Part shown: positions 1-64,000 of the stretch, piece by piece
How positions within the stretch are numbered: the stretch's first letter is position 1
Layout of the letters: the number at the start of each line of letters is the position of its first letter
Assembly (NCBI RefSeq): GCF_028714655.1
Contig: NZ_JAQTLY010000001.1
Coordinates: 62,001-126,000 of the forward strand
DNA from: Sulfurimonas sp.
Lineage (GTDB): Bacteria > Campylobacterota > Campylobacteria > Campylobacterales > Sulfurimonadaceae
Length of the DNA stretch: 64,000 nt
Reading direction: 5' to 3'
Translations under genes and position numbers: made by a program
The notes under the pieces: model-generated
The model's database searches: none
What the model was told of the DNA's origin: nothing
What the model saw: the letters and a program-made list of their open reading frames with translations, nothing else

Positions 1-804
<804 letters not shown>

Positions 805-823
805 GTAATAAAAACCTCTGATT

Positions 824-896
824 AGATTGCCGCGCTTATGTCATTGCGAGCGAAGCGCGGCAATCTCAATGACACAAGCGCGGCAATCTAAATGAC
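824..896. repeat. Cluster of short palindromic repeats, family A
   Basis: Three partial copies in 73 bp: AGATTGCCGCGC at 824-835, a copy running from TCATTGCGAGC to GCGGCAATCT at 841-866, and a further GCGCGGCAATCT at about 875-888. The same module recurs near 4757, 25243, 43408 and 46190, and inside a gene at 54206-54295. It fills the gap between fabI and the porin-like gene. Confidence 0.8.
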
Positions 897-994
897 AAGC
901 GCAACTAAATTCTACTGCCTCATTTTTAATCAATTATCCACATTAATAATAAAATCAATATGTCATAATCTCTTTATCAGAAAAAGGACATGAA

Positions 995-1660
995 ATGAAA
1001 TTTATTAAACTTAGTTTATCAGTAGCCCTTATTACAACGATGGCATTTGCAGAGGAAGAAAAAAAATCCGATTTCGGCGTAAGTGCAAATATGGCAATTA
1101 CAAGTAATTACATATGGAGAGGTATGACTCAAAGCAACAATTCTCCTGCAGTTCAGGGCGGAGTCGACTTAGAGTATAAAGGTTTATATGTAGGTGCTTG
1201 GGGATCAAATGTGGATTTTGGAGATACTAAAAACTCTTTGGAAGCAGATTTTTACGGCGGATATAAGAGTGAATTATACGGTATAGGTTTTGATATCGGC
1301 GCTATACAATATGCTTACCCTAATATGTCAAATGAGTATAACTTTGCAGAGGCATATCTCGGGATAAGTAAAGAGTGGGAAAAATTCGGCGTAAAGGCAA
1401 AGTATAGCAAGGGTATTAAAACTAACGATTTAAATCCTGAAGATTGCTGGGAAGTCGGTGCTTCGGCTAAATTACCTTACGATGTAGGATTTAGTGCTAT
1501 TTACGGCGACTATCATAACATAGGCACATACTACTCCGTAGGATTAAACAGAGCCTTTGAAAAGTTTGAGTTAAGTGTAGCATATATTAATTTTAACCAT
1601 GAAACTGATTCAAGTGCAGATGAAGAGAATGTCGTAGGTACGGTTACTTTTCGTTTTTAA
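995..1660 (+). CDS. TorF-family putative porin
   Basis: 221-residue outer-membrane beta-barrel candidate. Residues 1-19 form a signal peptide (lysine-rich start, hydrophobic core, cleavage after TMAFA). The mature N-terminus carries the family pattern SANMAITSNYIWRGMTQS, followed by repeated amphipathic strands rich in Gly and Tyr (GGVDLEY, YVGAWGSNVDFG, ADFYGGYK), and it ends in Phe (GTVTFRF), as expected for BAM-inserted barrels. This matches the TIGR02001/TorF group, whose substrate is unknown. A good Shine-Dalgarno (AAAAAGGACATG) sets the start. A CATAAT box lies about 30 bp upstream. Monocistronic, bounded by a hairpin at 1668-1687. Confidence 0.85.
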   Translation: MKFIKLSLSVALITTMAFAEEEKKSDFGVSANMAITSNYIWRGMTQSNNSPAVQGGVDLEYKGLYVGAWGSNVDFGDTKNSLEADFYGGYKSELYGIGFDIGAIQYAYPNMSNEYNFAEAYLGISKEWEKFGVKAKYSKGIKTNDLNPEDCWEVGASAKLPYDVGFSAIYGDYHNIGTYYSVGLNRAFEKFELSVAYINFNHETDSSADEENVVGTVTFRF

Positions 1661-1667
1661 TACAAAC

Positions 1668-1687
1668 TAGGGAGTCCATGCTCCCTA
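1668..1687. terminator. Hairpin between convergent genes
   Basis: TAGGGAG at 1668-1674 pairs with CTCCCTA at 1681-1687 across a 6-nt loop. It lies between the convergent porin-like gene and the lipoprotein gene, so it could end transcription from both sides. There is no strong T-tract immediately after it on the plus strand. Confidence 0.6.
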
Positions 1688-1691
1688 TACC

Positions 1692-2039
1692 CTATTTTCC
1701 TATAACGGGCATCGAAGATACCTTTTGCGTATGAGACTCTGCAGTAGTTGAGTTATGCTCTTTATTATAAACTTCCATTTTATCTACATACTCTTGCAAA
1801 ACAAAATTTCTATTCTCATCCTCATTTTTCTTTTTGATAGTTTCATTTTTTTCAACTGCAGGAGTCCACTCCTCTTTTACCCAACTGTCAAGCTTGCTCT
1901 GCATATAGCCGCCCTTTTTATTTTCCTGTTCCCCGGAAACACTATTTAAAGCTTTGTTTTGCGATGGGTTCGCACCGTCTACCTTGCTGCAGGAAGTCAA
2001 AAGTACGGCTGCAAGTACAGCTAATACTAAATTATACAT
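1692..2039 (-). CDS. Small predicted lipoprotein of unknown function
   Basis: 115 residues. A short hydrophobic signal ends in a lipobox (LLTSC), so Cys17 would be lipidated and the protein anchored in a membrane facing the periplasm. The rest is hydrophilic and rich in Lys, Glu and Asn, with no recognisable domain. A Lys/Glu-rich central stretch (about residues 60-90) is probably helical. I do not recognise a family. It is transcribed away from the neighbouring porin gene at 2250, with about 210 bp between them. The lipobox is directly visible; function is unknown. Confidence 0.7.
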   Translation of the reverse strand: MYNLVLAVLAAVLLTSCSKVDGANPSQNKALNSVSGEQENKKGGYMQSKLDSWVKEEWTPAVEKNETIKKKNEDENRNFVLQEYVDKMEVYNKEHNSTTAESHTQKVSSMPVIGK

Positions 2040-2177
2040 ATAAAAATCCTTTATAAATCATTAGTGGTTTTTGTAACTATCCACATATTTTGTGGCAAAA
2101 GTATACATAAATAATTCCAAAATATTATAAAAATATTAATACTTTTCTATAAGTTAATCTTAAATTAAAGATAAATG

Positions 2178-2232
2178 TGACATTATGCTGACAATGTATT
2201 GACATTTTGTTGACAATATGTTGGCAATTTTT
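2178..2232 (+). promoter_or_regulatory. Five helically phased TGACA-type direct repeats upstream of porin
   Basis: TGAC (TGGC in the last unit) starts at 2178, 2189, 2200, 2211 and 2222, an exact 11-bp period repeated five times. The unit consensus is TGACAWTNTGT. The array ends 17 bp before the porin ATG at 2250. Eleven-bp direct repeats are typical sites for OmpR/PhoB-family winged-helix regulators, and TGACA is the reverse complement of the TGTCA half-site of the Pho box. The regulator itself is not in this window. Confidence 0.7.
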
Positions 2233-2249
2233 AAATTTGGAGAGTTAAA

Positions 2250-3560
2250 ATGAGATTAACGAAATTAAGTTTAATAGCAGCAATGCTAATAGGTTCAAGC
2301 GCATTTGCAATTGAAAACACAAAAGTTTCAGGCAATGCTAAATTGTATTATGGAACGCAAGATTCTGATGCCGCTAATTCACCGAGTATGTTTACTAAAG
2401 ATTCAGGCTACACCAACTTTGCCGCTCGTGCAGATTTAACTACCGATTTGACAAAAGGCGTTTCTGCAGGCGTAGGTATGCAAGTAGTTACAACTTTGGG
2501 CGTTGAGCATAACTTAGTCGACAGCGTTTGGTCAAATGCTCATACTGCGGCCGGCTCTAGCGGTGCATCTTTTGCGGGTGGCGCTCAAGTTGAAAGCGCT
2601 ATGTGGGTTGATGAAGTATGGCTTGCAGGCAGCGCATTTGATACTACTGTAAAAATCGGTCGTCAATCGCTTGACACACCGCTTGCTTTTACTGAAAAAT
2701 GGGGTGTTGATAAAAACACTTTTGAAGCGGTTGTTTTAATCAACCAAAGCATAAAAGATACTACTTTAGTCGCTACTTACATCGGCAAATCAAACGGCAG
2801 TGCAGATGATAGAGCAAGTGTGCGAGAAGGCGGTGCGGGCAGCTTAAATAATTTAGGTTTGGCTGCTGCGGGTTATGTTGCAGCAGATGGGGCTTTTAGT
2901 ACATTCGGTACAAACGGTACATACGCATACGGTATCGTAAATAACTCGGTTAAACCTTTAACTGTTCAGGCTTGGTATTATGATATGGTGAGACTTGCTA
3001 AAGCATACTGGTTACAAGCTGATTTAAATATAGACGGTGTTTTAGCAGGTGTTCAGTATATGAATACAAAAGCAGATGCAGCATCATCGGCTGATACGAC
3101 AGGATACTCCGCAATGTTAGGCTATAAGATGAAAGATGTGGCTACTTTTAAAGCTGCATACTCTTCAATTGAGGATGATGGTCTTTTAGGCGTGGCAAAT
3201 ACTGCAACAGGTTCATTTGCTACTAAAGGCGGACAATCTAAGCTATATACGGAAATGTGGTGGAATCATGGTTTAGTATCTGCAGCAGGCGCTGATTCTT
3301 ACAGTATTACTGCCGAGACGACGGTTGGTCCCAAAATCGGACTTCTTGCCGGTTTTTATGTTGCCGACATAGCGCCAAAAGGTGCAGGATTAACTCTGTT
3401 TGAAGAGAAAAAAGTAAAAGAGATTACCGTTGCAGCTTCTAAATCTTTTGGACCTCTTGATACGGCATTAGCGCTTATTTTTGCCGATACAAATGCACTT
3501 AACAATGCAAACGATGTAAAAAGTACAGATGTTCAAGTCTATTTAACATATAACTTCTAA
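2250..3560 (+). CDS. Epsilonproteobacterial outer-membrane porin (OprD-like)
   Basis: 436 residues with a 20-residue signal peptide ending SSAFA. The mature protein starts with strands typical of epsilon-type porins (SGNAKLYYGTQ, NFAARADLTTDL, SAGVGMQVVTTLG), has a long Ala/Gly-rich series of amphipathic strands, and ends with aromatic residues (DVQVYLTYNF) as required for barrel insertion. WLAGSAFDTTVKIGRQSLDTP resembles the OprD-like barrel turn motif. It probably forms a passive channel for small solutes; substrate choice cannot be read. The start follows GGAGAGTTAAA. The five-unit 11-bp repeat array directly upstream suggests strong regulation. Two hairpins follow the stop. Confidence 0.85.
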   Translation: MRLTKLSLIAAMLIGSSAFAIENTKVSGNAKLYYGTQDSDAANSPSMFTKDSGYTNFAARADLTTDLTKGVSAGVGMQVVTTLGVEHNLVDSVWSNAHTAAGSSGASFAGGAQVESAMWVDEVWLAGSAFDTTVKIGRQSLDTPLAFTEKWGVDKNTFEAVVLINQSIKDTTLVATYIGKSNGSADDRASVREGGAGSLNNLGLAAAGYVAADGAFSTFGTNGTYAYGIVNNSVKPLTVQAWYYDMVRLAKAYWLQADLNIDGVLAGVQYMNTKADAASSADTTGYSAMLGYKMKDVATFKAAYSSIEDDGLLGVANTATGSFATKGGQSKLYTEMWWNHGLVSAAGADSYSITAETTVGPKIGLLAGFYVADIAPKGAGLTLFEEKKVKEITVAASKSFGPLDTALALIFADTNALNNANDVKSTDVQVYLTYNF

Positions 3561-3597
3561 TAGTGCTACATATTTAGAGGTACCATCTAATGTTATG

Positions 3598-3626
3598 CAC
3601 TAGAATGGGGTTAGCACATTCTAGTG
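3598..3626 (+). terminator. Strong hairpin after the porin gene
   Basis: CACTAGAATG (3598-3607) and CATTCTAGTG (3617-3626) form a perfect 10-bp stem with a 9-nt loop, 38 bp after the porin stop. A second short stem (GGGACA/TGTCCC) and a T-run follow within 40 bp. Likely transcription terminator or mRNA-stabilising structure. Confidence 0.7.
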
Positions 3627-3651
3627 GCAGGGACAAATGTCCCTTGCAACC
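3626..3651 (+). repeat. Short dispersed hairpin repeat, family E
   Basis: GGCAGGGACAAATGTCCC followed by TTGCAACC. Nearly the same 26-bp sequence occurs at 33356-33381, also directly after a strong hairpin and downstream of a gene. Both copies fold around GGGAC/GTCC. Confidence 0.65.
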
Positions 3652-3665
3652 TTCTTTTTTTTAAG

Positions 3666-3743
3666 AAGTCCATTTTCTCTTTTCTCTTTCCTGTTTTTGG
3701 AGAAGGTGGACTTTCTCTTTTTATTTTAGTTCTGTAAGAACTC
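3666..3743 (+). terminator. Second hairpin plus a MITE-end fragment
   Basis: AAGTCCA (3666-3672) pairs with TGGACTT (3707-3713), and a T-rich tract follows, a plausible rho-independent terminator for the porin transcript. At 3723-3743 lies a sequence, ATTTTAGTTCTG then TAAGAACTC, that matches one end of the 112-bp element found at 25303-25414 and 44808-44919. It is probably a solo terminal fragment of that element. Confidence 0.55.
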
Positions 3744-3771
3744 AATTTACACACAAAATGAGCTTTTTTGC

Positions 3772-3777
3772 TATAAT
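3772..3777 (+). promoter_or_regulatory. Extended -10 box of the OppB-type gene; possible leaderless start
   Basis: TGCTATAAT places TATAAT at 3772-3777. Counting the last T as -7 puts +1 at 3784, exactly the A of the ATG. No Shine-Dalgarno precedes this ATG, so the transcript may be leaderless. Confidence 0.5.
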
Positions 3778-3783
3778 TCTTTT

Positions 3784-4743
3784 ATGATGGAATTACTGAA
3801 AAAAATCTTATATATTTTGTTTATGCTGTTTTTAATCTCCATAATCTCGTTTTTGGCAATTCATGCGGCACCTAATAGTTTCTTTGGGGCAGGCGAGTTA
3901 AATCCAAATATGACGGAGGAAGCCATAGCCGCGCTAAAGTCTGTATACGGGCTTGACAAACCACTCTCGCAGCAATATATTGATTGGGTCGTAAATCTTT
4001 TTTCGCTAAATTTCGGTATCTCTTTTGTAAGCGGTCAAGATGTTGCAAAAGAGATATTCAAGCGACTTCCTGTTACTTTGATTATGAATATCACTGCACT
4101 TGTCGCCGTCTTTGTTATATCTTTGTATCTGGGGATAAAATCGGCTCTAAACTATGAAAAAAAGAGTGATTATGTTATTCGTCAGATATCGCTTGTCTCT
4201 TTTTCTATGCCGTCATACTATTTAGCACTGCTTTTTATAATCTTTTTTTCTTTAACTTTAAATCTGTTTCCAATAGCAGGATTGCACTCAATCGAGCCAA
4301 AAGAGGGATTTTCTTACTACCTTGACATGGCATGGCACTTGGTCTTGCCGGTCGGAGTTATGATATTTGTAGGTCTTGGAAGCATGATAATCTATATCCG
4401 CTCCCTAACTCTGGAGATACTAAAGAGTGATTACTACTACTTTGCACTATCTCGCGGTATTGATAAAAAAAAGCTGCTTCGTTACTATATACTGCCGAAT
4501 TTGTTTCCGCCGATTATTACGCTTTTGGGATTGTCTTTGCCGGGGCTCATAGGCGGCAGTGTGATTTTAGAGTCTATTTTCGGCATAGAGGGGATGGGTC
4601 AGCTCTTTTTTATGAGCGCTCTGAGCCGTGACTATCCGATAATTATGGGTACTTTGATGATAACTGCATTTTTAACGCTTTTGGGGAATATGATTGCGGA
4701 TTTGATACTGCTAAAACTAAATCCGTATATGAAGAGAAGTTAA
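3784..4743 (+). CDS. ABC transporter inner-membrane permease, OppB/DppB family
   Basis: 319 residues with about six membrane helices. Helix 1 is at residues 8-27. A periplasmic region then carries the family sequence LKSVYGLDKPLSQQYIDWV. The cytoplasmic EAA loop is visible near residues 215-240 (YYFALSRGIDKKKLLRYYILPN), followed by GGSVILESIFGIEGMGQLF, the DppB signature. It would pair with a DppC-type permease, ATPases and a binding protein to import peptides, nickel or similar ligands. None of these is adjacent. A DppC-type permease lies 46.6 kb away at 51358. The second codon is also ATG, so translation could begin at 3787. Substrate unknown. Confidence 0.88.
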   Translation: MMELLKKILYILFMLFLISIISFLAIHAAPNSFFGAGELNPNMTEEAIAALKSVYGLDKPLSQQYIDWVVNLFSLNFGISFVSGQDVAKEIFKRLPVTLIMNITALVAVFVISLYLGIKSALNYEKKSDYVIRQISLVSFSMPSYYLALLFIIFFSLTLNLFPIAGLHSIEPKEGFSYYLDMAWHLVLPVGVMIFVGLGSMIIYIRSLTLEILKSDYYYFALSRGIDKKKLLRYYILPNLFPPIITLLGLSLPGLIGGSVILESIFGIEGMGQLFFMSALSRDYPIIMGTLMITAFLTLLGNMIADLILLKLNPYMKRS

Positions 4744-4756
4744 AAATAAAATTTAA

Positions 4757-4790
4757 GATTGCCGCGCTTGTGAAACTATGAAAGAGGCGC
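4757..4790. repeat. Degenerate family-A palindromic repeat
   Basis: AGATTGCCGCGCTTGTGAAA followed by AGAGGCGCGATAACCC. The left half matches family A well and the right half is decayed. Lies between the convergent OppB-type gene and nusA. Confidence 0.55.
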
Positions 4791-4819
4791 GATAACCCTA
4801 TAATCTTAGCTTTGAAAAA

Positions 4820-4853
4820 GCTAAAGCTTTAGTAGCCACAGCGGCTAGCGAAG
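4820..4853. repeat. Short repeat, family C
   Basis: GCTAAAGCTTTAGTAGCC followed by ACAGCGGCTAGCGAAG. A related copy lies at 6224-6256 on the other side of nusA (GCTAGCTTTAGTGCC then ATAGCGGCTAGCGTAG). GCTAGC/AGCGGCTAGC arms can fold. Confidence 0.6.
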
Positions 4854-4877
4854 CAAAAGAAAGTTAATTTCTTTTGC
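4853..4877. terminator. Bidirectional terminator between the OppB-type gene and nusA
   Basis: GCAAAAGAAA (4853-4862) and TTTCTTTTGC (4868-4877) form a perfect 10-bp stem with a GTTAA loop, 8 bp beyond the nusA stop on the minus strand. Confidence 0.7.
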
Positions 4878-4884
4878 GGACTAA

Positions 4885-6027
4885 TTAATTGAACAGTGCT
4901 TTGAGCGCATCAACACCCTCTTTTTGTTTTTGCGGTTCATTCTTTTCGATAGTTTTGCCTATCTTACTGTCATTTTCAACAAGTTCGATGTTTAATCCGC
5001 TTAACATTGACGCTAAACGGATGTTTATGCCGTTTTTGCCGATAGCTTTTGATTTTTGATCCGAGGGAAGCGTAATAATTGCTTTTGTAGCCTCACCGTT
5101 CTCGTTTCTTACTATTTCAACGGCAGATATGATAGCAGGGCTCATAATTCTTGATAAAAAAAGTTCAGGAATAGATGTGTACTCTATACAATCTATATTT
5201 TCCCCGATTAATTCCTGACTTACGGCATTGATACGAACACCTTTTACGCCCACGGTAGCACCAACGGCATCTACTTGAGGGTGTGTGCTGATAAGTGCTA
5301 TTTTAGCTCTCTCGCCGGGAATTCTGGCACTTTTTTCTACGATAACGGTTCCGTCTGCAATTTCGGGAACTTCAAGTGCCAAAAGCTCTTCTAAAAATTT
5401 TGGCGAAGTGCGTGAGAGTTCGATTTGGATGCCGTTGTCTTTGTCCATATTTACATGACGGACTACCGCTTTTAAGTGGTCTCCGACTTTAAACTTTTCG
5501 CCTTTTATACGGCTTTTCATCGGCAGTACGGCTCTGATTTCGTCAATTTCTATGTAAGTCGCATTTTGAGGATCGACTCTGGTAACTCTGCCGGTGACGA
5601 GTGTGCCGATTTTTGATTTGTATTTGTTAAAAATCTCATCTTCCACCAATCTTTGAATATGATACTCTATCTCACGATGAAGCGACGATGCCGCTGTTCT
5701 GCCGTACTGCTCTAAATCATGCGGGATTTGAAGCTGATCGTCAAGTTCTACTTGGTCATCATATCCTCTTGCCTCCGATATAGAGATGTAAGCCGGAGCT
5801 ATATTTTGATCTTGAAGTTTTTCATCATTATCTTCTACAACGGTAATTGTTTGAATGATATCAATAGTTTTTGTTTGGTTGTTTATAACTGCCTCAAAAG
5901 CAAATTTCGGGTTAATAACCCTCTTTGCCGTTTGAATAAATGCTGCTTTTAAAGCTTCGGTTACTTTTTCAGGGTTGAGACCTTTTTCATGTGCGATTGC
6001 TTCGACTATATCTAAAATTTTTTCCAT
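4885..6027 (-). CDS. nusA: Transcription termination/antitermination factor NusA
   Basis: 380 residues. Binds RNA polymerase and the nascent RNA in pausing, termination and antitermination. Visible domains: N-terminal RNA-polymerase-binding domain (about 1-125, starting MEKILDIVEAIAHEKGL), S1 domain (about 135-200, GTLVTGRVTRVD...LPMKSRI), then two KH domains (about 205-350) with GATVGVKGVRINAVSQEL and KSKAIGKNGINIRLASML, both carrying GxxG loops. It lacks the acidic C-terminal repeats of E. coli NusA, as is usual outside the gammaproteobacteria. Unlike many bacteria it has no rimP or infB beside it here. A TATAAT box lies at 6103-6108 on its strand. Confidence 0.96.
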   Translation of the reverse strand: MEKILDIVEAIAHEKGLNPEKVTEALKAAFIQTAKRVINPKFAFEAVINNQTKTIDIIQTITVVEDNDEKLQDQNIAPAYISISEARGYDDQVELDDQLQIPHDLEQYGRTAASSLHREIEYHIQRLVEDEIFNKYKSKIGTLVTGRVTRVDPQNATYIEIDEIRAVLPMKSRIKGEKFKVGDHLKAVVRHVNMDKDNGIQIELSRTSPKFLEELLALEVPEIADGTVIVEKSARIPGERAKIALISTHPQVDAVGATVGVKGVRINAVSQELIGENIDCIEYTSIPELFLSRIMSPAIISAVEIVRNENGEATKAIITLPSDQKSKAIGKNGINIRLASMLSGLNIELVENDSKIGKTIEKNEPQKQKEGVDALKALFN

Positions 6028-6102
6028 TATTGTATCCTCATGCAGGGTTGTCTCATAAAAAACAGTGTTAAAAAATATAGGGATTTCTTATGAAGTTATG
6101 AC

Positions 6103-6108
6103 ATTATA
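6103..6108 (-). promoter_or_regulatory. Putative -10 box for nusA
   Basis: On the minus strand the sequence reads GGTATAATG, an extended -10 about 75 bp upstream of the nusA start. No good -35 is seen, as is common for sigma-70 promoters in this phylum. Confidence 0.5.
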
Positions 6109-6157
6109 CCAAAATAGCATAAAATCATCTTTAATACGATTTTTAGTAGAGTTTTAC

Positions 6158-6163
6158 TATAAT
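6158..6163 (+). promoter_or_regulatory. Putative -10 box for the HP0268-like/miaB operon
   Basis: TACTATAATG on the plus strand, about 145 bp before the 6307 ATG, back to back with the nusA -10 box. The implied 5' leader would contain the folded repeat at 6203-6271. Confidence 0.45.
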
Positions 6164-6202
6164 GCACGAAAAGTAGATTAGGCTTTTTGTGCAAAGCTAC
6201 AA

Positions 6203-6271
6203 GAAGTATTCTGCCTCGCGAGAGGCTAGCTTTAGTGCCATAGCGGCTAGCGTAGGTGGCGGAATTACTTC
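6203..6271 (+). repeat. Folded 69-bp repeat element (family C) in the leader of 6307
   Basis: Outer arms GAAGTATTCTGCC (6203-6215) and GGCGGAATTACTTC (6258-6271) are imperfectly complementary. Inside lie CTCGCGAG and the family-C core GCTAGCTTTAGTGCC then ATAGCGGCTAGCGTAG. The whole stretch could form one long stem in the mRNA leader. Confidence 0.55.
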
Positions 6272-6306
6272 CGACACCGTTTAAATTAAAATAAAAAGGA
6301 TAAATT

Positions 6307-6552
6307 ATGGATTTAAAATTTGCAAGAACAGATATTACCGCAAAACCGAAAAAAGCAGAATTAGCAAAAATAGAGGCTAGTCTTGAAAAAGACGATAGTG
6401 TTATTTTTTATTTTGATAGAGAAAATTCACATAAAGATTTACTGGAACTTCAAGACTATTTTGAAGCAAAAGGAAAAAGCTTTTATATGAACGAGGTTAA
6501 GTATGGACTCGCCGACAGTGAGTATATGTACCAAGTTCATATCATAAACTGA
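6307..6552 (+). CDS. HP0268-family small protein
   Basis: 81 residues. The pattern SVIFYFDRENSHKDLLELQD and the C-terminal YMYQVHIIN match, from memory, Helicobacter pylori HP0268, a small alpha/beta protein reported to have nuclease (nicking) activity. In H. pylori HP0268 also sits next to miaB (HP0269), which is the arrangement here: 9 bp separate the two genes. Strong Shine-Dalgarno AAAAGGATAAATT before the ATG. Biological role uncertain; the conserved neighbourhood with a tRNA-modification gene may mean an RNA-related function (inference). Confidence 0.8.
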   Translation: MDLKFARTDITAKPKKAELAKIEASLEKDDSVIFYFDRENSHKDLLELQDYFEAKGKSFYMNEVKYGLADSEYMYQVHIIN

Positions 6553-6561
6553 GATTTCACG

Positions 6562-7863
6562 GTGTCGAAAAAACTATTTATTGAAACGCTGGGCTGTGCT
6601 ATGAACTCCCGCGACAGTGAGCATATTATTGCCGAGTTGCGAGAAAAAGAGGGGTATGAGACTACCGATGATTTAAAAAGCGCCGACCTTATTTTGATAA
6701 ATACATGTTCAGTTAGAGAAAAGCCGGTTGCAAAACTCTTCTCAGAGCTTGGAGTTTTTAACAAAAAGAAAAAAGAGGGAGCCAAGATAGGTGTTTGCGG
6801 CTGTACCGCATCACACCTCGGCGAAGAGATAATCAAAAGAGCTTCATATGTAAGTTTTGTTTTGGGTGCGAGAAATGTATCTAAGATTGCAGAGATTTTG
6901 CATAAAGATAAAGCCGTTGAGGTAGATATAAACTATGATGAGAGCGAATTTGCTTTTAATGATTTTAGAACATCACCGTATAAAGCGTATATAAATATCT
7001 CAATCGGATGCGATAAATCTTGTACATACTGCATAGTTCCAAAAACGCGCGGAGACGAGATATCTATCCCTGCAGAACTTATTTTGCGTGAAGCGCAAAA
7101 AGCGGTTAATGCAGGAGCAAGAGAGCTTTTTCTTTTGGGGCAAAATGTAAACAATTACGGTCGCCGTTTTTCCGGAGAGCATGAGAATGTAAACTTTACG
7201 GAACTTTTAAGAAGACTTAGTAAGATAGAGGGTTTAGAGAGAATCCGTTTTACATCGCCGCATCCGTTTCATATGGATGACGAGTTTATTGAAGAGTTTG
7301 CAAAAAACCCTAAAATCTGTAAATCGATGCATATGCCGCTTCAAAGCGGTTCAACAAAAGTTCTAAAAGATATGAAGAGGGGATATACGAAAGAGTGGTT
7401 TTTAAACAGAGTCGAAAAGCTTAGAAATGTATGTCCGGATGTCAGTTTGTCTACCGACATAATCGTTGCATTTCCGGGAGAGAGCGATGAAGATTTCCAA
7501 GATACGCTCGATGTTATGAAGCGCGTCAGATTTGATCAGATATTTTCGTTTAAGTATTCGCCGCGACCTGAGACGGAGGCTGAACATTTTACAAATGTTA
7601 TAGATGAAGATGTAGCATCTTTCAGGCTTACAACGCTTCAAAATCTTCATACGGATATCTTGGATGAAAAAAACCAGACTCATTTGGGTAAAGTTTACAG
7701 CGTCTATTTTGAAGATTTAAACCAAGGCTATTATGTAAGCGGCAGAAGCGATAACAATTTGGTTATAAAAGTCAAAGGTTCAGATGAACTTTTAGGTCAA
7801 TTCAGAGATGTAAAAATCACTGAAATCGGCAGAACAATTTTAACCGGAGAAGTTGTTGCTTAA
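6562..7863 (+). CDS. miaB: tRNA-2-methylthio-N6-dimethylallyladenosine synthase MiaB
   Basis: 433 residues, GTG start. Adds a methylthio group to i6A37 of tRNAs that read UNN codons, using S-adenosylmethionine and two iron-sulphur clusters. N-terminal UPF0004 domain with cluster ligands Cys12, Cys49 and Cys81 ([21 protein letters not shown]). Radical SAM motif Cys150-x3-Cys154-x2-Cys157 (GCDKSCTYC). C-terminal TRAM domain from about residue 370. The MiaB subtype is indicated by CAMNSRDSE and [18 protein letters not shown]; the RimO paralogue is at 12366. The 3' end overlaps the next gene by 11 bp, suggesting coupled translation. Confidence 0.96.
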
Positions 7864-8479
7864 AAAACTGTTTCGCGCATTAGCACTTATTATCGTGCCT
7901 TTTGTCGCATCTGTAATTATCAGGCTGATATATGCAACAAACAAAAAAAAGTTTCATTCTCCGTCAAGCATAGGGGATGAGCCGATAATTTTTGCTTGCT
8001 GGCACGGCGAGCTTTTGATGCTTCCTTATCTCTACTCCAAATACAGAAAAATCCCGCATGCAAAAGTTTTGATATCAAGCCATTTTGACGGGATGTTAAT
8101 CTCAAAAACTATAAAATATTTTGGACTCGGGACAATAGCAGGCTCAACCAATAGAAATGCAACAAGAGTTCTAATGCAAGGCATAAGAGCATTAAAAGAC
8201 GGTTATGACATAGGAATTACCCCCGATGGTCCAAAAGGTCCAAGACATGAAGTTGCAGACGGCATAATAGCTATGGCGCAAAAAGCCAATGCTAAAATAG
8301 TGCTCGTTGAGATAAAGCCTACTAAGTTTTGGCAGTTTAAGAGTTGGGATAAATTTACTATTCCAAAGCCGTTTGGCACGCTAAACTACTACTCTACTCC
8401 ACCGATAGATATTGCTTCTTTAGATGTGCAAGAGGCAAAGGTTTTGATTAAAAAGGGACTCTTAAAACATGAAATCTAA
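7853..8479 (+). CDS. DUF374 / lysophospholipid acyltransferase-family protein
   Basis: 208 residues with a TTG start overlapping the end of miaB. One N-terminal membrane helix (about residues 9-27). The family pattern follows: [53 protein letters not shown] and the hallmark [16 protein letters not shown]374 proteins belong to the LPLAT superfamily and are thought to act at the inner membrane on a lipid or lipid A precursor, but the substrate is not established. Family confident, function not. Confidence 0.85.
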
Positions 8480-8514
8480 ATCGGCGGAGTGCTATAAAAA
8501 AAACGAGAAACTCT

Positions 8515-9354
8515 TTGAAAAAGTCAATAGAAGCTAAAGTCAAAGAATTTTTGACATATATTGAAGAGATAAGAGGGTACTCTGATTTGACTATCAAGAG
8601 TTACGATGAATCTCTAAAAGAAGCACTGCTGCATATAGAAATTGTTCAAGAAGATAAACATCTGCTTTTCAATCTAATGCCTTATCGTATAAAAATTTCT
8701 TCGCTAAATCCAAAAACAATCAGCAAAAAACTTAGCGCAATTCGCTCTTTTGCAAGTTATCTTAACGATAACAATACGGTAGTTATAGTAAAAGCAGATG
8801 AGAGTGTTAAAATAGCCAAAACTCTGCCAAAACCGATTTCCCATGAACATATACTTGAAGCTTTATATTGCGGCGAACCGATAGAGAGATTAGTGATAAC
8901 GCTTTTTTATACTCTTGGGCTTAGGATATCGGAACTTGCATCGCTGGAGATAAACAATATCTCTGATGAATGGGTCAGAGTTGTAGGAAAAGGTAATAAA
9001 CAAAGAGATATTCCGCTTTTGGCTCAGACAAAAAAATTATTGGACGAATATTTAAGCGTATCACCAAAAAAAAGATTTGTTTTTGAGAAAAATGGCGAAA
9101 AATTAAGCCAAAACAGTCTAAGATATATTATTATAAAAGTCTTTAGAAGAGTCGGGCTTAAAGTTACTCCTCATCAACTTCGTCACTCTTATGCATCTCA
9201 GTTATTAAACGGTAGTGCGCCGATTGTCGATGTTAGTGAATTGCTGGGGCATTCATCTATGGCAACAACACAGATATATACAAAATTGGGCAGTGCATTG
9301 AAACAACAAAATTACAAGACGGCTCACCCTCTTTGCGGAGTCGGTGAAAAATGA
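8515..9354 (+). CDS. Tyrosine recombinase, XerH/XerD-like
   Basis: 279 residues. Complete catalytic set for a tyrosine recombinase: Arg137 (LGLRISEL), Lys159 (GKGNKQR), His220-x2-Arg223 (HQLRHSYA), His246 (LLGHSS) and nucleophile Tyr255 (QIYTKL). Campylobacterota usually have a single recombinase, XerH, acting at difH to resolve chromosome dimers. That is the likely role here because the gene sits in a core region with no phage or integron genes near it. No dif site was recognised in the window. The start is a TTG at 8515; no in-frame ATG lies closer. Overlaps the next gene by 4 bp (ATGA). Confidence 0.85.
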   Translation: MKKSIEAKVKEFLTYIEEIRGYSDLTIKSYDESLKEALLHIEIVQEDKHLLFNLMPYRIKISSLNPKTISKKLSAIRSFASYLNDNNTVVIVKADESVKIAKTLPKPISHEHILEALYCGEPIERLVITLFYTLGLRISELASLEINNISDEWVRVVGKGNKQRDIPLLAQTKKLLDEYLSVSPKKRFVFEKNGEKLSQNSLRYIIIKVFRRVGLKVTPHQLRHSYASQLLNGSAPIVDVSELLGHSSMATTQIYTKLGSALKQQNYKTAHPLCGVGEK

Positions 9355-10343
9355 TAACTAATTTATTAAAATCTTTATATACAAAAGTTTTTATAAATAT
9401 TATTATTGAAAATTTGCAGACTGCCGTGTATATTGAGGTATGTTCTAAAAAGGAAGTTCTGCAGAGTGTTCGTAGAAATTTTGAGACGACGACAATAAAT
9501 ACTAAAATGTATGATTTTATACAAGCATATGCAAAAGAGTCCCCATTTTGTTATATATCAGTTTTAGATAAATCTCCGCTTCAGGGAGCGGTTCCGACAT
9601 GCGTAACTAGCGAGATGGGTAGATATTGCGATATTAATTCATCAGAGTATAGATGCTTTTCTAAAGATTGGGCATTTTATACATCGGAATATGATTTAGA
9701 AGCTATTAAATATGAGTATAGAACTATCGGTGTTGATTTTATTTTTTCACCTTTTGTGATGATGGCGAACTTCTTTAGAGATAAAATAGACACTACTCTG
9801 TCAATGTTTGTTTTAGTTGAAGACAACTATCTCTCTTTTACAGTTTTTGACAACTCAAAACTTCTGTATGCAGAGTATTTGGATATGAAAAACCATAAGG
9901 ATGACGATCTGCATATGGAGTCACCGGAAGAAGATGAACTTGAAGGTATTAATCTAGAAGAGGTAAATTTAGAGAATGATTCTATGGTGTTTGATGATTT
10001 TGCAAATATTGAAGAGTTGGATGATAGTGATGTATTAGATGAGTTTTCAGAAGCAAATGAGGTTGAGCAGACGGTTGAGAAAAAAGTTGATATCTCCCAT
10101 GAGGGATTCAGTGAAGATTATCAGAGATTTTCATTGATACAGAGTGCATTAAACACTTTTTATAAAGATTCCAAATATGACGGCAAATTTGTTGAGACTA
10201 TCTATATAGCCGATGGCATAGGTGTGAGTCCTGATCTTAAGAGTTATCTGGAAGAGGAGATGTTTTTAAGCGTATATGTAAGAAAAATAGATTTATGTAT
10301 CTCGTTATGTGACATGGCAAAGGCAGAGGCAGATGAGATATAG
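9351..10343 (+). CDS. Unknown protein, first of a PilM/N/O-like trio
   Basis: 330 residues with no signal peptide. The middle (about residues 185-235) is a very acidic linker rich in Asp/Glu. Flanking parts look globular, with a hydrophobic beta-rich pattern (FCYISVLDKSP, SMFVLVEDNYLSFTVFDN). The order cytoplasmic protein, then two short single-helix proteins with coiled coils, is that of PilM-PilN-PilO and of GspL-GspM, so this could be the cytoplasmic actin-like partner. I see no clear ATPase motif to prove that. A role in a type IV pilus, type II secretion or competence apparatus is an inference from architecture alone. Confidence 0.6.
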   Translation: MITNLLKSLYTKVFINIIIENLQTAVYIEVCSKKEVLQSVRRNFETTTINTKMYDFIQAYAKESPFCYISVLDKSPLQGAVPTCVTSEMGRYCDINSSEYRCFSKDWAFYTSEYDLEAIKYEYRTIGVDFIFSPFVMMANFFRDKIDTTLSMFVLVEDNYLSFTVFDNSKLLYAEYLDMKNHKDDDLHMESPEEDELEGINLEEVNLENDSMVFDDFANIEELDDSDVLDEFSEANEVEQTVEKKVDISHEGFSEDYQRFSLIQSALNTFYKDSKYDGKFVETIYIADGIGVSPDLKSYLEEEMFLSVYVRKIDLCISLCDMAKAEADEI

Positions 10344-10857
10344 TTACATAAACCCAAGAAAAAAAACAATTTTTACTAAAGATATACAGTTGCTTTTTGC
10401 TTTTTTCAGCGTTACTCTTTTTATGCTTTTTAGTACATATGCTTTTTTGATTTTTCAGGATAATAGATTCACGCAAGAGATGACCGATATAAAATCGCAA
10501 AAAGATGAATATCGCACAAATATTCCGAAAATGGAAAATCAAATTGCGGCTATACAAAAACAAGTTTTGTTGGCTGAGAAAATATTTACAAAAAATATCG
10601 TCTTAAGAGACAGTATTAACAATCTATTTGATTTGGTTCCAAACAGAATAACTCTCTCAGAAGCAAAAATAATGGAAAATGCTCTTATTTTGTATGGGAT
10701 AACGCCAAATAAGGATGTATACAACTTTATGCTTCAAGCACCGCTTCGTTCAATTTTTCATAGAACATACAGCAGTTTTTATCCGGCAGAGAACGGTTGG
10801 CTGAGATTCGTCTCTACAAACTATATAGATGACGAGGAGTTAATCAATGAAAATTAA
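10333..10857 (+). CDS. Single-pass membrane coiled-coil protein, PilN-like
   Basis: About 174 residues from the ATG at 10333; a GTG at 10309 would add eight residues but has no ribosome site. One membrane helix (about residues 20-40) after a basic cytoplasmic tail, then a coiled coil (EMTDIKSQKDEYRTNIPK...), then a small C-terminal domain containing LFDLVPNRITLSEAKI, the kind of sequence PilN proteins carry after their coiled coil. Overlaps both neighbours by 11 bp, so the three genes are translated as a unit. Confidence 0.65.
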   Translation: MRYSYINPRKKTIFTKDIQLLFAFFSVTLFMLFSTYAFLIFQDNRFTQEMTDIKSQKDEYRTNIPKMENQIAAIQKQVLLAEKIFTKNIVLRDSINNLFDLVPNRITLSEAKIMENALILYGITPNKDVYNFMLQAPLRSIFHRTYSSFYPAENGWLRFVSTNYIDDEELINEN

Positions 10858-11386
10858 TTTCTCCAGACAAACTATTTACCTTTTTGCACTTTGCATATTT
10901 TTGCTTATATTTGTTTTGGCATTTTCGTTTGCCGTTTTAGTTCCAAAGGGTAAGGAATATAGAATCAAAAAAAGCGAACTTAAAAAAGAGAACTTAGAAT
11001 TAAAACAGCTTTCGGATTTTTCTATTGAAAAAGAGGTAACTCTTCAAAAGCTTCAAAATGACAATGTACATGTTATTACAGCTTTTGAGACTGAATTTAG
11101 TGCAGACAGGTTTGAAAAGCAGCATAAAAGTTTTTTTAGCTCTTTGAGTGTTTCTAAAAAAAGCAAACTTGAGGATGAGGACGGTTTTAGCGTATATGAA
11201 GTAAATACGACATCCAAAATAAGCTCACCGAAGAGTTTTTACAATTTTTTAGATGCCGTAAACAAAAGCGATTGGATGATAGCCGTTAATTTTCCTATAA
11301 ACTTTAAAAGAGATGGCGAGATGATTAGCTCTACTTTTACTATGAGGGTTTACAATAACGCTAAAGAGTCAAACAGCAGCAAGTAA
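10847..11386 (+). CDS. Single-pass membrane protein, PilO/GspM-like
   Basis: 179 residues. One N-terminal membrane helix (about residues 9-32), a Lys/Glu-rich coiled coil (about 35-75), then a mixed alpha/beta region (ISSPKSFYNFLDAVNKSDWMIAVNFPINFKRDGEMISSTFTMRVY) resembling the ferredoxin-like C-terminal domain of PilO, where a predicted strand-helix-strand ends in a TF.MR.Y strand. Last gene of the trio; its end overlaps the convergent tilS by 18 bp. Confidence 0.65.
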   Translation: MKINFSRQTIYLFALCIFLLIFVLAFSFAVLVPKGKEYRIKKSELKKENLELKQLSDFSIEKEVTLQKLQNDNVHVITAFETEFSADRFEKQHKSFFSSLSVSKKSKLEDEDGFSVYEVNTTSKISSPKSFYNFLDAVNKSDWMIAVNFPINFKRDGEMISSTFTMRVYNNAKESNSSK

Positions 11387-12373
11387 TTCTTTTACTTTTA
11401 AAAAAATATCAGGGTTTTTGTATAGGTATAGGCGGAGTTTAGGCTCTATTTTTAAAACTCTGCACTCCTCTTTGAACTTATGGGGCATAATCTCTGCTTT
11501 TTCCTGCAAAGACGGTGCTATAAAGACAAAATTTCTGTCTTGAACAACTAAATATTTTCTGCCGACCACCAGAGTTGTTTTGGTTTTTAAAAGTTCTCTT
11601 TCATCTGCGCTTAGCATATAGAGTTTGGATTTTAGGTATTTATCTATCGCAAAAATGTCAGATCTTTTGTTATGTGAGCTTTTGAAGTACCCAAACTCGT
11701 CTATGGTTTTTATCTCTATGGCTTCTATGAGTTGGCTTCTGTCCTCGTCAAGATAGTCAAAACTTTTTTTGATTCCGCCTAGATACTTCTCCAACAGAGG
11801 AAGAGAGTAGTTGTGTCTAAAGGAGTTTCTCTTTATATCCTCATCAAAGTTGCTCTCATCTTCAAAGTATGTTTTTTTGTTTGTATGAAGATAGGCAAGA
11901 AGCTCTTTTTTATCCAGATGGAGCAGGGGACGGATGAGTGTATAAAAACCTCTGTTTTGCTCTTTTTGCATTCCTGCAATCTCAGCACATCCCGCACCTT
12001 TGCAAAACTGCATAAGCATCCACTCAAATCTGTCTCCAAGATGATGAGCCGTTAAAAGATTTTCGTAGTTATGTTTTAAAATCAGTTCTTCAAAAAAGTT
12101 GTATCGTATCTCTCTTGCTTTTGCCTCAAAATTTTGTTCAACTTTTTTTGCATTGTGAAGATGGCATATTAAATTATGAGTACGAGCCAGCTCTTGTGCA
12201 TAAGCAACTTCTGCTTTGCTTTGCTCTCTAATGTTGTAGTCAACAATTGCTATATCAAAGGGAATATTATGTTTTAGAAGAAGAAAAAACAGAGCAGTAG
12301 AATCCGCTCCGCCTGAAAATGCTAAAAGATTTTTTTTATCTTTGAGTTTTGAGAGCATTTTTTTTTCAAGCAT
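11369..12373 (-). CDS. tilS: tRNA(Ile)-lysidine synthase TilS
   Basis: 334 residues. Uses ATP to attach lysine to C34 of tRNA-Ile(CAU), changing it from a Met to an Ile anticodon; essential for AUA decoding. N-type ATP pyrophosphatase P-loop SGGADS at residues 20-25, followed by DYNIREQSKAEVAYAQELA and the TilS pattern LTAHHLGDRFEW plus IRPLLHLDKKELLAYL. Length is typical for the phylum, which has a short C-terminal part. Overlaps rimO by 8 bp, so the two genes form an operon. Confidence 0.93.
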   Translation of the reverse strand: MLEKKMLSKLKDKKNLLAFSGGADSTALFFLLLKHNIPFDIAIVDYNIREQSKAEVAYAQELARTHNLICHLHNAKKVEQNFEAKAREIRYNFFEELILKHNYENLLTAHHLGDRFEWMLMQFCKGAGCAEIAGMQKEQNRGFYTLIRPLLHLDKKELLAYLHTNKKTYFEDESNFDEDIKRNSFRHNYSLPLLEKYLGGIKKSFDYLDEDRSQLIEAIEIKTIDEFGYFKSSHNKRSDIFAIDKYLKSKLYMLSADERELLKTKTTLVVGRKYLVVQDRNFVFIAPSLQEKAEIMPHKFKEECRVLKIEPKLRLYLYKNPDIFLKVKELLAAV

Positions 12374-13679
12374 TATCTACTGTCGCAGTTAAAATATTTC
12401 CGAGTATATCGGTGATTTTTGCTTTGTAAATTTTGCCAAATTCAAGTTCTTCATCACTAGTTCTGTCATTGACATATATTTCGCCGTCAATCTCTGGTGC
12501 CCAGATAAGCTCTTTTGCGCTTAAAAGATACTCATGCTCTTCGCTCTCGCCGTCAATTACGACTAAAACCTCTTTGCCTATCTCGCCTTTAAGAGACTTT
12601 TCCATACATTTAGAGGCGATTTTGCCTAAAATCTCGGCTCTTTTGTTGATAACTTTTGCAGGGATTTTATCTTTCATCTCATGTGCCGTCGTCGTCTCTT
12701 CATCGGAGTATGCAAAAACATTAATGCGGTCAAATCCGAAATTTGCGGCAAATTCACACATCTCCTCAAACATTTCTTGGCTCTCCTGCGGATGCCCGAC
12801 AATGAAACTGGTTCGCACAAAAGAGTTAGGAAGCGCTCTCATAAACTCTAAGAGTTCAAGCGTCTGCTTTTTGCCGAAACCTCTCTTCATCAGTTTTAAC
12901 ATATCGTCATTTATGTGCTGAATCGGCATATCAAAATAGTTGTGAAAAATCTCGCTTTTTGCTATGTTTTTTAGCAGGGCGATAGTAGTAGTTGACGGGT
13001 AAAGATAGAGGATTCTCGCACTCTTTACTCCCTCGATAAGTTCTATCCTTTGGATAAGCAGGCTAAGCCCGTCTTTTACATTTTGGTCTCGCAAAAACGA
13101 ACTGCTGTCTTGTGATACAAATGAAAAGTCCCAGTATCCTTTTGCGACAAGCCCCTCAACCTCTTTAGCGATTGAGTCAAGAGTTCTTGAGTTTAGCTTA
13201 CCTTTAAAAGATGGAATTGCACAGAAACTGCAAGTTTGGTTACACCCTTCCGAGAGTTTTATATAAGCGTGATAAGTAGAACCCGTTACTACACGCTCTG
13301 CACCGTCGATTAGATATACCGCTTCAGAGAATCTGCTCTTTTTCTCAACTAAAAGCTCATCAATTTTATCATAATCGCCGACACCCGTAAAGATATCAAC
13401 TTCGGGCATATCTTTGGATAGTTCCTCTTTGTATCTCTCGCTCAGACATCCCGCCATTACTAAAACAGAGTCCTCTTTTCTACTGTCATGAAGATTTAAA
13501 ACAGTGTTTATAGACTCCTGCTTTGCCGCATCGATAAAACCGCAGGTATTTACGATGATAACATCTGCTTCTTCTTGATTGTCGGTTAGCGTGAAGTTTT
13601 GAAGTTTACCCATCATAACTTCCGTGTCGACTAGATTTTTTGTGCATCCCAGAGATACTATGTGAAGTTTGTTGCCCAT
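12366..13679 (-). CDS. rimO: Ribosomal protein uS12 methylthiotransferase RimO
   Basis: 437 residues. Adds a methylthio group to an aspartate of ribosomal protein S12. UPF0004 cluster ligands Cys12 (LGCTKN), Cys46 (NTCGFID) and Cys78 (AGCLSERY); radical SAM motif Cys146-x3-Cys150-x2-Cys153 (GCNQTCSFC); C-terminal TRAM domain ending KITDILGNILTATV. The RimO subtype is shown by SLGCTKNLVDTE, SEGCNQTCSFCAIPSFKGK and the SFVRTSFIVGHPQES region. Upstream of tilS on the same strand. Confidence 0.95.
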   Translation of the reverse strand: MGNKLHIVSLGCTKNLVDTEVMMGKLQNFTLTDNQEEADVIIVNTCGFIDAAKQESINTVLNLHDSRKEDSVLVMAGCLSERYKEELSKDMPEVDIFTGVGDYDKIDELLVEKKSRFSEAVYLIDGAERVVTGSTYHAYIKLSEGCNQTCSFCAIPSFKGKLNSRTLDSIAKEVEGLVAKGYWDFSFVSQDSSSFLRDQNVKDGLSLLIQRIELIEGVKSARILYLYPSTTTIALLKNIAKSEIFHNYFDMPIQHINDDMLKLMKRGFGKKQTLELLEFMRALPNSFVRTSFIVGHPQESQEMFEEMCEFAANFGFDRINVFAYSDEETTTAHEMKDKIPAKVINKRAEILGKIASKCMEKSLKGEIGKEVLVVIDGESEEHEYLLSAKELIWAPEIDGEIYVNDRTSDEELEFGKIYKAKITDILGNILTATVDNA

Positions 13680-13691
13680 TTTATGCCTATT

Positions 13692-13743
13692 GTGTCATTC
13701 CAAACTTGCACCAAAGGCATTTCCTACGGTCATTTGGAATCTA
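13692..13743. repeat. Palindromic repeat, family B (variant right unit)
   Basis: TGTCATTCCAAACTTGCACC, then GGCATTTCCTACGGTC, then ATTTGGAATCT. Outer arms ATTCCAAA and TTTGGAAT pair. The same inner variant, with TTGCACC...GGCATCTCCTTCGGTC, is the right part of the copy at 39783-39888. Fills the gap between the rimO start and the next promoter. Confidence 0.65.
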
Positions 13744-13769
13744 AAATTTAAATCGTATTATATCTAATG

Positions 13770-13775
13770 TATAAT
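13770..13775 (+). promoter_or_regulatory. Extended -10 box; possible leaderless start for 13782
   Basis: TGTATAAT puts TATAAT at 13770-13775. With its last T at -7, +1 falls on 13782, the A of an in-frame ATG. No Shine-Dalgarno is present. An ATG at 13767 would lie inside the promoter, so 13782 is preferred. Confidence 0.5.
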
Positions 13776-13781
13776 ACAAAT

Positions 13782-14972
13782 ATGAAAATATATGATGTTT
13801 TAATACTCGGTGCAGGTGCAAGCTCCCTTATGTGCGCTTCACATTTAGATAAAAAGTTGAGTGTTGCTATTGTGGATGTCAATGGCAAAATTGCCGTGAA
13901 ACTAAAAATCTCAGGCGGCTCAAAGTGCAATGTTACAAATGTAGAAGTAAGCGAAGCAAACTATGACGGCGATAGTGAATTTATATCAGCCGTTTTAGAC
14001 AGCTTCTCCAAAGAAGATTTGTTAAACTATTTGCGCACAAACGGTGTAGAACCTGTTATCCGTAAAGATTGCTACTACTTTTGCAAAGATTCTTCCGATG
14101 AGATTATAAATATTTTTAAAAGAGCTACTAATCATGTAGATATGCTTTTGGATAGAGATATTTTAGAGGTTAAAAAAAGTGATGATATCTTTGATGTAAA
14201 AACTTCAAAGGGTATTTTAAGAGCAAAAAGCGTCGTAGTAGCAACAGGCGGCAAGAGTTACAAAGAGTTGGGTGCAAGCGATATCGGACTGATAATTGCA
14301 AAGAGCTTCGGCATCAAAACAAAAGAGTTTACCCCCGCACTTGTCGGACTTACCGTTCAAAAAGAACAGTTTTGGATGAAAGAGTTAAGCGGACTTAGCT
14401 GCCAAGTGAGTATAAAAGTGGATGACAAAATCTTAAAAGAGGAGCTTCTTTTTGCCCACAAAGGCATAAGCGGACCCGCCGTTCTCTCTGCATCGCTCTA
14501 CTGGCAAAAGGGAAATATTGCGATAGATTTTTTACCGAGAAATAATATTTTGGAGCTTATCAAAGATAGCAAAAAACTGCTTAGCTCCGTAATCCCTTTA
14601 CCAAAAAGATTATCAAAAGCTCTTTTAGAAGCACTTGGCATAGAAGATACGGAGTGCAAAAAAATTACAAACGAGAGTAAAGAGAAACTAGTGCGTATTC
14701 ACGCTTACGAGTTCGCACCGGCAGGAAATTTCGGTTTTAGCAAAGCCGAAGTCTCTCGCGGCGGAGTACTTACGAATGAATTAAACCCATATACAATGGA
14801 AGCTTTAGATGTAAAAAATCTATATTTTACAGGCGAAGTAGTAGATGTAACGGGAGAACTCGGCGGATACAATTTTCAGTGGGCTTTTAGCAGCGGATTC
14901 GTATGTGCAAAAGGGATAAACGAGTGGTGCTCACAAGGTTACGATGAATCTCCACAAAGCCCCAATTTATGA
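13782..14972 (+). CDS. BaiN/HI0933-family FAD-dependent oxidoreductase
   Basis: About 396 residues from the ATG at 13782. FAD-binding Rossmann motif at the N-terminus (DVLILGAGASSLMCA, GxGxxS) and the HI0933-family signature KISGGSKCNVTN shortly after. The central region has VVATGGKSYKELGASDIG and TPALVGLTV. The C-terminus has FTGEVVDVTGELGGYNFQWAFSSGFVCAKGI, the second FAD-contact motif of the family. The physiological substrate of these proteins is unknown in most bacteria. Transcribed alone, divergently from rimO-tilS, and apparently from a promoter abutting the ATG. Confidence 0.9.
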   Translation: MKIYDVLILGAGASSLMCASHLDKKLSVAIVDVNGKIAVKLKISGGSKCNVTNVEVSEANYDGDSEFISAVLDSFSKEDLLNYLRTNGVEPVIRKDCYYFCKDSSDEIINIFKRATNHVDMLLDRDILEVKKSDDIFDVKTSKGILRAKSVVVATGGKSYKELGASDIGLIIAKSFGIKTKEFTPALVGLTVQKEQFWMKELSGLSCQVSIKVDDKILKEELLFAHKGISGPAVLSASLYWQKGNIAIDFLPRNNILELIKDSKKLLSSVIPLPKRLSKALLEALGIEDTECKKITNESKEKLVRIHAYEFAPAGNFGFSKAEVSRGGVLTNELNPYTMEALDVKNLYFTGEVVDVTGELGGYNFQWAFSSGFVCAKGINEWCSQGYDESPQSPNL

Positions 14973-15085
14973 ATGTTTCAGCCATTTTAAAAATCCTCTT
15001 TAAAGTTTCCCATAAGTTTCACAGGTTGGAGATGATAAGGTAAACAAGCTTAAAAATACTTATCAATTAAATGGTTATACAAATA

Positions 15086-15124
15086 TTGATTATTTACTAT
15101 ATATGTACTATAATTTGTACATAT
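15086..15124 (+). promoter_or_regulatory. yefM-yoeB promoter with palindromic operator on the -10
   Basis: TTGATT (15086-15091), a 17-bp spacer and TATAAT (15109-15114) form a good sigma-70 promoter. The -10 box lies inside a perfect inverted repeat, ATATGTAC (15101-15108) and GTACATAT (15117-15124). E. coli YefM autorepresses by binding TGTACA-type palindromes at the same kind of place, so this is the likely YefM operator. Confidence 0.8.
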
Positions 15125-15144
15125 TTTAAAAAGGAGCGAGACAA

Positions 15145-15399
15145 ATGCATACTATGACATTTTCTCAAATAAGACAACATCTAGCCACTGCCATAGATAC
15201 TGTTGTAAATAACCACTCTCCCATTATCGTTACCAGACAAAACAAAGAGCCTGTAGTGCTCATCTCTCTTGATGATTACAAGTCCATAGAAGAAACAGCT
15301 TATCTTATGCAAAGCATGACAAACGCATCAAGACTAAACAGTGCCATAGCACAACTTGAGGCGGGGCAAGGTAAAACAAGAGAGCTGATAGAGGAATGA
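15145..15399 (+). CDS. yefM: YefM-type antitoxin
   Basis: 84 residues of the Phd/YefM family. An N-terminal DNA-binding fold (MTFSQIRQHLATAIDTVVNN, then PIIVTRQNKEPVVLISLDDYKSIEETAYLM) matches YefM closely. The C-terminal tail (about 60-84) would wrap the toxin and neutralise it. It also represses its own operon, consistent with the palindrome over the -10 box. Preceded by AAAAAGGAGCG, a strong ribosome site that favours antitoxin excess. Overlaps the toxin start by 4 bp (ATGA). Confidence 0.93.
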   Translation: MHTMTFSQIRQHLATAIDTVVNNHSPIIVTRQNKEPVVLISLDDYKSIEETAYLMQSMTNASRLNSAIAQLEAGQGKTRELIEE

Positions 15400-15656
15400 A
15401 CCTAACTTTAACTTTTGCATATGAGGCTTGGGAAGATTATCTTTACTGGCAGCAAACCGATAAAAAGATTTTAAAAAAGATAAATGCTCTTATCAAAGAG
15501 ATAAAAAGAGAACCTTTTAAAGGTACGGGCGAACCTGAACCGTTAAAGTACAATTGGTCAGGTTATTGGTCAAGACGCATAACGATAGAGCATAGACTAG
15601 TTTATAAAGTAACTGAAAATGCTTTATTGATAGCGCAATGTAGATATCATTACTAA
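15396..15656 (+). CDS. yoeB: YoeB-type ribosome-dependent mRNA endonuclease toxin
   Basis: 86 residues of the RelE superfamily. Near-colinear with E. coli YoeB: WEDYLYWQQTDKKILKKIN, GEPEPLKYNWSGYWSRRIT, EHRLVYKV and the terminal CRYHY. By alignment from memory the catalytic residues are Glu48, Arg67 and His85, all present, so the toxin looks functional. It cleaves mRNA in the ribosomal A site when YefM is lost. First element of the accessory island. Confidence 0.94.
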   Translation: MNLTLTFAYEAWEDYLYWQQTDKKILKKINALIKEIKREPFKGTGEPEPLKYNWSGYWSRRITIEHRLVYKVTENALLIAQCRYHY

Positions 15657-15704
15657 AATTTTATGTAAAGAGTGGAGATTAACGCACAGGGGTGTAATTT
15701 TTAT

Positions 15705-16094
15705 TCACAACGGCTTTGATGTTATATTTTCATTGAGTAGTTTATATTTTGAAAGTTGCTCCTTTATATAAGTAACTACATTATTTGGGGCATGAGGAAG
15801 TAATTCTACGATTTCTCTAATTTCTTTTGAATATCTATGATTATAATTAGTAGCATACTCAATATCAAAAGTAAAAAGCTCTTGTTCACTCACTCCTAAG
15901 ATTTCTGCAATGTACGGAATCAATTCGATTTTAAGTTCTCTACTTCCATTTAAATATCTATAAATTGTTTGCTCACTTGGCACATCACCAGTTGCATAAA
16001 GCTTTGGCGACAATTCCTTTAACTTCTCAGCAAACTCTTTTTTGGACATGTTTTTTTCTTGAAGCAAAAAATTAATTTTTTCAACTACTTGCAC
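15705..16094 (-). CDS. XRE-family transcriptional regulator
   Basis: 129 residues. Helix-turn-helix at about residues 10-75 with the typical Cro/CI pattern: MSKKEFAEKLKEL...PSEQTIYRYLNGSREL...IAEILGVSEQELF. The C-terminal half is short and helical and would serve dimerisation; no ligand domain is seen. The frame opens with GTG at 16094; Met16 is an alternative. It is divergent from the Cys/Gly-rich peptide gene with 128 bp of palindrome-rich DNA between, so it probably controls that cassette and itself (inference). Confidence 0.8.
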   Translation of the reverse strand: MQVVEKINFLLQEKNMSKKEFAEKLKELSPKLYATGDVPSEQTIYRYLNGSRELKIELIPYIAEILGVSEQELFTFDIEYATNYNHRYSKEIREIVELLPHAPNNVVTYIKEQLSKYKLLNENITSKPL

Positions 16095-16112
16095 AATATT
16101 TCTCTTTTATCT

Positions 16113-16194
16113 AATTTGTATCTTTTTGTACAAATTGTAAGAGATAATTAAGTCTGAAATAGATATTATTGTCTAATTTAGATTGTTAATCTAA
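16113..16194. promoter_or_regulatory. Palindromes between the XRE regulator and the peptide gene
   Basis: Three perfect dyads: AATTTGTA/TACAAATT at 16113-16136 with an 8-bp spacer; TCTAA-T-TTAGA at 16172-16182; TTAGATT-GTT-AATCTAA at 16178-16194. The last two overlap and lie 28 bp before the peptide ATG; the first lies 19 bp upstream of the regulator start. This is the layout expected for operators of a divergent regulator. TTTGTA is shared with the yefM operator. Confidence 0.6.
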
Positions 16195-16222
16195 GTTATT
16201 TTCATATTAAAAGGAGTGAAAC

Positions 16223-16498
16223 ATGTCATCGAGAAGAGATTTTTTAACAAAATCGCTAGGTTATGTTGGTGTTGGAATAGTAGGTAGTTCGTTATTATCA
16301 AAAATTACTTTTGATAATTCAAAAGGTATAGAAGTTGGTAAAACTAAAACCGATGATTTTAAGGATGCTATAATCGTTGCCGGTCAATGTGGTATGGGTT
16401 TAAATTGTAGCGGTGGAGGTGGCACATGTGGTATGGGCTTAGGTTGTGGTGGCGGAGGCGGAAGCTGTGGTATGGGTTTAGGTTGCGGTGGAAGCTAA
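16223..16498 (+). CDS. Candidate RiPP precursor: Tat-leader peptide with Cys/Gly repeats
   Basis: 91 residues. Residues 3-10, SRRDFLTK, match the twin-arginine consensus, followed by a mildly hydrophobic stretch (12-25), so Tat-dependent export is predicted. A polar segment follows (28-54). The C-terminal core holds three copies of a 13-residue repeat, CGMGLxCxGGGGx. Cysteines are at 56, 62, 69, 75, 82 and 88, alternating 5- and 6-residue spacings. Leader plus repetitive Cys/Gly core beside a PqqD-like/radical SAM/SPASM gene is the design of a ribosomally made, radically modified peptide. It could instead be a small metal-binding or structural Tat substrate. Shine-Dalgarno AAAAGGAGTG. Three bases separate it from the enzyme gene. 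I do not recognise a named family. Confidence 0.75.
   Translation: MSSRRDFLTKSLGYVGVGIVGSSLLSKITFDNSKGIEVGKTKTDDFKDAIIVAGQCGMGLNCSGGGGTCGMGLGCGGGGGSCGMGLGCGGS
16388..16498 (+). repeat. 39-bp tandem coding repeat (about 2.8 copies)
   Basis: Units at 16388-16426, 16427-16465 and 16466-16498, each opening TGTGGTATGGG and encoding CGMGL. Silent third-position differences (GGTTTA/GGCTTA, GGAGGT/GGCGGA) and few amino-acid changes suggest the repeat is maintained at the protein level. Confidence 0.9.
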
Positions 16499-16501
16499 AT
16501 A

Positions 16502-17811
16502 ATGCTTAAATTATTACATGTACCAAAATTGTCAAATTCACTTTTCTATACACCTAAAAGAGACAAGCATCTCTTTTTAAATACAGACTTGCCAAATTGG
16601 CTGGTCTTAAATCAAAATGCCGCATATATTGTTAACTTAATTGATGGTCAAAAAACGATAGCTGATATTTTTAATATCTTAGTTAGTTTAAATGCTAAAA
16701 TGAGTGAATCTGAATTATTAGAGTTGTTTATATCGCTGAAGAAGCATGGAATAATTGATGATGACGATTTAATAGAGCAAAAAATTCTAGCATCAAAAAA
16801 AATCAGTTCTCACCCAAAACTTCACATTGTCCATATTAAATTAACAGATGAATGCAACCTTTCTTGCAAGTATTGTTATGCTGAGAGTGGAGCTGTAGCA
16901 TATAAAAGTTTTTTAAGTTTAGATGAGTTGAAAAAGATAGCCGATGATGTTAAAAAAATCACAACACATGCAAGCTACACACTGTCAGGTGGAGAACCTC
17001 TTTTGTATCCACAAATTTTTGAATATATGGAATACCTCAAAAATCTTGGTAATACTATTTATTTGCTTACTAATGGTATGTACATCAATGAAGAAAATGT
17101 GTCTACTATAGCAAAATTTTGTTCTGTAATAAAAATAAGCTTAGATGGAAGCAGTGAGGAGATAAATTCTATTACAAGAGGTAAGAATTCATTTGATAGT
17201 GCTTTTAGAGGTTATAAGTTATTAGTAGATGAAGGCGCAAATGTTCAAATATCTATGACAGTTACAAAAGCAAATATTAGTGATATTTCAAATATGGTTA
17301 AATTATTTGGAAGCAGATTGACTCTTCAGCCGTTTTTCAAAACAGGAAGAGGTGCTATAAACGATGATTTGCAAATAACAGGACTTGAGTATTATCAGGC
17401 AATGGCTAATGTTGATGGATTTAAGCCAATGGCAAGAATAGGAGAGCTTTTAGAAGGCATTAAAAATAGGGGGGGGTTACAAAGTGCGCTATGGCGGATG
17501 GAGAGATCAGCATATCTGAAAATGGTGATGTATTTCCTTGTCAAATGTTAGCAGAAGAGGAGTTTAAGGGCGGAAATATCAAAACAGATAGAATAAAAGA
17601 TATTTTAAACTCTGAAATTTTTAAAGAAGTTGCAAGTTTTTCATCTTTAACAAATGAAGATTGCAGTATATGCCCAATAAAATTACTTTGCGGTGGGGCA
17701 TGTCGTGCGAGATCTTACGCAGAAACTGGAAGCCTTTTTAAAAATAGTGAATTTTGCTCATATGAAAAGTTGGCATATATAAACGGTATTTTTGAAAATT
17801 CAGAGTTTTAA
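16502..17811 (+). CDS. Radical SAM/SPASM peptide maturase, frameshifted at a G8 tract
   Basis: As written the frame from 16502 ends at 17551 (349 residues), but the SPASM domain continues in another frame to 17811. One extra G at 17469-17476 joins them into about 436 residues. N-terminal PqqD-like recognition domain (about 10-90: FLNTDLPNWLVLNQNAAYIV...DGQKTIADIF). Radical SAM Cys118-x3-Cys122-x2-Cys125 (CNLSCKYC), then SGGEPLLYP and ISLDGSSEEIN. The SPASM part after the shift has KCAMADGEISISENGDVFPC and CSICPIKLLCGGACRARSY, the expected seven-to-eight cysteines for two auxiliary clusters. It would modify the upstream Cys/Gly peptide, perhaps by thioether links (inference). Translation is probably coupled to that gene via GGTGGAAG. 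A slipped-strand OFF state or a base-calling error are both possible. Confidence 0.8.
17469..17476 (+). repeat. Poly-G tract (G8) inside the radical SAM gene
   Basis: AAATAGGGGGGGGTTAC: eight G, the only G run this long I found in the window. It is located exactly where the reading frame breaks. Nine G (or six) would put the SPASM domain in frame. In Campylobacter and Helicobacter, G tracts of this length are the classic slipped-strand phase-variation switches. Confidence 0.85.
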
Positions 17812-17894
17812 TTGGTGTTGTGGTTAGGTGTAAACAAGTCTCTATTTTATGTTCTAAGGGCTTGTTAATTGTATGAAATTTAAAAGGATAAGAT

Positions 17895-18254
17895 TTGAAT
17901 AAGTTTATGTTTTTGTGGCTTTTTAGCTTTTTGCTTACAAGTAATTTGCAGGCAGTATGGAATACTGGCAATAATTTAGTTGGGGACATGAGAGAATATG
18001 ACAAATGGGAAAATGGTAATAGAGATGTTGACTTTTATAAATCTGCATCATTTTCATCTTATATCAGTGGAGTCGCAGATACAATGATAGATGCTTCATA
18101 TATTTGTATTCCAGAAGGTGTTAATAGCGGACAAGTATTTGGAATTGTAAAAAAATACATAAAAAATAATCCAGAAAAATGGAATATACCAGCAAGTCAT
18201 TTAGTCATCCAGCCTTTACTCGACGCATTTCCTTGTAAGCAAGAAAAAAAATAA
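17895..18254 (+). CDS. Secreted Rap1a/Tai-domain protein
   Basis: About 119 residues. TTG start at 17895 with AAGGA seven bases before it; an ATG at 17907 is the alternative. Signal peptide ends near SNLQA. The mature part matches the Rap1a/Tai immunity fold: FSSYISGVADTMIDASYICI, PEGVNSGQVFGIVKKYIK, NNPEKWNIPASHLVIQPLL and DAFPC, with two Cys that can form the family disulphide. Rap1a/Tai proteins neutralise type VI amidase effectors in the periplasm, but similar domains also occur without effectors. No effector gene is visible here. Position after the peptide/maturase pair suggests a partner or immunity role (inference). Confidence 0.75.
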   Translation: MNKFMFLWLFSFLLTSNLQAVWNTGNNLVGDMREYDKWENGNRDVDFYKSASFSSYISGVADTMIDASYICIPEGVNSGQVFGIVKKYIKNNPEKWNIPASHLVIQPLLDAFPCKQEKK

Positions 18255-18264
18255 TGGAGATTTT

Positions 18265-18447
18265 ATGGGTGAAAAAGCAGAATTTATATTTGTTATAACT
18301 CTTATTTTATACTTAATTACACTTTTTACAGTTCCTTATGTTGGCGTGTATTTAATCTATGTTGCTATCCCCATAATCGTGATTTCCGGTTTGATAGCTA
18401 AATTTACAGTCTGGAAAAAGACTTGGCTTGTTAGAGGGTTGTCTTAA
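18265..18447 (+). CDS. Small two-helix membrane protein
   Basis: 60 residues beginning MGEKAEFIF. Two hydrophobic segments (about 7-28 and 30-47) separated by a Pro-Tyr turn, and a basic C-terminal tail (KFTVWKKTWLVRG). A ribosome site (ATGGAGATTTT) precedes the ATG, 10 bp after the Rap1a-like gene, so it is probably the last gene of the cassette. No family recognised; an immunity, export or anchoring role is only a guess. Confidence 0.55.
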   Translation: MGEKAEFIFVITLILYLITLFTVPYVGVYLIYVAIPIIVISGLIAKFTVWKKTWLVRGLS

Positions 18448-18501
18448 AAGATAAGTTTTTGAAATTTATATCGCAATAATCTAATGCTAAGAAATAGTCT
18501 A

Positions 18502-18525
18502 AGAAATGGTGTCAGAACCATTTCT
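18502..18525 (+). terminator. Hairpin after the peptide cassette
   Basis: AGAAATGGT (18502-18510) and ACCATTTCT (18517-18525) form a perfect 9-bp stem with a 6-nt loop, 55 bp after the last gene. It lacks a following T run, so termination is uncertain. Confidence 0.5.
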
Positions 18526-18592
18526 AAAGAGAGAGTCAGTCTATTTTTAGTTTATTGGAGAAAGTTGATATCTTAGTTTTCTTATGTAGCGA

Positions 18593-18697
18593 TTATTTAA
18601 GAGGCAAGTTTTGATTGAAAATTGTTAAGATCTCAATCCTATCTTCACAAATTTCATAAATGACGGCATATCCACTAAAAATTATATCTACGATATT
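18593..18697 (-). pseudogene. C-terminal remnant of a RelE/ParE-type toxin
   Basis: On the minus strand an open stretch just after the HepT stop encodes SGYAVIYEICEDRIEIL followed by TIFNQNLPLK and a stop at 18593. This is the typical final strand-helix-strand of a RelE/ParE toxin (YxVIYxIxxDRIEILxIxxxxxxL). About 30 residues remain; no start codon or upstream half is present, and a stop precedes it in frame. It overlaps the end of hepT by a few bases, as if the HepT/MntA pair had replaced the front of an older toxin locus. Confidence 0.6.
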
Positions 18698-19065
18698 TTA
18701 GTTACAACGATTTTTGTCTTATTGATTGATTCTTCAAGTTCATTTAATTCATTCTCGCAAATATCAAATATTATTTCCGAATCAATGTCTATATAGTGGT
18801 GTGAAATTATCTCACGCAGTTTGATGATTTGGCTCCAGTAGGATGCACTTTTTACTTTTTCTAAGAGTTCTTTGTCTGCTTTATAAATATTTTTCAAGGC
18901 TTCGCCAATAGATTGCAAACGCATAGAAATAGCATCCAGCCTATCTATTCCATCATCAGAATTCATAAAATCATCGCAAGATTTAATATTTTCAAATCTG
19001 CGTCTGATTATAGAAATACTTTCTAAAATATAGTCCAAAAGTTCTATGATTGACAACTTATCCAT
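18688..19065 (-). CDS. HepT-like toxin (HEPN, DUF86)
   Basis: 125 residues, mostly helical. The HEPN catalytic RNase motif RX4HXY is visible as REIISHHY near residues 83-90. Earlier SIIRRRFENI and LDAISMRLQSIGEALKNIY match the DUF86 four-helix bundle. HepT proteins cleave RNA and are neutralised when the partner MntA adds AMP units to the conserved tyrosine. It overlaps the upstream mntA-like gene by 8 bp on the same strand, the usual order antitoxin then toxin. A second, different pair lies at 53425-54049. Confidence 0.88.
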   Translation of the reverse strand: MDKLSIIELLDYILESISIIRRRFENIKSCDDFMNSDDGIDRLDAISMRLQSIGEALKNIYKADKELLEKVKSASYWSQIIKLREIISHHYIDIDSEIIFDICENELNELEESINKTKIVVTKIS

Positions 19066-19348
19066 AAATAATACTGCTTTGTATCTCTCTGCGAAGGGAA
19101 GGTCTCATATTTTTATGTTCCGTGATTATGTCAATTTTTTTACCAAATGCTTTTTCAAAATAATCATAGAGTCTTATAAGATTACGATATGATTTTTGAG
19201 AGAATTTTACAAAAAAATCTATATCGCTACTCTCTTTTTCTTGATGTTTTGCATAGCTGCCAAAAATGCCGATTTTTTCCACATGATAATCTTGTTTGAG
19301 TTCATCTTTATGTTCATGTAAAAAATTTATTATCAAATCAAGCGTCAT
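19058..19348 (-). CDS. MntA-type minimal nucleotidyltransferase antitoxin
   Basis: 96 residues. The nucleotidyltransferase signature GSX10DXD is exact: GSYAKHQEKESSDID, with a further Asp in the KIDII strand. MntA inactivates HepT by AMPylating its active-site tyrosine. First gene of the two-gene unit. Upstream TATAATCGGG-type sequence on its strand (plus-strand CCGATTATA) may be the -10 box. Confidence 0.88.
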   Translation of the reverse strand: MTLDLIINFLHEHKDELKQDYHVEKIGIFGSYAKHQEKESSDIDFFVKFSQKSYRNLIRLYDYFEKAFGKKIDIITEHKNMRPSLRREIQSSIIYG

Positions 19349-19462
19349 TTCAAATCTCTTTTTTTACCCGATTATAACCTATATATATTTTATTTATACT
19401 TGCATAATCTTTATTTATATTTAAAAAAATCAAGCAAAAATGCTTGACATGTAGAAAAGATC

Positions 19463-20998
19463 TTAGTGCAAAAAGTGTCTAACTTCGGAGAAGTAAAGGC
19501 TCATACCGTACTCGTTTGCAGCCTCAATTACTTCATCGTCTCTTATGCTTCCGCCCGGTTCTATTACGCTTTTTACACCGGCTGCAGCGGCAGCGTCTAT
19601 GCTGTCACGGAATGGGAAAAATGCTTCGCTTGCAAGTGCGGCTCCTGTTACATCAAGTCCCATCTCTTTTGCTTTTTTAAGCGCACATTGGCTTGCGTCA
19701 ACCCGGCTTGTCATTCCCATGCCGACTGCTACCATAGCAGAGTTTTTCACATAAACAACACAATTTGATTTTGTAAGAGATGCTACTTTGTATGCTATCT
19801 CCATATCTTTTTTCTCTTGGCTGTTTGCCTCTCTTGTCGTCATAAGTTTGGCATTTTTTACTTCATCGTCATTAACTTTATCGGCATCTTGGTAGACAAA
19901 ACCGCCGTCTATATGTTTAAAATCTTTCTCGTCATTTGCAAGAATAAGCTTGTCATGACCCATTTCAAAGAGTTTGATGCGTTTTTTGCTCTCAAAAACT
20001 TCTAATGCCTCCTCCGTAAAACGCCCTGCAATAATGACTTCTAAGAAGATTTCGTTCATTTTAAGTGCAAGCTCTTTTGTAACCATACCATTCACCGCAA
20101 CAACACCGCCAAATGCAGAAACGGGGTCACATTTTAGAGCCTCAACATATGCATCTACCAAATTATCACGGATAGCAAAGCCGCAAGGATTTCCGTGCTT
20201 TGTTATACATATAGCATTCGCATCTCCAAATGCCGAAGCGATTTTAACCGCACCGCTTAGGTCGTTTAGGTTGTTAAAACTTGCTTCGCCTTTTAGGGTT
20301 TTAAAGTTATTTGAGTAGTGTTTGTCAAACTCATACAACGCACCGTTTTGATGAGGATTTTCGCCGTAACGAGTGTTCATCACTTTGCTTCCTACTATGA
20401 ACTGTTTTGCACCGAAGCCTCCGTTAAATCGCTTGTTCATATAGTTTGCTATCATGCTGTCGTATGCTGCAGTATGCTCGAACGCTTTTATCATAAGATT
20501 ACGGCGAAATTCAAGCGTATTTTTCTCATTCTCTAACGCATCTATAACTTTTGCGTAATCATTTACATCCGTTACAATCATAACGCTATCAAAGTTTTTA
20601 GAAGCTGAACGCACCATTGCAGGTCCGCCGATGTCGATATTTTCGATAATCTCTTCAAAATCATCTGTTTTCTCAATTGTCGCTTTAAACGGGTAGAGGT
20701 TTACACAAACAAGGTCTATCGCCTCCACGCCAAGCTCTTTTGCCTGATCTAAGTGCGACTGCTTGTCACGACGATGCAAAATTCCGCCGTGTACGAATGG
20801 GTTTAGCGTCTTTACTCTTCCCTCAAAACACTCTGGAAATTTTGTAATCTCATCTATCTCGATAGCTTTTATGCCGTTTTCAACAAGTATCTTATATGTT
20901 CCACCCGTGGAGATGATTTCAAATCCGTTTTTTACTAAAGCCGTACAAAACTCAACCACACCGCTCTTATCGCTTACGCTTACCAACGCTCTTTTCAT
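19463..20998 (-). CDS. purH: Bifunctional AICAR transformylase / IMP cyclohydrolase PurH
   Basis: 511 residues from the ATG at 20998; an in-frame TTG directly upstream is unlikely because AGGAA is well spaced for the ATG. Catalyses the last two steps of IMP synthesis in the cytoplasm. N-terminal cyclohydrolase (about 1-190: [40 protein letters not shown]-type region, [17 protein letters not shown]) and C-terminal transformylase ([57 protein letters not shown]). Full length. It stands alone here; purL is at 31095. Confidence 0.97.
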
Positions 20999-21246
20999 CA
21001 AAATTTCCTAAAAAATAAATTGGCGAATTTTATCTCAATTGAGATTAGAAGACGGTAAACTTAAAAAAATAGAGGGTAGAAGAGTGATTTTTTACCTCAA
21101 TTTTTTAAAAAATCATAACTATTCTTAGGTAAGACTTAAAATGATGAGATAACCAAAAAGCAATAAGAAAGATAAAAGTTAAATCGGATAAAATTTCTCC
21201 GATTTAAAAAACTAGAGCGTAATGCGTTCTTACCAAAGGAAACAAA

Positions 21247-21378
21247 ATGAAAACAATCATTTTATTAATCACATTAACATTAGGTGCTCTTCAAGCAGAC
21301 GGCATTGTACAATACGATGTAAAAGAGTCACAAACTCCAATTAGTAAACCGAACCACCCTTCTACGGAAATTTACTAA
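21247..21378 (+). CDS. Small secreted peptide of 43 residues
   Basis: ATG at 21247 preceded by AAAGGAAACAAA, a good ribosome site. Residues 1-17 look like a signal peptide (MKTIILLITLTLGALQA), leaving a mature peptide of about 26 residues starting DGIVQYDVKES and containing several prolines and no cysteine. A strong terminator follows 28 bp after the stop. A hairpin, AAATCGG/CCGATTT, lies in the leader around 21182-21206. Ribosome site, signal peptide and terminator support a real gene; function unknown. Confidence 0.6.
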   Translation: MKTIILLITLTLGALQADGIVQYDVKESQTPISKPNHPSTEIY

Positions 21379-21406
21379 TTAGACACGCGTAATTTTATTT
21401 CTCCTT

Positions 21407-21435
21407 CTAAAATAGGTTTTTTAAACCTATTTTAG
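21407..21435. terminator. Strong bidirectional terminator
   Basis: CTAAAATAGGTTT (21407-21419) and AAACCTATTTTAG (21423-21435) form a perfect 13-bp stem with a TTT loop between the small secreted peptide and the convergent CorA-type gene. Confidence 0.85.
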
Positions 21436-21454
21436 TAATATCCATGTAAAATCC

Positions 21455-22240
21455 CTAAACTTTTTTTCTTACAAAATTAATTAACACGATAGTTACAATC
21501 AGTACGCATAGCATAAGAATTACAACACTAGTCGTCCCCGATGTTCCGTCCGCAAACGGTAATCCGCTGGTGTTTATACCAAAAAAACCTACAAGCAGAT
21601 TTAACGGCAAAAACACCGCAGAAATAATAGTAAGGATATATATTGAATGATTTAACTTTTCATTTGTTTGTGCACTGTAAAATTTATAAATATTATCAAG
21701 CTTAGATAGCTGCAGCGTAGCAGATCTCAAAGTTCTCTCTATATGCTCATGTAAATCCGTGTAATGATTTATGGGAAAATCACTACTGTTTTCATAATAA
21801 TCAATCGCTCTGCTCATAGTAAAAGATGCATTCATCAAAACTCTTTCTATCCGTACTATATTATGTTTGAGCCTTAGCCACTGCTTCATAAAAGAGTCTT
21901 TTGTTTTATTTGGATATAAAATTTCCTCCATCTCTACAATTAAATCATGATAATCTTCGAATGATTTTAAAAGCTGATCTACCGTCTTGTCTAAAATTTC
22001 ATACGGAGCTTCAAATCGGCTGCTTAACTCTTCAAATCTATCTTCATCTCTGTTGTAAAGATAGCTGTAATCACGCGTAATTATAAATCCGATAGAATTG
22101 ACTTCAAGCTCTTTATTGATAACCGGCAATCGAATAATCAACATATCGTACTCTTTATTTTCATCAAACGCCGACGGGTGTGCCGCATTTCGTAAGTCTT
22201 CTAAATGGAGAATGTCAACCAACTTATGAATATCAATCAT
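21455..22240 (-). CDS. CorA/ZntB-family divalent-metal transporter
   Basis: 261 residues, shorter than typical CorA (about 315). A cytoplasmic alpha/beta domain, a long helix (about 110-200), then two C-terminal membrane helices (about 203-223 and 236-255). The first is followed by GFFGINTSGLPF, which replaces the CorA selectivity motif YGMNF with GIN, closer to ZntB-type members. Forms pentameric channels or carriers for Mg2+, Co2+ or Zn2+; which metal cannot be told. Ends with the basic tail INFVRKKV. Confidence 0.85.
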   Translation of the reverse strand: MIDIHKLVDILHLEDLRNAAHPSAFDENKEYDMLIIRLPVINKELEVNSIGFIITRDYSYLYNRDEDRFEELSSRFEAPYEILDKTVDQLLKSFEDYHDLIVEMEEILYPNKTKDSFMKQWLRLKHNIVRIERVLMNASFTMSRAIDYYENSSDFPINHYTDLHEHIERTLRSATLQLSKLDNIYKFYSAQTNEKLNHSIYILTIISAVFLPLNLLVGFFGINTSGLPFADGTSGTTSVVILMLCVLIVTIVLINFVRKKV

Positions 22241-22290
22241 TGTACCCCTTTATTTTGGATTGTGTGCAAAATTCTAATATATAGTTTTCA

Positions 22291-23322
22291 TTATTTTATA
22301 TATACTTTTTTTAGAATGGCAATCATACCCTCAACGGAACTTTTCGTAGTCGTTTCATGCACGGTATGATAACCGATTGTCGGTATTTGCAAAGTTGTTC
22401 CTTGAATTTCGCCCTTGGTAGCGTGGATTAATCTTCCGAGTTCTGTCGTACCCAAAGATCCGACTGTGCCGCCTTTAGCCATTTTAGCTTTTAAATAGAT
22501 ATCTTTAAAGTCGTACCTTATGTTTTCCTCTATCGCTATTTTTTTTATTTTATTTTTCAATGGCGACTTAAATACGGCATTTGAATCCCTGTTTCTCATA
22601 ACTATATCTATGTTTCTAATCTCTTCTAAAGTCGGGTACGGGCTTGTATCAAGAACAAGAAGCTCGTTTGTTTTAATATCAAATCGTCTAAACCACTCAA
22701 GTAAAAATCTCCAACTTCTGCCGGCTTCTTCAGAAGCAGTAAAAAAAGCCGTCCCCTGATATCCTATGCTGTACATATATATAATAATCGCTATGCTGAT
22801 AACATTATCCAGCTGCGCTGAAATCAAATCACCGTTAATCTCAAGTTTGTCCATAAATGCGATGGGCGTTCCGGGAAAGAGATAGTCAAAACCGTCTATT
22901 TTAAAAATTATGTTATTTCTTCTTTGACAGAGAAAAGCATCTTTGATTGAACTAATGCCCAAATAAGTTCCCGATGATTGTTGATATGCTTGAACTTTCT
23001 CATCGACAAATCTAGCCGTAAAGTTGTGCAGAAGCTGCTCCGCGTTTGAATCTCCCGTTAAGTCTGCCTTGTTTTTTGCGATAAACGCCGCATATTGAAA
23101 CTCATTATGACCCGTACAGATAAGTCCGTGCCTGTCGGTGTGTGCGGAGATATATCCGCTCTTTGGTTTTTTTCCTTTGGCAACAAGCACGCCGTCGTAA
23201 TATTCGACATTTACGCCTATCTCTTCTAATTCTCTTTTTATAAACATAAAAAAAGGATGTTCAGCTCCGACAACGCTCGGTATGCGGATAAGCTGCTTTA
23301 ATATATCATAAAATATTTCCAT
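22291..23322 (-). CDS. M42/M20-type metallopeptidase
   Basis: 343 residues. Metal-ligand motifs of the M42/M28 co-catalytic aminopeptidases are visible in order: SAHTDRHG (His and Asp), AQLDN (bridging Asp), SEEAG (catalytic Glu pair), LDTSPY (Asp) and IGYHTVHETT (His). It resembles M42 tetrahedral aminopeptidases but with divergent spacing. It is immediately followed on the same strand order by the ATP-grasp ligase and the retropepsin-like protein upstream (23334, 24238), so it may trim Glu tails or related peptides (inference). Confidence 0.75.
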   Translation of the reverse strand: MEIFYDILKQLIRIPSVVGAEHPFFMFIKRELEEIGVNVEYYDGVLVAKGKKPKSGYISAHTDRHGLICTGHNEFQYAAFIAKNKADLTGDSNAEQLLHNFTARFVDEKVQAYQQSSGTYLGISSIKDAFLCQRRNNIIFKIDGFDYLFPGTPIAFMDKLEINGDLISAQLDNVISIAIIIYMYSIGYQGTAFFTASEEAGRSWRFLLEWFRRFDIKTNELLVLDTSPYPTLEEIRNIDIVMRNRDSNAVFKSPLKNKIKKIAIEENIRYDFKDIYLKAKMAKGGTVGSLGTTELGRLIHATKGEIQGTTLQIPTIGYHTVHETTTKSSVEGMIAILKKVYIK

Positions 23323-23333
23323 AGCTCTCTTCT

Positions 23334-24266
23334 TTAAGCTCCGATGCTGTCTTTTTTCGGTTTTCTTTTTTTTGGATTTATTTCACATTTTGGAGTGACA
23401 TTTTGTGCGATATAGTCCATTATTTTTCCGGCAATATCGATTTTTGTTGATTTTTCGATTCCCTCAAGCCCCGGTGAAGAGTTTACTTCCATTACAAGCG
23501 GTCCTCTTGAAGATGGAATCATATCGACTCCGCAGATTCCGAGTCCTAACGCTTTTGCAGCGGCAAGCGCCGTCTCTTTCTCTTTTTTTGTGAGTTTATG
23601 CGCGGTTGCCTTTCCGCCTTGATGCAGATTTGATCTAAAATCCCCCTCTGCACCCTGTCTTTTCATTGCACCTATAATTTTTCCGCCGACGATAAAGACT
23701 CTGATATCGGCTCCGCCTGCCTCTTCTATGTACTCTTGAACAAGAAGATTGACATCCATTCCGTAAAATGCGTCCAGTACCGATTTTGCCGCTTTTTCGC
23801 TGTCGACTAGAACAACTCCCACACCTTGAGTACCCTCAAGTATCTTCAAAATTAGCGGAGCGCCGCCGCTAAGCTCAATAACATCTTTTGCATTTGACTT
23901 GTTTGAAGCAAAAACCGTTTTTGGCATATCAATGCCGTTTTTAGAGAGAATTTGAAGACTTCTAAGTTTATCTCTGCTTCTTTTTATTGCCAAACTTCCG
24001 GTTGCGGTAAAAACACCCATCATTTCAAAGTGTCTTACCATAGCAGTTCCGTAAAATGTTCTGCTGGCTCCGATTCTTGGAATAATAGCGTCCGGAATAG
24101 GAAGCTCTTTTCCTAAGTAATTGATTTTTAGTTCATCTTTCATAATCTCAATACTGCATTTTAAGTAATCGATTACTCTTGCTTCCCAGCCTCTTTTCTC
24201 GACAGCCTGAACTAATCTTTTTGTTGAATATAACTCTTTATTTCTTGATAATATGTACACTTTCAT
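23334..24266 (-). CDS. rimK: RimK-family ATP-grasp alpha-L-glutamate ligase
   Basis: About 310 residues from the ATG at 24266 ([18 protein letters not shown]), which has AGGAAAAAA in front; a longer frame to 24329 would run back into the upstream gene. ATP-grasp features: [15 protein letters not shown] (flexible ATP loop), [29 protein letters not shown] and [14 protein letters not shown] (metal-binding Glu/Asn). RimK adds glutamates to the C-terminus of ribosomal protein S6 in E. coli and can make poly-alpha-glutamate. The C-terminal tail is basic (PKKRKPKKD). Overlaps the retropepsin-like gene by 29 bp. Confidence 0.9.
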
Positions 24267-24717
24267 TTTTTTTCCTATTTTGATTTTTTTTTGCAAGAGG
24301 CTCTTTTGCAAGATACTCCTTTGAGACATCGACTAAAAATTTATTCGCTAAAAATTTTCTCCCTATTAGCATGGGATACTTCATATCGGAACGGTCGGTT
24401 AGAGAGATAACCGTCATATATTTTTTTCCAAAAAAATCAACCTTTACTCTAATAGATGGTCTTTTTTGAAATTTTCCGTTTGAACTTCTGACTTTTTTCA
24501 TTCGGTAAAGCGGTATAGCCATCTTTTTTCCGTGATATGCGGGATGGATTTTGTCTAGCAGTTTAAAATGTACGATATTTTCACTATCTATAAATATATC
24601 GTCACAATGCAGCGCATTAGAATCCGCACCGGTATCAACCTTTGCATCTAAATCATAGAGATCCAAATCAATAATAGAGATAACCTCTTTATTACCGATG
24701 ATTTTTTTTTCTGGCAT
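24238..24717 (-). CDS. RimB-like retropepsin-type aspartic protease
   Basis: About 159 residues from the ATG at 24717; a longer frame from 24792 would pass over a TATAAT promoter and is rejected. Single aspartic-protease motif [12 protein letters not shown], with downstream [10 protein letters not shown] matching the family ILIGR pattern, plus [21 protein letters not shown]. Such proteins (RimB, also called ATP-dependent zinc protease/DUF785) pair with RimK and process glutamate tails. Basic C-terminus. First gene of a three-gene operon with rimK and the M42-type peptidase. Confidence 0.82.
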
Positions 24718-24747
24718 TTGATTATTAGTTTCCGATTTTTTATATAG

Positions 24748-24753
24748 ATTATA
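24748..24753 (-). promoter_or_regulatory. -10 box for the rimB-rimK-M42 operon
   Basis: On the minus strand, TGCTATAAT about 30 bp upstream of the chosen rimB-like ATG; an extended -10 of the type used throughout this window. Confidence 0.5.
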
Positions 24754-24893
24754 GCATATTAAATTTGCAAAAAATAAGATTATTTTTAGCAAAAAAAAAA
24801 TTATTTGAGAGTATAATTTTGTATAAAATAAAAATTTAGAATATGGTTATTAAGGCTTTTAAGCCAAGATTAGTTGTGTAAAAACATTGTAAA

Positions 24894-24907
24894 TCCACCT
24901 TGGTGGA
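24894..24907 (+). other. Perfect small hairpin in the leader of 24929
   Basis: TCCACC-TT-GGTGGA, 6-bp GC-rich stem, ending 21 bp before the ATG. A palindrome GGCTTTTAAGCC lies 40 bp further upstream. They could form a small leader structure; no riboswitch class is recognised. Confidence 0.4.
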
Positions 24908-24928
24908 GTGTATTTGTAGAGGGCAAAT

Positions 24929-25180
24929 ATGACATTAAAAGATTTAGAATTTCTGTTAGAGTTAAACGGTGTAGTGAGAAACGATATTGATTACATCTTG
25001 GATTTCGGTAAAAAAAACGGTATCGATAAAGAAGAAATTGACGACGAACTAAGTAAATTAGGATATGAGAGGCTTCTTGAAAACGAAGGTGAAGAGTCTT
25101 GGGATGAAGATGACGACGACTACGGTTATGTGCAAAAATTTCCTAATAGACATAAGAAGTTTTCAGAGGATTATGACTAA
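24929..25180 (+). CDS. Small acidic conserved-looking protein
   Basis: 83 residues. N-terminal two-thirds are helical (LKDLEFLLELNGVVRNDIDYILDFGKKNGIDKEEIDDELSKLGY), followed by a strongly acidic stretch (ESWDEDDDDY) and a polar tail. The ribosome site GAGGGCAAAT is adequate and codon use is like that of its neighbours. Monocistronic, followed by repeats. No family recognised. Confidence 0.65.
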   Translation: MTLKDLEFLLELNGVVRNDIDYILDFGKKNGIDKEEIDDELSKLGYERLLENEGEESWDEDDDDYGYVQKFPNRHKKFSEDYD

Positions 25181-25242
25181 TCGCAAAACTTTTAAGTAAT
25201 TTAATTATGGACTGCCAAAACCTCAAATACTACGGTACTTGG

Positions 25243-25268
25243 TCATTGCGAACAAAGTGAAGCAATCT
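25243..25268. repeat. Family-A palindromic repeat
   Basis: TCATTGCGAACAAAGTGA followed by AGCAATCT; the same variant (GCGAACAAAG) appears in the first in-gene copy at 54206. Confidence 0.7.
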
Positions 25269-25302
25269 AAAAGGTATGCGAGTCTAATCAATAAGGTTTA
25301 AT

Positions 25303-25414
25303 AGGATTCTTGCAAAACTTGGATCCTGAATCAAGTTCAGGATGACGAAAGCTCGAACATCTCGTCATTCCAAACTAGATTTGGAATCTTATTTTTTAGT
25401 TCTGCAAGAACTCT
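25303..25414. mobile_element. 112-bp MITE-like composite palindromic element, copy 1
   Basis: Ends AGGATTCTT and AAGAACTCT (imperfect 9-bp terminal inverted repeats). Inside are two hairpins: ATCCTGAA/TTCAGGAT and ATTCCAAA/TTTGGAAT, each preceded or followed by GACG/CGTC. It aligns without gaps to the reverse complement of 44808-44919, also 112 bp, with roughly 16 mismatches by eye. No coding capacity. Confidence 0.75.
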
Positions 25415-25468
25415 AATAATTAAATTATGATAGAATTATATTTACATTAATACAAATAGGACTGTTTT

Positions 25469-25696
25469 ATGCAAAATCAAACAACTTTATCAAAATTAGG
25501 CGACAAAGTTTCAACCATTGTTGAGCGATATAATTTTTTAAAAGATGAAAACGAGATGCTTAGAATCGAAGTTATCAAACTAAAAGCAGAAAGTGAAGCC
25601 AAAACCAGAGAGATAGAAAAACTAGTGGAAGAGAATGCTCTAAAAGATTTGGAAATTGAAGAGATAGTTCAAAAAATAGAAAGCATAATGGTTTAA
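25469..25696 (+). CDS. Small coiled-coil protein, ZapB-like
   Basis: 75 residues, almost entirely coiled coil with heptads from about residue 10 to 72 (VERYNFLKDENEMLRIEVIKLK, then EAKTREIEKLVEENALKDLEIEEI). It lies 9 bp upstream of a ZapA-like gene, the arrangement expected for a division-ring accessory pair in this phylum. ZapB-type proteins self-assemble and stabilise the Z ring through ZapA. Assignment is by shape and context, not by conserved residues. Confidence 0.65.
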   Translation: MQNQTTLSKLGDKVSTIVERYNFLKDENEMLRIEVIKLKAESEAKTREIEKLVEENALKDLEIEEIVQKIESIMV

Positions 25697-25705
25697 ACGA
25701 AGTAA

Positions 25706-25924
25706 ATGAGTAAAAGACTTGGTTTAAATATAGGCGGTCGTCGTTTTGATGTGGATGTGGAAGATGGTTTTGCTCCTTTTTTAGAACAACAAATGAGAAA
25801 TGATTTTAATATGGAAGGCAATAATGATTTAAAAGTATTGCTTCAAGCATATGTGCGTAAAAACCATAATTTGTTTCTACAAGAACAAAAAATAGAAGAG
25901 ATTGCGAAAAAACTAGAAATTTAA
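25706..25924 (+). CDS. Cell division protein ZapA-like
   Basis: 72 residues. Starts SKRLGLNIGGRRFDVDVED, matching the ZapA N-terminal beta-hairpin (V.I.GR.Y.I), and continues with a helix ending in a coiled coil (VRKNHNLFLQEQKIEEIAKKLE). ZapA tetramers bundle FtsZ filaments. Second gene of the pair; short intergenic space suggests one transcript. Confidence 0.7.
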   Translation: MSKRLGLNIGGRRFDVDVEDGFAPFLEQQMRNDFNMEGNNDLKVLLQAYVRKNHNLFLQEQKIEEIAKKLEI

Positions 25925-25990
25925 AAGCAAAATTTATTATTATATAAGTTAAGCGTGATATAATTTCACTCTCTTAAAAAGAGTAAATGT

Positions 25991-26067
25991 GCGTTCGTAG
26001 CTCAGCTGGATAGAGCACTGGTTTGCGGTACCAGCGGTCAGGGATTCGAATTCCTTCGGGCGCACCA
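25991..26067 (+). tRNA. tRNA-Arg, anticodon GCG
   Basis: 77 nt with encoded CCA. Acceptor GCGTTCG/CGGGCGC, D arm GCTC/GAGC, anticodon stem CTGGT/ACCAG with loop TTGCGGT (anticodon GCG, G37), T arm AGGGA TTCGAAT TCCTT, discriminator A. Reads CGC/CGU. A TGATATAAT promoter lies at 25959-25964. Confidence 0.95.
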
Positions 26068-26203
26068 TATGAAACTTCAAGAATATATAATCCACACAAA
26101 AATTCTTACAAAAATTTTCTTAGTATCCATAAATTGTTAATTTATAGTGCCCATTTTGATTTATCTAAAGTAATTTATTTCATAAAGTTTAAGAAATTAC
26201 GCT

Positions 26204-26234
26204 AAAACAGCATCTACGATCGTGATGCTGTTTT
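26204..26234 (+). terminator. Terminator between the tRNA genes
   Basis: AAAACAGCATC (26204-26214) and GATGCTGTTTT (26224-26234), an 11-bp perfect stem ending in T4. It lies between tRNA-Arg(GCG) and tRNA-Arg(CCT). Confidence 0.75.
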
Positions 26235-26243
26235 GCTTTTGCA

Positions 26244-26319
26244 CTCCTTATCGCTTAACTGGATAAAGCAGTCCCCTCCTAAGGGATAGCTCTAGGTTCG
26301 ATTCCTAGTAGGGAGACCA
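26244..26319 (+). tRNA. tRNA-Arg, anticodon CCT
   Basis: 76 nt with encoded CCA. Acceptor CTCCTTA/TAGGGAG, D arm with TGGATAAAGCA, anticodon loop CTCCTAA (anticodon CCT), T arm CTAGG TTCGATT CCTAG, discriminator A. Reads the rare AGG codon. It lies only 10 nt downstream of the terminator stem. Confidence 0.93.
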
Positions 26320-26328
26320 CACATCAAT

Positions 26329-27291
26329 TTATAACAGTTTCTGAACCCTTATAAGCGTAGATAAAAGTATAGCGCTCTTATCCACATGTGAACTTTTCAT
26401 CTTCAACTCACTCTCAAGTAACAGTTCATGAAGTTTATAGTATCTGTTTGGTTTAAATTTTATTGATAATTCTGATTTTTCTTTTACTATTTGAGGCGGT
26501 GCGGGATAACCTAAAATTGCTATTGCGTTTGGTGTTCCGTTTACACGAATGTAGATATTAAACATATAGAGTTGCGTTAGATATGTTGTAATCGCAGTGA
26601 GTATTCTTATCTCGTCTTCTCCATGCTCAAGCATATTTTGCAGTTCAACTTTAAAATCTTTTTTATTTAAAATCTTTTTTATAAAATCATCTATATTTAT
26701 CTCGGAGAGTCCGAAAATCAGCTGCTCTATATCCTTGGTAGTTACTGCCCTGTTTAAAATTTTTAATTTTTCAAGCTCATTGGATGCAAGGGCGATATCT
26801 CCGTTATGAACAGCCAGAAGATGATTTATGGTATAGTTGTCTATATCTACATGCTTTTCTTTAGCTGCTTGAGAAACGCTAAATACTGCTTCTGCATGAT
26901 TTGGGTGAAAAAATCTAACACACATCGTATTTGTTTTTGCCGCTGCCTTTACATAAGCTTTATAGTCATCTCCGTAGTAAGCATAGACAAAAATATTGCT
27001 TGAGTTTTTTTCACACTGCTCAACAAGTATATCTAACTCTTTTTTAGGAATTTTCTTTTCACTTTTAATGATTAAGATATTTTGGTCGCCAAAGAGTGAA
27101 GCTTGCGAGAGATGCGCTTTTGCAGAGCCAAAATCGTACTCGTCATGATAAAATCTTGCCACCGAAGCATCAGCGATGTTTGTAAGGATTTGTATATATT
27201 TGTCTATTAAAAAAGTGCTCTCGCCAAAAAGTATAAAACTGTTTGAGAGGGAGTTGTTTTGTATATGTTTGTCTAGCTCGCTTTTGTACAC
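26329..27291 (-). CDS. holA: DNA polymerase III delta subunit-like (HolA)
   Basis: 320 residues. The delta subunit opens the beta clamp within the clamp loader. Epsilon-type HolA is very divergent; here the pattern FILFGESTFLIDKYIQIL at the N-terminus, SLFGDQNILIIKSEKK, the central INHLLAVHNGDIALASNELEKL and ELQNMLEHGEDEIRILTAITTYLTQLY fit the AAA-like fold plus collar domain. It sits 2 bp downstream of rnr on the same strand, as in Campylobacter. Convergent with the tRNA genes. Confidence 0.85.
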   Translation of the reverse strand: MYKSELDKHIQNNSLSNSFILFGESTFLIDKYIQILTNIADASVARFYHDEYDFGSAKAHLSQASLFGDQNILIIKSEKKIPKKELDILVEQCEKNSSNIFVYAYYGDDYKAYVKAAAKTNTMCVRFFHPNHAEAVFSVSQAAKEKHVDIDNYTINHLLAVHNGDIALASNELEKLKILNRAVTTKDIEQLIFGLSEINIDDFIKKILNKKDFKVELQNMLEHGEDEIRILTAITTYLTQLYMFNIYIRVNGTPNAIAILGYPAPPQIVKEKSELSIKFKPNRYYKLHELLLESELKMKSSHVDKSAILLSTLIRVQKLL

Positions 27292-27293
27292 AA

Positions 27294-29240
27294 TTAGTTG
27301 TCTCTCTCTATTCTCTCAACAACGCTTGCGTAAATTTTAGCTTTGGCAATATCTACTTTGTCGATTCTAACTTTTACATCTTCAAATAAAAGAGCGTCTA
27401 AACTGCGGGTAATAAAAAATCTTGCCCCCTGAAGCTCATCGTGAAGTTCGGCTTTTAATACAGGTTCGGTGGATACTATCCTAGCCTTAAATACATTTTC
27501 TAAATTTTCCTCTGCCCAACGAGCAAATTTTCTTGCCATAAACTCAACTTCTATCGTCGCGGCTTCTCTCTCTTTTTCACTAACACTGACACAGAGTGAT
27601 TCTATATTTCTCAATACATAAGAGCCTTCCATCGTATCGTTATTGTTAATGGCTTTTAAGAGTCTATGGACAATTAAATCGGAATATCTTCTAATAGGCG
27701 ATGTAAAATGAGTGTACTCTTCAAACCCCAGTCCAAAGTGTCCTGCATTAATCGGTGCATATCTGGCTTGCATTTGAGATTGGATAATCAGTGTGTCGAC
27801 TTCGGAAGAGAGTCCCATCTCTTTTGCCTGTTTTTGTATCTCCGTTATGGTCTCTTTGATGGATTTTTTTATATCTACAAACATCCCGATACCTGCCAAC
27901 TCTTGGTAGAGGTTTTGGAGTTTAAGCTGGTTTGGAGGCTCATGTATACGAAATATACCTCTTGAAAATCTTTTTGCGGCCTCTTTGTTTGCCAAGAGCA
28001 TACAATCTTCTATCAGCGCGTGAGACGGTGTCTCTTGCGCATAAGTAGTATGCGTTATATTGGAGTTTTCATCTATAAACATCTCAAGTTCGTGCGAGCG
28101 AAAATCATAACCGATTTTTAACCTTTTCGCTTTAAGAGCATCTGTAATTACCCTTAACTTAGATATATAATCAAAAATTTTCTCTTCTTCACCGTTTTTA
28201 GCCGTTAAATTACCGTTAAAAAAATCATCTATCTCTTCATAGTTGAATCTTCTTTGCGAATGTATGATCGCCTCATAAACTTTTGAGCCGCTTACTTCCA
28301 AAGAGCTAAGGTCTAGTTTCATCTCAAAAACATAAGAAAGTCTGTCTACATGCGGTTGAAGTGAGCAAAGCGTCTCGCTCAGCTGTCTTGGAAGCATCGG
28401 TATAGAACGGTGAGGAAGATAGATAGAAAAACTTCTATATATCGCTTCATTGTCAATCGCCCCAAAAGGCGTAACATACTCGCTTACATCCGCAATTGCG
28501 ACATAAAGAGTAGTCGTCTCCTCGACATAACAGATAGCATCGTCAAAATCTTTTGCGGTAACCGGGTCAATCGTGCAAAAAGGCAATTTTCTTAAATCGA
28601 CTCTGGATGGGTAAAGTGAAGCATCAACCTCTTTAAATGATGAAGCAAGTTCTAAAACTTCTTGAGTAAATTCATCATGTTTATTAAATTGTGCAAGAAC
28701 TATCTTTTCATCAACGAGAGGATCTTTTATATTGCCTAGCCGCTCCATTATAGTGAAGTCTTGATTGTTTATTTTAAAAACATCGCCCTCTTCGTACGAG
28801 TTTAGTTCGCTTTGGCTTACTTCGACTCCGGCAGGAAAATCCGTTTTTAAATCAACTAAAGATTTTTGACCATCTTTTGAGACTATATAAGCGATGCTAT
28901 AGGTTTGCGCTCTCCCTACAATCTCAACTATTTTGGCACTCGGAGTTCCTCTTTTGCCAAGAAGTCTTTGTGCAATAACAAGGTCACCCTCTTTTGCTTT
29001 GCTTGTCTCGACATCGTCAATAAAAAGGTCGCGAACATACTCACCGATGACATTTAGATATGCCGTGCCGTTTTGAACAAGTCCCAATGTGCCGGCACGA
29101 TATTTCGAGTTAAATTTATATACATTATCTTTTTTAGTAATGTACTCTTTTGCCAAAAAATCATTTACGAATTTTAGCTCATCGGGAGTGATATCCTGCT
29201 CACTCAATCCATGAGTGAGTCTTATTAAAAGAAATTTCAT
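27294..29240 (-). CDS. rnr: Ribonuclease R (RNase II family 3'-5' exoribonuclease)
   Basis: 648 residues. Degrades structured RNA from the 3' end. Cold-shock domain at about 55-130, then the RNB catalytic domain with CTIDPVTAKDFDDAICYVE, which carries the four conserved Asp that bind Mg2+, followed by VAIADVSEYV and RSFSIYLPHRSIPMLP. The signature HFTSPIRRYSDLIVHR is present near residue 530. A C-terminal S1 domain is short. Shorter than E. coli RNase R (813) as is usual in this phylum. Upstream of holA, downstream of the HDOD gene. Confidence 0.95.
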   Translation of the reverse strand: MKFLLIRLTHGLSEQDITPDELKFVNDFLAKEYITKKDNVYKFNSKYRAGTLGLVQNGTAYLNVIGEYVRDLFIDDVETSKAKEGDLVIAQRLLGKRGTPSAKIVEIVGRAQTYSIAYIVSKDGQKSLVDLKTDFPAGVEVSQSELNSYEEGDVFKINNQDFTIMERLGNIKDPLVDEKIVLAQFNKHDEFTQEVLELASSFKEVDASLYPSRVDLRKLPFCTIDPVTAKDFDDAICYVEETTTLYVAIADVSEYVTPFGAIDNEAIYRSFSIYLPHRSIPMLPRQLSETLCSLQPHVDRLSYVFEMKLDLSSLEVSGSKVYEAIIHSQRRFNYEEIDDFFNGNLTAKNGEEEKIFDYISKLRVITDALKAKRLKIGYDFRSHELEMFIDENSNITHTTYAQETPSHALIEDCMLLANKEAAKRFSRGIFRIHEPPNQLKLQNLYQELAGIGMFVDIKKSIKETITEIQKQAKEMGLSSEVDTLIIQSQMQARYAPINAGHFGLGFEEYTHFTSPIRRYSDLIVHRLLKAINNNDTMEGSYVLRNIESLCVSVSEKEREAATIEVEFMARKFARWAEENLENVFKARIVSTEPVLKAELHDELQGARFFITRSLDALLFEDVKVRIDKVDIAKAKIYASVVERIERDN

Positions 29241-29248
29241 TCTAAGCG

Positions 29249-30046
29249 TTAAGCGTTTTCTAACGCTTTATCAAAACTTTCCATATCAAGACCGTATCTG
29301 ATAATTAACTCTTTTGCCGCAGCAGTGCTTGCATCTGTCATTACACCGTTAATCGGTACTGCCGTACGAACGACATGTAAAATTTGTGCAGATTTTCTAA
29401 ATTCCTCTTTAGCCTTATCCGGATTTTGGCAATTTCGTATAGTCTCAACCAATCCCGCTTCAAATCTCCAATGTTCAAAAACAGTAGCACTTACCTCAGG
29501 CGTATCTACGCCGACAACTTCTCTCTCGGCTGCTTCAACATCACCAAGAGCAGCTAGTGCGTCTCTAAATTTTTGTTCGCTTTTGTCGCCTATAATCTGT
29601 TGTGCAATTAAAACTTTTCCGATTTCTACCAAAAAAGCTGCCGGAGACAAGATGCCTAAAAGCTTAGCTTCTTTTCTTAGGCACCATGCCGTTATTAAAG
29701 AGTGCTGTCTTTTTGAAAGTTGAGAAAATACATCACTGTCTATACCGTACGGAGACAAATCAAGAGTAAAACTTTTCTTAACGATACTAGCAAGAGCAAA
29801 GCCTCTCACCGTTCCCATACCAAATAGACCGACTGCCTGACTGATTGCATTTATTTCTCTACTAAAACCGTATAGAGGCGAATTTGCCGCTTTTAGTATA
29901 TCTGCCGTTAAAAGCGGGTCTTTCTCTAAAATCTTAACCATATCGTTAAAAGTGCTGTTCGGATCTTGATAAACAGACTCTATCTGCATTGCCGATTCCG
30001 GAAGCGGCGGAAGTTGTTTGATTTTTTTAAGTATCTCTTCTGTCAT
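29249..30046 (-). CDS. HDOD-domain signalling protein
   Basis: 265 residues, a single HDOD domain: LPPLPESAMQIESVYQDPNSTFNDMVKILEKDPLLTADILKAANSPLYGF and AISQAVGLFGMGTVRGFALAS are diagnostic. HDOD proteins are catalytically inactive HD relatives that act in regulation, motility or stress signalling by protein contacts. Expressed ahead of rnr with 8 bp between them. Specific role unknown. Confidence 0.9.
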   Translation of the reverse strand: MTEEILKKIKQLPPLPESAMQIESVYQDPNSTFNDMVKILEKDPLLTADILKAANSPLYGFSREINAISQAVGLFGMGTVRGFALASIVKKSFTLDLSPYGIDSDVFSQLSKRQHSLITAWCLRKEAKLLGILSPAAFLVEIGKVLIAQQIIGDKSEQKFRDALAALGDVEAAEREVVGVDTPEVSATVFEHWRFEAGLVETIRNCQNPDKAKEEFRKSAQILHVVRTAVPINGVMTDASTAAAKELIIRYGLDMESFDKALENA

Positions 30047-30168
30047 CTAATTCTCTCTTCTGTCGACATATAATTTAAGTAGATGATACATATATATTCA
30101 TAAAAAAGTACTGAATATTTACAAATTATTGATACTATTTTTTTATAATTTAAAAAACAAGGAAAAAG

Positions 30169-30495
30169 ATGCAAACAGAAGCAACATTGATACAACTAGG
30201 TTATGTACCAAACGACGCATTAGTTAAACAACTTAAAAAAATCCAAGCCAACACTCCCGGTTACGAGAAGATACAAAAACATATTATGGATTTACATGAT
30301 CATTTAAAAGTTGACGATTCTTATGTCGCTCTATCAAATTCAAATGACTATTTTAAAATAAAAATAGACGCTAAAAGTCCGGAAATTGCGGAGGAAGCAC
30401 ACGAAAAAGTTAAGCATTTCAGTGATAAATTTAAAGTAAAAGTAAATAAATTAGAAAACAAAAACACCTATTATATTTTAGGTTTTAACGCTTAG
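30169..30495 (+). CDS. Conserved-looking protein of unknown function (108 aa)
   Basis: 108 residues, alpha/beta pattern: helical N-terminus (VPNDALVKQLKKIQANTPGYEKIQKHIMDLHDHLK), then DSYVALSNSNDYFKIKIDAKSP, another helix, and a final strand (NTYYILGFNA). No signal peptide, cysteines or membrane helix. Strong ribosome site AAGGAAAAAG. Six bp upstream of the greB-like gene, so co-transcribed. Not recognised. Confidence 0.7.
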   Translation: MQTEATLIQLGYVPNDALVKQLKKIQANTPGYEKIQKHIMDLHDHLKVDDSYVALSNSNDYFKIKIDAKSPEIAEEAHEKVKHFSDKFKVKVNKLENKNTYYILGFNA

Positions 30496-30500
30496 GTGCT

Positions 30501-31031
30501 TTGAAATTGCAAGAGCCTATGAGCATAGAGGGTTATGACCTTCTCATTGAAGAGTTTAAGTTTTTATTGGAGGTTGAAAAACCTAAAGTTGCACAGGAAA
30601 AACTAGTTGCCGCAGCTTTGGGAGACAGGAGCGAAAATGCGGATTATCAAGCGGCAAAAGAGAAACTTCGCCATATTGACAAGAGGCTTTTTTATCTAAA
30701 CTCTATGATACAAAAATCTCAAATCATAGATCCGTCGCGACTTTCACATGAGAGAGTAAGTTTTGGAAGCAGCGTAAAGATTGTAAATCTCCAAACGGAT
30801 GAAGAAGAGAGTTACACGATTTGCGGTGTTATGGAATCGGAACCCGAACACGGACTTATATCCGTGCACTCTCCGCTTGCTCGTGCGCTGCTTGGCAAAG
30901 AGGTAGCCGATCAGTTAAAAGTCCAACTTCCAAATGCAAAAAAAGAGTATGAAGTATTAGAAATCTGCTATAAAAATATCTTTTCGCTCAAAAAAAATAT
31001 TCGTAAAAAGTCTGACTTTTCCTTTCATTAA
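30501..31031 (+). CDS. GreA/GreB-family transcript cleavage factor, GreB-like
   Basis: 176 residues, TTG start (an ATG at 30519 is an alternative). Coiled-coil N-terminus with the acidic tip LGDRSENADYQAAKEKLRHIDKRLFYL, whose Asp and Glu coordinate Mg2+ in the RNA polymerase secondary channel, followed by an FKBP-like C-terminal domain (VSFGSSVKIVNL...ISVHSPLARALLGKEVAD). LGDRSENADYQ with a preceding E(K/R)P points to GreB rather than GreA. Rescues backtracked RNA polymerase. Confidence 0.9.
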   Translation: MKLQEPMSIEGYDLLIEEFKFLLEVEKPKVAQEKLVAAALGDRSENADYQAAKEKLRHIDKRLFYLNSMIQKSQIIDPSRLSHERVSFGSSVKIVNLQTDEEESYTICGVMESEPEHGLISVHSPLARALLGKEVADQLKVQLPNAKKEYEVLEICYKNIFSLKKNIRKKSDFSFH

Positions 31032-31094
31032 ATTTTTTTACCAACTATTTTTAGATATAATCCACCTTTAAAAAATAATTTTTTAGGATTCTCC

Positions 31095-33311
31095 GTGAGC
31101 CAACAACTAGAAAACATTGAAAAAGTACTCGCTTCACACAAGCTTTCAAGCGATGATTATGCACATATTAAGCAGATTTTGGGGCGTGAGCCGAATTTAG
31201 TAGAGATAGGCATTTTTTCTGCAATGTGGAGCGAACACTGCAGTTATAAATCTTCAAAAGTTCACTTAAGCGGATTTCCGACAAAAGCTCCGTGGGTTAT
31301 TCAAGGTCCGGGTGAAAATGCAGGTGTTATCGACATCGGAGACGGTTATGCTGCCGTATTTAAAATGGAGTCACATAACCACCCAAGTTTTATAGAACCG
31401 TATCAGGGTGCAGCAACGGGTGTCGGCGGAATCATGCGTGATGTTTTTACTATGGGGGCTAGACCTATTGCAAACCTCAATGCTCTTAGATTTGGAAATG
31501 TTTTAAACGATGATAAGATTTCAGCTCATCAAAGATACCTTGTTCGCGGTGTTGTAGCGGGAATCGGCGGTTATGGAAACTGTATGGGTGTTCCGACAAT
31601 CGGCGGAGAAACAAGTTTTGACGAGTGTTATAACGGAAATATTTTAGTAAACGCTTTTACTTTAGGTCTTGCAAAAAGTGATGAGATTTTTTACGGAAGA
31701 GCTGACGGCATAGGCAATCCTGTTATCTATGTCGGTGCAAAAACGGGGCGTGATGGACTAGGCGGAGCAGTTATGTCGTCTGACAGCTTTACGGAAGAGT
31801 CAAAATCTCTTCGCCCGACTGTTCAAGTGGGTGACCCGTTTACCGAAAAACTTCTGCTTGAGGCTTGTTTAGAGCTTTTTAAAACTGACCATGTCGTCGG
31901 TATCCAAGATATGGGTGCGGCAGGGCTTACATCTTCATCTTTTGAGATGGCGGGGAGAAGCGGCAGCGGTATGATAATGCACCTTGACCGTGTCCCTGCC
32001 CGAGAAGAGGGAATGACGCCGTATGACTTTATGCTCTCGGAATCTCAAGAGAGAATGCTTCTTTGTGCAAAAAAAGGGAGTGAAGCAGAAATTATCAAGA
32101 TATTTGAGAAGTGGGATTTGGATGCGGCGGTAATCGGTGAAGTAACTGCAACCGGAAATATGGAGCTTTTTTGGCATGGAGACAAAGTGGCAGAAGTTCC
32201 TGTAAATCCTGTAAGTGAAGAAGCTCCTGTATTAAAACGCCCGATGGTTCGCCCTGCTTATTTAGACAAAATCGCAGATGTTACTATCAATGATTTTCCT
32301 CGCGTATCAAATCAAGAGGCATTTAACAAGCTTACAAAATCTATGGAAGTAGTCGATAAATCATGGATATATACTCAATATGACTCTATGGTTCAAACTA
32401 ATACCATCAAGAAAGGCGGTATGCTCGATGCTTCAGTTATCCGTGTAAAAGAGAACGGCAAAGCGCTTGCAATGTCGGCTGACTGTAATGTTCGCTACTG
32501 CTACATAGACCCAAAAGGCGGAGCGGCGGCAGCGGTAATCGAGAGCGGACGAAATGTAGCAATGAGCGGCGCGAGGCCGCTTGCGATTACCGATTGTTTA
32601 AATTTCGGAAATCCTGAAAATCCTGAGGTTATGTGGCAGTTCGGCGAGAGCTGTTTAGGGATTAAAGAGGCTTGTGCGGCACTTACAACACCTGTAATCG
32701 GCGGGAATGTTTCACTTTACAATGAAACAAACGGTGTTTCTGTTTTCCCGACTCCGTCAATCGCAACGGTCGGCGTAAACGATGACGCACATAAGGTTTT
32801 AATGTCAAGTTTTCAAGAAGAGGGAAATGCTCTTTATCTAGTAGGAGAGAGCAAGAGCGAGTTTGGCGGATCGCTTTATATGAAAGAGATTTGTGGAACC
32901 GTTGCCGGAAAACTTCCTGAAATTGACTACGAAAAAGAACTTTTCCTTTGGGATTTAGTTATCGAAGCAAACAAAAGAGGGTTGCTAAAGTGTGCAAAAG
33001 ATGCAAGCAGCGGCGGTGTTGCCATTGCACTGGCAAAAATGGCAGCCGTGAGCGGTCTTGGATGCAGCGCTAGAATGTTGGTTGATGATGAAAGAGATAT
33101 CTTTTCAGAGAGTATGAGCCGTGCTATCGTAGAGGTTAGACAAGAGAACTGTGCAGCTTTTGAGACGATGAGCGGCGGCGGAATGTTTTGTCAAAAAATC
33201 GGAACAGTAGGCGGAGACAAGATTAAAATCAACAATGTCGAGATGAGTATGAGTGAGCTTCAAGACAATTACTTCAACACATTTAAAAGAGTAATTGAGA
33301 GAGATATCTAG
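31095..33311 (+). CDS. purL: Phosphoribosylformylglycinamidine synthase subunit PurL
   Basis: 738 residues, GTG start with TAGGATTCTCC in front. Converts FGAR to FGAM in purine synthesis using ATP; this small form works with separate PurS and PurQ subunits, which are not in the window. Diagnostic sequences: MWSEHCSYKSSKVHL, FKMESHNHPSFIEPYQGAATGVGGI, GANLNALRFG-type region, GGETSFDECY, QDMGAAGLTSSSFEMA and CLNFGNPENPEVMWQF, with SSGGVAIALAKMA near the C-terminus. Full length. Confidence 0.97.
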   Translation: MSQQLENIEKVLASHKLSSDDYAHIKQILGREPNLVEIGIFSAMWSEHCSYKSSKVHLSGFPTKAPWVIQGPGENAGVIDIGDGYAAVFKMESHNHPSFIEPYQGAATGVGGIMRDVFTMGARPIANLNALRFGNVLNDDKISAHQRYLVRGVVAGIGGYGNCMGVPTIGGETSFDECYNGNILVNAFTLGLAKSDEIFYGRADGIGNPVIYVGAKTGRDGLGGAVMSSDSFTEESKSLRPTVQVGDPFTEKLLLEACLELFKTDHVVGIQDMGAAGLTSSSFEMAGRSGSGMIMHLDRVPAREEGMTPYDFMLSESQERMLLCAKKGSEAEIIKIFEKWDLDAAVIGEVTATGNMELFWHGDKVAEVPVNPVSEEAPVLKRPMVRPAYLDKIADVTINDFPRVSNQEAFNKLTKSMEVVDKSWIYTQYDSMVQTNTIKKGGMLDASVIRVKENGKALAMSADCNVRYCYIDPKGGAAAAVIESGRNVAMSGARPLAITDCLNFGNPENPEVMWQFGESCLGIKEACAALTTPVIGGNVSLYNETNGVSVFPTPSIATVGVNDDAHKVLMSSFQEEGNALYLVGESKSEFGGSLYMKEICGTVAGKLPEIDYEKELFLWDLVIEANKRGLLKCAKDASSGGVAIALAKMAAVSGLGCSARMLVDDERDIFSESMSRAIVEVRQENCAAFETMSGGGMFCQKIGTVGGDKIKINNVEMSMSELQDNYFNTFKRVIERDI

Positions 33312-33329
33312 TCCACAAACTTATTACAC

Positions 33330-33355
33330 GATAAAGCGGACGCGTCCGTTTTATC
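33330..33355. terminator. GC-rich palindrome after purL
   Basis: GATAAAGCGGACG and CGTCCGTTTTATC meet at CGCG to form a nearly perfect 26-bp palindrome, 18 bp after the purL stop, between purL and the convergent MOSC gene. Probable terminator. Confidence 0.7.
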
Positions 33356-33381
33356 GGCAGGGACTAAAGTCCTTTGCATCC
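33356..33381 (+). repeat. Short dispersed hairpin repeat, family E, copy 2
   Basis: GGCAGGGACTAAAGTCC then TTTGCATCC, matching 3626-3651 at most positions; in both places it begins right at the end of a strong hairpin. Confidence 0.6.
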
Positions 33382-33415
33382 CCCTAAAGCTACGAAAAAA
33401 CAAGTTTTTCGAGAT

Positions 33416-34108
33416 TTAATCCACTTTCATATACTCAAGTGAAAACTCTCCGGAGATTCTCTTCTCTATACTTGCTCTGTAAGATGGAGCAAGAGAGGGA
33501 ATGTTTAAAATTTTTTCTAAAAGCTCTCTATTTTTACTCGGATTTGCAAAAGCTCTGTTTGCATCCAAAATAGATACTTTTGCCTCATCGCGCAAAAGAA
33601 CTTCTACTTTATCACCCGCTTTTATAAAACCATCTTCAAGCACTCTGTAGTACCATCCCGTTAAACCGCTTGTATAGATTTCGTTTGTAAACTTTTTATT
33701 GTTCCATCTTTTTGAGATTTTCCAGCAAGGTTTTCTAGGTTGGGAAACCTGCAACACGGCAGAGCCTATTTTGTGGATATCGCCCAAGCAGACACTGCTT
33801 TCATGCAAGCCCGAGATAGTAAGATTTTCTGAGAGTGCGCCAAAGGGAATGGTTTTAAAACCTAAAAAATTTGCCCAAATTTCATAATTTTCATAACTGT
33901 TTGCAAACACAGCTTTTTCTTCTCCGCCGTGATGAATTTTGTCTGCTACTTCATCACCTGCAAGACCAAGCTTGCCAACCCAAACTTGCGTATCGACAAC
34001 CTCTTTAAACGAACCGCTTTCCCACTGCTTTTCCAAAAAATCTTTTGAATCTTTATCGCCGTAAGATTTTACTTTGCCTATTTGAAGAGAAACTATTTTG
34101 CCGCTCAT
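33416..34108 (-). CDS. MOSC-domain protein, YiiM-like
   Basis: 230 residues. MOSC domains bind sulphur or molybdenum cofactor-related substrates. Family markers: LGLAGDEVADKIHHGGEEKAV (the glycine/His-rich turn), GALSENLTISGL, VCLGDIHKIGSAVLQVSQPRKPCWK with the conserved Cys, and TGWYYRVLEDGFIKAGDKV. YiiM in E. coli reduces N-hydroxylated bases, so a detoxification role is possible. Monocistronic, transcribed away from the sensor gene at 34263. Confidence 0.9.
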   Translation of the reverse strand: MSGKIVSLQIGKVKSYGDKDSKDFLEKQWESGSFKEVVDTQVWVGKLGLAGDEVADKIHHGGEEKAVFANSYENYEIWANFLGFKTIPFGALSENLTISGLHESSVCLGDIHKIGSAVLQVSQPRKPCWKISKRWNNKKFTNEIYTSGLTGWYYRVLEDGFIKAGDKVEVLLRDEAKVSILDANRAFANPSKNRELLEKILNIPSLAPSYRASIEKRISGEFSLEYMKVD

Positions 34109-34262
34109 GATTCATCCTTATTAAAAAAGATATTTTAACAAAAAAATAAAAATTAAAAAAACATATTAAAACTAAGTTTAAAATTTTTTTAAGTATAATA
34201 CGCAATATATTTTTTTTCATATTATTTTAAGACAACTCGTATAAAAAGGCTTTAGTGCAGTT

Positions 34263-36224
34263 ATGAACAACAAGACAACATACACAAAAATAACCGCCAA
34301 GATAATATTGATAACACTTATTTTTACTTTAATAGGTGCTTTTATGTACGGAGAGTATATGAAAAAAAATGCCATATCCAATCTTGCGCATGTAGACGCC
34401 AAAAAAACAAGTATGTTGGTTTTTGAAAGCTTATATTCCGCTATGCAAAAAGGGTGGAATAAAGAGGATTTAAAAGAGATAATAATCAGATTAAACCGAG
34501 TAGATCCGACTATGAAAGTTGATGTTTACAGAACGGAGACGGTATCGGAAATTTTCGGCGCAATAGAAAGAGATAAACAGGCAATCGGCAAAAATGAAGA
34601 TATACAAAAAGCTATGAAAGGCGAAGAGATATTAAATATATCCAATTCAAATTTTATAAAGTACTATTATCCGGTTGTGGCGAAACAAGATTGTCTTAGA
34701 TGTCATACAAACGCAAAAGAGAGCGATGTTTTAGGTATTATAGATGTATCTTACCCCGTAAACAACTTAAAAGTATCATTGGATGAGATGATAAACTTTT
34801 TTATAATATTTATTGTTTTGTTTTCACTTATGATTTTTTTGGCAATTTTTGTCGAGCTTAATCAATACATTATCAAGCCGATTAAAAATTTCTCAAATGT
34901 AATTCAAAGTATAACCAAATCGCATGATATGAAAAAAAGAGTAGAAGTAGAAGACAACATAGAAGAGATTGACTCCATAAAAGATGTTTTTAATACTATG
35001 CTTGACTCAATTGAGCATCAATTCTATTATGACGGCTTAACGGGTTTGGAAAACAGAAGAAGATTGACCGAAAAGCTCGAAGAGAAAAAGAACTCATTTT
35101 TGATGATTATAAACATCGACTCTTTTCAAGAGATAAACGATCTATACGGAAATGAGGCAGGCGATGCGATACTGAAAGATTTTGCAGGATTTTTAAAAGA
35201 AAATATGTTTGGTAGCAACGCTTTGTACAGACTTCATTCGGACGAATTTTCATATCTATGCGACAAGGGAATGGACATAGAGGAGTTCAAAATATTTGCT
35301 TCGATGTTAAGCGAAAAAATTTCGCACAAAAATTTTAAAATTGACGGTAATAACGAAGTGAGTTTAAGTGCCACATTCGGTATCTCTTACGGATATGAAA
35401 CGCTGCTGGAAAATGCGGATATAGCCTTAAAAATTGCAAAGAAAAACAAAAAAGACTTTTTGGTATATGATGAAACTATGCATATGGCAAAAGAGTATGA
35501 GAAAAACTTTGAATGGACGAAGAGATTAAAAAAAGCGATAGAAGATGATAGAATCGTCCCGCTGTTTCAGCCTATAGTAGATTGTAAAACGCAAGAGATT
35601 ATAAAATATGAAGCATTAATTAGAATGGTTGATGCTAATGGGGCATATATAGCACCTATTCATTTTTTAGAACTTGCCAAGAAGAACAAACTTTATCACC
35701 AACTTACAAAAATAATGATTGAAAAGACATTTGAAAAATTTCAACATCTACCATACTCGGTATCAATCAATCTCTCCGTAGAAGATATTTTAAACAAAGA
35801 TGTAAATAAATTTATTATGGATAAGCTAAAAGAGAGCTCAATCGGTGAAAAGATAGTATTTGAGATAATAGAATCTGAAGGTATAGAAAATTTTGACCAA
35901 GTTTTGGAGTTTATAAACAGCGTTAAAAAATATAGCGTAAGAATAGCAATAGATGATTTTGGAACAGGATACTCTAACTTTGATTATCTCATGAAGTTAA
36001 AAGTAGATTACATAAAGATAGACGGCTCAATGATAAAAGGCGTAGATACGGACAATAATTCTCAAATGATTACCAAGACAATCGTAAATTTTGCTAAAAA
36101 TATGGGGATTAAAACAATAGCTGAGTTTGTACATTCTAAAAATGTTTTTACAAAAGTTCAAGAGCTTGAAGTCGATTTTTCACAGGGTTACTATTTTGGA
36201 GAACCGACTGACAATATCACTTAA
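34263..36224 (+). CDS. Membrane sensor with CxxCH motif, degenerate GGDEF and intact EAL domain
   Basis: 653 residues. Membrane helices at about 12-30 and 178-200 flank a periplasmic DUF3365-like (Tll0287-like) sensor containing CLRCH at 144-148, a c-type haem motif. A HAMP-like linker follows (about 200-255), then a GGDEF domain whose signature is HSDEF at 325-329, so cyclase activity is unlikely. The EAL domain is intact: YEALIRM (EAL at 450-452), INLSVEDIL, IAIDDFGTGYSN, VDYIKIDGSMI and IAEFVHS. Predicted to hydrolyse cyclic di-GMP in response to a redox or gas signal at the haem (inference). Confidence 0.9.
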   Translation: MNNKTTYTKITAKIILITLIFTLIGAFMYGEYMKKNAISNLAHVDAKKTSMLVFESLYSAMQKGWNKEDLKEIIIRLNRVDPTMKVDVYRTETVSEIFGAIERDKQAIGKNEDIQKAMKGEEILNISNSNFIKYYYPVVAKQDCLRCHTNAKESDVLGIIDVSYPVNNLKVSLDEMINFFIIFIVLFSLMIFLAIFVELNQYIIKPIKNFSNVIQSITKSHDMKKRVEVEDNIEEIDSIKDVFNTMLDSIEHQFYYDGLTGLENRRRLTEKLEEKKNSFLMIINIDSFQEINDLYGNEAGDAILKDFAGFLKENMFGSNALYRLHSDEFSYLCDKGMDIEEFKIFASMLSEKISHKNFKIDGNNEVSLSATFGISYGYETLLENADIALKIAKKNKKDFLVYDETMHMAKEYEKNFEWTKRLKKAIEDDRIVPLFQPIVDCKTQEIIKYEALIRMVDANGAYIAPIHFLELAKKNKLYHQLTKIMIEKTFEKFQHLPYSVSINLSVEDILNKDVNKFIMDKLKESSIGEKIVFEIIESEGIENFDQVLEFINSVKKYSVRIAIDDFGTGYSNFDYLMKLKVDYIKIDGSMIKGVDTDNNSQMITKTIVNFAKNMGIKTIAEFVHSKNVFTKVQELEVDFSQGYYFGEPTDNIT

Positions 36225-36282
36225 ACAAACCTACAAACAAGATATTTATGATAGAGTTTCACTGACTATTTAGGGAGCCTTA

Positions 36283-37170
36283 ATGCAATTTCATCGTGCC
36301 CATATTGAAGTTACCAATATTTGTGGACTTGCATGCAGTTTCTGCCCGCCAAAAATAAACTCATCCAAAACAATGTCGCTCTCATTTTTAGAAGAGACCT
36401 TAAAACAGCTTAGGGCATACACAAAAACTCTCGCTTTTCATGTAATGGGCGATCCCCTAACACTCTCAAACCTAGAAGAGTATCTTGATCTTGCTCAAAA
36501 ATACGGGTTTGAAGCAGAACTAACGACAAGCGGCTACTATCTTGGCAAAACCAAACTCCAAACACTGTTTCATAAAGCAGTCCGCCAACTAAATATCTCC
36601 CTTAACAGCTACAACAAAAACAGTCTAAATATGACATTTGATGAGTATATCAACTCTGTTTTGGATGTCTGCTTGCAAAAAGTAAAACACTATCCAAAAC
36701 CGTTTGTAAATCTGCGTCTTTGGAACCTTGACGATAATTGCAGCGAAGCCGATTATAACGAAATGTTATTTGAGAAACTAAGCGCTTTTTTTGATACTCC
36801 CATAGATGCCGAAGAAATTTATAAAGATAAAATCAAATCAATTCGCCTTGCTCCAAAAGTAATACTCAATTTTGACAGCTATTTTGAGTGGCCCTCACTT
36901 AATTCTACCCATGAGAGCGACGGAACTTGCTACGGCTTAAAATCGCACATAGGCATACTTGCAAACGGAACCGTAGTGCCGTGCTGCTTAGACGGTGACG
37001 GAATCATAGCTCTGGGCAATCTCAATAATACCCCGCTTAAAAGTATACTAAACTCAAAGAGAGCAACAGATATGATTGATGGATTTAAAAATTCAAAAGC
37101 CGTTGAAGAGCTTTGCAAAAAATGCAGTTATAAAGATAGGTTTTCAAGAACAACGCCAAATCAGCTATAA
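36283..37170 (+). CDS. Radical SAM/SPASM-twitch domain protein
   Basis: 295 residues. Radical SAM motif CGLACSFC near residues 14-21 (EVTNICGLACSFCPP). A C-terminal twitch/SPASM-like half has CYGLKSHIGILANGTVVPCCLDGDGIIALGNL and LCKKCSYKDRF, supplying ligands for an auxiliary cluster. HVMGDPL replaces the usual GGEPL. No precursor peptide is adjacent. It lies 6 bp upstream of uvrB on the same strand. Substrate unknown; distinct from the frameshifted enzyme at 16502. Confidence 0.85.
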   Translation: MQFHRAHIEVTNICGLACSFCPPKINSSKTMSLSFLEETLKQLRAYTKTLAFHVMGDPLTLSNLEEYLDLAQKYGFEAELTTSGYYLGKTKLQTLFHKAVRQLNISLNSYNKNSLNMTFDEYINSVLDVCLQKVKHYPKPFVNLRLWNLDDNCSEADYNEMLFEKLSAFFDTPIDAEEIYKDKIKSIRLAPKVILNFDSYFEWPSLNSTHESDGTCYGLKSHIGILANGTVVPCCLDGDGIIALGNLNNTPLKSILNSKRATDMIDGFKNSKAVEELCKKCSYKDRFSRTTPNQL

Positions 37171-37176
37171 TTTCAA

Positions 37177-39150
37177 ATGTCAAAATTTAAAGTAATATCA
37201 GATTATCAACCTGCGGGCGACCAGCCGACAGCCATAAAAACATTAAGTGATTCTATCCTTAAGGGAAACCGTTATCAAACCTTAGAGGGAGTAACGGGAA
37301 GCGGCAAAACACACACTATGGCACGGGTTATAGAAAAAGTTCAGATGCCGACCATTATAATGACTCACAACAAAACTTTGGCTGCCCAGCTTTACAGCGA
37401 ATTTCGCCAATTTTTTCCAAACAACCATGTAGAGTATTTTGTCTCCTATTATGACTACTATCAACCAGAAGCTTACATCCCCCGTCAAGACCTGTTTATA
37501 GAAAAAGACAGTGCTATAAATGATGAGTTAGAACGAATGAGGCTCTCATCTACCGCAAATCTTTTAAGCTATGACGATGTTATAGTAGTAGCTTCCGTCT
37601 CCGCGAACTACGGCTTGGGTGATCCGCAGGAGTATGAAAATATGGTACAGTCCGTCGCCGTCGGAGACACAATAGCTCAAAAAAAGCTTCTGCTTCGTCT
37701 TGTAGAGATGGGATACAGCCGCAACGACACCTATTTTGACAGCGGACACATAAGAGTAAACGGTGAGAGTTTAGATATTTATCCGCCCTACTTTGAACAA
37801 GAAGCTATCCGTATAGAGTTTTTTGGAGATGAGATAGAAGCCATATACACTTTTGATATCATTGACAATAAACGGCTTGAAGATCATAAAAAATTCACTA
37901 TTTACGCAACTTCGCAATTCAGCGTAAGCCAAGAGAAGATGGCAGTTGCCATAAAACGCATAGAAGAGGAGCTTGATGAGAGACTTGCATACTTTCAAAA
38001 AGAGGGAAAACTTGTCGAGTATCAGCGTCTTAAACAGAGAGTCGAGTTTGATTTGGAGATGCTGCAAACTACCGGAATGTGCAAAGGAGTCGAGAACTAC
38101 TCAAGACTTTTAACCGATAAAAAAACCGGTGAAGCCCCGTATACTCTGCTTGATTATTTTGAACTTCATCATAAAGATTATCTTGTCATAGTGGATGAAT
38201 CACATGTTTCACTTCCGCAATACCGCGGAATGTATGCAGGCGACCGAGCCAGAAAAGAGGTTTTGGTAGAGTATGGTTTCAGACTGCCTAGTGCACTGGA
38301 CAACCGCCCTCTTATGATAGACGAGTATATAAACAAAGCACCCCACTATCTTTTTGTCTCCGCTACACCGTCAAAATATGAACTTGAACTCTCTGCCGTG
38401 ACAGCTAAACAAATTATCCGCCCGACGGGACTGCTTGACCCTGTTTTAGAGATAAAACCCTCTACCAATCAAGTTGAAGATATACACGATGAGATAAAAA
38501 AAATTATTGTAAAAAACGAGCGGGTTCTCATCACGGTACTAACAAAAAAAATGGCTGAAGCACTTACAAAATATCTGGCGGATTTAGGTATAAAAGTCGA
38601 GTATATGCACTCAGACATCGACACTATACAGAGAAATCAGATTATCCGTTCACTTCGTCAAGGCGAGTTTGATGTTTTAATAGGCATAAATCTTCTTCGC
38701 GAGGGGTTAGACTTGCCGGAAGTTAGTCTTGTAGCCATCTTAGATGCAGATAAAGAGGGATTTTTAAGAAGCGAAACTGCTCTTATTCAGACAATAGGAA
38801 GAGGTGCAAGAAACTCAAACGGCAGAGTAATTTTGTATGCAAACAAGATAACCGCCTCTATGCAAAGGGCAATTGATACAACTACCGCCAGAAGAGAGAT
38901 GCAAGAGGAGTATAACAGAGCTCACAACATCACGCCAACCACTACCATCCGCAAACTTGACGAAAATTTAAAAGTTGAGGATTATGGAGCCATTTACCAA
39001 AAACATAAAAAAATGGATAAAATACCGGCTTCAGAGAGAAAAGCAATAATCACGCAGCTCTCTCTTAAGATGAAAGAAGCGGCTCGCGAACTAAACTTTG
39101 AAGAAGCGGCTCGTCTTCGCGATGAAATAGCAAAATATAAAAAACTCTAG
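37177..39150 (+). CDS. uvrB: UvrABC excinuclease subunit B
   Basis: 657 residues, full length. Damage-verification helicase of nucleotide excision repair. Walker [13 protein letters not shown] near residue 40; beta-hairpin region [24 protein letters not shown]-type sequence (here [13 protein letters not shown]); DESHVSLPQ (DEAD-like box); helicase motifs V and VI ([35 protein letters not shown]). A C-terminal UVR motif that contacts UvrC is visible ([18 protein letters not shown]). Probably co-transcribed with the upstream radical SAM gene. Confidence 0.98.
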
Positions 39151-39217
39151 AATCTCACCGGCGGTGAAGCTTTAATGACTAGTTCGGATTTTATGAGATA
39201 AAATAATAGGACAAAAT

Positions 39218-39784
39218 ATGGAAGATACATTTAGCAATTTAGCAACTTACGGATATATAGGACTTTTTCTCTACTCACTAGGCGGCGGATTTGTAGCGAT
39301 AGTCGCTGCAGGCGTTCTCTCTTATATGGGTAAAATGGATTTGGGATTATCGATTTTCATAGCTTTCGTGGCAAATGCAATGGGGAGTTTTTTGCTTTTT
39401 TATATGGCAAGATATCAAAAAAGTATGATGATGGACGGGCTGCGCGAACATAGAAGAAAACTCGCTCTTGCCCATATTTTACTCAAGAAAAATGATTCTT
39501 GGATTATAGTCGTTCAAAAATTTATCTACGGCATAAAAACTATCATTCCCATTACAATCGGGCTTACAAAATACGATTTTAAAAAGTTTGCATTTTTCAA
39601 TATATTCGGAGCTGCTGCTTGGGCATTGGTTTTTGGATTTGGAAGCTACTATTCGGGAGGTTTTTTGGTAACGCTGGCAGAAGCAGTAAGCGAGCGACCT
39701 TGGATAGCGCCTATCGTTTTAGTAGTGTTCGGCGGAACTTTATGGTTATATATGACTCACGCCACAAAGAAAAAAGTTAAATAG
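39218..39784 (+). CDS. DedA-family membrane protein
   Basis: 188 residues with about four to five membrane segments. DedA/SNARE-associated features: N-terminal GLFLYSLGGGFVAIVAAGVLSYMGKMDL, the conserved VQKFIYGIKTIIPITIGLTKYDFKKFAFFN, where the Arg of the classical F.R.(ip)..R motif is replaced by Tyr-Gly-Ile-Lys, and GAAAWALVFGFGSYYSG. DedA proteins are thought to be lipid flippases or proton-driven transporters needed for envelope integrity. The stop codon lies at the very end of a repeat element. Confidence 0.85.
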   Translation: MEDTFSNLATYGYIGLFLYSLGGGFVAIVAAGVLSYMGKMDLGLSIFIAFVANAMGSFLLFYMARYQKSMMMDGLREHRRKLALAHILLKKNDSWIIVVQKFIYGIKTIIPITIGLTKYDFKKFAFFNIFGAAAWALVFGFGSYYSGGFLVTLAEAVSERPWIAPIVLVVFGGTLWLYMTHATKKKVK

Positions 39785-39888
39785 ACTTCTTTCAAACCAA
39801 AAATCCTGAATCAAGTTCAGGATAACGAAAACTCAAGAATCTCGTCATTCCAAACTTGCACCGCAAGGGCATCTCCTTCGGTCGTTTT
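39783..39888. repeat. Partial MITE-like element with variant right half
   Basis: Begins AGACTTCTTTC (terminal repeat with one change from AGAGTTCTTTC) inside the DedA stop codon, continues through ATCCTGAATCAAGTTCAGGAT and CTCGTCATTCCAAACTTG like the 112-bp element, then diverges to GCACCGCAAGGGCATCTCC, the variant seen at 13692. It ends next to the pckA stop, so it occupies the whole convergent gap. Confidence 0.65.
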
Positions 39889-39891
39889 AAT

Positions 39892-41478
39892 CTACTCTTC
39901 TATTTTCGGTCCCGCAGCAGAGTAGTCAAATTCGCTGTCTTCTTTTTGATATTTCTTAAAGTTTTTTATAAACATAGCAGCTAAAGTGTCTCTTGTTTTA
40001 TCAAAAGCATCTTTATCGCTCCAAGCATTTCTTGGATTTAATATCTCAGGATTTATATCGCCTAAAGTTTTAGGAACATGCAGTCTGAATGTTTTTGTGG
40101 TGTCAAACTTGCTGTTTTTTATACTTCCGTCTAGTATGGCATTGATGCAAGCACGAGTATCTTTGATGCTCATTCTCTTTCCTACACCATATTTTCCACC
40201 TGTCCAACCGGTATTTACAAGATAGACATTTACACCGTATTTATCAATCTTTTCACCAAGGAGTTTTGCATAAACAGTCGGATGAAGAGGTAAGAAAGCC
40301 TCTCCGAAACATGAGCTGAATGTTGCAACCGGCTCAGTTATCCCTCTCTCTGTTCCTGCAACTTTTGCAGTATAACCGCTTAAGAAGTAGTACATTGCTT
40401 GTTCGCGAGTAAGTTTTGAGACAGGAGGAAGAACGCCAAAAGCGTCCGCAGTTAAAAAGATTATATTTTCAGGGTGACCCGCGCTAAGAGACGGTTCATG
40501 ATTTTGTATATGCTCTATCGGATAAGAGACGCGGGTATTTTCAGTCTTGCTTCCATCTTTATAGTCTACTTCGCCGTCGCCGTGCAACACGACATTTTCA
40601 AGCAGAGCATTATCTTTTATAGCACCGTATATTTCAGGTTCGCTCTCGCTGTCAAGGTTAATAACCTTGGCGTAACATCCGCCCTCAAAGTTAAATACTC
40701 CGTCATCATCCCAACCGTGTTCATCATCGCCGATAAGTCTTCTATGCGGGTCTGTCGAAAGAGTTGTTTTTCCTGTTCCGCTAAGCCCGAAGAAAAGTGC
40801 GGTATCGCCTTCTTTGCCGACATTTGCAGAACAGTGCATAGAGAGTTTGCCCTCAAGCGGCAGCCAGTAGTTCATCATTGAAAAAATCCCTTTTTTCAAC
40901 TCACCTCCGTACCATGTGCCGCCGATTATCGCTAAATTATTTTCAATATCAAAAAGTACGAACACTTCAGAGTTTAGCCCATGCTCTTTCCATTTTTCAT
41001 TTACGGCTTTGCAGGCATTTAAAACGGTAAACTGCGGTTTAAAGCTCTCTAGTTCCGATTCCGTAGGGCGAATAAACATATTTTTCACAAAATGCGCTTG
41101 CCACGCTATTTCGGTAATAAAACGGATAGATTTTTTTGAAGTTTCACTCGCACCGCTGTAAACATCCGTTACATACAAGTCTTTACCAGAGAGCTGCTCT
41201 CTTGAAACATCCAAAAGTTCATTAAAAATTTCTTCACTGATTTTTTGATTTACATCGCCCCATGCAATATATTTGTTTGACGGATCGCGATCTACAAAAT
41301 ATTTATCTTTTGGACTTCTACCGGTAAATATACCGGTATCCACGGCAGTAGCCCCTTTTTTTGTAAGAGCACACTCCCTTTTTTCTAATTCGTGTTCAAT
41401 CAACTCGCCATAGCTAAGGTTGTGATGAACCTTACCTATGTTCTTTAAACCTATATCTTCTAACTCTCTTAAGTTCAT
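39892..41478 (-). CDS. pckA: Phosphoenolpyruvate carboxykinase (ATP)
   Basis: 528 residues from the ATG at 41478, which has AAGGCAAGTT in front and gives the normal family N-terminus ([23 protein letters not shown]). An open frame continues upstream to 41586 but is not expected to be translated. Decarboxylates and phosphorylates oxaloacetate to PEP using ATP, or runs in reverse. Motifs: [30 protein letters not shown], the P-loop [11 protein letters not shown] with [19 protein letters not shown], and TARTINAL-type region [12 protein letters not shown]. Relevant to gluconeogenesis around the reductive TCA cycle in this group (knowledge-based inference). Confidence 0.96.
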
Positions 41479-41660
41479 AACTTGCCTTATGGTACTTTTT
41501 AAAATAATGATGAAAGTATACACTTTATAAACATAAATTAAAAGTAAATATCTCTTATGAATTGAGATTTTTAACAACTTTTTCACATATAAAAATAAGT
41601 TGATTTATTTTATAGTTTTAGAAGTCTGCTTTAAGTATTTTTTGCTAAAATTCCACTCTT

Positions 41661-41736
41661 GCTCGCATAACTCAGTTGGTAGAGTGTTACCTCGACAAGG
41701 TAAAAGTCACTGGTTCGAGTCCAGTTGTGAGCACCA
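41661..41736 (+). tRNA. tRNA-Val, anticodon GAC, with C at position 33
   Basis: 76 nt with encoded CCA. Acceptor GCTCGCA/TGTGAGC, D arm ACTC/GAGT (A10-T25 pair instead of the usual G10-C25), anticodon stem TTACC/GGTAA, loop TCGACAA, T arm ACTGG TTCGAGT CCAGT, discriminator A. Anticodon GAC reads GUC/GUU. The base before the anticodon is C instead of the near-universal U33. A TAAAAT box precedes it. Confidence 0.85.
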
Positions 41737-42024
41737 TCATTTATTACTACCAATTATTTATTTTAAGCACTTTCAGCTCCCCTTATGTTCTACTTTGCTA
41801 CAACTTCAATATATCCATTTACTACTAACTACTGATAAAAAAGCGGGGTAAAAAGTGGGGGAGAGTTTTTTAATTGTGGGGGTTGCAAAATGGGCAATAA
41901 AGCATCTTATTTAGTTAGACGCTCCAAAGCTCATGCCAAAAGTGAACTCTGGTTAAACTACAGATTAGCTAGATTTTTCAATAATAAAAATTTAGGTGGT
42001 TAATTTGTCAGTGCCTATCATGAA
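41737..42024. other. Gene-poor stretch after tRNA-Val
   Basis: About 290 bp with no clear gene of normal length. It contains two G-rich patches (GCGGGG and GTGGGGG), a short ORF at 41890-42003, and no palindromic repeat of the window's families. A tRNA 3' end beside a short orphan ORF could be an old integration scar, but no direct repeat of the tRNA end (att) was found. Confidence 0.4.
41890..42003 (+). CDS. Doubtful 37-residue ORF
   Basis: MGNKASYLVRRSKAHAKSEL followed by WLNYRLARFFNNKNLGG. Basic, helical-looking, with GGGGG eight bases upstream as a possible ribosome site. The same frame is open for about 18 codons upstream without a start. It may be a small protein or the remnant of a longer gene such as an integrase or DNA-binding protein. 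No family recognised. Confidence 0.3.
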   Translation: MGNKASYLVRRSKAHAKSELWLNYRLARFFNNKNLGG

Positions 42025-42059
42025 GTTGATTGACATCCACTCAACCCTTGTGATATAAT
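42025..42059 (+). promoter_or_regulatory. cbpA-hspR promoter with HAIR-like HspR operator
   Basis: TTGACA (42030-42035), 18-bp spacer, TATAAT (42054-42059). The -35 is overlapped by GTTGATT-N7-ACTCAAC (42025-42045), close to the HspR operator HAIR consensus CTTGAGT-N7-ACTCAAG. This predicts repression of the operon by its own product HspR, as known in Helicobacter and Campylobacter. Confidence 0.8.
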
Positions 42060-42099
42060 CTTACTTAATAATCAAATAATATATATTGTAGGAAAAAAA

Positions 42100-42990
42100 A
42101 TGGGTAAATCTTTATATGAAACGCTTGAAGTTCCGGAAAATGCAAGTGAAGCGGAGATAAAAAAAGCGTATAGAAAGTTAGCAAGAAAATATCATCCCGA
42201 TATAAATAAAGAAAAAGGTGCGGAGGATAAGTTCAAAGAGATAAACTCTGCATACGAAATACTAAGCGATAAGCAGAAAAAAGCACAGTACGATGCACAC
42301 GGCGACAGTATGTTCGGCGGGCAAAATTTTCATGATTTTTCTCGTTCGCACGGCGGAAGCGGTGATTTGGACGAGATTTTAAGAAATATGTTCTCCGGCG
42401 GCGGTTTTGGCGGATTTGGAGGTTCATCTTTTGGCGGCGGTTTCGGCGGTGGATTTGGAGGCGGCGGGTTTGGCGGAAAACAACAACCGAATCTTGATAT
42501 AGAAACAAGCGTTACTATTCCTTTTAGCGTCTCTATCTTGGGCGGTTCACACTCTGTAGCGGTTAACGGAGAGAGATTTGATATCAAAATCCCTGCCGGC
42601 GTAAACAGCGGCGAGAAGATGCGTGTAAAGGGTAAAGGACATGCTCAGGGCGGAAGAGCGGGAGACCTTTTTTTAAAGATAAATGTAGCTTCTAATCCTG
42701 AATATATCAGAGAAGAGGACGATTTAGTTAAAAAATTTGATGTACCTTTATATGCGGCGCTTTTCGGCGAGAAGGTAACCATACAGACGCTAGAAAAAGA
42801 GATCAAGCTGAAAATCCCGCAAAATACTAAAAACGGACAGAGATTTCGTGTAAAAGAGATGGGTGCAATGAACCGTAAAACAAAAGAGCGCGGAAATTTA
42901 TATCTGGAAGCAAACATTGTTCTGCCTAAAATTGAAGATTTGGATGGGAAGTTAGTTGAGTTAATGAAAGAAAAATTGCCTAAAGAGTAG
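42100..42990 (+). CDS. cbpA: CbpA-type J-domain co-chaperone
   Basis: 296 residues. J domain at 1-70 with the HPD motif (KYHPDINKEKG), a Gly/Phe-rich linker with repeated GGFGG units (about 80-130), and two C-terminal substrate-binding domains (FDIKIPAGVNSGEKMRVKGKGH, KLKIPQNTKNGQRFRVKEMG). The CxxCxGxG zinc fingers of true DnaJ are missing, which defines CbpA/DjlA-like type II. It stimulates DnaK. Twelve bp before hspR and preceded by a HAIR-like operator, as in H. pylori. Confidence 0.93.
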   Translation: MGKSLYETLEVPENASEAEIKKAYRKLARKYHPDINKEKGAEDKFKEINSAYEILSDKQKKAQYDAHGDSMFGGQNFHDFSRSHGGSGDLDEILRNMFSGGGFGGFGGSSFGGGFGGGFGGGGFGGKQQPNLDIETSVTIPFSVSILGGSHSVAVNGERFDIKIPAGVNSGEKMRVKGKGHAQGGRAGDLFLKINVASNPEYIREEDDLVKKFDVPLYAALFGEKVTIQTLEKEIKLKIPQNTKNGQRFRVKEMGAMNRKTKERGNLYLEANIVLPKIEDLDGKLVELMKEKLPKE

Positions 42991-43002
42991 AGGGAAAACA
43001 GT

Positions 43003-43380
43003 ATGATACATCAATATGACGAGCCGGTTTACTTAATAAGCATTGTTGCAAAAATCTTGGATATTCATCCGCAGACGCTTAGACAGTATGAGAGAGAGAA
43101 TCTTCTTACTCCATCAAGATCTAACGGTAAAATAAGGCTCTACTCTCAAAGGGATATAGATAGAATCAAACTTATTTTAAGGCTAACCCGTGAGCTTGGC
43201 GTAAATCTCGCCGGAGTCGATATCATTTTGAGGCTAAAAGAGAATGTTGACAGTATGGAACAAGATATCTTAGAACTTAGGCAAGAGGTTTTAAAAGCAA
43301 AAAATTCTCAAACGGTATCACATGACAAAGCTTTAGTTACTAAAAAAAGCATTTATGAGATGATAATATTTGAGAAATAA
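43003..43380 (+). CDS. hspR: Heat-shock repressor HspR (MerR family)
   Basis: 125 residues. MerR-type winged helix-turn-helix: PVYLISIVAKILDIHPQTLRQYERENLLTPSRSNGKIRLYSQRDIDRIKLI. A short coiled coil follows (about 80-105). HspR binds HAIR sites and represses chaperone operons, usually with a chaperone as co-repressor. It ends with a variable tail (VTKKSIYEMIIFEK). Last gene of the cbpA-hspR unit, followed by a family-A repeat. Confidence 0.93.
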   Translation: MIHQYDEPVYLISIVAKILDIHPQTLRQYERENLLTPSRSNGKIRLYSQRDIDRIKLILRLTRELGVNLAGVDIILRLKENVDSMEQDILELRQEVLKAKNSQTVSHDKALVTKKSIYEMIIFEK

Positions 43381-43407
43381 TTGAATTCTATGAATAATTA
43401 TATTTTT

Positions 43408-43476
43408 AGATTGCCGCGCTTCTAAAGAAGCTCGCAATGACCGTCATGTGCAAGGGAGCCTGCGACGAAGCAATCT
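43408..43476. repeat. Family-A palindromic repeat pair
   Basis: AGATTGCCGCGCTTCTAAAG then CTCGCAATGACCGTCAT, followed by GCGACGAAGCAATCT. Outer AGATTGC and GCAATCT arms pair. Sits between hspR and the convergent murA. Confidence 0.7.
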
Positions 43477-43512
43477 ATGTTTAGTCAGAGTATTATTTAC
43501 TATCTGATGTTA

Positions 43513-44793
43513 TTACTCTTTTAATCTTTTTATATCCGCACCTACATTTTGCAGTTTTTTTTCCAAAGAGTCGTATCCGCGGTCAAGGTGATAGATGCGG
43601 TGAACATCTGTTATCCCGTCTGCTACAAGACCTGCCAAAACCAAAGCGCTTGATGCACGCAAATCCGTAGCCATAACATCGGTTCCGCTGAGTTTTGTTC
43701 CGCCGTTTATAGTTGCAACATGCCCGTTTAATGAGATATTTGCGCCCATCCTTTGAAGTTCGCTTACATGCATAAATCTATTTTCAAAAAGTCTCTCTTC
43801 GATGATGGATGTACCGTTTGCTTGAGTTGCAAGTGCTAAAAACTGTGCTTGCATATCCGTCGGAAATGCAGGGTACTCTTGAGTGACTATTTTTATAGGT
43901 TTAATAATCTCCGATGGATGTATGGTAATGGTATCATCCGTAATCGTAAATTTGCTTCCCATCTCTTGGAGTTTTGATAAAACGGCGCCTAAATGTGCGG
44001 CATTAACATCTGTTAATGTCAGTTCAGATCTTGTTATTGCAGCTGCACAAAGGTAGGTTCCAGCCTCAATGCGATCGGGAATAACGCTAAATTCATCTAT
44101 GTGTAAAAGTTCTCCGCCTGTTCCGTGTATGGTTAAAAATGCTGTTCCTATGCCTTCGATTTTCGCGCCGCTTGCATTTAAAATTTCGCAAAGTTGGACA
44201 ACTTCGGGTTCTCTTGCAGCATTTGTGATAGTAGTAATTCCATCTGCCAAAGCTGCTGCCATAACGATATTTGCGGTGCCGGTAACGGTAATTTTGTCAA
44301 AAATAATATTGCAGCCTTTTAAACCCTCCGGAGCGGCAGCGTGTATATAACCAGCTTCGATGTTTATAACCGCTCCCATCTGCTCAAGCGCTTTTAGGTG
44401 CAAATCAACAGGTCGCTGACCGATGGCACATCCGCCCGGCAAAGATACTTCACAGTGACCGAATCTTGCTAAAATCGGACCGAGAACAAGGATAGAAGCA
44501 CGCATCGTTCTTACAATGTCGTATGTAGCTTTTGTCTGGGTTAAACAAGATGTGTCTACGGTTGTTACATTATTGTTCTCTTCCCATGTAGACGAGCATT
44601 TTGCACCCAAATTTGAGAGAAGTTTTAAAAGAGTTTTTATGTCCGCAACATTGGGCAAATTTTTTATTACGACACTGTTTTTAGCAAGTATAGTCATAGC
44701 AATCAGCGGAAGAGCGGCATTTTTCGCACCTGAAATCTTTATCTCTCCGTGCAGAGGAGCGGCTTTTTTAATTTGTAAATAATCCATAGGCAT
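43513..44793 (-). CDS. murA: UDP-N-acetylglucosamine 1-carboxyvinyltransferase MurA
   Basis: 426 residues. First committed step of peptidoglycan synthesis: transfers enolpyruvate from PEP to UDP-GlcNAc; target of fosfomycin. Signature sequences: [31 protein letters not shown], the catalytic loop [15 protein letters not shown] with its cysteine, and [29 protein letters not shown]. Met3 could also be the start. Downstream of a MITE-like element on its 5' side. Confidence 0.97.
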
Positions 44794-44807
44794 CTTTTTA
44801 TTTTATA

Positions 44808-44919
44808 AGAGTTCTTGCAGAACTAAAAAATTAGATTCCAAATCAAGTTTGGAATGACGATATTTCTGAGTTTCCGTCATCCTAAACTTGATTCAGGATC
44901 TTTGGTTTGAAAGAACTCT
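44808..44919. mobile_element. 112-bp MITE-like composite palindromic element, copy 2
   Basis: Perfect 9-bp terminal inverted repeats AGAGTTCTT (44808-44816) and AAGAACTCT (44911-44919). Inside: AGTTCTTGCAGAACT, ATTCCAAATCAAGTTTGGAAT and ATCCTAAACTTGATTCAGGAT hairpins. Reverse orientation relative to copy 1 at 25303-25414. It starts 14 bp upstream of the murA ATG, between divergently transcribed genes, so it may also affect their promoters. Confidence 0.78.
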
Positions 44920-44974
44920 ATTAGGGTTTTTATAAGTACCTTAAAATTATATCTAAAATAGTTTTTGTTTTTGA

Positions 44975-44980
44975 TATAAT
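44975..44980 (+). promoter_or_regulatory. Extended -10 box for 45006
   Basis: TTGATATAAT; TATAAT at 44975-44980 predicts +1 near 44987 and a 19-nt leader with AGGAAAAACG before the ATG. Confidence 0.55.
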
Positions 44981-45005
44981 AACTTAAGTAAACATAGGAA
45001 AAACG

Positions 45006-45434
45006 ATGAGTTCAGCCTTAGATAGATTAAAAAATTTAACAAATAAAATCTCTAGTTATGAGCTTGCAAGAAAAGATAATTTAGCAATACTGCAAAATCT
45101 TTACGGTGAACTCGGTATAAATCAAAAAGTCGAAGAGTTTGGCGAGCTTTTTAACTTTAAAGCCGTAAATCTCTCAGGAGCGTCACTTTTAAATGATAGT
45201 TTGGGTGAGATAAAAAAGGGCAAATATTTGCAGATATTGGCAATCGGCTACGATAAAGATGCAGTTGTCAAGAGTAAAAATATCTCTTTGGGCTATTTTG
45301 GAAAAGCCGAAAATGTGGATGAAGAGTTAAAAAACAAAATAGTAGAGTTTATAATCCGCTTTAGGTTCGAGAAAAGTTTTATGACGCTTGAACATTATCA
45401 CGGAATGTTAGAATCTTTTAAAACCGATGAGTGA
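45006..45434 (+). CDS. Unknown 142-residue protein upstream of an exonuclease
   Basis: 142 residues. Helical start (SALDRLKNLTNKISSYELARKDNLAILQNLYGELGI), then mixed alpha/beta with YLQILAIGYDKDAVVKSKNISLGYFG and a Phe/Arg-rich end (FIIRFRFEKSFMTLEHYHGM). No membrane or signal segments. Good promoter and ribosome site. Adjacent to the exonuclease gene, so possibly co-transcribed. No family recognised. Confidence 0.65.
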   Translation: MSSALDRLKNLTNKISSYELARKDNLAILQNLYGELGINQKVEEFGELFNFKAVNLSGASLLNDSLGEIKKGKYLQILAIGYDKDAVVKSKNISLGYFGKAENVDEELKNKIVEFIIRFRFEKSFMTLEHYHGMLESFKTDE

Positions 45435-45454
45435 ATTTTTGTGATGTTCTTAAT

Positions 45455-46174
45455 ATGTTGATATTTTTAGATTTGGAGACAACAGGCTTAGAGAGCAGCG
45501 ATAAAATCTGTTCTATCGGTATCATAGGTGTTGGCGAAAATGAGATTTTTTCAAAGTATGAACTTGTAAATGAGGGCAAAAAAATCTCTTCAAAAGCTTC
45601 AAGCATTAATCACATCACAAACGAGATGATAAAAGGCAAACCTACGCTTAAAGAGAGTGAGGCGTGGAAGTTTTTGCAAGAGCATAACCGTGAAGATTCA
45701 ACTATTATAGCCCATAATGTAAACTTTGACCTTAAGATGCTTCTTGCATGCGGGTTTGTTTGGCACGGTAAAATCATCGATACGCTCAGGGTTACAAAAC
45801 ATCTCATCCCCGAGTGCGAATACTTTTCGCTTCAATTTTTAAGATATGAGCTAAGGCTCTACAAAAATGAGAAAAAAGAAGCTTTAAAATATACCGAGGT
45901 TATGAATGAGAGCGAATTTATCCCACATAATGCACTCAGCGATGCTATGCATGTAAAACTTTTGTATGAGTATCTTTTAGATATAAAGGTGCATGAAGAG
46001 TTAATAAAACTTACGCTTAAAAATGTGCTGATAGAGAAGTTTGATTTCGGCAAATACAGCGGTCGCTATATAGAAGAGATAAGTATGTTTGACAGAGGAT
46101 ATTTGGAGTGGGTGCTCTTAAATATTGCAGATTTGGATGAAGATTTGAGATATAGCATAGAGAGGTATTTATAA
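45455..46174 (+). CDS. DEDDh 3'-5' exonuclease, DnaQ-like
   Basis: About 239 residues from the ATG at 45455; a GTG at 45431 overlapping the previous stop is an alternative. DEDDh motifs: FLDLETTGL (ExoI Asp and Glu), IIAHNVNFDLKMLL (ExoII Asp) and HNALSDAMHV (His and Asp). The C-terminal part has FGKYSGRYIEEISMFDRGYLEWVL, a DUF3820-type zinc-free module that is often fused to such exonucleases. Likely works in DNA repair or replication proofreading rather than as the main epsilon subunit. Confidence 0.88.
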   Translation: MLIFLDLETTGLESSDKICSIGIIGVGENEIFSKYELVNEGKKISSKASSINHITNEMIKGKPTLKESEAWKFLQEHNREDSTIIAHNVNFDLKMLLACGFVWHGKIIDTLRVTKHLIPECEYFSLQFLRYELRLYKNEKKEALKYTEVMNESEFIPHNALSDAMHVKLLYEYLLDIKVHEELIKLTLKNVLIEKFDFGKYSGRYIEEISMFDRGYLEWVLLNIADLDEDLRYSIERYL

Positions 46175-46189
46175 ATGTTACATGCTATA

Positions 46190-46323
46190 AGATTGCTTCG
46201 TCGCTTTTCCCTTTGGCATATGACCGTCATTGCGAGCGAAGCGCGGCAATCTCTCTCTTGCCCTGCCATTAAGATTGCCACGGCTAAAGCCTCGCAATGA
46301 CGGAAAGGGAAGTGTGGCAATCT
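46190..46323. repeat. Tandem family-A palindromic repeats
   Basis: About 134 bp with at least three modules: AGATTGCTTCGTCGC..., TCATTGCGAGC...GCGGCAATCT, and AGATTGCCACGGC...CTCGCAATGACGG, ending GGCAATCT. Longest family-A cluster in the window, occupying most of the 46175-46388 gap. Confidence 0.75.
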
Positions 46324-46388
46324 AAAAATATAATTATTCAGAGAACTCTGTTATACTTTCGCGTAAATAAAATCTGCAAGGAGTGTTT

Positions 46389-46754
46389 TTGAGAGTAGCT
46401 GTTGAGTGCAAGTCGCCGCTTATGCAAAAATCATTGGAACTTTTTTTGGGTAAGTATCTTAGCTCCGCAAAAAATTGCGATATCCTCTTAAGGGATGTCA
46501 AATGCATGAATGACAAGAGATGTTTTTATATCTCAAGCTCTAAAGATGCCGATTTGGTTAAACCGTTTTCAAAATCTCAGCTTATTTTAGCTCTTGAGAA
46601 GAGATATGGAAGTGTGAATGAAACAGATAGAAAGAGCGAATTTGCCGATGATGAAAAGCTAGATTTTGAGATTTTAGAAAAACGCATAGAGTCATTGACA
46701 AAAGAGTATCAAGCAAATATTTTAAGGGCGGTGCGGGCATTTTATGAAAAGTAA
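46389..46754 (+). CDS. Unknown 121-residue protein in the rsmD operon
   Basis: About 121 residues from the TTG at 46389, chosen because AAGGAG lies five bases before it; a GTG at 46383 would cover that site. Sequence MRVAVECKSPLMQKSLELFL, then NCDILLRDVKCMNDKRCFYISSS, a Lys-rich middle and a helical end (ESLTKEYQANILRAVRAFYE). Looks like a response-regulator-like alpha/beta start followed by a helical tail, but no Asp pocket is evident. Overlaps rsmD by 11 bp. Confidence 0.65.
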   Translation: MRVAVECKSPLMQKSLELFLGKYLSSAKNCDILLRDVKCMNDKRCFYISSSKDADLVKPFSKSQLILALEKRYGSVNETDRKSEFADDEKLDFEILEKRIESLTKEYQANILRAVRAFYEK

Positions 46755-47334
46755 AACCATAACCAAAAAAATAGTATCCGGAAAATTTAAAAATAAAATT
46801 TTAAAACTTCCATCAAAGAGTACGACGAGAACATCAAAAGCCATAGTGTTGGAGTCTTTTTTCAACACGATTCAATTTGAGATAATAGACGCAATTTTTG
46901 TGGAGCTTTTCTCAGGAAGCGGTTCCATCGGTCTTGAAGCGCTTAGCCGCGGTGCAAAACGAATTATTTTTATGGAACGCGACCATGAAGCGCTTAAGAT
47001 TTTAAGAGAAAATATTGCCCAAACCGATCCGAGTTTATGCGAAGTTTACAGCGGCGATACATTTGTAAATATTAAAAGTGTCGTAAAATCGCTGCAAAGA
47101 AGCGGCGAAGAGGCATACTTCTATATTGACCCGCCTTTTAGCATAAGAGAAGGGATGGAAGATATATACGATAAAATGATTGATATGATAGCTTCCCTGC
47201 CTAAAGAGTGTGTAAAACTTATTATCATAGAACATATGAGCACTCTTGTGATTCCAAACGAAATAGGCGTATTTAGTGTAAAAAAATCTAAAAAATTCGG
47301 AAATACGGCTCTTACATATTTAGAGAGTGAATAA
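46744..47334 (+). CDS. rsmD: 16S rRNA (guanine966-N2)-methyltransferase RsmD
   Basis: 196 residues. Methylates G966 of 16S rRNA. Rossmann methyltransferase with VELFSGSGSIGLEALSRGAK (SAM motif I) and the N-specific active-site motif DPPF (YIDPPFSIREG). Also RTSKAIVLESFFN near the N-terminus as in RsmD. Short C-terminus ends ALTYLESE. Followed by a sigma-54-type promoter and the flagellar genes. Confidence 0.93.
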   Translation: MKSKTITKKIVSGKFKNKILKLPSKSTTRTSKAIVLESFFNTIQFEIIDAIFVELFSGSGSIGLEALSRGAKRIIFMERDHEALKILRENIAQTDPSLCEVYSGDTFVNIKSVVKSLQRSGEEAYFYIDPPFSIREGMEDIYDKMIDMIASLPKECVKLIIIEHMSTLVIPNEIGVFSVKKSKKFGNTALTYLESE

Positions 47335-47337
47335 AGT

Positions 47338-47351
47338 GGAATAGAGTTTGC
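47338..47351 (+). promoter_or_regulatory. Sigma-54-type promoter for flgI
   Basis: TGGAATAGAGTTTGCTT: GG at 47338-47339, ten bases, then GC at 47350-47351, with TTTGC matching the -12 consensus. About 28 bp before the flgI ATG. RpoN controls rod, ring and hook genes in Campylobacterota, so the site fits the gene it precedes. Confidence 0.65.
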
Positions 47352-47378
47352 TTAATATCGCTAGTTTAAGGATTGGCG

Positions 47379-48425
47379 ATGAAAAAATTTATTTTATTTT
47401 TACTTACTATTGCAACTGTTCACGCCGCTAAAATAAGTGATGTCGCTAATATCGTCGGAGTTAGGGACAACCATCTTATAGGTTACTCTCTGGTTGTCGG
47501 TCTTGAAAAAACAGGCGACGGTACGACTTCAAAATTCACTCTTCAATCAATCGCAAATATGCTAAAAGCTATGAATATCGATATGAAATCAGTTGATATA
47601 AAATCAAAAAATGTCGCTGCCGTAGTTGTTACTGCAGAACTTGCTCCGTTTGCAAGACAGGGTGACAAGATGAATATTACGGTCTCATCCATAGGCGATG
47701 CCAAGTCTTTAGAGGGTGGGACGCTTCTTATGACACCGCTTAAAGGGGTGGACGGAAAAATTTATGCTTTGGCTCAAGGTGCCATAACCGTAGGCGGTAA
47801 AAAGGGAAAAGGTGCCGGAGTTGAATCTCATCAGACGGCAGGACTTATTTATGACGGCGGAGTAGTGGAGAGAGAGATAAATATCGATCTTTATAATCAA
47901 GAGTTTGTTACATTATCACTTAAAGATGCAAATTTTAAAAACAGCGTAACTATCCAAAAAGTGTTAAATGAGTTTTATAGTACGCAAGTTGCGGTAGCTA
48001 TGGATTCTAGAACGGTAAAGCTAAAAAAACCGCAAAACAAAAGTATGGTGGAGTTTTTAGCAGAAGTTCAAGAGATGAATATGGACTATAGCGTAGATGA
48101 TAAGATTGTTATAAATGAGAGAACGGGAACGATAATATCCGGTGTAGGAATAACGATAAAACCGATTGTTATGACTCACGGAGGAATAACAATCAAGATT
48201 ACGGAACAAGATGAGCCGAGTAAACCTGCAGGTTCGAGGGTTGTGGATGACAATATGGTAATCGGGGTAAATGAAAATGAGCTATATACGAAAACAGGAA
48301 CTACAACCGTTGCAAATCTAGTCCGCTCTTTGCAAAAACTCGGAGCGACGCCAAAAGATATTATCTCAATTTTAGAAACAATGAAGAGTGCGGGAAGCAT
48401 CTCTGCAGAATTGAAGTTGATATAA
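47379..48425 (+). CDS. flgI: Flagellar P-ring protein FlgI
   Basis: About 348 residues from the ATG at 47379 (AAGGA six bases before; a TTG at 47373 is in frame but not needed). Signal peptide ends VHAA. Forms the periplasmic P ring around the rod. Typical sequences: ISDVANIVGVRDNHLIGYSLVVGLEKTGDGT, LAPFARQGDKMNITVSSIGDAKSLEGGTLLMTPLKG and GAGVESHQTAGLIYDGG. First gene of the flagellar cluster. Confidence 0.96.
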   Translation: MKKFILFLLTIATVHAAKISDVANIVGVRDNHLIGYSLVVGLEKTGDGTTSKFTLQSIANMLKAMNIDMKSVDIKSKNVAAVVVTAELAPFARQGDKMNITVSSIGDAKSLEGGTLLMTPLKGVDGKIYALAQGAITVGGKKGKGAGVESHQTAGLIYDGGVVEREINIDLYNQEFVTLSLKDANFKNSVTIQKVLNEFYSTQVAVAMDSRTVKLKKPQNKSMVEFLAEVQEMNMDYSVDDKIVINERTGTIISGVGITIKPIVMTHGGITIKITEQDEPSKPAGSRVVDDNMVIGVNENELYTKTGTTTVANLVRSLQKLGATPKDIISILETMKSAGSISAELKLI

Positions 48426-48727
48426 TGTACGGTGCAAATTCTGTAAATTTACAAGCTACATTTATGTCGCAGCAACATCAAATTCCAAAAATTGATGCTA
48501 AAGCCGATAATGTAGAATTAAGAAAGCAAACTGATGCTTTTGAATCAATTATACTTAAAATGTTGATGGATAATGCGATGCAGGATGAGAAAAATATTTT
48601 TTCACAGGCTAAAGATCCGGGCGACAAAGTATATAAATCTATGTATAGAGAAGAGCTTGCAAAAGCAAGTGCCGGCGGGTTTGGATTTTCCCAAATGCTT
48701 TATGATTTTTTGAGTCAAAAAAGCTAA
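48425..48727 (+). CDS. flgJ: Rod-binding protein, FlgJ N-terminal domain only
   Basis: 100 residues covering just the rod-capping/scaffolding domain: KQTDAFESIILKMLMDNAMQDEKNIFSQ and KVYKSMYREELAKASAGGFGFSQMLYDFL. The muramidase domain of gammaproteobacterial FlgJ is absent, as is usual in Campylobacterota. It overlaps the flgI stop by one base (TAATG), so it is co-translated. Confidence 0.88.
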   Translation: MYGANSVNLQATFMSQQHQIPKIDAKADNVELRKQTDAFESIILKMLMDNAMQDEKNIFSQAKDPGDKVYKSMYREELAKASAGGFGFSQMLYDFLSQKS

Positions 48728-48798
48728 TATTTTTCTTCTTTATGACGATATAGTTAAATAGAATTATTCTCATCAGAGATAGAAAAAAAGGATAAGTT

Positions 48799-49008
48799 AT
48801 GATTTCACAATTAAGTAGTGCAGGCATTCGCAGTGCATACGCTAGTAATTTTGGCGAAAGCAAGGAAGTTTCACAAAAAGGCGGAGCGACTGTCTCCAAG
48901 CAGGGTGATACAAGTAAGATTGAAGAGATAAAAAATGCTCTTGAATCCGGTGAATATAAAATAAATCTACAAGCTCTTTCAGAGAAGATAGCTCAAGAGT
49001 TGATGTAG
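48799..49008 (+). CDS. flgM: Anti-sigma-28 factor FlgM
   Basis: 69 residues. The C-terminal half carries the FlgM sigma-28-binding pattern KIEEIKNALESGEYKINLQALSEKIAQELM. Disordered N-terminal half rich in Ser, Gly and Lys. Holds FliA until hook completion. A CGATAT motif at 48746-48751 upstream could be part of a sigma-28 -10, but that is weak. Ribosome site AAAGGATAAGTT. Confidence 0.88.
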   Translation: MISQLSSAGIRSAYASNFGESKEVSQKGGATVSKQGDTSKIEEIKNALESGEYKINLQALSEKIAQELM

Positions 49009-49037
49009 TTTTTAAAACAAATAGTGAGGATTAAATT

Positions 49038-49466
49038 ATGCTGTCTTATCATTTACAAGGTGCATTAAACGACCTAAGAGATTTAATTAAAATTACAGAG
49101 TCAGATGTAGAAGATATAAAAGTGGCAAATCATAATCCTCAGTTTGAAAGATTAAAACTAAAAGAGGAGAAGTTAAAAAGCTTTGAATCCAAAAAAGCTA
49201 TGATAGATCATGAGATTTCGTCTCTTGTCAGCTTAAACCCGAATGTAGAATTGCCTAAACTCTTAAACGAGGAACAGCATGTTTATTTGAGCGAGCTCAA
49301 AGTCGAGTTGTCAAATCTTCGCGAAGTAAATAGACGCTATGCAAGAATGGTGCTAGCGGTAAGCAACCTGTACAATACATTTTTAGAAAGGTTAATCCCG
49401 ACAGAGATGCAAGGCTACAATAAAGTTGCTTCAAAAGAGTCTACAATACTAAAAGTGAGAGTGTAA
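49038..49466 (+). CDS. flgN: FlgN-family export chaperone
   Basis: 142 residues, mostly coiled coil and helix: LNDLRDLIKITESDVEDIKV, then LKEEKLKSFESKKAMIDHEISSLV. Ends in a short variable tail. Between flgM and flgK in the standard position for the FlgK/FlgL chaperone. Divergent in sequence but consistent in length and helical character. Confidence 0.78.
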   Translation: MLSYHLQGALNDLRDLIKITESDVEDIKVANHNPQFERLKLKEEKLKSFESKKAMIDHEISSLVSLNPNVELPKLLNEEQHVYLSELKVELSNLREVNRRYARMVLAVSNLYNTFLERLIPTEMQGYNKVASKESTILKVRV

Positions 49467-49467
49467 G

Positions 49468-51351
49468 ATGGGATCTATTTTCAACACATTAAATATCGGT
49501 TACAGCGGATTGACCGCTGCACAGATGGGTGTTAATACTACCAGCCATAATATAACAAACGCAGAGAGTGAAGGGTACACTAGACAAAGAGTAGTTACAG
49601 CTGCTTCTACACCAATCTACTCTGCTCCCGGTAATGTGGGAAACGGCACTTCCATAGTAGATATCGCTAGAATTTTTGATAATTTTGTATATGACAGATA
49701 TACCGGTTTGGCGGGCGATAAAGAGTATTCGGATTTTATGGAATCCACTCTTAAAGAGCTGTCAACCTACTTTCCTGAAATAGATGAAGTCGGAATCAAG
49801 TCTGATTTAAAAGAGTATTACAATATGTGGCAGTCGTTTGCCGACAATCCTGACAATGATGCTATCAAACTTGCTCTTGCAAAACAAGCAGAGACGCTCT
49901 CCGGCAGTATAACTACTACTCAAAATAAAATTACGGCACTTCAAACAAGTTTAAATGAACAGCTCCAAACAAGCGTAAGCGAAGTAAATCTGCTTGCCAA
50001 AGAGCTTTCGCAAATAAACATCTCGATTGCAACAGCAGAAGGCGGCGGAGCGTTTAGCGCAAACGATTTGAGAGATAAAAGAAATTCGATTGAATTGAGC
50101 CTTTCAAAACTTATCGGCTCAAATGCTATAAACGGTCAAATAGAGTCAAATATGAAAATAGACAGCTCCTCAAATGAAAATTCGGGCAGTTACACATTAA
50201 GTGTAAACGGATTTAACATAGTCGACGGCGGAACTTTTCATCCGATTCATATTTCAAGCGCTAACAACTCAAACGGCTTTTATGAACTCTCTTACGAGAG
50301 ACAAGACGGCGCTTTAATACCAATGGACGAAAGTATAAAAGACGGTAAAATAGGTGCTATTTTAGAGCTTAGAGGCAGCAAGATTAACGAGAATTCACAG
50401 GGTGTTCCCAGTAACGGTGCTTTGCAAAAAGTTATAGACCAGATGGATGCTTTTGCAGCAAAGCTTATAGAATCTACAAATAATATTTATGCTTCTGCTC
50501 ATGTAACGAGAATGGAGTCAAAAATAGTAGATTTTGACGGATCGGATCCTATTTTAAACTCATCTTTAAATTTAAAAACCGGATCGTTTGATATTCTTAT
50601 CTATGATATAGACGGAAATGTAACTGCAAGAAGAACTATCAATATTGATTTTATGACATCGATGTCCGGAGCTGCCGGTTCTAACTCGATTCAGGGTCAG
50701 ATCGAAGCACAGGGCGATGACAACGGTGACGGCAATGCAAAAAATGATATAGATGATTATATTGATTATAATTGGGCAACATATCCAAGCGGTGAGAATG
50801 CGATAGAATTTGTTATGGATCCTTCATATTCGGCAAAAGGGTACTCTTTTTCAATAGAAGATAAACTTGCAAGTAATGATTTTAATTCAGGTTCAAACTT
50901 CGCGGGTGCGCTAGGGATGAATAGTTTTTTTGACGGAGACAGTGCGAAAAATATAAATTTAAATTATAAATTAAGAGATAATCCTACAAATATAACGGCA
51001 GGAAGAGCTCCGCTAACCGGTGATAATACTTTAGCGTTGGATATGATTCAACAGCAGTTTGAAGTGTATGATTTTGGTGTAGGCAGTGCAGTATATAACT
51101 CTACGATATACGGTATGTTTGATGTTATCGCAACGGAAGTCGGCGTAACTACAAACGATGCAATTTTAAGCAGCCAGACTATAACGGCTCAGTTTAATGC
51201 AACGGAGCTAGAGTACTCTTCCGTCTCAAAAGTAAGTATTGATGAGGAGCTTACAAATTTGATTAAATATCAGACATCTTACGGAGCTGCTTCAAAAATT
51301 ATTACAACCGTAGATCAGATGATGCAGACGCTTCTTGGGCTTAAACAGTAA
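49468..51351 (+). CDS. flgK: Flagellar hook-filament junction protein FlgK (HAP1)
   Basis: 627 residues. N-terminal rod-type motif (IGYSGLTAAQMGVNTTSHNITNAESEGYTRQRV) and C-terminal coiled-coil region (SSVSKVSIDEELTNLIKYQTSYGAASKIITTVDQMMQTLLGL), both classical HAP1/FlgK features. Central region is variable and includes an acidic DNGDGNAKNDIDD segment near residue 415, which resembles a Ca-binding loop. Two bases after flgN. Confidence 0.95.
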   Translation: MGSIFNTLNIGYSGLTAAQMGVNTTSHNITNAESEGYTRQRVVTAASTPIYSAPGNVGNGTSIVDIARIFDNFVYDRYTGLAGDKEYSDFMESTLKELSTYFPEIDEVGIKSDLKEYYNMWQSFADNPDNDAIKLALAKQAETLSGSITTTQNKITALQTSLNEQLQTSVSEVNLLAKELSQINISIATAEGGGAFSANDLRDKRNSIELSLSKLIGSNAINGQIESNMKIDSSSNENSGSYTLSVNGFNIVDGGTFHPIHISSANNSNGFYELSYERQDGALIPMDESIKDGKIGAILELRGSKINENSQGVPSNGALQKVIDQMDAFAAKLIESTNNIYASAHVTRMESKIVDFDGSDPILNSSLNLKTGSFDILIYDIDGNVTARRTINIDFMTSMSGAAGSNSIQGQIEAQGDDNGDGNAKNDIDDYIDYNWATYPSGENAIEFVMDPSYSAKGYSFSIEDKLASNDFNSGSNFAGALGMNSFFDGDSAKNINLNYKLRDNPTNITAGRAPLTGDNTLALDMIQQQFEVYDFGVGSAVYNSTIYGMFDVIATEVGVTTNDAILSSQTITAQFNATELEYSSVSKVSIDEELTNLIKYQTSYGAASKIITTVDQMMQTLLGLKQ

Positions 51352-51357
51352 CCGTAA

Positions 51358-52155
51358 ATGCCGAAATACAGTCTTTTTATACTTGTTTTTGTCTCTCTTT
51401 TCTCTTTTTTCGGCTTTCTCTTTTATTCGGTAGATGCATATGCACTTGATAGCGGTTCTATTTTGACTCCGCCGTCGATGGAACATTTGCTGGGTACGGA
51501 CAGACTCGGCAGAGATATCTTGGCGCGGCTTATCGAGGGTGGGAAAGTTTCGCTTATTATCGGTGTGGGAAGCGCTTTTATAGCTTCGGTTATCGGACTG
51601 ATTTTAGGTTCAATGGCCGGATATTTTCGAGGAAATATAGATAAAGGCTTTGTCGTTTTAGTGGATTTGTTTTTAACATTTCCGACATTTTTTCTGCTTC
51701 TTGCACTCGTTAGTTATGTAAATGCTTCGGCTTTGGTTTTGATCGTGATTATATCCGTAACGGGTTGGATGACGACGGCAAGGCTTATCCGTTCAGAGAG
51801 TTTTGGGATAACGACTCAACCATACATAAAAATACTAAACATCGCGAAAGTGGGTAAGCTAAAGATACTCTTTAAGTATTACGCTCCTCTTTTGGCCCCT
51901 ATATACTTTGTCAGTTTTACCTTTGGAGTAGGCGGAGCCATTCTTGCAGAATCGGGGCTTAGCTTTTTGGGTCTTGGAATAGTAGCGCCTCAAATGAGCT
52001 GGGGTACGATACTAAGCAGCGGCAAGGATGTCATAGAGATTGCATGGTGGGTTAGCTTTTTTCCTGGACTTATGATATTTTTGGTTACATTTTCATTGAT
52101 AAATATCTCAAATTATCTTCAGCAGTTAACAAATCAAAAAGAGATACGAAATTAG
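51358..52155 (+). CDS. ABC transporter permease, OppC/DppC family
   Basis: 265 residues. N-terminal helix, then the DppC-type MEHLLGTDRLGRDILARLIEGGKVSLIIGVGSAFIASVIGLILG, the EAA loop near residues 140-165 (SESFGITTQPYIKILNIAK), and GVGGAILAESGLSFLGLGIVAPQMSWGTIL. About six membrane helices. Partner of the OppB-type permease at 3784 by family, but no other transporter gene is next to it; it follows flgK after only 6 bp. Substrate unknown. Confidence 0.88.
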   Translation: MPKYSLFILVFVSLFSFFGFLFYSVDAYALDSGSILTPPSMEHLLGTDRLGRDILARLIEGGKVSLIIGVGSAFIASVIGLILGSMAGYFRGNIDKGFVVLVDLFLTFPTFFLLLALVSYVNASALVLIVIISVTGWMTTARLIRSESFGITTQPYIKILNIAKVGKLKILFKYYAPLLAPIYFVSFTFGVGGAILAESGLSFLGLGIVAPQMSWGTILSSGKDVIEIAWWVSFFPGLMIFLVTFSLINISNYLQQLTNQKEIRN

Positions 52156-52245
52156 CGCTCTTTTGCCAAAAATAGGATAATTTGGATAAAATAAATCCTT
52201 AATTATAAATTTTGGTTTTAAGAAACAGACACAGAAGAGAAAAAT

Positions 52246-53415
52246 ATGAAAATAGCCATAGCAGGGACAGGATATGTGGGACTTAGCAACGGGATACTTT
52301 TATCTCGGCACAATGAAGTCGTAGCCCTAGATATCATCCCTCAAAAAGTGGAGATGATAAATAGAGGTATTTCGCCCATAGAAGACAAAGAGATAGAAGA
52401 GTATCTAAAAAGAGATGATCTAAACTTTAAAGCGACACTAGATAAAGTCGAGGCATATAGCGGGGCTGAGTATATCATCATAGCTACTCCGACGGATTAT
52501 GACGAAAAAACAAACTACTTTAACACAAAAAGCATAGAGTTTGTAGTCGCCGATGTTTTGAGCATCAATCCTGATGCCGTAATGGTTATAAAATCGACTG
52601 TTCCGGTGGGGTATACAAAAACGCTAAGAGAAAAATTCGGTACGGATAATATAATTTTCTCACCCGAGTTTTTAAGAGAGGGGCTTGCACTTTATGATAA
52701 TCTTTACCCAAGCCGTATTATCGTAGGAGAGCAGAGCAAGAGAGCCGGCGTGTTTGCAAACTTGCTTGCACAGGGGGCGATTAAAAAAGATATCCCGATT
52801 CTTTTTACGGACTCAACTGAAGCAGAGGCGATAAAACTTTTTGCAAATACATATCTTGCTATGAGAGTAGCTTACTTTAACGAACTAGATAGTTATGCGC
52901 AAAGTCACGGTCTTGATACCAAACAAATAATAGAGGGTGTAGGACTTGATCCGCGAATAGGCACACACTATAACAACCCCTCTTTCGGATACGGCGGATA
53001 CTGTTTGCCAAAAGATACAAAGCAGCTTCTTGCAAACTATGCAGATGTGCCCTCAAATATGATAGAGGCGATTGTAAAATCAAACTCGACAAGAAAAGAT
53101 TTTATAGCAGACAGTATTTTGGCGAAAAGTCCAAAAATAGTCGGTGTATATAGACTTGTGATGAAAAGCGGAAGCGACAATTTTAGAAGTTCGGCTATTC
53201 AGGGAATTATGAAGCGCATCAAAGCAAAAGGGATAGAAGTCGTTATCTATGAGCCGGTACTGAATGAGGATAACTTTTTTAACTCAAGAGTCATAAAAGA
53301 TTTGGACGAGTTTAAAAAGGTAAGCGATGTTATAGTAGCAAATAGACTAAGTGAAGCAATTATGGATGTAAAAGCCAAAGTCTATACCAGAGATATTTTT
53401 AATAGTGACAGTTAG
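52246..53415 (+). CDS. ugd: UDP-glucose 6-dehydrogenase
   Basis: 389 residues. Oxidises UDP-glucose to UDP-glucuronate with NAD+ in two steps. N-terminal Rossmann [23 protein letters not shown], conserved [15 protein letters not shown] and [35 protein letters not shown], and the catalytic Cys253 in [11 protein letters not shown]. Feeds the epimerase at 54046. First gene of the polysaccharide locus, with a HepT/MntA pair inserted after it. Confidence 0.95.
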
Positions 53416-53424
53416 GATAATAAA

Positions 53425-53715
53425 ATGACAAAAACTATAATACTAAATTTTTTAAGAGAGCATAGGCAAGAGCTTCATGATAAATTTGGTCTAACAAAAA
53501 TCGGACTTTTTGGAAGTTATGTAAGAGATGAACAAAATGTAAATAGCGACATTGACATAGCAGTGGAGATAGAGAGCAAAAATAAATTTAGAAGTTTTTT
53601 TGCTCTAAAACAATATTTGGAAGAGAATCTACAGCATAAGGTAGATTTAGGGATTGAGAGTACGCTTAAGCCTATCGTAAAAAAATATATTGACAAAGAG
53701 ATAATATATGTCTAA
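53425..53715 (+). CDS. MntA-type nucleotidyltransferase antitoxin (second pair)
   Basis: 96 residues. GSX10DXD is exact: GSYVRDEQNVNSDID, with the third Asp in KVDLGIE. Similar in size and fold to the minus-strand copy at 19058 but clearly a different subtype. 10 bp after ugd and overlapping the toxin gene by 8 bp. Lies in the middle of a sugar-nucleotide operon, so it probably rides on that transcript. Confidence 0.87.
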   Translation: MTKTIILNFLREHRQELHDKFGLTKIGLFGSYVRDEQNVNSDIDIAVEIESKNKFRSFFALKQYLEENLQHKVDLGIESTLKPIVKKYIDKEIIYV

Positions 53716-54049
53716 AAGAGATATAAATCTTTATCTTGAGGATATTATAGATTCTTCAAAAGCTATTAAAGAGTTTGTGGGTGAAATGAGCTTTGAAGAG
53801 TTTATCAATGACAGGAAGACTTATAGTGCGACTATCAGAGAGTATATCATCATAGGTGAAGCGGTTTCTAATCTTATAGAAGAGCTAGAGGAGAAAATAC
53901 CGCAATATCCATGGAGAATGGTAAAAGATTTTAGGAATTTTATAGTACATGAATACTTTGGTGTCGATCCTGAAATAGTTTGGGATTTGACTATGCAAGA
54001 ACTGGATGAAATGGTAAATAATATTAAAAAAATAAGAGATAATAAATGA
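53708..54049 (+). CDS. HepT-like toxin (HEPN, DUF86), second pair
   Basis: 113 residues, helical, with RX4HXY as RNFIVHEY near residues 75-82 and the DUF86-type LYLEDIIDSSKAIKEF and TYSATIREYIIIGEAV. Overlaps the mntA-like gene by 8 bp and the epimerase by 4 bp (ATGA). A different subtype from the HepT at 18688: sequence outside the motif is not alike. Confidence 0.87.
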   Translation: MSKRDINLYLEDIIDSSKAIKEFVGEMSFEEFINDRKTYSATIREYIIIGEAVSNLIEELEEKIPQYPWRMVKDFRNFIVHEYFGVDPEIVWDLTMQELDEMVNNIKKIRDNK

Positions 54050-55203
54050 AAATATTAGTAACCGGAACGGCAGGCTTTATCGGTTTTCATTTGGCAAAAA
54101 AATTGCTGGAGCGTGGTGATGAGGTTGTGGGGCTTGACAATATAAACGACTACTATGATGTAAACTTAAAATACGCAAGATTAAATGAGCTTGGCATACA
54201 GATTAGTCATTGCGAACAAAGTCAAACAATTTCTGAGACTGCCGCGTCGCAATTTCCTCAAGGTGATAGTCATTGCGAGCAAAGCGCGGCAATCTTATCA
54301 TCAAAATATCCAAACCATAAGTTTGTAAAAATGGACTTAGCAGATACAAAAGCAATCAATAAACTTTTTGAAACGGAAAAATTTGATGCGGTGTGCAACC
54401 TTGCCGCTCAAGCGGGGGTGAGATACTCCATAGAAAATCCTCATGCTTACATACAAAGCAATGTAGTAGGATTTATGAATATACTTGAAGCTTGCAGACA
54501 TTACGGCGTAAAAAATTTGGCGTATGCGAGCAGTTCCAGCGTCTACGGACTAAACAAATCTCAGCCTTTTAGAACAAGTGACCATACGGATCATCCGATT
54601 AGCCTCTATGCGGCAACTAAAAAATCAAATGAGATGATGGCGCATACTTATAGCCATCTTTACGGTATTGCTACGACCGGGCTTAGGTTTTTTACGGTAT
54701 ACGGCGAATGGGGCAGACCGGATATGGCGCCTATGCTTTTTGCAGATGCGATTTTAAACGACAGAGCCATAAAAGTATTTAATCACGGCAATATGAGCAG
54801 GGATTTTACCTATATAGACGATATAGTGGGTGGAGTTATAAAAGTTATAGACAATCCTGCTAAACCTTTTCGTCATTCTGAACAACAAACTCGTCATTCT
54901 GAACTTGATTCAGAATCTAACCTCCCTCCCGACCGCTCTACTGCACCGTATCGCATATATAACATAGGCAACAACTCGCCCGTGCAGCTTTTAGACTTTA
55001 TAAAAACACTCGAAATTTCATTGGGCAAAGAGGCAAAGAAAAATTTTATGGATATGCAAGACGGGGATGTGGTCTCAACTTATGCGGATATAAGCGCTCT
55101 GATTGATGATTTTGGTTACAAACCCGATACTTCACTTGAAGTCGGGGTTGAGAAATTTGTGAAATGGTATAAAAAGTTCTATGATAAAAAAGGAGAAAAA
55201 TAG
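54046..55203 (+). CDS. UDP-glucuronate 4-epimerase-like SDR with in-frame repeat insertions
   Basis: 385 residues; relatives of this size class are usually around 335-350. Extended SDR: TGTAGFIGFHLAKKL (NAD loop), NLAAQAGVRYSIENP, Ser-rich ASSSSVYG and YAATK (Tyr/Lys). LNDYYDVNLKYARL-type N-terminus and the FTVYGEWGRPDMA segment fit UDP-glucuronate/UDP-glucose 4-epimerases acting after Ugd to give UDP-galacturonate. Two repeat-derived stretches interrupt it: about residues 54-84 (two SHCEQS units) and about 276-292 (RHSE...HSELDSES), both in frame with no stop. They fall in surface-loop positions and seem tolerated. Confidence 0.88.
   Translation: MKILVTGTAGFIGFHLAKKLLERGDEVVGLDNINDYYDVNLKYARLNELGIQISHCEQSQTISETAASQFPQGDSHCEQSAAILSSKYPNHKFVKMDLADTKAINKLFETEKFDAVCNLAAQAGVRYSIENPHAYIQSNVVGFMNILEACRHYGVKNLAYASSSSVYGLNKSQPFRTSDHTDHPISLYAATKKSNEMMAHTYSHLYGIATTGLRFFTVYGEWGRPDMAPMLFADAILNDRAIKVFNHGNMSRDFTYIDDIVGGVIKVIDNPAKPFRHSEQQTRHSELDSESNLPPDRSTAPYRIYNIGNNSPVQLLDFIKTLEISLGKEAKKNFMDMQDGDVVSTYADISALIDDFGYKPDTSLEVGVEKFVKWYKKFYDKKGEK
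54206..54295. repeat. Family-A palindromic repeats inside the epimerase gene
   Basis: Copy 1 at about 54206-54233 (TCATTGCGAACAAAGTC...) and copy 2 at 54270-54295 (TCATTGCGAGCAAAGC...GGCAATCT), with a GCCGCGTCGCAAT fragment between. Translated in frame as SHCEQSQTI and SHCEQSAAI. Confidence 0.85.
54871..54919. repeat. Family-B palindromic repeat inside the epimerase gene
   Basis: CGTCATTCTGAAC, a short spacer, then CTCGTCATTCTGAACTTGAT and TCAGAATCT: TTCTGAA/TTCAGAA arms. Translated in frame as RHSEQQT and RHSELDSES. Confidence 0.85.
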
Positions 55204-56088
55204 ATGAAAGGGATAATTTTGGCAGGCGGAAGCGGGACGAGGCTTTATCCGCTTACAAAGAGCATAAGCAAACAGTTATTGCCAATTTATGACAAGCCGA
55301 TGATTTACTATCCGCTTTCGGTTTTGATGTTGGCAGGGATTAGAGAGATTTTGATTATCTCTACCCCGAGTGATTTGCCTAGATTTAAAGAGCTGCTAGG
55401 AGACGGGAGCGATTTGGGCGTGAGCTTTTCTTATGTTGTTCAGCCATCACCAGAGGGTCTTGCACAGGCTTTTATACTCGGGGAAGAGTTTATCGCAAAC
55501 GATAGTGTATGTTTGATACTTGGGGATAATATCTTTTACGGACACGGACTAACAGGGTTGCTTAGACAATCTGTAGAAAATGTAGAGAAAGAGAATAAAG
55601 CTACAGTTTTTGGTTACTATGTAAATGATCCGCAGAGATACGGTGTTGCCGAGTTTGATAGAGATGGGAATGTGGTAAGCATTGAAGAAAAACCGACTGC
55701 TCCAAAAAGTAATTATGCTGTGACAGGGTTATATTTTTATCCAAATTCCGTCGTACAAATTGCTAAAAGTATAAAGCCAAGTTCAAGAGGGGAACTTGAA
55801 ATAACAGATGTAAACAAAGCATGTCTTCAAGAGGGAAATTTAAAAGTCGAGCTTATGGGCAGAGGTTATTCATGGCTTGATACTGGAACACATGAGAGCC
55901 TGCTTGAAGCTGGTATTTTTATAGAAGTTATAGAAAAAAGACAGGGATTAAAAGTGGCTTGTATAGAAGAGATAGCTTATGAGATGGGATACATAAGTAA
56001 AGAAAAACTGCTTGAACTTGCAAAGCCGCTAAGTAAAAACAGATACGGTGAGTATTTGATTCAAATAGCAAATAGAGTAAGATATTAA
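55204..56088 (+). CDS. rfbA: Glucose-1-phosphate thymidylyltransferase RfbA (RmlA)
   Basis: 294 residues. First step of dTDP-deoxysugar synthesis. Signatures: [83 protein letters not shown]. Long (RmlA-type, not RmlA2) form. It begins directly after the epimerase stop with the spacing TAGATG. Confidence 0.96.
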
Positions 56089-56166
56089 ATGGTCTTTATA
56101 AGAATAAACATTTCTGATGTAGTTTTAATAGAGCAACAGACTTATGGAGTAGACTATTATGCTTAA
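56089..56166 (+). pseudogene. Remnant of rfbC (rmlC), N-terminal 25 codons
   Basis: MVFIRINISDVVLIEQQTYG then VDYYA and stop. It matches the start of dTDP-4-dehydrorhamnose 3,5-epimerase (F.R..I.DV.LIE...G), followed at once by the rfbD start inside its end. The remaining 85 percent of an RmlC (about 180 residues) is missing. The ATG follows the rfbA stop directly (TAAATG), in the usual position of rfbC. Confidence 0.6.
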
Positions 56167-57043
56167 TATTTTGGTAACCGGTTCAAATGGTCAACTTGGT
56201 TCGGAGATAAAAGAGTTAGCAAGAGATGATGGGACTAAAATCCCAATTCCAAATAAGTTTTTTTTTACTAATAAAAATAGTTTGGATATTACAGATTTAG
56301 ATGCTATATATGAGTTTGTAGAGCAAAACAGTATACATGTCATTATAAATTGTGCAGCATATACGGCAGTGGATAAGGCTGAGATTGATGAGTCAAATGC
56401 AAATGCTATAAATCACTTAGCGGTAAGAAATTTAGCCCTTATTTCAAAAGAAAAAAAGATAAAACTTATTCATATCTCAACAGATTATGTTTTTGATGGA
56501 AAGAACTATAAGCCATATATGGAAGATGATACAACTCATCCGCAATCAGTTTATGGAAAAACAAAACAAAACGGTGAAAAAGCCGTGCGAGAGATAAATC
56601 CAAAAAATTCTATAATTATTAGAACTTCATGGGTATATAGCTGTTATGGAACAAACTTTGTAAGAACTATGCTTCGTTTAGGCAAAGAGAGGGACTCTTT
56701 AGGTGTGATTTATGATCAAATAGGAACTCCAACCTATGCAAGAGATTTGGCAAAAACTATATTAGAAATTTTTCCTAAAATAGATAATGACATTGTAGAT
56801 ATTTACAACTACTCAAACGAGGGCGTTTTAAGCTGGTATGACTTTGCAAAAGAGATTATGCGCATGGCAAAACTAAAGTGTAAACTTAACCCTATTGAGA
56901 CAAAAGAATATCCAACACCGGCTTTAAGACCGCACTATAGTTTACTGAATAAATCAAAGATAAAAAAAGATTTTGGTATAGTTATACCTTATTGGAAAGA
57001 TAGTTTGGATGAGTGTTTAAAAAAAATGGGAGAGAGAAAATAA
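56159..57043 (+). CDS. rfbD: dTDP-4-dehydrorhamnose reductase RfbD (RmlD)
   Basis: 294 residues. Reductase of the last dTDP-L-rhamnose step. SDR with NILVTGSNGQLGSEI, NCAAYTAVDKAEID, ISTDYVFDG, YGKTK (Tyr/Lys) and RTSWVYSCYGTNFVRTML. Complete and well conserved. Its substrate normally requires RmlC, which is only a remnant here. Overlaps rfbB by one base (TAATG). Confidence 0.95.
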   Translation: MLNILVTGSNGQLGSEIKELARDDGTKIPIPNKFFFTNKNSLDITDLDAIYEFVEQNSIHVIINCAAYTAVDKAEIDESNANAINHLAVRNLALISKEKKIKLIHISTDYVFDGKNYKPYMEDDTTHPQSVYGKTKQNGEKAVREINPKNSIIIRTSWVYSCYGTNFVRTMLRLGKERDSLGVIYDQIGTPTYARDLAKTILEIFPKIDNDIVDIYNYSNEGVLSWYDFAKEIMRMAKLKCKLNPIETKEYPTPALRPHYSLLNKSKIKKDFGIVIPYWKDSLDECLKKMGERK

Positions 57044-58107
57044 TGAAATCAATTTTATTAACAGGAACCGCAGGATTTATAGGCAGTAATTTTGTGCCAT
57101 ACTTTTTAGATAAATATCCGGAGTATAACTTGGTAAATTTAGATCTTTTAACTTACGCAGGAAATTTAGAAAATCTAAAAGAGTGTGAGCAAAATCCGAG
57201 ATATAAGTTTATCAAAGGTGATATCTGCAACAGGGAGTTGGTTGAGTTTATATTTAATGAGTATGGCATACAAGGCGTGATTCACTTTGCAGCAGAGAGT
57301 CATGTGGACAACTCCATCAAAAACCCCGGAGTGTTTATTCAAACTAATGTAACCGGAACTTTTACATTGATAGATGTAGCATATAAATATTGGATGAAAA
57401 ACCCTTTTGTTTATAAAACTCGTTCTTCTAAATCAAGTGCAGAGTCTATTATCCCTCGCTTTCACCATATAAGTACAGATGAAGTATATGGAACGCTAGG
57501 TGAAATAGGACTTTTTACAGAATCAACACCTTACGCTCCAAACTCACCATATTCAGCTTCCAAAGCAAGTAGCGATATGATAGTAAGAAGTTACCAAGAG
57601 ACATATGGTATGAATACGGTGATTACAAACTGCTCAAACAACTACGGTCCAAAACAGCATGACGAAAAACTCATACCAACAATTATAAGAAATGCCCTAA
57701 AAGGAAACCCTATCCCAATTTACGGTGATGGGAAAAATATCCGTGACTGGCTCTATGTGTTAGACCACTGCAAAGGGATTGACTTGGTTTATCACAAAGG
57801 CAAAACGGGAGAGGTGTATAATATAGGCGGAAGAAACGAGAGAACAAATCTTCAGATAGTTGATAGAATATGTGCGATATTAGATGAAAAAGTACCTCGC
57901 TCTAGTAGTTATCCTGAACTTGATTCAGGTTCTAGTTATAAAGAGCTTATAACTTTTGTAGAAGACAGAGCGGGACATGACAGACGTTATGCCATAGATG
58001 CAACAAAGCTGGAAAATGAACTTCTCTGGAGAGCAGATGAGAACTTTGATAGCGGAATTGTTAAGACTATAGAGTGGTACTTAAAAAAGTATGGAAATAC
58101 TAATTAA
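57043..58107 (+). CDS. rfbB: dTDP-glucose 4,6-dehydratase RfbB (RmlB) with repeat-derived loops
   Basis: 354 residues from the ATG at 57043 (GGGAGAG in front). SDR with LTGTAGFIGSNFVPYFL, HFAAESHVDNSI, HISTDEVYGTLGE (catalytic Thr-Asp-Glu), YSASK (Tyr/Lys), NNYGPKQHDEKLIP and VEDRAGHDRRYAIDATK. Two stretches look like palindromic-repeat insertions: TRSSKSSAES near residues 126-135 and SSSYPELDSGSS near residue 290. Both are in frame, in regions where other RmlB proteins vary. Makes dTDP-4-keto-6-deoxyglucose for rhamnose or an amino-deoxy sugar. Confidence 0.93.
   Translation: MKSILLTGTAGFIGSNFVPYFLDKYPEYNLVNLDLLTYAGNLENLKECEQNPRYKFIKGDICNRELVEFIFNEYGIQGVIHFAAESHVDNSIKNPGVFIQTNVTGTFTLIDVAYKYWMKNPFVYKTRSSKSSAESIIPRFHHISTDEVYGTLGEIGLFTESTPYAPNSPYSASKASSDMIVRSYQETYGMNTVITNCSNNYGPKQHDEKLIPTIIRNALKGNPIPIYGDGKNIRDWLYVLDHCKGIDLVYHKGKTGEVYNIGGRNERTNLQIVDRICAILDEKVPRSSSYPELDSGSSYKELITFVEDRAGHDRRYAIDATKLENELLWRADENFDSGIVKTIEWYLKKYGNTN
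57419..57448. repeat. Decayed family-B repeat inside rfbB
   Basis: CTCGTTCTTCTAAATCAAG then TGCAGAGTCTA: compare CTCGTCATTCTGAAC...TTCAGAATCTA at 54891-54919. Translated TRSSKSSAES versus TRHSELDSES in the epimerase. Several substitutions suggest an older insertion. Confidence 0.55.
57911..57933. repeat. Family-B half-element inside rfbB
   Basis: ATCCTGAACTTGATTCAGG then TTCT, the same hairpin as in the intergenic elements at 25325 and 44880. Translated in frame as YPELDSGS, within the otherwise conserved region before YKELITFVEDR. Confidence 0.8.
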
Positions 58108-58149
58108 AATGACATTATCAATGAGCTGGAATGAATATGGAATAATAAA

Positions 58150-59223
58150 ATGATAAATGTTACTAAAACTTACTTGCCAAATATAGAAAAATATAAACAA
58201 TATATTGATGAGATATACGGTAATGGTTGGGTAACAAATAATGGACCACTTGTACAAAGACTCGAAAAAAGACTAGCAGAATATTTGGGAGTTAAGAATA
58301 TTGTACTTGTTGCAAATGGTACAGTAGCACTTGAAATTGCTTATAGAACACTTGGGTTAAAAGGTTTTGCGATTACAACACCATTTAGTTTTGTAGCCAC
58401 TGTAAGTTCGCTTGTAACCAATGAATTACTTCCGATATTTGCTGATATAAATCCAGAAAGTTTAAATATAGATCCAAAGAATATAGAAAATTTGATTACA
58501 AAAAATACTTCTGCGATAGTAACAACTCATGTATTTGGAAATGCTTGCGAAGTAGAAGCCATAGATACTATAGCAAAAAAACATAATTTAAAAGTTGTAT
58601 ATGACGCAGCACATGCCTTCAATGTAAAATATAAAGAGCAAAGCGTACTAAACTATGGAGATATATCAACACTAAGTTTTCATGCAACAAAGTTTTTCCA
58701 TACCATAGAAGGTGGTGCACTTATAATCAATGATGATGAACTTGTTCAAAAAGCAAGATATCTTATAAACTTTGGAATCAAAAATGAAGAGGAGATACCA
58801 GAGCTTGGAACAAATGCTAAAATGAATGAATTTGAAGCTGCTATGGGGCTTTGTGTACTTGATGATATAGAAAAGATAAAACAAAAAAGAAAAATGATTT
58901 ATGAAATTTATGAAAAAGAGTTGAAAGGATTAGTTCAATTTCAAGAGAAGAATGAAAATGCAACGCAAAACTATAGCTATTTTTCGGTTGTTTTTGAAAA
59001 TGAAACCCAACTTCTCAAAGTACAAAAAGCTTTAAATGAGCAAGATATCTACCCGAGAAGATATTTTTATCCATCGCTGGACACTTTAAGTTACATTGAA
59101 CCAAAGCAAAAGATGCCAATATCAAGAGATATCTCAAAAAGGATATTTTGCTTGCCTGTTTATGCCGAGCTTAAAAAAGATACTCAAGAGAAAATAATTA
59201 AAATAATCAAGAAGGCTCTGTGA
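58150..59223 (+). CDS. DegT/DnrJ/EryC1-family sugar aminotransferase
   Basis: 357 residues. PLP enzyme that aminates a nucleotide-activated keto sugar. Lys181 (SFHATKFFH) would bind PLP. Other landmarks: GNGWVTNNGPLVQRLEKRLAEYLG, VANGTVALEIAYRTLGL, ITTPFSFVATVSSLVTNELLPIFADI, VYDAAHAF and IEGGALIINDDELV. Probably uses the dTDP-4-keto sugar from RfbB to make a 3- or 4-amino-6-deoxy sugar, which the next gene would acylate (inference). Confidence 0.92.
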   Translation: MINVTKTYLPNIEKYKQYIDEIYGNGWVTNNGPLVQRLEKRLAEYLGVKNIVLVANGTVALEIAYRTLGLKGFAITTPFSFVATVSSLVTNELLPIFADINPESLNIDPKNIENLITKNTSAIVTTHVFGNACEVEAIDTIAKKHNLKVVYDAAHAFNVKYKEQSVLNYGDISTLSFHATKFFHTIEGGALIINDDELVQKARYLINFGIKNEEEIPELGTNAKMNEFEAAMGLCVLDDIEKIKQKRKMIYEIYEKELKGLVQFQEKNENATQNYSYFSVVFENETQLLKVQKALNEQDIYPRRYFYPSLDTLSYIEPKQKMPISRDISKRIFCLPVYAELKKDTQEKIIKIIKKAL

Positions 59224-59774
59224 TGGATAAATATCAAATACCTAATGTAAAAACTTTTGAATATACAAAAATAATAGGATTAGAAAATATAGAGTTTGGG
59301 GAAAATATAATTATTGATGATTTTGTCCTTATCTATGCAAAAGAAAAAATCAAAATTTCCAATTTTGTACATATTGCCAGTTTTTCATCAATATCAGGTG
59401 GAGGAGGGTTGACAATGGAAGAGTTTTCAGGAGTAGCTTCCGGATGTAGAATCGTTACTGGAAGTGATGATTTTAAAGATTGGGGATTTGGCAATCCAAC
59501 AATTGCCCAAGAATTTAGAAATTTAAAAATTGGAAAAATTAAAATCGGAAAATTTGCAATTATAGGAGCTAATAGCATAATTTTACCGGATGTAAATATA
59601 GGAGAAGGTGTTGCAGTTGCTGCAAATTCTCTTGTTACAAAAAATTTGGAAGCTTGGGGTATTTATGTTGGAAATAAAAAAGTTGGAGAACGAAATAAAG
59701 AAGAAGTTTTAAAAAACTATGAACAATTTTTGGAAGCCCACGAGTATAAAAGAGTCGGGAATTTATTTAAGTAA
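59223..59774 (+). CDS. Left-handed beta-helix acyltransferase (sugar O/N-acetyltransferase)
   Basis: About 183 residues; the ATG overlaps the aminotransferase stop (TGATG). Hexapeptide repeats in two blocks (IEFGENIIIDDFVLIYAKEKI and IKIGKFAIIGANSIILPDVNIGEGVAVAANSLV), with a GSDDFKDW segment between. WbbJ/VioB-like arrangement after a DegT enzyme: it probably acetylates the new amino group of the deoxysugar. Its N-terminus has a PNVKTFEYTKIIG extension. Confidence 0.88.
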   Translation: MDKYQIPNVKTFEYTKIIGLENIEFGENIIIDDFVLIYAKEKIKISNFVHIASFSSISGGGGLTMEEFSGVASGCRIVTGSDDFKDWGFGNPTIAQEFRNLKIGKIKIGKFAIIGANSIILPDVNIGEGVAVAANSLVTKNLEAWGIYVGNKKVGERNKEEVLKNYEQFLEAHEYKRVGNLFK

Positions 59775-59780
59775 ACTAAG

Positions 59781-61298
59781 TTGTATAAACCGATAAGCCT
59801 TAAAAAAAATACCATAGCTAACTATATAGGTCAGTTATATGTCATGTTTATAGGTATTTTTATACTTCCTTTTTATTTAGAGTATTTGAGTGCAGAGGCT
59901 TACGGGCTTGTCGGTTTTTTTACTATGCTTATGTCATGTATGGTGTTGTTGGATGTAGGACTTTCAATAACTTTAGCTAGAGAAACTGCAAGACTCAAAG
60001 ATAAAGTAAATGGGTTGATTGAGCTAAAAAAAATCACACTAAGCATAGAGGTTTTTTTTGTAGTTATCTCTATACTCATTTTTTCAGCGATATTTAGTGG
60101 GAGCGGATGGCTATCGACTCATTGGCTAGATGTCAAAGAGCTTTCTCTTGCCACTGTAGAGAGTACGATTAAAATTATGGCTTTTATGATAGTTCTTAGA
60201 TGGTTTATAGGACTTTATCAGGGTAGCATCATAGGATTTGAGCGACAAGTTTGGCTAAACAAGTATAAAGTAATCATAGCTACGTTGAAGTTTTTTGGAG
60301 CATATCTGCTTATAGTTTTTATAAGTAATGATATTGTAGATTTTTTCTACTACCAATTACTGATAACAGTTATAGAATTTGTAGTAATTAAACTAAAAAT
60401 AGACAGCTATATGAAAATATCAAAAAGAGTAGTACCGTCTATTTTGACACTTAAGCAAATAGCGCCTTTTTCGCTGAGTATAGCTTATGCGTCAGCTATT
60501 TGGGTTTTTATCACACAGTTAGATAAGTTGATGTTATCTCACTATCTACCGCTTCATGAGTATGGATTTTTTACTTTGGTTATTGTGGTGTCAAATGCTA
60601 TTTTGCAACTATCTCAACCTATTGGGCAAGCCTTGCTTCCGCGAATGGCCTCATTGCTCTCAAACGGGAAAGAAAAAGAGATGATAGAACTTTATCGCAA
60701 ATCTACCCAAATTGTTAGTATCATAGTGCTTGCAGTATCAGGCGTGGTGGCTACATTTTCATACGAGTTGCTCTATTTGTGGACGGGAAACAGTGAAGCT
60801 TCTGCATGGGCAGCGCCGATACTTTTTTGGTATGCACTTGGTAATGGTGCAGTAGCTCTGCTCTCATTTCAATACTATATGCAGTATGCTCACGGTGATC
60901 TTAAGTATCATGTTAGAGGCAACACCTATTTTGGATTTATTCAAATCGCTATTATTGTTTTATCGGTTCATTTTTATGGGGCTATAGGAGCTGCTGTTGC
61001 ATGGTTTGGATTACAAACGGTTTTTTTCCTTTTTTGGCCATGGTATATTCACAATAAATTTGCTTCAGGGATTCATAAAGATTGGTTATTTAAAGATATA
61101 GCACCAATGTTTTCAGTCAGTATGTTATATCTGTTTGTACTAAAAAATATTGGAATTGAATTTGGTGAAAATAGAATAGTTGTGTTTTTAACTTTTATAA
61201 TAATAGGAATATTATTACTTTTGTTAAATAGTTTGGCATCTAATTATGTAAGAAGTATTATAAAAGATTTTGTTGTGAGGAAAAAACATGCTAAATAA
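59781..61298 (+). CDS. Wzx-type polysaccharide flippase
   Basis: 505 residues, TTG start, about twelve to fourteen membrane helices. MOP-superfamily pattern: NTIANYIGQLYVMFIGIFILPFYLEYL, YGLVGFFTMLMSCMVLLDVGLSITLARETARL. Moves undecaprenyl-diphosphate-linked oligosaccharide units across the inner membrane. No Wzy polymerase or ligase is visible in the window, but the locus continues beyond it. Overlaps the next glycosyltransferase by 11 bp. Confidence 0.9.
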   Translation: MYKPISLKKNTIANYIGQLYVMFIGIFILPFYLEYLSAEAYGLVGFFTMLMSCMVLLDVGLSITLARETARLKDKVNGLIELKKITLSIEVFFVVISILIFSAIFSGSGWLSTHWLDVKELSLATVESTIKIMAFMIVLRWFIGLYQGSIIGFERQVWLNKYKVIIATLKFFGAYLLIVFISNDIVDFFYYQLLITVIEFVVIKLKIDSYMKISKRVVPSILTLKQIAPFSLSIAYASAIWVFITQLDKLMLSHYLPLHEYGFFTLVIVVSNAILQLSQPIGQALLPRMASLLSNGKEKEMIELYRKSTQIVSIIVLAVSGVVATFSYELLYLWTGNSEASAWAAPILFWYALGNGAVALLSFQYYMQYAHGDLKYHVRGNTYFGFIQIAIIVLSVHFYGAIGAAVAWFGLQTVFFLFWPWYIHNKFASGIHKDWLFKDIAPMFSVSMLYLFVLKNIGIEFGENRIVVFLTFIIIGILLLLLNSLASNYVRSIIKDFVVRKKHAK

Positions 61299-62181
61299 AA
61301 CAGAAAAAGAGATTATGAAAAATTGGCAAGGCAATATCTCAAAACCGATAGTTAGTGTGTGTACAATTACATACAATCATGAAAAATATATCCATGAAGC
61401 TATCGATAGTTTTTTAATGCAAGAAACAGACTTTCCTTTTGAAATAATTATAGGTGAGGATTGTAGCATAGACACCACTAAAAAAATTGTAGAAGAGTAT
61501 ATTCAAAAATATCCAAATATCATTAGATTAATTACAAGTGATAATAATGTGGGCATGCAGGAAAATGGAAAAAGGACAATCGAAGCTTGTTTAGGTAAAT
61601 ATATTGCCATATGCGAGGGGGATGATTTTTGGACTGACAAAAATAAGTTGCAGATACAAAAAGATTTTTTATACAATAATTTTGAATATGTTATTTGCTA
61701 TACGGATTGTCAACCGTTTAATGAGAATGGATTGATGAATATTGATTTTGGAGGAGCAAGAAGAGATTTGACTACAGATGAGCTACAAAAAGCTACACCA
61801 ATATATACATTAACAGTTATGTTTAAAAATGTTATAAAAGAATTTCCACAGGAATATTTATTTTCAAAATATGGTGATGTGTTTATATGGTCAATGCTGG
61901 GAGAATATGGTAAAGGAAAATATTTACCGCAAATCAAACCATCGGCATATCGGGTGCATCAAGGAGGGCTTTATTCTATGATATCCAAAGAGAAAAAGAT
62001 TGATATGGCTTTTCATACATATTTTGCGCTGTTTATTTATCATAATAGTAAAAACAATAAAGTTATTGCAAATCACTATAAAATGGAAATATTATGGCTC
62101 TTTCTAAAAAACGATTTAAAATCGTTTCTATTTTTTATTTTTAAAAAGATTAAGAATAGACTCCAAAGAGAGATAAAATAA
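61288..62181 (+). CDS. Family 2 glycosyltransferase
   Basis: 297 residues. GT-A fold: VSVCTITYNHEKYIHEAIDSFLMQ, EIIIGEDCSIDTTKKIVEEY and the DxD-type motif CEGDDFW. TDCQPFNENG and PSAYRVHQGGLYS in the acceptor half. Transfers a sugar onto the growing lipid-linked unit at the cytoplasmic face. No membrane helix; the C-terminus is basic. Acceptor and donor cannot be read. Confidence 0.9.
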   Translation: MLNKTEKEIMKNWQGNISKPIVSVCTITYNHEKYIHEAIDSFLMQETDFPFEIIIGEDCSIDTTKKIVEEYIQKYPNIIRLITSDNNVGMQENGKRTIEACLGKYIAICEGDDFWTDKNKLQIQKDFLYNNFEYVICYTDCQPFNENGLMNIDFGGARRDLTTDELQKATPIYTLTVMFKNVIKEFPQEYLFSKYGDVFIWSMLGEYGKGKYLPQIKPSAYRVHQGGLYSMISKEKKIDMAFHTYFALFIYHNSKNNKVIANHYKMEILWLFLKNDLKSFLFFIFKKIKNRLQREIK

Positions 62182-62999
62182 TGCGCTTTTATATTCATAA
62201 AATTATTACAAAATTGATGAGGTTATTTTTAGCTTTTGTTAATTTATCTTGTAAAAGAAAAAGTTGTTATATATGCAGTAAAAAATTTTATAGATTTTTT
62301 CCTTATCGCGGCGGAAGTAAATTTTTAACAAAATATGAAAAATTATTGGATTTAATCGGAAGCGATATTGATAATTTTAGTTGTATGTATTGTGGTAGTA
62401 ACGATAGAGAAAGACATCTGCATATGTATTTTGATAAATTAAATATTTGGGATAAAATGAAAAATGGGGTAATATTACATTTTGCGCCTGAAAAAACTCT
62501 AGAAAAAAAAATACTTAGTCTAAATCCGGCAATCTATATTAAAGCCGATTTGTTTCCTCAAGACAAAACGACAAAAAAAATGGATGCAACCAATATAGAA
62601 TTAACGGACAACAGTGTTGATATTATAGTCGCTAACCATATATTAGAACATATTTTGGAGTATAAAAAAGCTCTTAATGAATTTTATAGAGTTCTAAAAA
62701 CAGATGGAATTGCAATACTTCAAACACCTTTTTCTCGTTTATTAAGTAAAAATTTTGAAGATAGTTCAATCAATACCGACAAATTAAGAAAATTTTTTTA
62801 TGGGCAAGAAGATCATGTTAGAATTTTTTCTGAAAAAGAGCTATTAAATGAAATCTCAAAAGCCGGTTTTGAATTAAAAATTGTAGAACATAAAGAGTTG
62901 TTTTCTAAACAAGATGCATATTATTTTGGAGTCAATCAAAATGAGTATTTAATTATGGGGATTAAAAAAGTGAAATTAGATAAATTTTCAATAAGTTAG
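62181..62999 (+). CDS. Class I SAM-dependent methyltransferase with N-terminal zinc ribbon
   Basis: 272 residues. Cys-rich start (CYICSKKF and CMYCGSNDRERHL) that can bind zinc, then a Methyltransf_11-type fold: ILHFAPEKTLEKKI (motif I), VDIIVANHILEHILEYKKALNEFYRVLKTDGIAILQTPF (motif IV-V). Probably decorates the saccharide with a methyl group. The start overlaps the previous stop by one base (TAATG). AT-rich like the rest of this end of the locus. Confidence 0.82.
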   Translation: MRFYIHKIITKLMRLFLAFVNLSCKRKSCYICSKKFYRFFPYRGGSKFLTKYEKLLDLIGSDIDNFSCMYCGSNDRERHLHMYFDKLNIWDKMKNGVILHFAPEKTLEKKILSLNPAIYIKADLFPQDKTTKKMDATNIELTDNSVDIIVANHILEHILEYKKALNEFYRVLKTDGIAILQTPFSRLLSKNFEDSSINTDKLRKFFYGQEDHVRIFSEKELLNEISKAGFELKIVEHKELFSKQDAYYFGVNQNEYLIMGIKKVKLDKFSIS

Positions 63000-63006
63000 T
63001 TAAATA

Positions 63007-63990
63007 ATGACTTACATACTTATTTTAAATTTTAACGGTGCCTATGATACTATTGAGTGTTTACAAAGTGTTTTTAGAATGCATAACAGAGCTTTTCATG
63101 CCATATTGATTGATAATAATTCTACTGATTCTTCCGTAGATACTCTTGAAAATTGGCTTTATGTAAACGAAACACCTTTTAACAAAATCAGATATTTAAG
63201 TCAAAAAAACTCTTTTTCTACCCCAGTTTTACAAAAAAAGGCTCTCATGACTTTTATATACTCTGATGAAAATAACGGTTATGCAAGCGGGAATAATATA
63301 GGGTTAAAGTATGTTATGCAAAATGCTTCATCGACTGATTTTATATGGATACTTAATAACGATACGATAGTGTATACCGAGACCTTATATGAATTGACAA
63401 AAAGTTGGAATAGTTTACAAAAACAAAATATTGCACTCTTAGGAGCGAAAGTTCTTGAGTATACATATCCGCATAATATACAGAGCGTAGGCATTCAGAC
63501 TGGTTTAATGTTGAAAGAAGAGAAGCTTTTTTATGCTTGCCATAGCAGTTCCTTATCATATGATATTGAAGTTGATTCTATATGCGGATGTTCTATTTTT
63601 CTAAGTTTAGAGACTTTAAAAGAGATTGGATTGATGCCTGAAGAGTATTTTTTATATTATGAAGAAACCGACTGGATGAGAGCTATTAAGCTCAAAGGTT
63701 TTAAGATTTTTACTTCGGGAAATTCAATCGTTCTTCATAAGCATGCAAAATCAACGGGTGGTTATTTATCACCGATGGTGCTATACTACATGACAAGAAA
63801 TAGAGTATTGTTTAATAAAAAATATTTAACGGATAAAAAATTTTTACTCTTTTGCATCTTTTTTTCTTTGTATACTTTAATTAAGGCTGTGATCTATTTT
63901 TTTAGGAGCAAAACTTTGTCTCATTCAATTTTATCCGGAATGATAGACGGTTTTAAGGGAATTAGCGGCAAAACATATCAAAGAAGATGA
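63007..63990 (+). CDS. Family 2 glycosyltransferase (rhamnosyltransferase-like)
   Basis: 327 residues. GT2 markers: ILNFNGAYDTIECLQSV, LIDNNSTDSSVDTLE, NNGYASGNNIGLKY, IWILNNDTIV (DxD-like NND) and YFLYYEETDWMRAIKLKGFK. This WcaB/RfbN-like subgroup often adds deoxyhexoses, which fits the deoxysugar genes upstream. A C-terminal hydrophobic segment (about 280-300) may associate it with the membrane. The last bases (63998-64000) may be the ATG of another gene. Confidence 0.88.
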   Translation: MTYILILNFNGAYDTIECLQSVFRMHNRAFHAILIDNNSTDSSVDTLENWLYVNETPFNKIRYLSQKNSFSTPVLQKKALMTFIYSDENNGYASGNNIGLKYVMQNASSTDFIWILNNDTIVYTETLYELTKSWNSLQKQNIALLGAKVLEYTYPHNIQSVGIQTGLMLKEEKLFYACHSSSLSYDIEVDSICGCSIFLSLETLKEIGLMPEEYFLYYEETDWMRAIKLKGFKIFTSGNSIVLHKHAKSTGGYLSPMVLYYMTRNRVLFNKKYLTDKKFLLFCIFFSLYTLIKAVIYFFRSKTLSHSILSGMIDGFKGISGKTYQRR

Positions 63991-64000
63991 TAAAAAAATG

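Follow-up and report, generated by a model that had tools for sequence, protein, structure and literature searches.

An 11-bp direct-repeat array at a Sulfurimonas porin promoter, probably the operator of an OmpR/PhoB-family regulator

The porin promoter and its repeats

The window analysed here, a 64-kb stretch of a Sulfurimonas genome of 2.19 Mb, carries a porin gene and a small lipoprotein-like gene that diverge from a common intergenic region (Table 1). The product of the first, called a porin in an earlier sequence-only reading of this DNA, resembles Opr-family porins, with both profile matches falling below the curated cut-offs; the divergent gene had no significant family match in the profile search. 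Upstream of the porin lies an array with an 11-bp period, in which exact TGACA units start at 2178, 2189, 2200 and 2211 and a further unit, at 2222, reads TGGCA; 17 bp separate the end of the array from the ATG at 2250. These are the unit starts, the period and the distance given in the sequence-only reading, whose count of five TGACA units is corrected to four, the fifth being TGGCA. On the minus strand the units read TGTCA, the orientation resembling that of a Pho box.

The array is real and far beyond chance. It is the sole run in the window of at least four identical 5-mers that are not low-complexity, at periods of 8-15 bp, compared with 0.025 such runs on average in dinucleotide shuffles (n = 40), and the analytic expectation for four exact units and one near unit is about 1e-7 per genome. 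A search of the 2.19 Mb genome for further copies, as had been suggested, found no second exact TGACA array of three units. Between fabI and a TorF-type gene, at 853-897, a 23-bp repeat (AAGCGCGGCAATCTmAATGACAC) occurs twice in the window and looks like part of a dispersed GCGCGGCAATCT repeat.

Unit 1 overlaps a predicted extended -10 element, which we recognised by a TG-A-CAnnAT pattern conserved across the ortholog promoters; the ortholog script was anchored on TGACAnnAT, which by itself fixes the AT at positions 8-9 of unit 1, and an unanchored alignment agrees. Transcription of the porin is predicted to start near 2193, inside unit 2, which would place units 3-5 in the leader. A stricter hexamer scan did not list the -10 at 2181-2186, and canonical -35/-10 elements inside the array were discarded because the promoter scan matched there at chance level only. 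Further upstream lies a possible box of the HP1043/HsrA/CosR type, and TAAG-N5-nTTAA occurs in most of the 17 ortholog promoters with at least two units. The genome itself codes for an HP1043-type regulator, near-identical in its DNA-binding domain. The protein matches 2hqr (E=2.5e-87) and, in its DNA-binding domain, 2hqn (E=7e-56), both of which we take to be H. pylori HP1043 structures; 8uvx/8uuz are closer still.

Table 1. Features of the porin promoter region (window coordinates)
Feature	Position	Strand	Basis
Opr-type porin gene, 436 aa	2250..3560	+	NF033923 E=1.7e-10, Porin_4 E=1.4e-4, both below cut-off
Small lipoprotein-like gene, divergent from the porin	1692..2039	-	ORF; kept beside the porin in relatives
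Five-unit 11-bp array: TGACATTATGC, TGACAATGTAT, TGACATTTTGT, TGACAATATGT, TGGCAATTTTT	2178..2232	+	Sequence, shuffles, orthologs
Two-unit core (units 1 and 2), putatively ancestral	2178..2199	+	Kept in about 18/22 closer porin orthologs
Added units 3-5, some species only; units 3-4 repeat units 1-2	2200..2232	+	Alignment gap in two-unit species; unit lists
Predicted extended -10 TG-A-CATTAT (hexamer 2181-2186), overlapping unit 1	2178..2186	+	TGACAnnAT conservation in orthologs
Possible HP1043/HsrA/CosR-type box TATAAG-TTAAT-CTTAAA, about -45 to -29	2148..2164	+	Matches ttTAAG-5bp-tTTAAg (PMC8345958)
Shine-Dalgarno-like GGAGAG	2239..2244	+	Sequence; kept in ortholog alignment

Unit number among porin orthologs

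We compared the promoter across 22 genomes, whose porin orthologs share roughly 59% identity or more except in G112 (51%). At least the first two units were kept in about 18 of the 22 closer orthologs: four exact units, often with a degenerate fifth, in eight, and two units in ten (nine by script, and G149 by eye, where the script had missed them at a contig edge). Unit 1 is intact and unit 2 decayed in G077 and G098, and the pair is missing from G006 and G032. At about 45-54% identity, the promoter is of another kind in most orthologs: it contains TATACT and lacks the array. Absence of the array before orthologous porins had been named in the sequence-only reading as grounds for refutation; the closer orthologs do not bear this out, G006 and G032 excepted, although the array is missing from most of the more distant set.

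The distance between units is conserved along with their sequence. The second unit reads TGACA at exactly 11 bp in 17 of the 20 porin promoters with a scorable first unit, and in the 17 scored promoters with two units or more both pentamers are fixed amid mostly variable spacers, a fixity that partly reflects the selection of this set by its pentamers. In the alignment, the extra units appear as an insertion downstream of the pair, and units 3-4 are similar to units 1-2, with G139 the clearest case (TGACATTATGT TGACAATATAT TGACATTATGT TGACAATATGT), as a 22-bp duplication of units 1-2 would give. We infer that in some species a two-unit site was lengthened by about 22-33 bp, taking the direction from the commoner two-unit state and not from a tree. 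Five consecutive units had been called more than usual; they do exceed the two that most orthologs have, although ArcA direct-repeat arrays also reach five (PMC3798270). With its two to five units at a single promoter, the series amounts to a natural experiment in which repeat number could be related to the output of a tandem operator.

Could the repeats serve no regulator at all? TGACATTAT might be a mere extended -10, with the repeats arising from local duplication: unit 1 fits TGn-CAnnAT across the ortholog set, the extra units resemble a 22-bp duplication, and the two genomes with a decayed unit 2 have kept unit 1. A -10 element has no need of unit 2, yet nearly all orthologs keep TGACA there, exactly 11 bp away. 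At ccoN, moreover, the pair precedes the -35 region, at tolC and tonB it is placed differently again, and its specificity for spacing and intergenic DNA extends across the genus (see below). We consider this explanation unlikely. It is extremely improbable that the repeats act in RNA, as a 5' stem-loop that stabilises the porin mRNA or controls its translation. The 101-nt leader region does fold with z=-2.3, pairing units 2 and 4, but this stem-loop was rejected as a weak fold that requires units 2-4 and cannot form in two-unit orthologs; the predicted start in unit 2 may also cut the stem, and elsewhere the same pair lies upstream of promoters.

In G021 and G005, a paralogous porin is preceded by an 11-bp array of a second kind. 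Its TGTAAAG-N4 repeats stop 2 bp short of a TTGACA -35 and lie no more than about 110 bp ahead of the porin-paralog start codons (L046:1692, L048:1612); the array probably belongs to a different OmpR-type regulator.

The TGTCA pair elsewhere in Sulfurimonas

In 15 Sulfurimonas genomes TGACA-N6-TGACA occurs 113 times, among 501 pairs with spacers of N3-N9; the other six spacers average about 65. We placed 85 N6 pairs outside porin promoters against open reading frames and found 49 to be intergenic (36 coding), as compared with 4 of 41 pairs at control spacings (37 coding), the latter drawn from two of the 15 genomes (p=1.2e-7, Fisher). Within those two genomes, the counts were 11 intergenic and 4 coding for N6 against 4 and 37 (p=9e-6); both p-values are approximate, with overlapping pairs counted as found and species not independent. 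TGTCA-N6-TGTCA is spacing-specific and enriched between genes outside the porin promoter, about 40% of these N6 pairs falling in coding DNA. The consensus of the pair is TGTCAWAAWWWTGTCA, with an AA-rich run ahead of the first half-site.

The neighbouring genes, which we named by reading protein sequences and not by family search, recur between species. Upstream of ccoN, the pair is exact in 11 of the 15 species and near-exact in two more. It is found at ccoG in six species (G000, G077, G032, G096, G120, G024), at YceI in five (G005, G021, G151, G139 with two copies, G024) and at nrdA in four (G077, G032, G096, G120), as well as beside a DUF1924 cytochrome (G021, G120), a cytochrome adjoining a nirS-like gene (G069, G024), NarK (G069), and a TonB receptor and a TolC-like gene (G005, G112). 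With a looser consensus, 21 genomes from other families gave a mixture of coding and intergenic matches; sites near ccoN occur there in G058 and G047 and are not general.

The position of the pair relative to the promoter varies between these genes. At ccoN, it occupies about -51 to -36 and is closely followed by a stretch containing TTTAAG and by TTTATACT; at ccoG and YceI it directly follows the -10 (TATAAT-TT-TGTCA and TATACT-C-TGTCA, respectively), as at the porin. The site reads against the direction of the gene at the porin and along it at ccoG and YceI. In G120 the ccoN operator and promoter stretch is shifted about 110 bp away from the ATG compared with relatives, and in G096 the 170 bp before ccoN do not contain it, in both cases as if DNA had been inserted. 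A dispersed palindrome-like element (CATTCCAAGCTTGACTTGGAATCTAG / CCTGAACTTGATTCAGGATC) occurs in several intergenic regions of the genome (L049, L052, L054, L115), including beside ccoN and ccoG; the window holds only one weak copy of it, at 44831.

A proposed operator and its relation to known systems

The sites have at least two direct half-sites at 10-11 bp centre to centre, are conserved before orthologous genes and lie between genes, as tandem operators do. The sequence-only reading had proposed an OmpR/PhoB-type site, and the 11-bp conservation, recurrence, spacing and intergenic bias support its tandem, head-to-tail arrangement; the regulator class itself we infer. On balance, the array is probably the operator of an OmpR/PhoB-family response regulator that is linked to respiration and represses the porin by covering its promoter. 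Regulator subunits would bind the TGTCA half-sites head to tail, on one face of the DNA. Since the sites at the porin reach from the extended -10 across the predicted start site into the leader, bound regulator would most likely block RNA polymerase and repress the gene, and extra units would make repression stronger or sharper. Points against this reading are the differing orientation of the site at the porin and at ccoG and YceI, the lack of the pair in most of the more distant porin orthologs and in two closer ones, and the share of N6 pairs that falls in coding DNA. The same regulator probably controls the cbb3 oxidase (ccoN), ccoG, nrdA, YceI and cytochrome genes, and because these are its presumed targets, its signal would most likely be oxygen or electron-acceptor status. 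A single regulator could act in both directions according to site position, as PhoB does (PMC10294691), because the pair lies upstream at ccoN and after the -10 at ccoG, YceI and the porin.

The same kind of operator might instead activate the porin, through an unrecognised promoter or by displacing a repressor. The ccoN pair, just upstream of or over the -35 region, is in an activator-like position, the porin start position rests on prediction, and ArcA may activate indirectly (PMC3798270). The porin array reaches to 17 bp before the ATG, however, leaving no room for a downstream promoter, and positions over the -10 and +1 usually repress, which makes activation very unlikely here.

Control by phosphate had also been suggested, from the likeness of the units to a Pho box. 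The likeness is correct: the half-site resembles CTGTCAT at an 11-nt period, and TGTCAWAAWWWTGTCA is close to the E. coli pstS box TGTCATAAAACTGTCATA (PMC10294691). A PhoB-type regulator adjusting the porin to phosphate limitation would further fit L102, the regulator with the best score for the PhoB model (186 bits, below the cut-off of 296), behind which lies a long open frame that could encode its kinase. Phosphate control itself is not supported. Reading protein N-termini in 15 genomes, we recognised no pst or pho gene beside exact pairs; the targets are mainly respiratory; and the DNA upstream of pstS in this genome (L114, TGTAATCATCTTGTAATATAGGACGCATATAAT) carries its Pho-type box as TGTAA-N6-TGTAA, 11 bp before TATAAT. 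E. coli PhoB accepts TGTAA too (PMC10294691). We regard a phosphate response of the porin as quite unlikely and a PhoB-like regulator as a possible binder.

Under the preferred reading, a repressor linked to respiration, the binder could be one of 12 OmpR-type (Trans_reg_C) proteins encoded in the genome. Naming it by autoregulation failed: in the DNA directly before each of the 12 genes, the stretch scanned whether or not the gene opens its operon, TGTCA-N6-TGTCA was not seen. TGTAA-N6-TGTAA lies upstream of the L104 regulator, and TGTCA pairs at 9-bp spacing were seen upstream of another OmpR-type regulator gene (L112, G000:C20:3749). A further candidate, L106 (G000:C1:54972), is encoded some 9 kb upstream of the porin and ahead of a long open frame that could specify a kinase. 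It is presumably RacR/ArsR-like and has a paralog at C1:143723; NCBIfam gave L106 no specific assignment. RacRS is active at low oxygen with alternative acceptors (PMC6682613, PMC4456614), a role that would suit respiratory targets, and we rank L106 first among the candidate binders, as a nominee and not a proven one. It is conceivable, if tentative, that cbb3 oxidase, cytochrome, ribonucleotide reductase and outer-membrane genes share an ArcA-like global respiratory regulator, other than ArcA, that coordinates them through Pho-box-type TGTCA arrays, and that 11-bp units added at single promoters tune output in evolution. The defined operator and its conserved target ccoN offer a direct bait for finding such a regulator in Sulfurimonas. 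We found no description of this regulon in Sulfurimonas in the open literature, many subscription papers being outside our scope; direct-repeat operators of the OmpR/PhoB family are already well known (ArcA, PhoB, OmpR).

Among systems of related bacteria, PceP of the free-living Sulfurospirillum is likewise an OmpR-family regulator with direct repeats near promoters (CTATA with 6-nt gaps), but its site, CTATW-N17-CTATW (PMC7755780), has another half-site and serves the PCE regulon. The HP1043/HsrA/CosR box, TTTAAG-N5-TTTAAG (PMC5253667, PMC8345958), shares the 11-bp spacing and has a likely instance directly upstream in the porin promoter; its half-site differs, and the TGACA array is a separate element. 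The Pho box of PhoB, a dual regulator whose action is set by site position (PMC10294691), comprises two 11-nt direct repeats with a CTGTCAT core (PMC4415409, PMC10294691). The Sulfurimonas unit, TGTCAwAAw, is near-identical to it and has the same period. Unlike Pho boxes, however, the Sulfurimonas sites serve respiratory targets, with no pst/pho gene recognised, and the porin array lies over the -10 and leader instead of upstream of the -10.

The ArcA box has a TGTTA-like half-site, from which the TGTCA of Sulfurimonas differs, and none of the five regulators scanned, of the 12, received an ArcA assignment. In E. coli, an ArcA site has a pair of direct repeats, 11 bp from centre to centre, and one to three additional ones; ArcA likely represses by promoter occlusion (PMC3798270). 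The Sulfurimonas sites resemble those of ArcA in being OmpR-family direct repeats of 11-bp period and variable number, with respiratory and outer-membrane targets and, as we propose here, repression by promoter overlap; as with ArcA, promoter-overlapping repeats are found at respiratory genes (ccoN, ccoG, cytochromes, NarK, nrdA).
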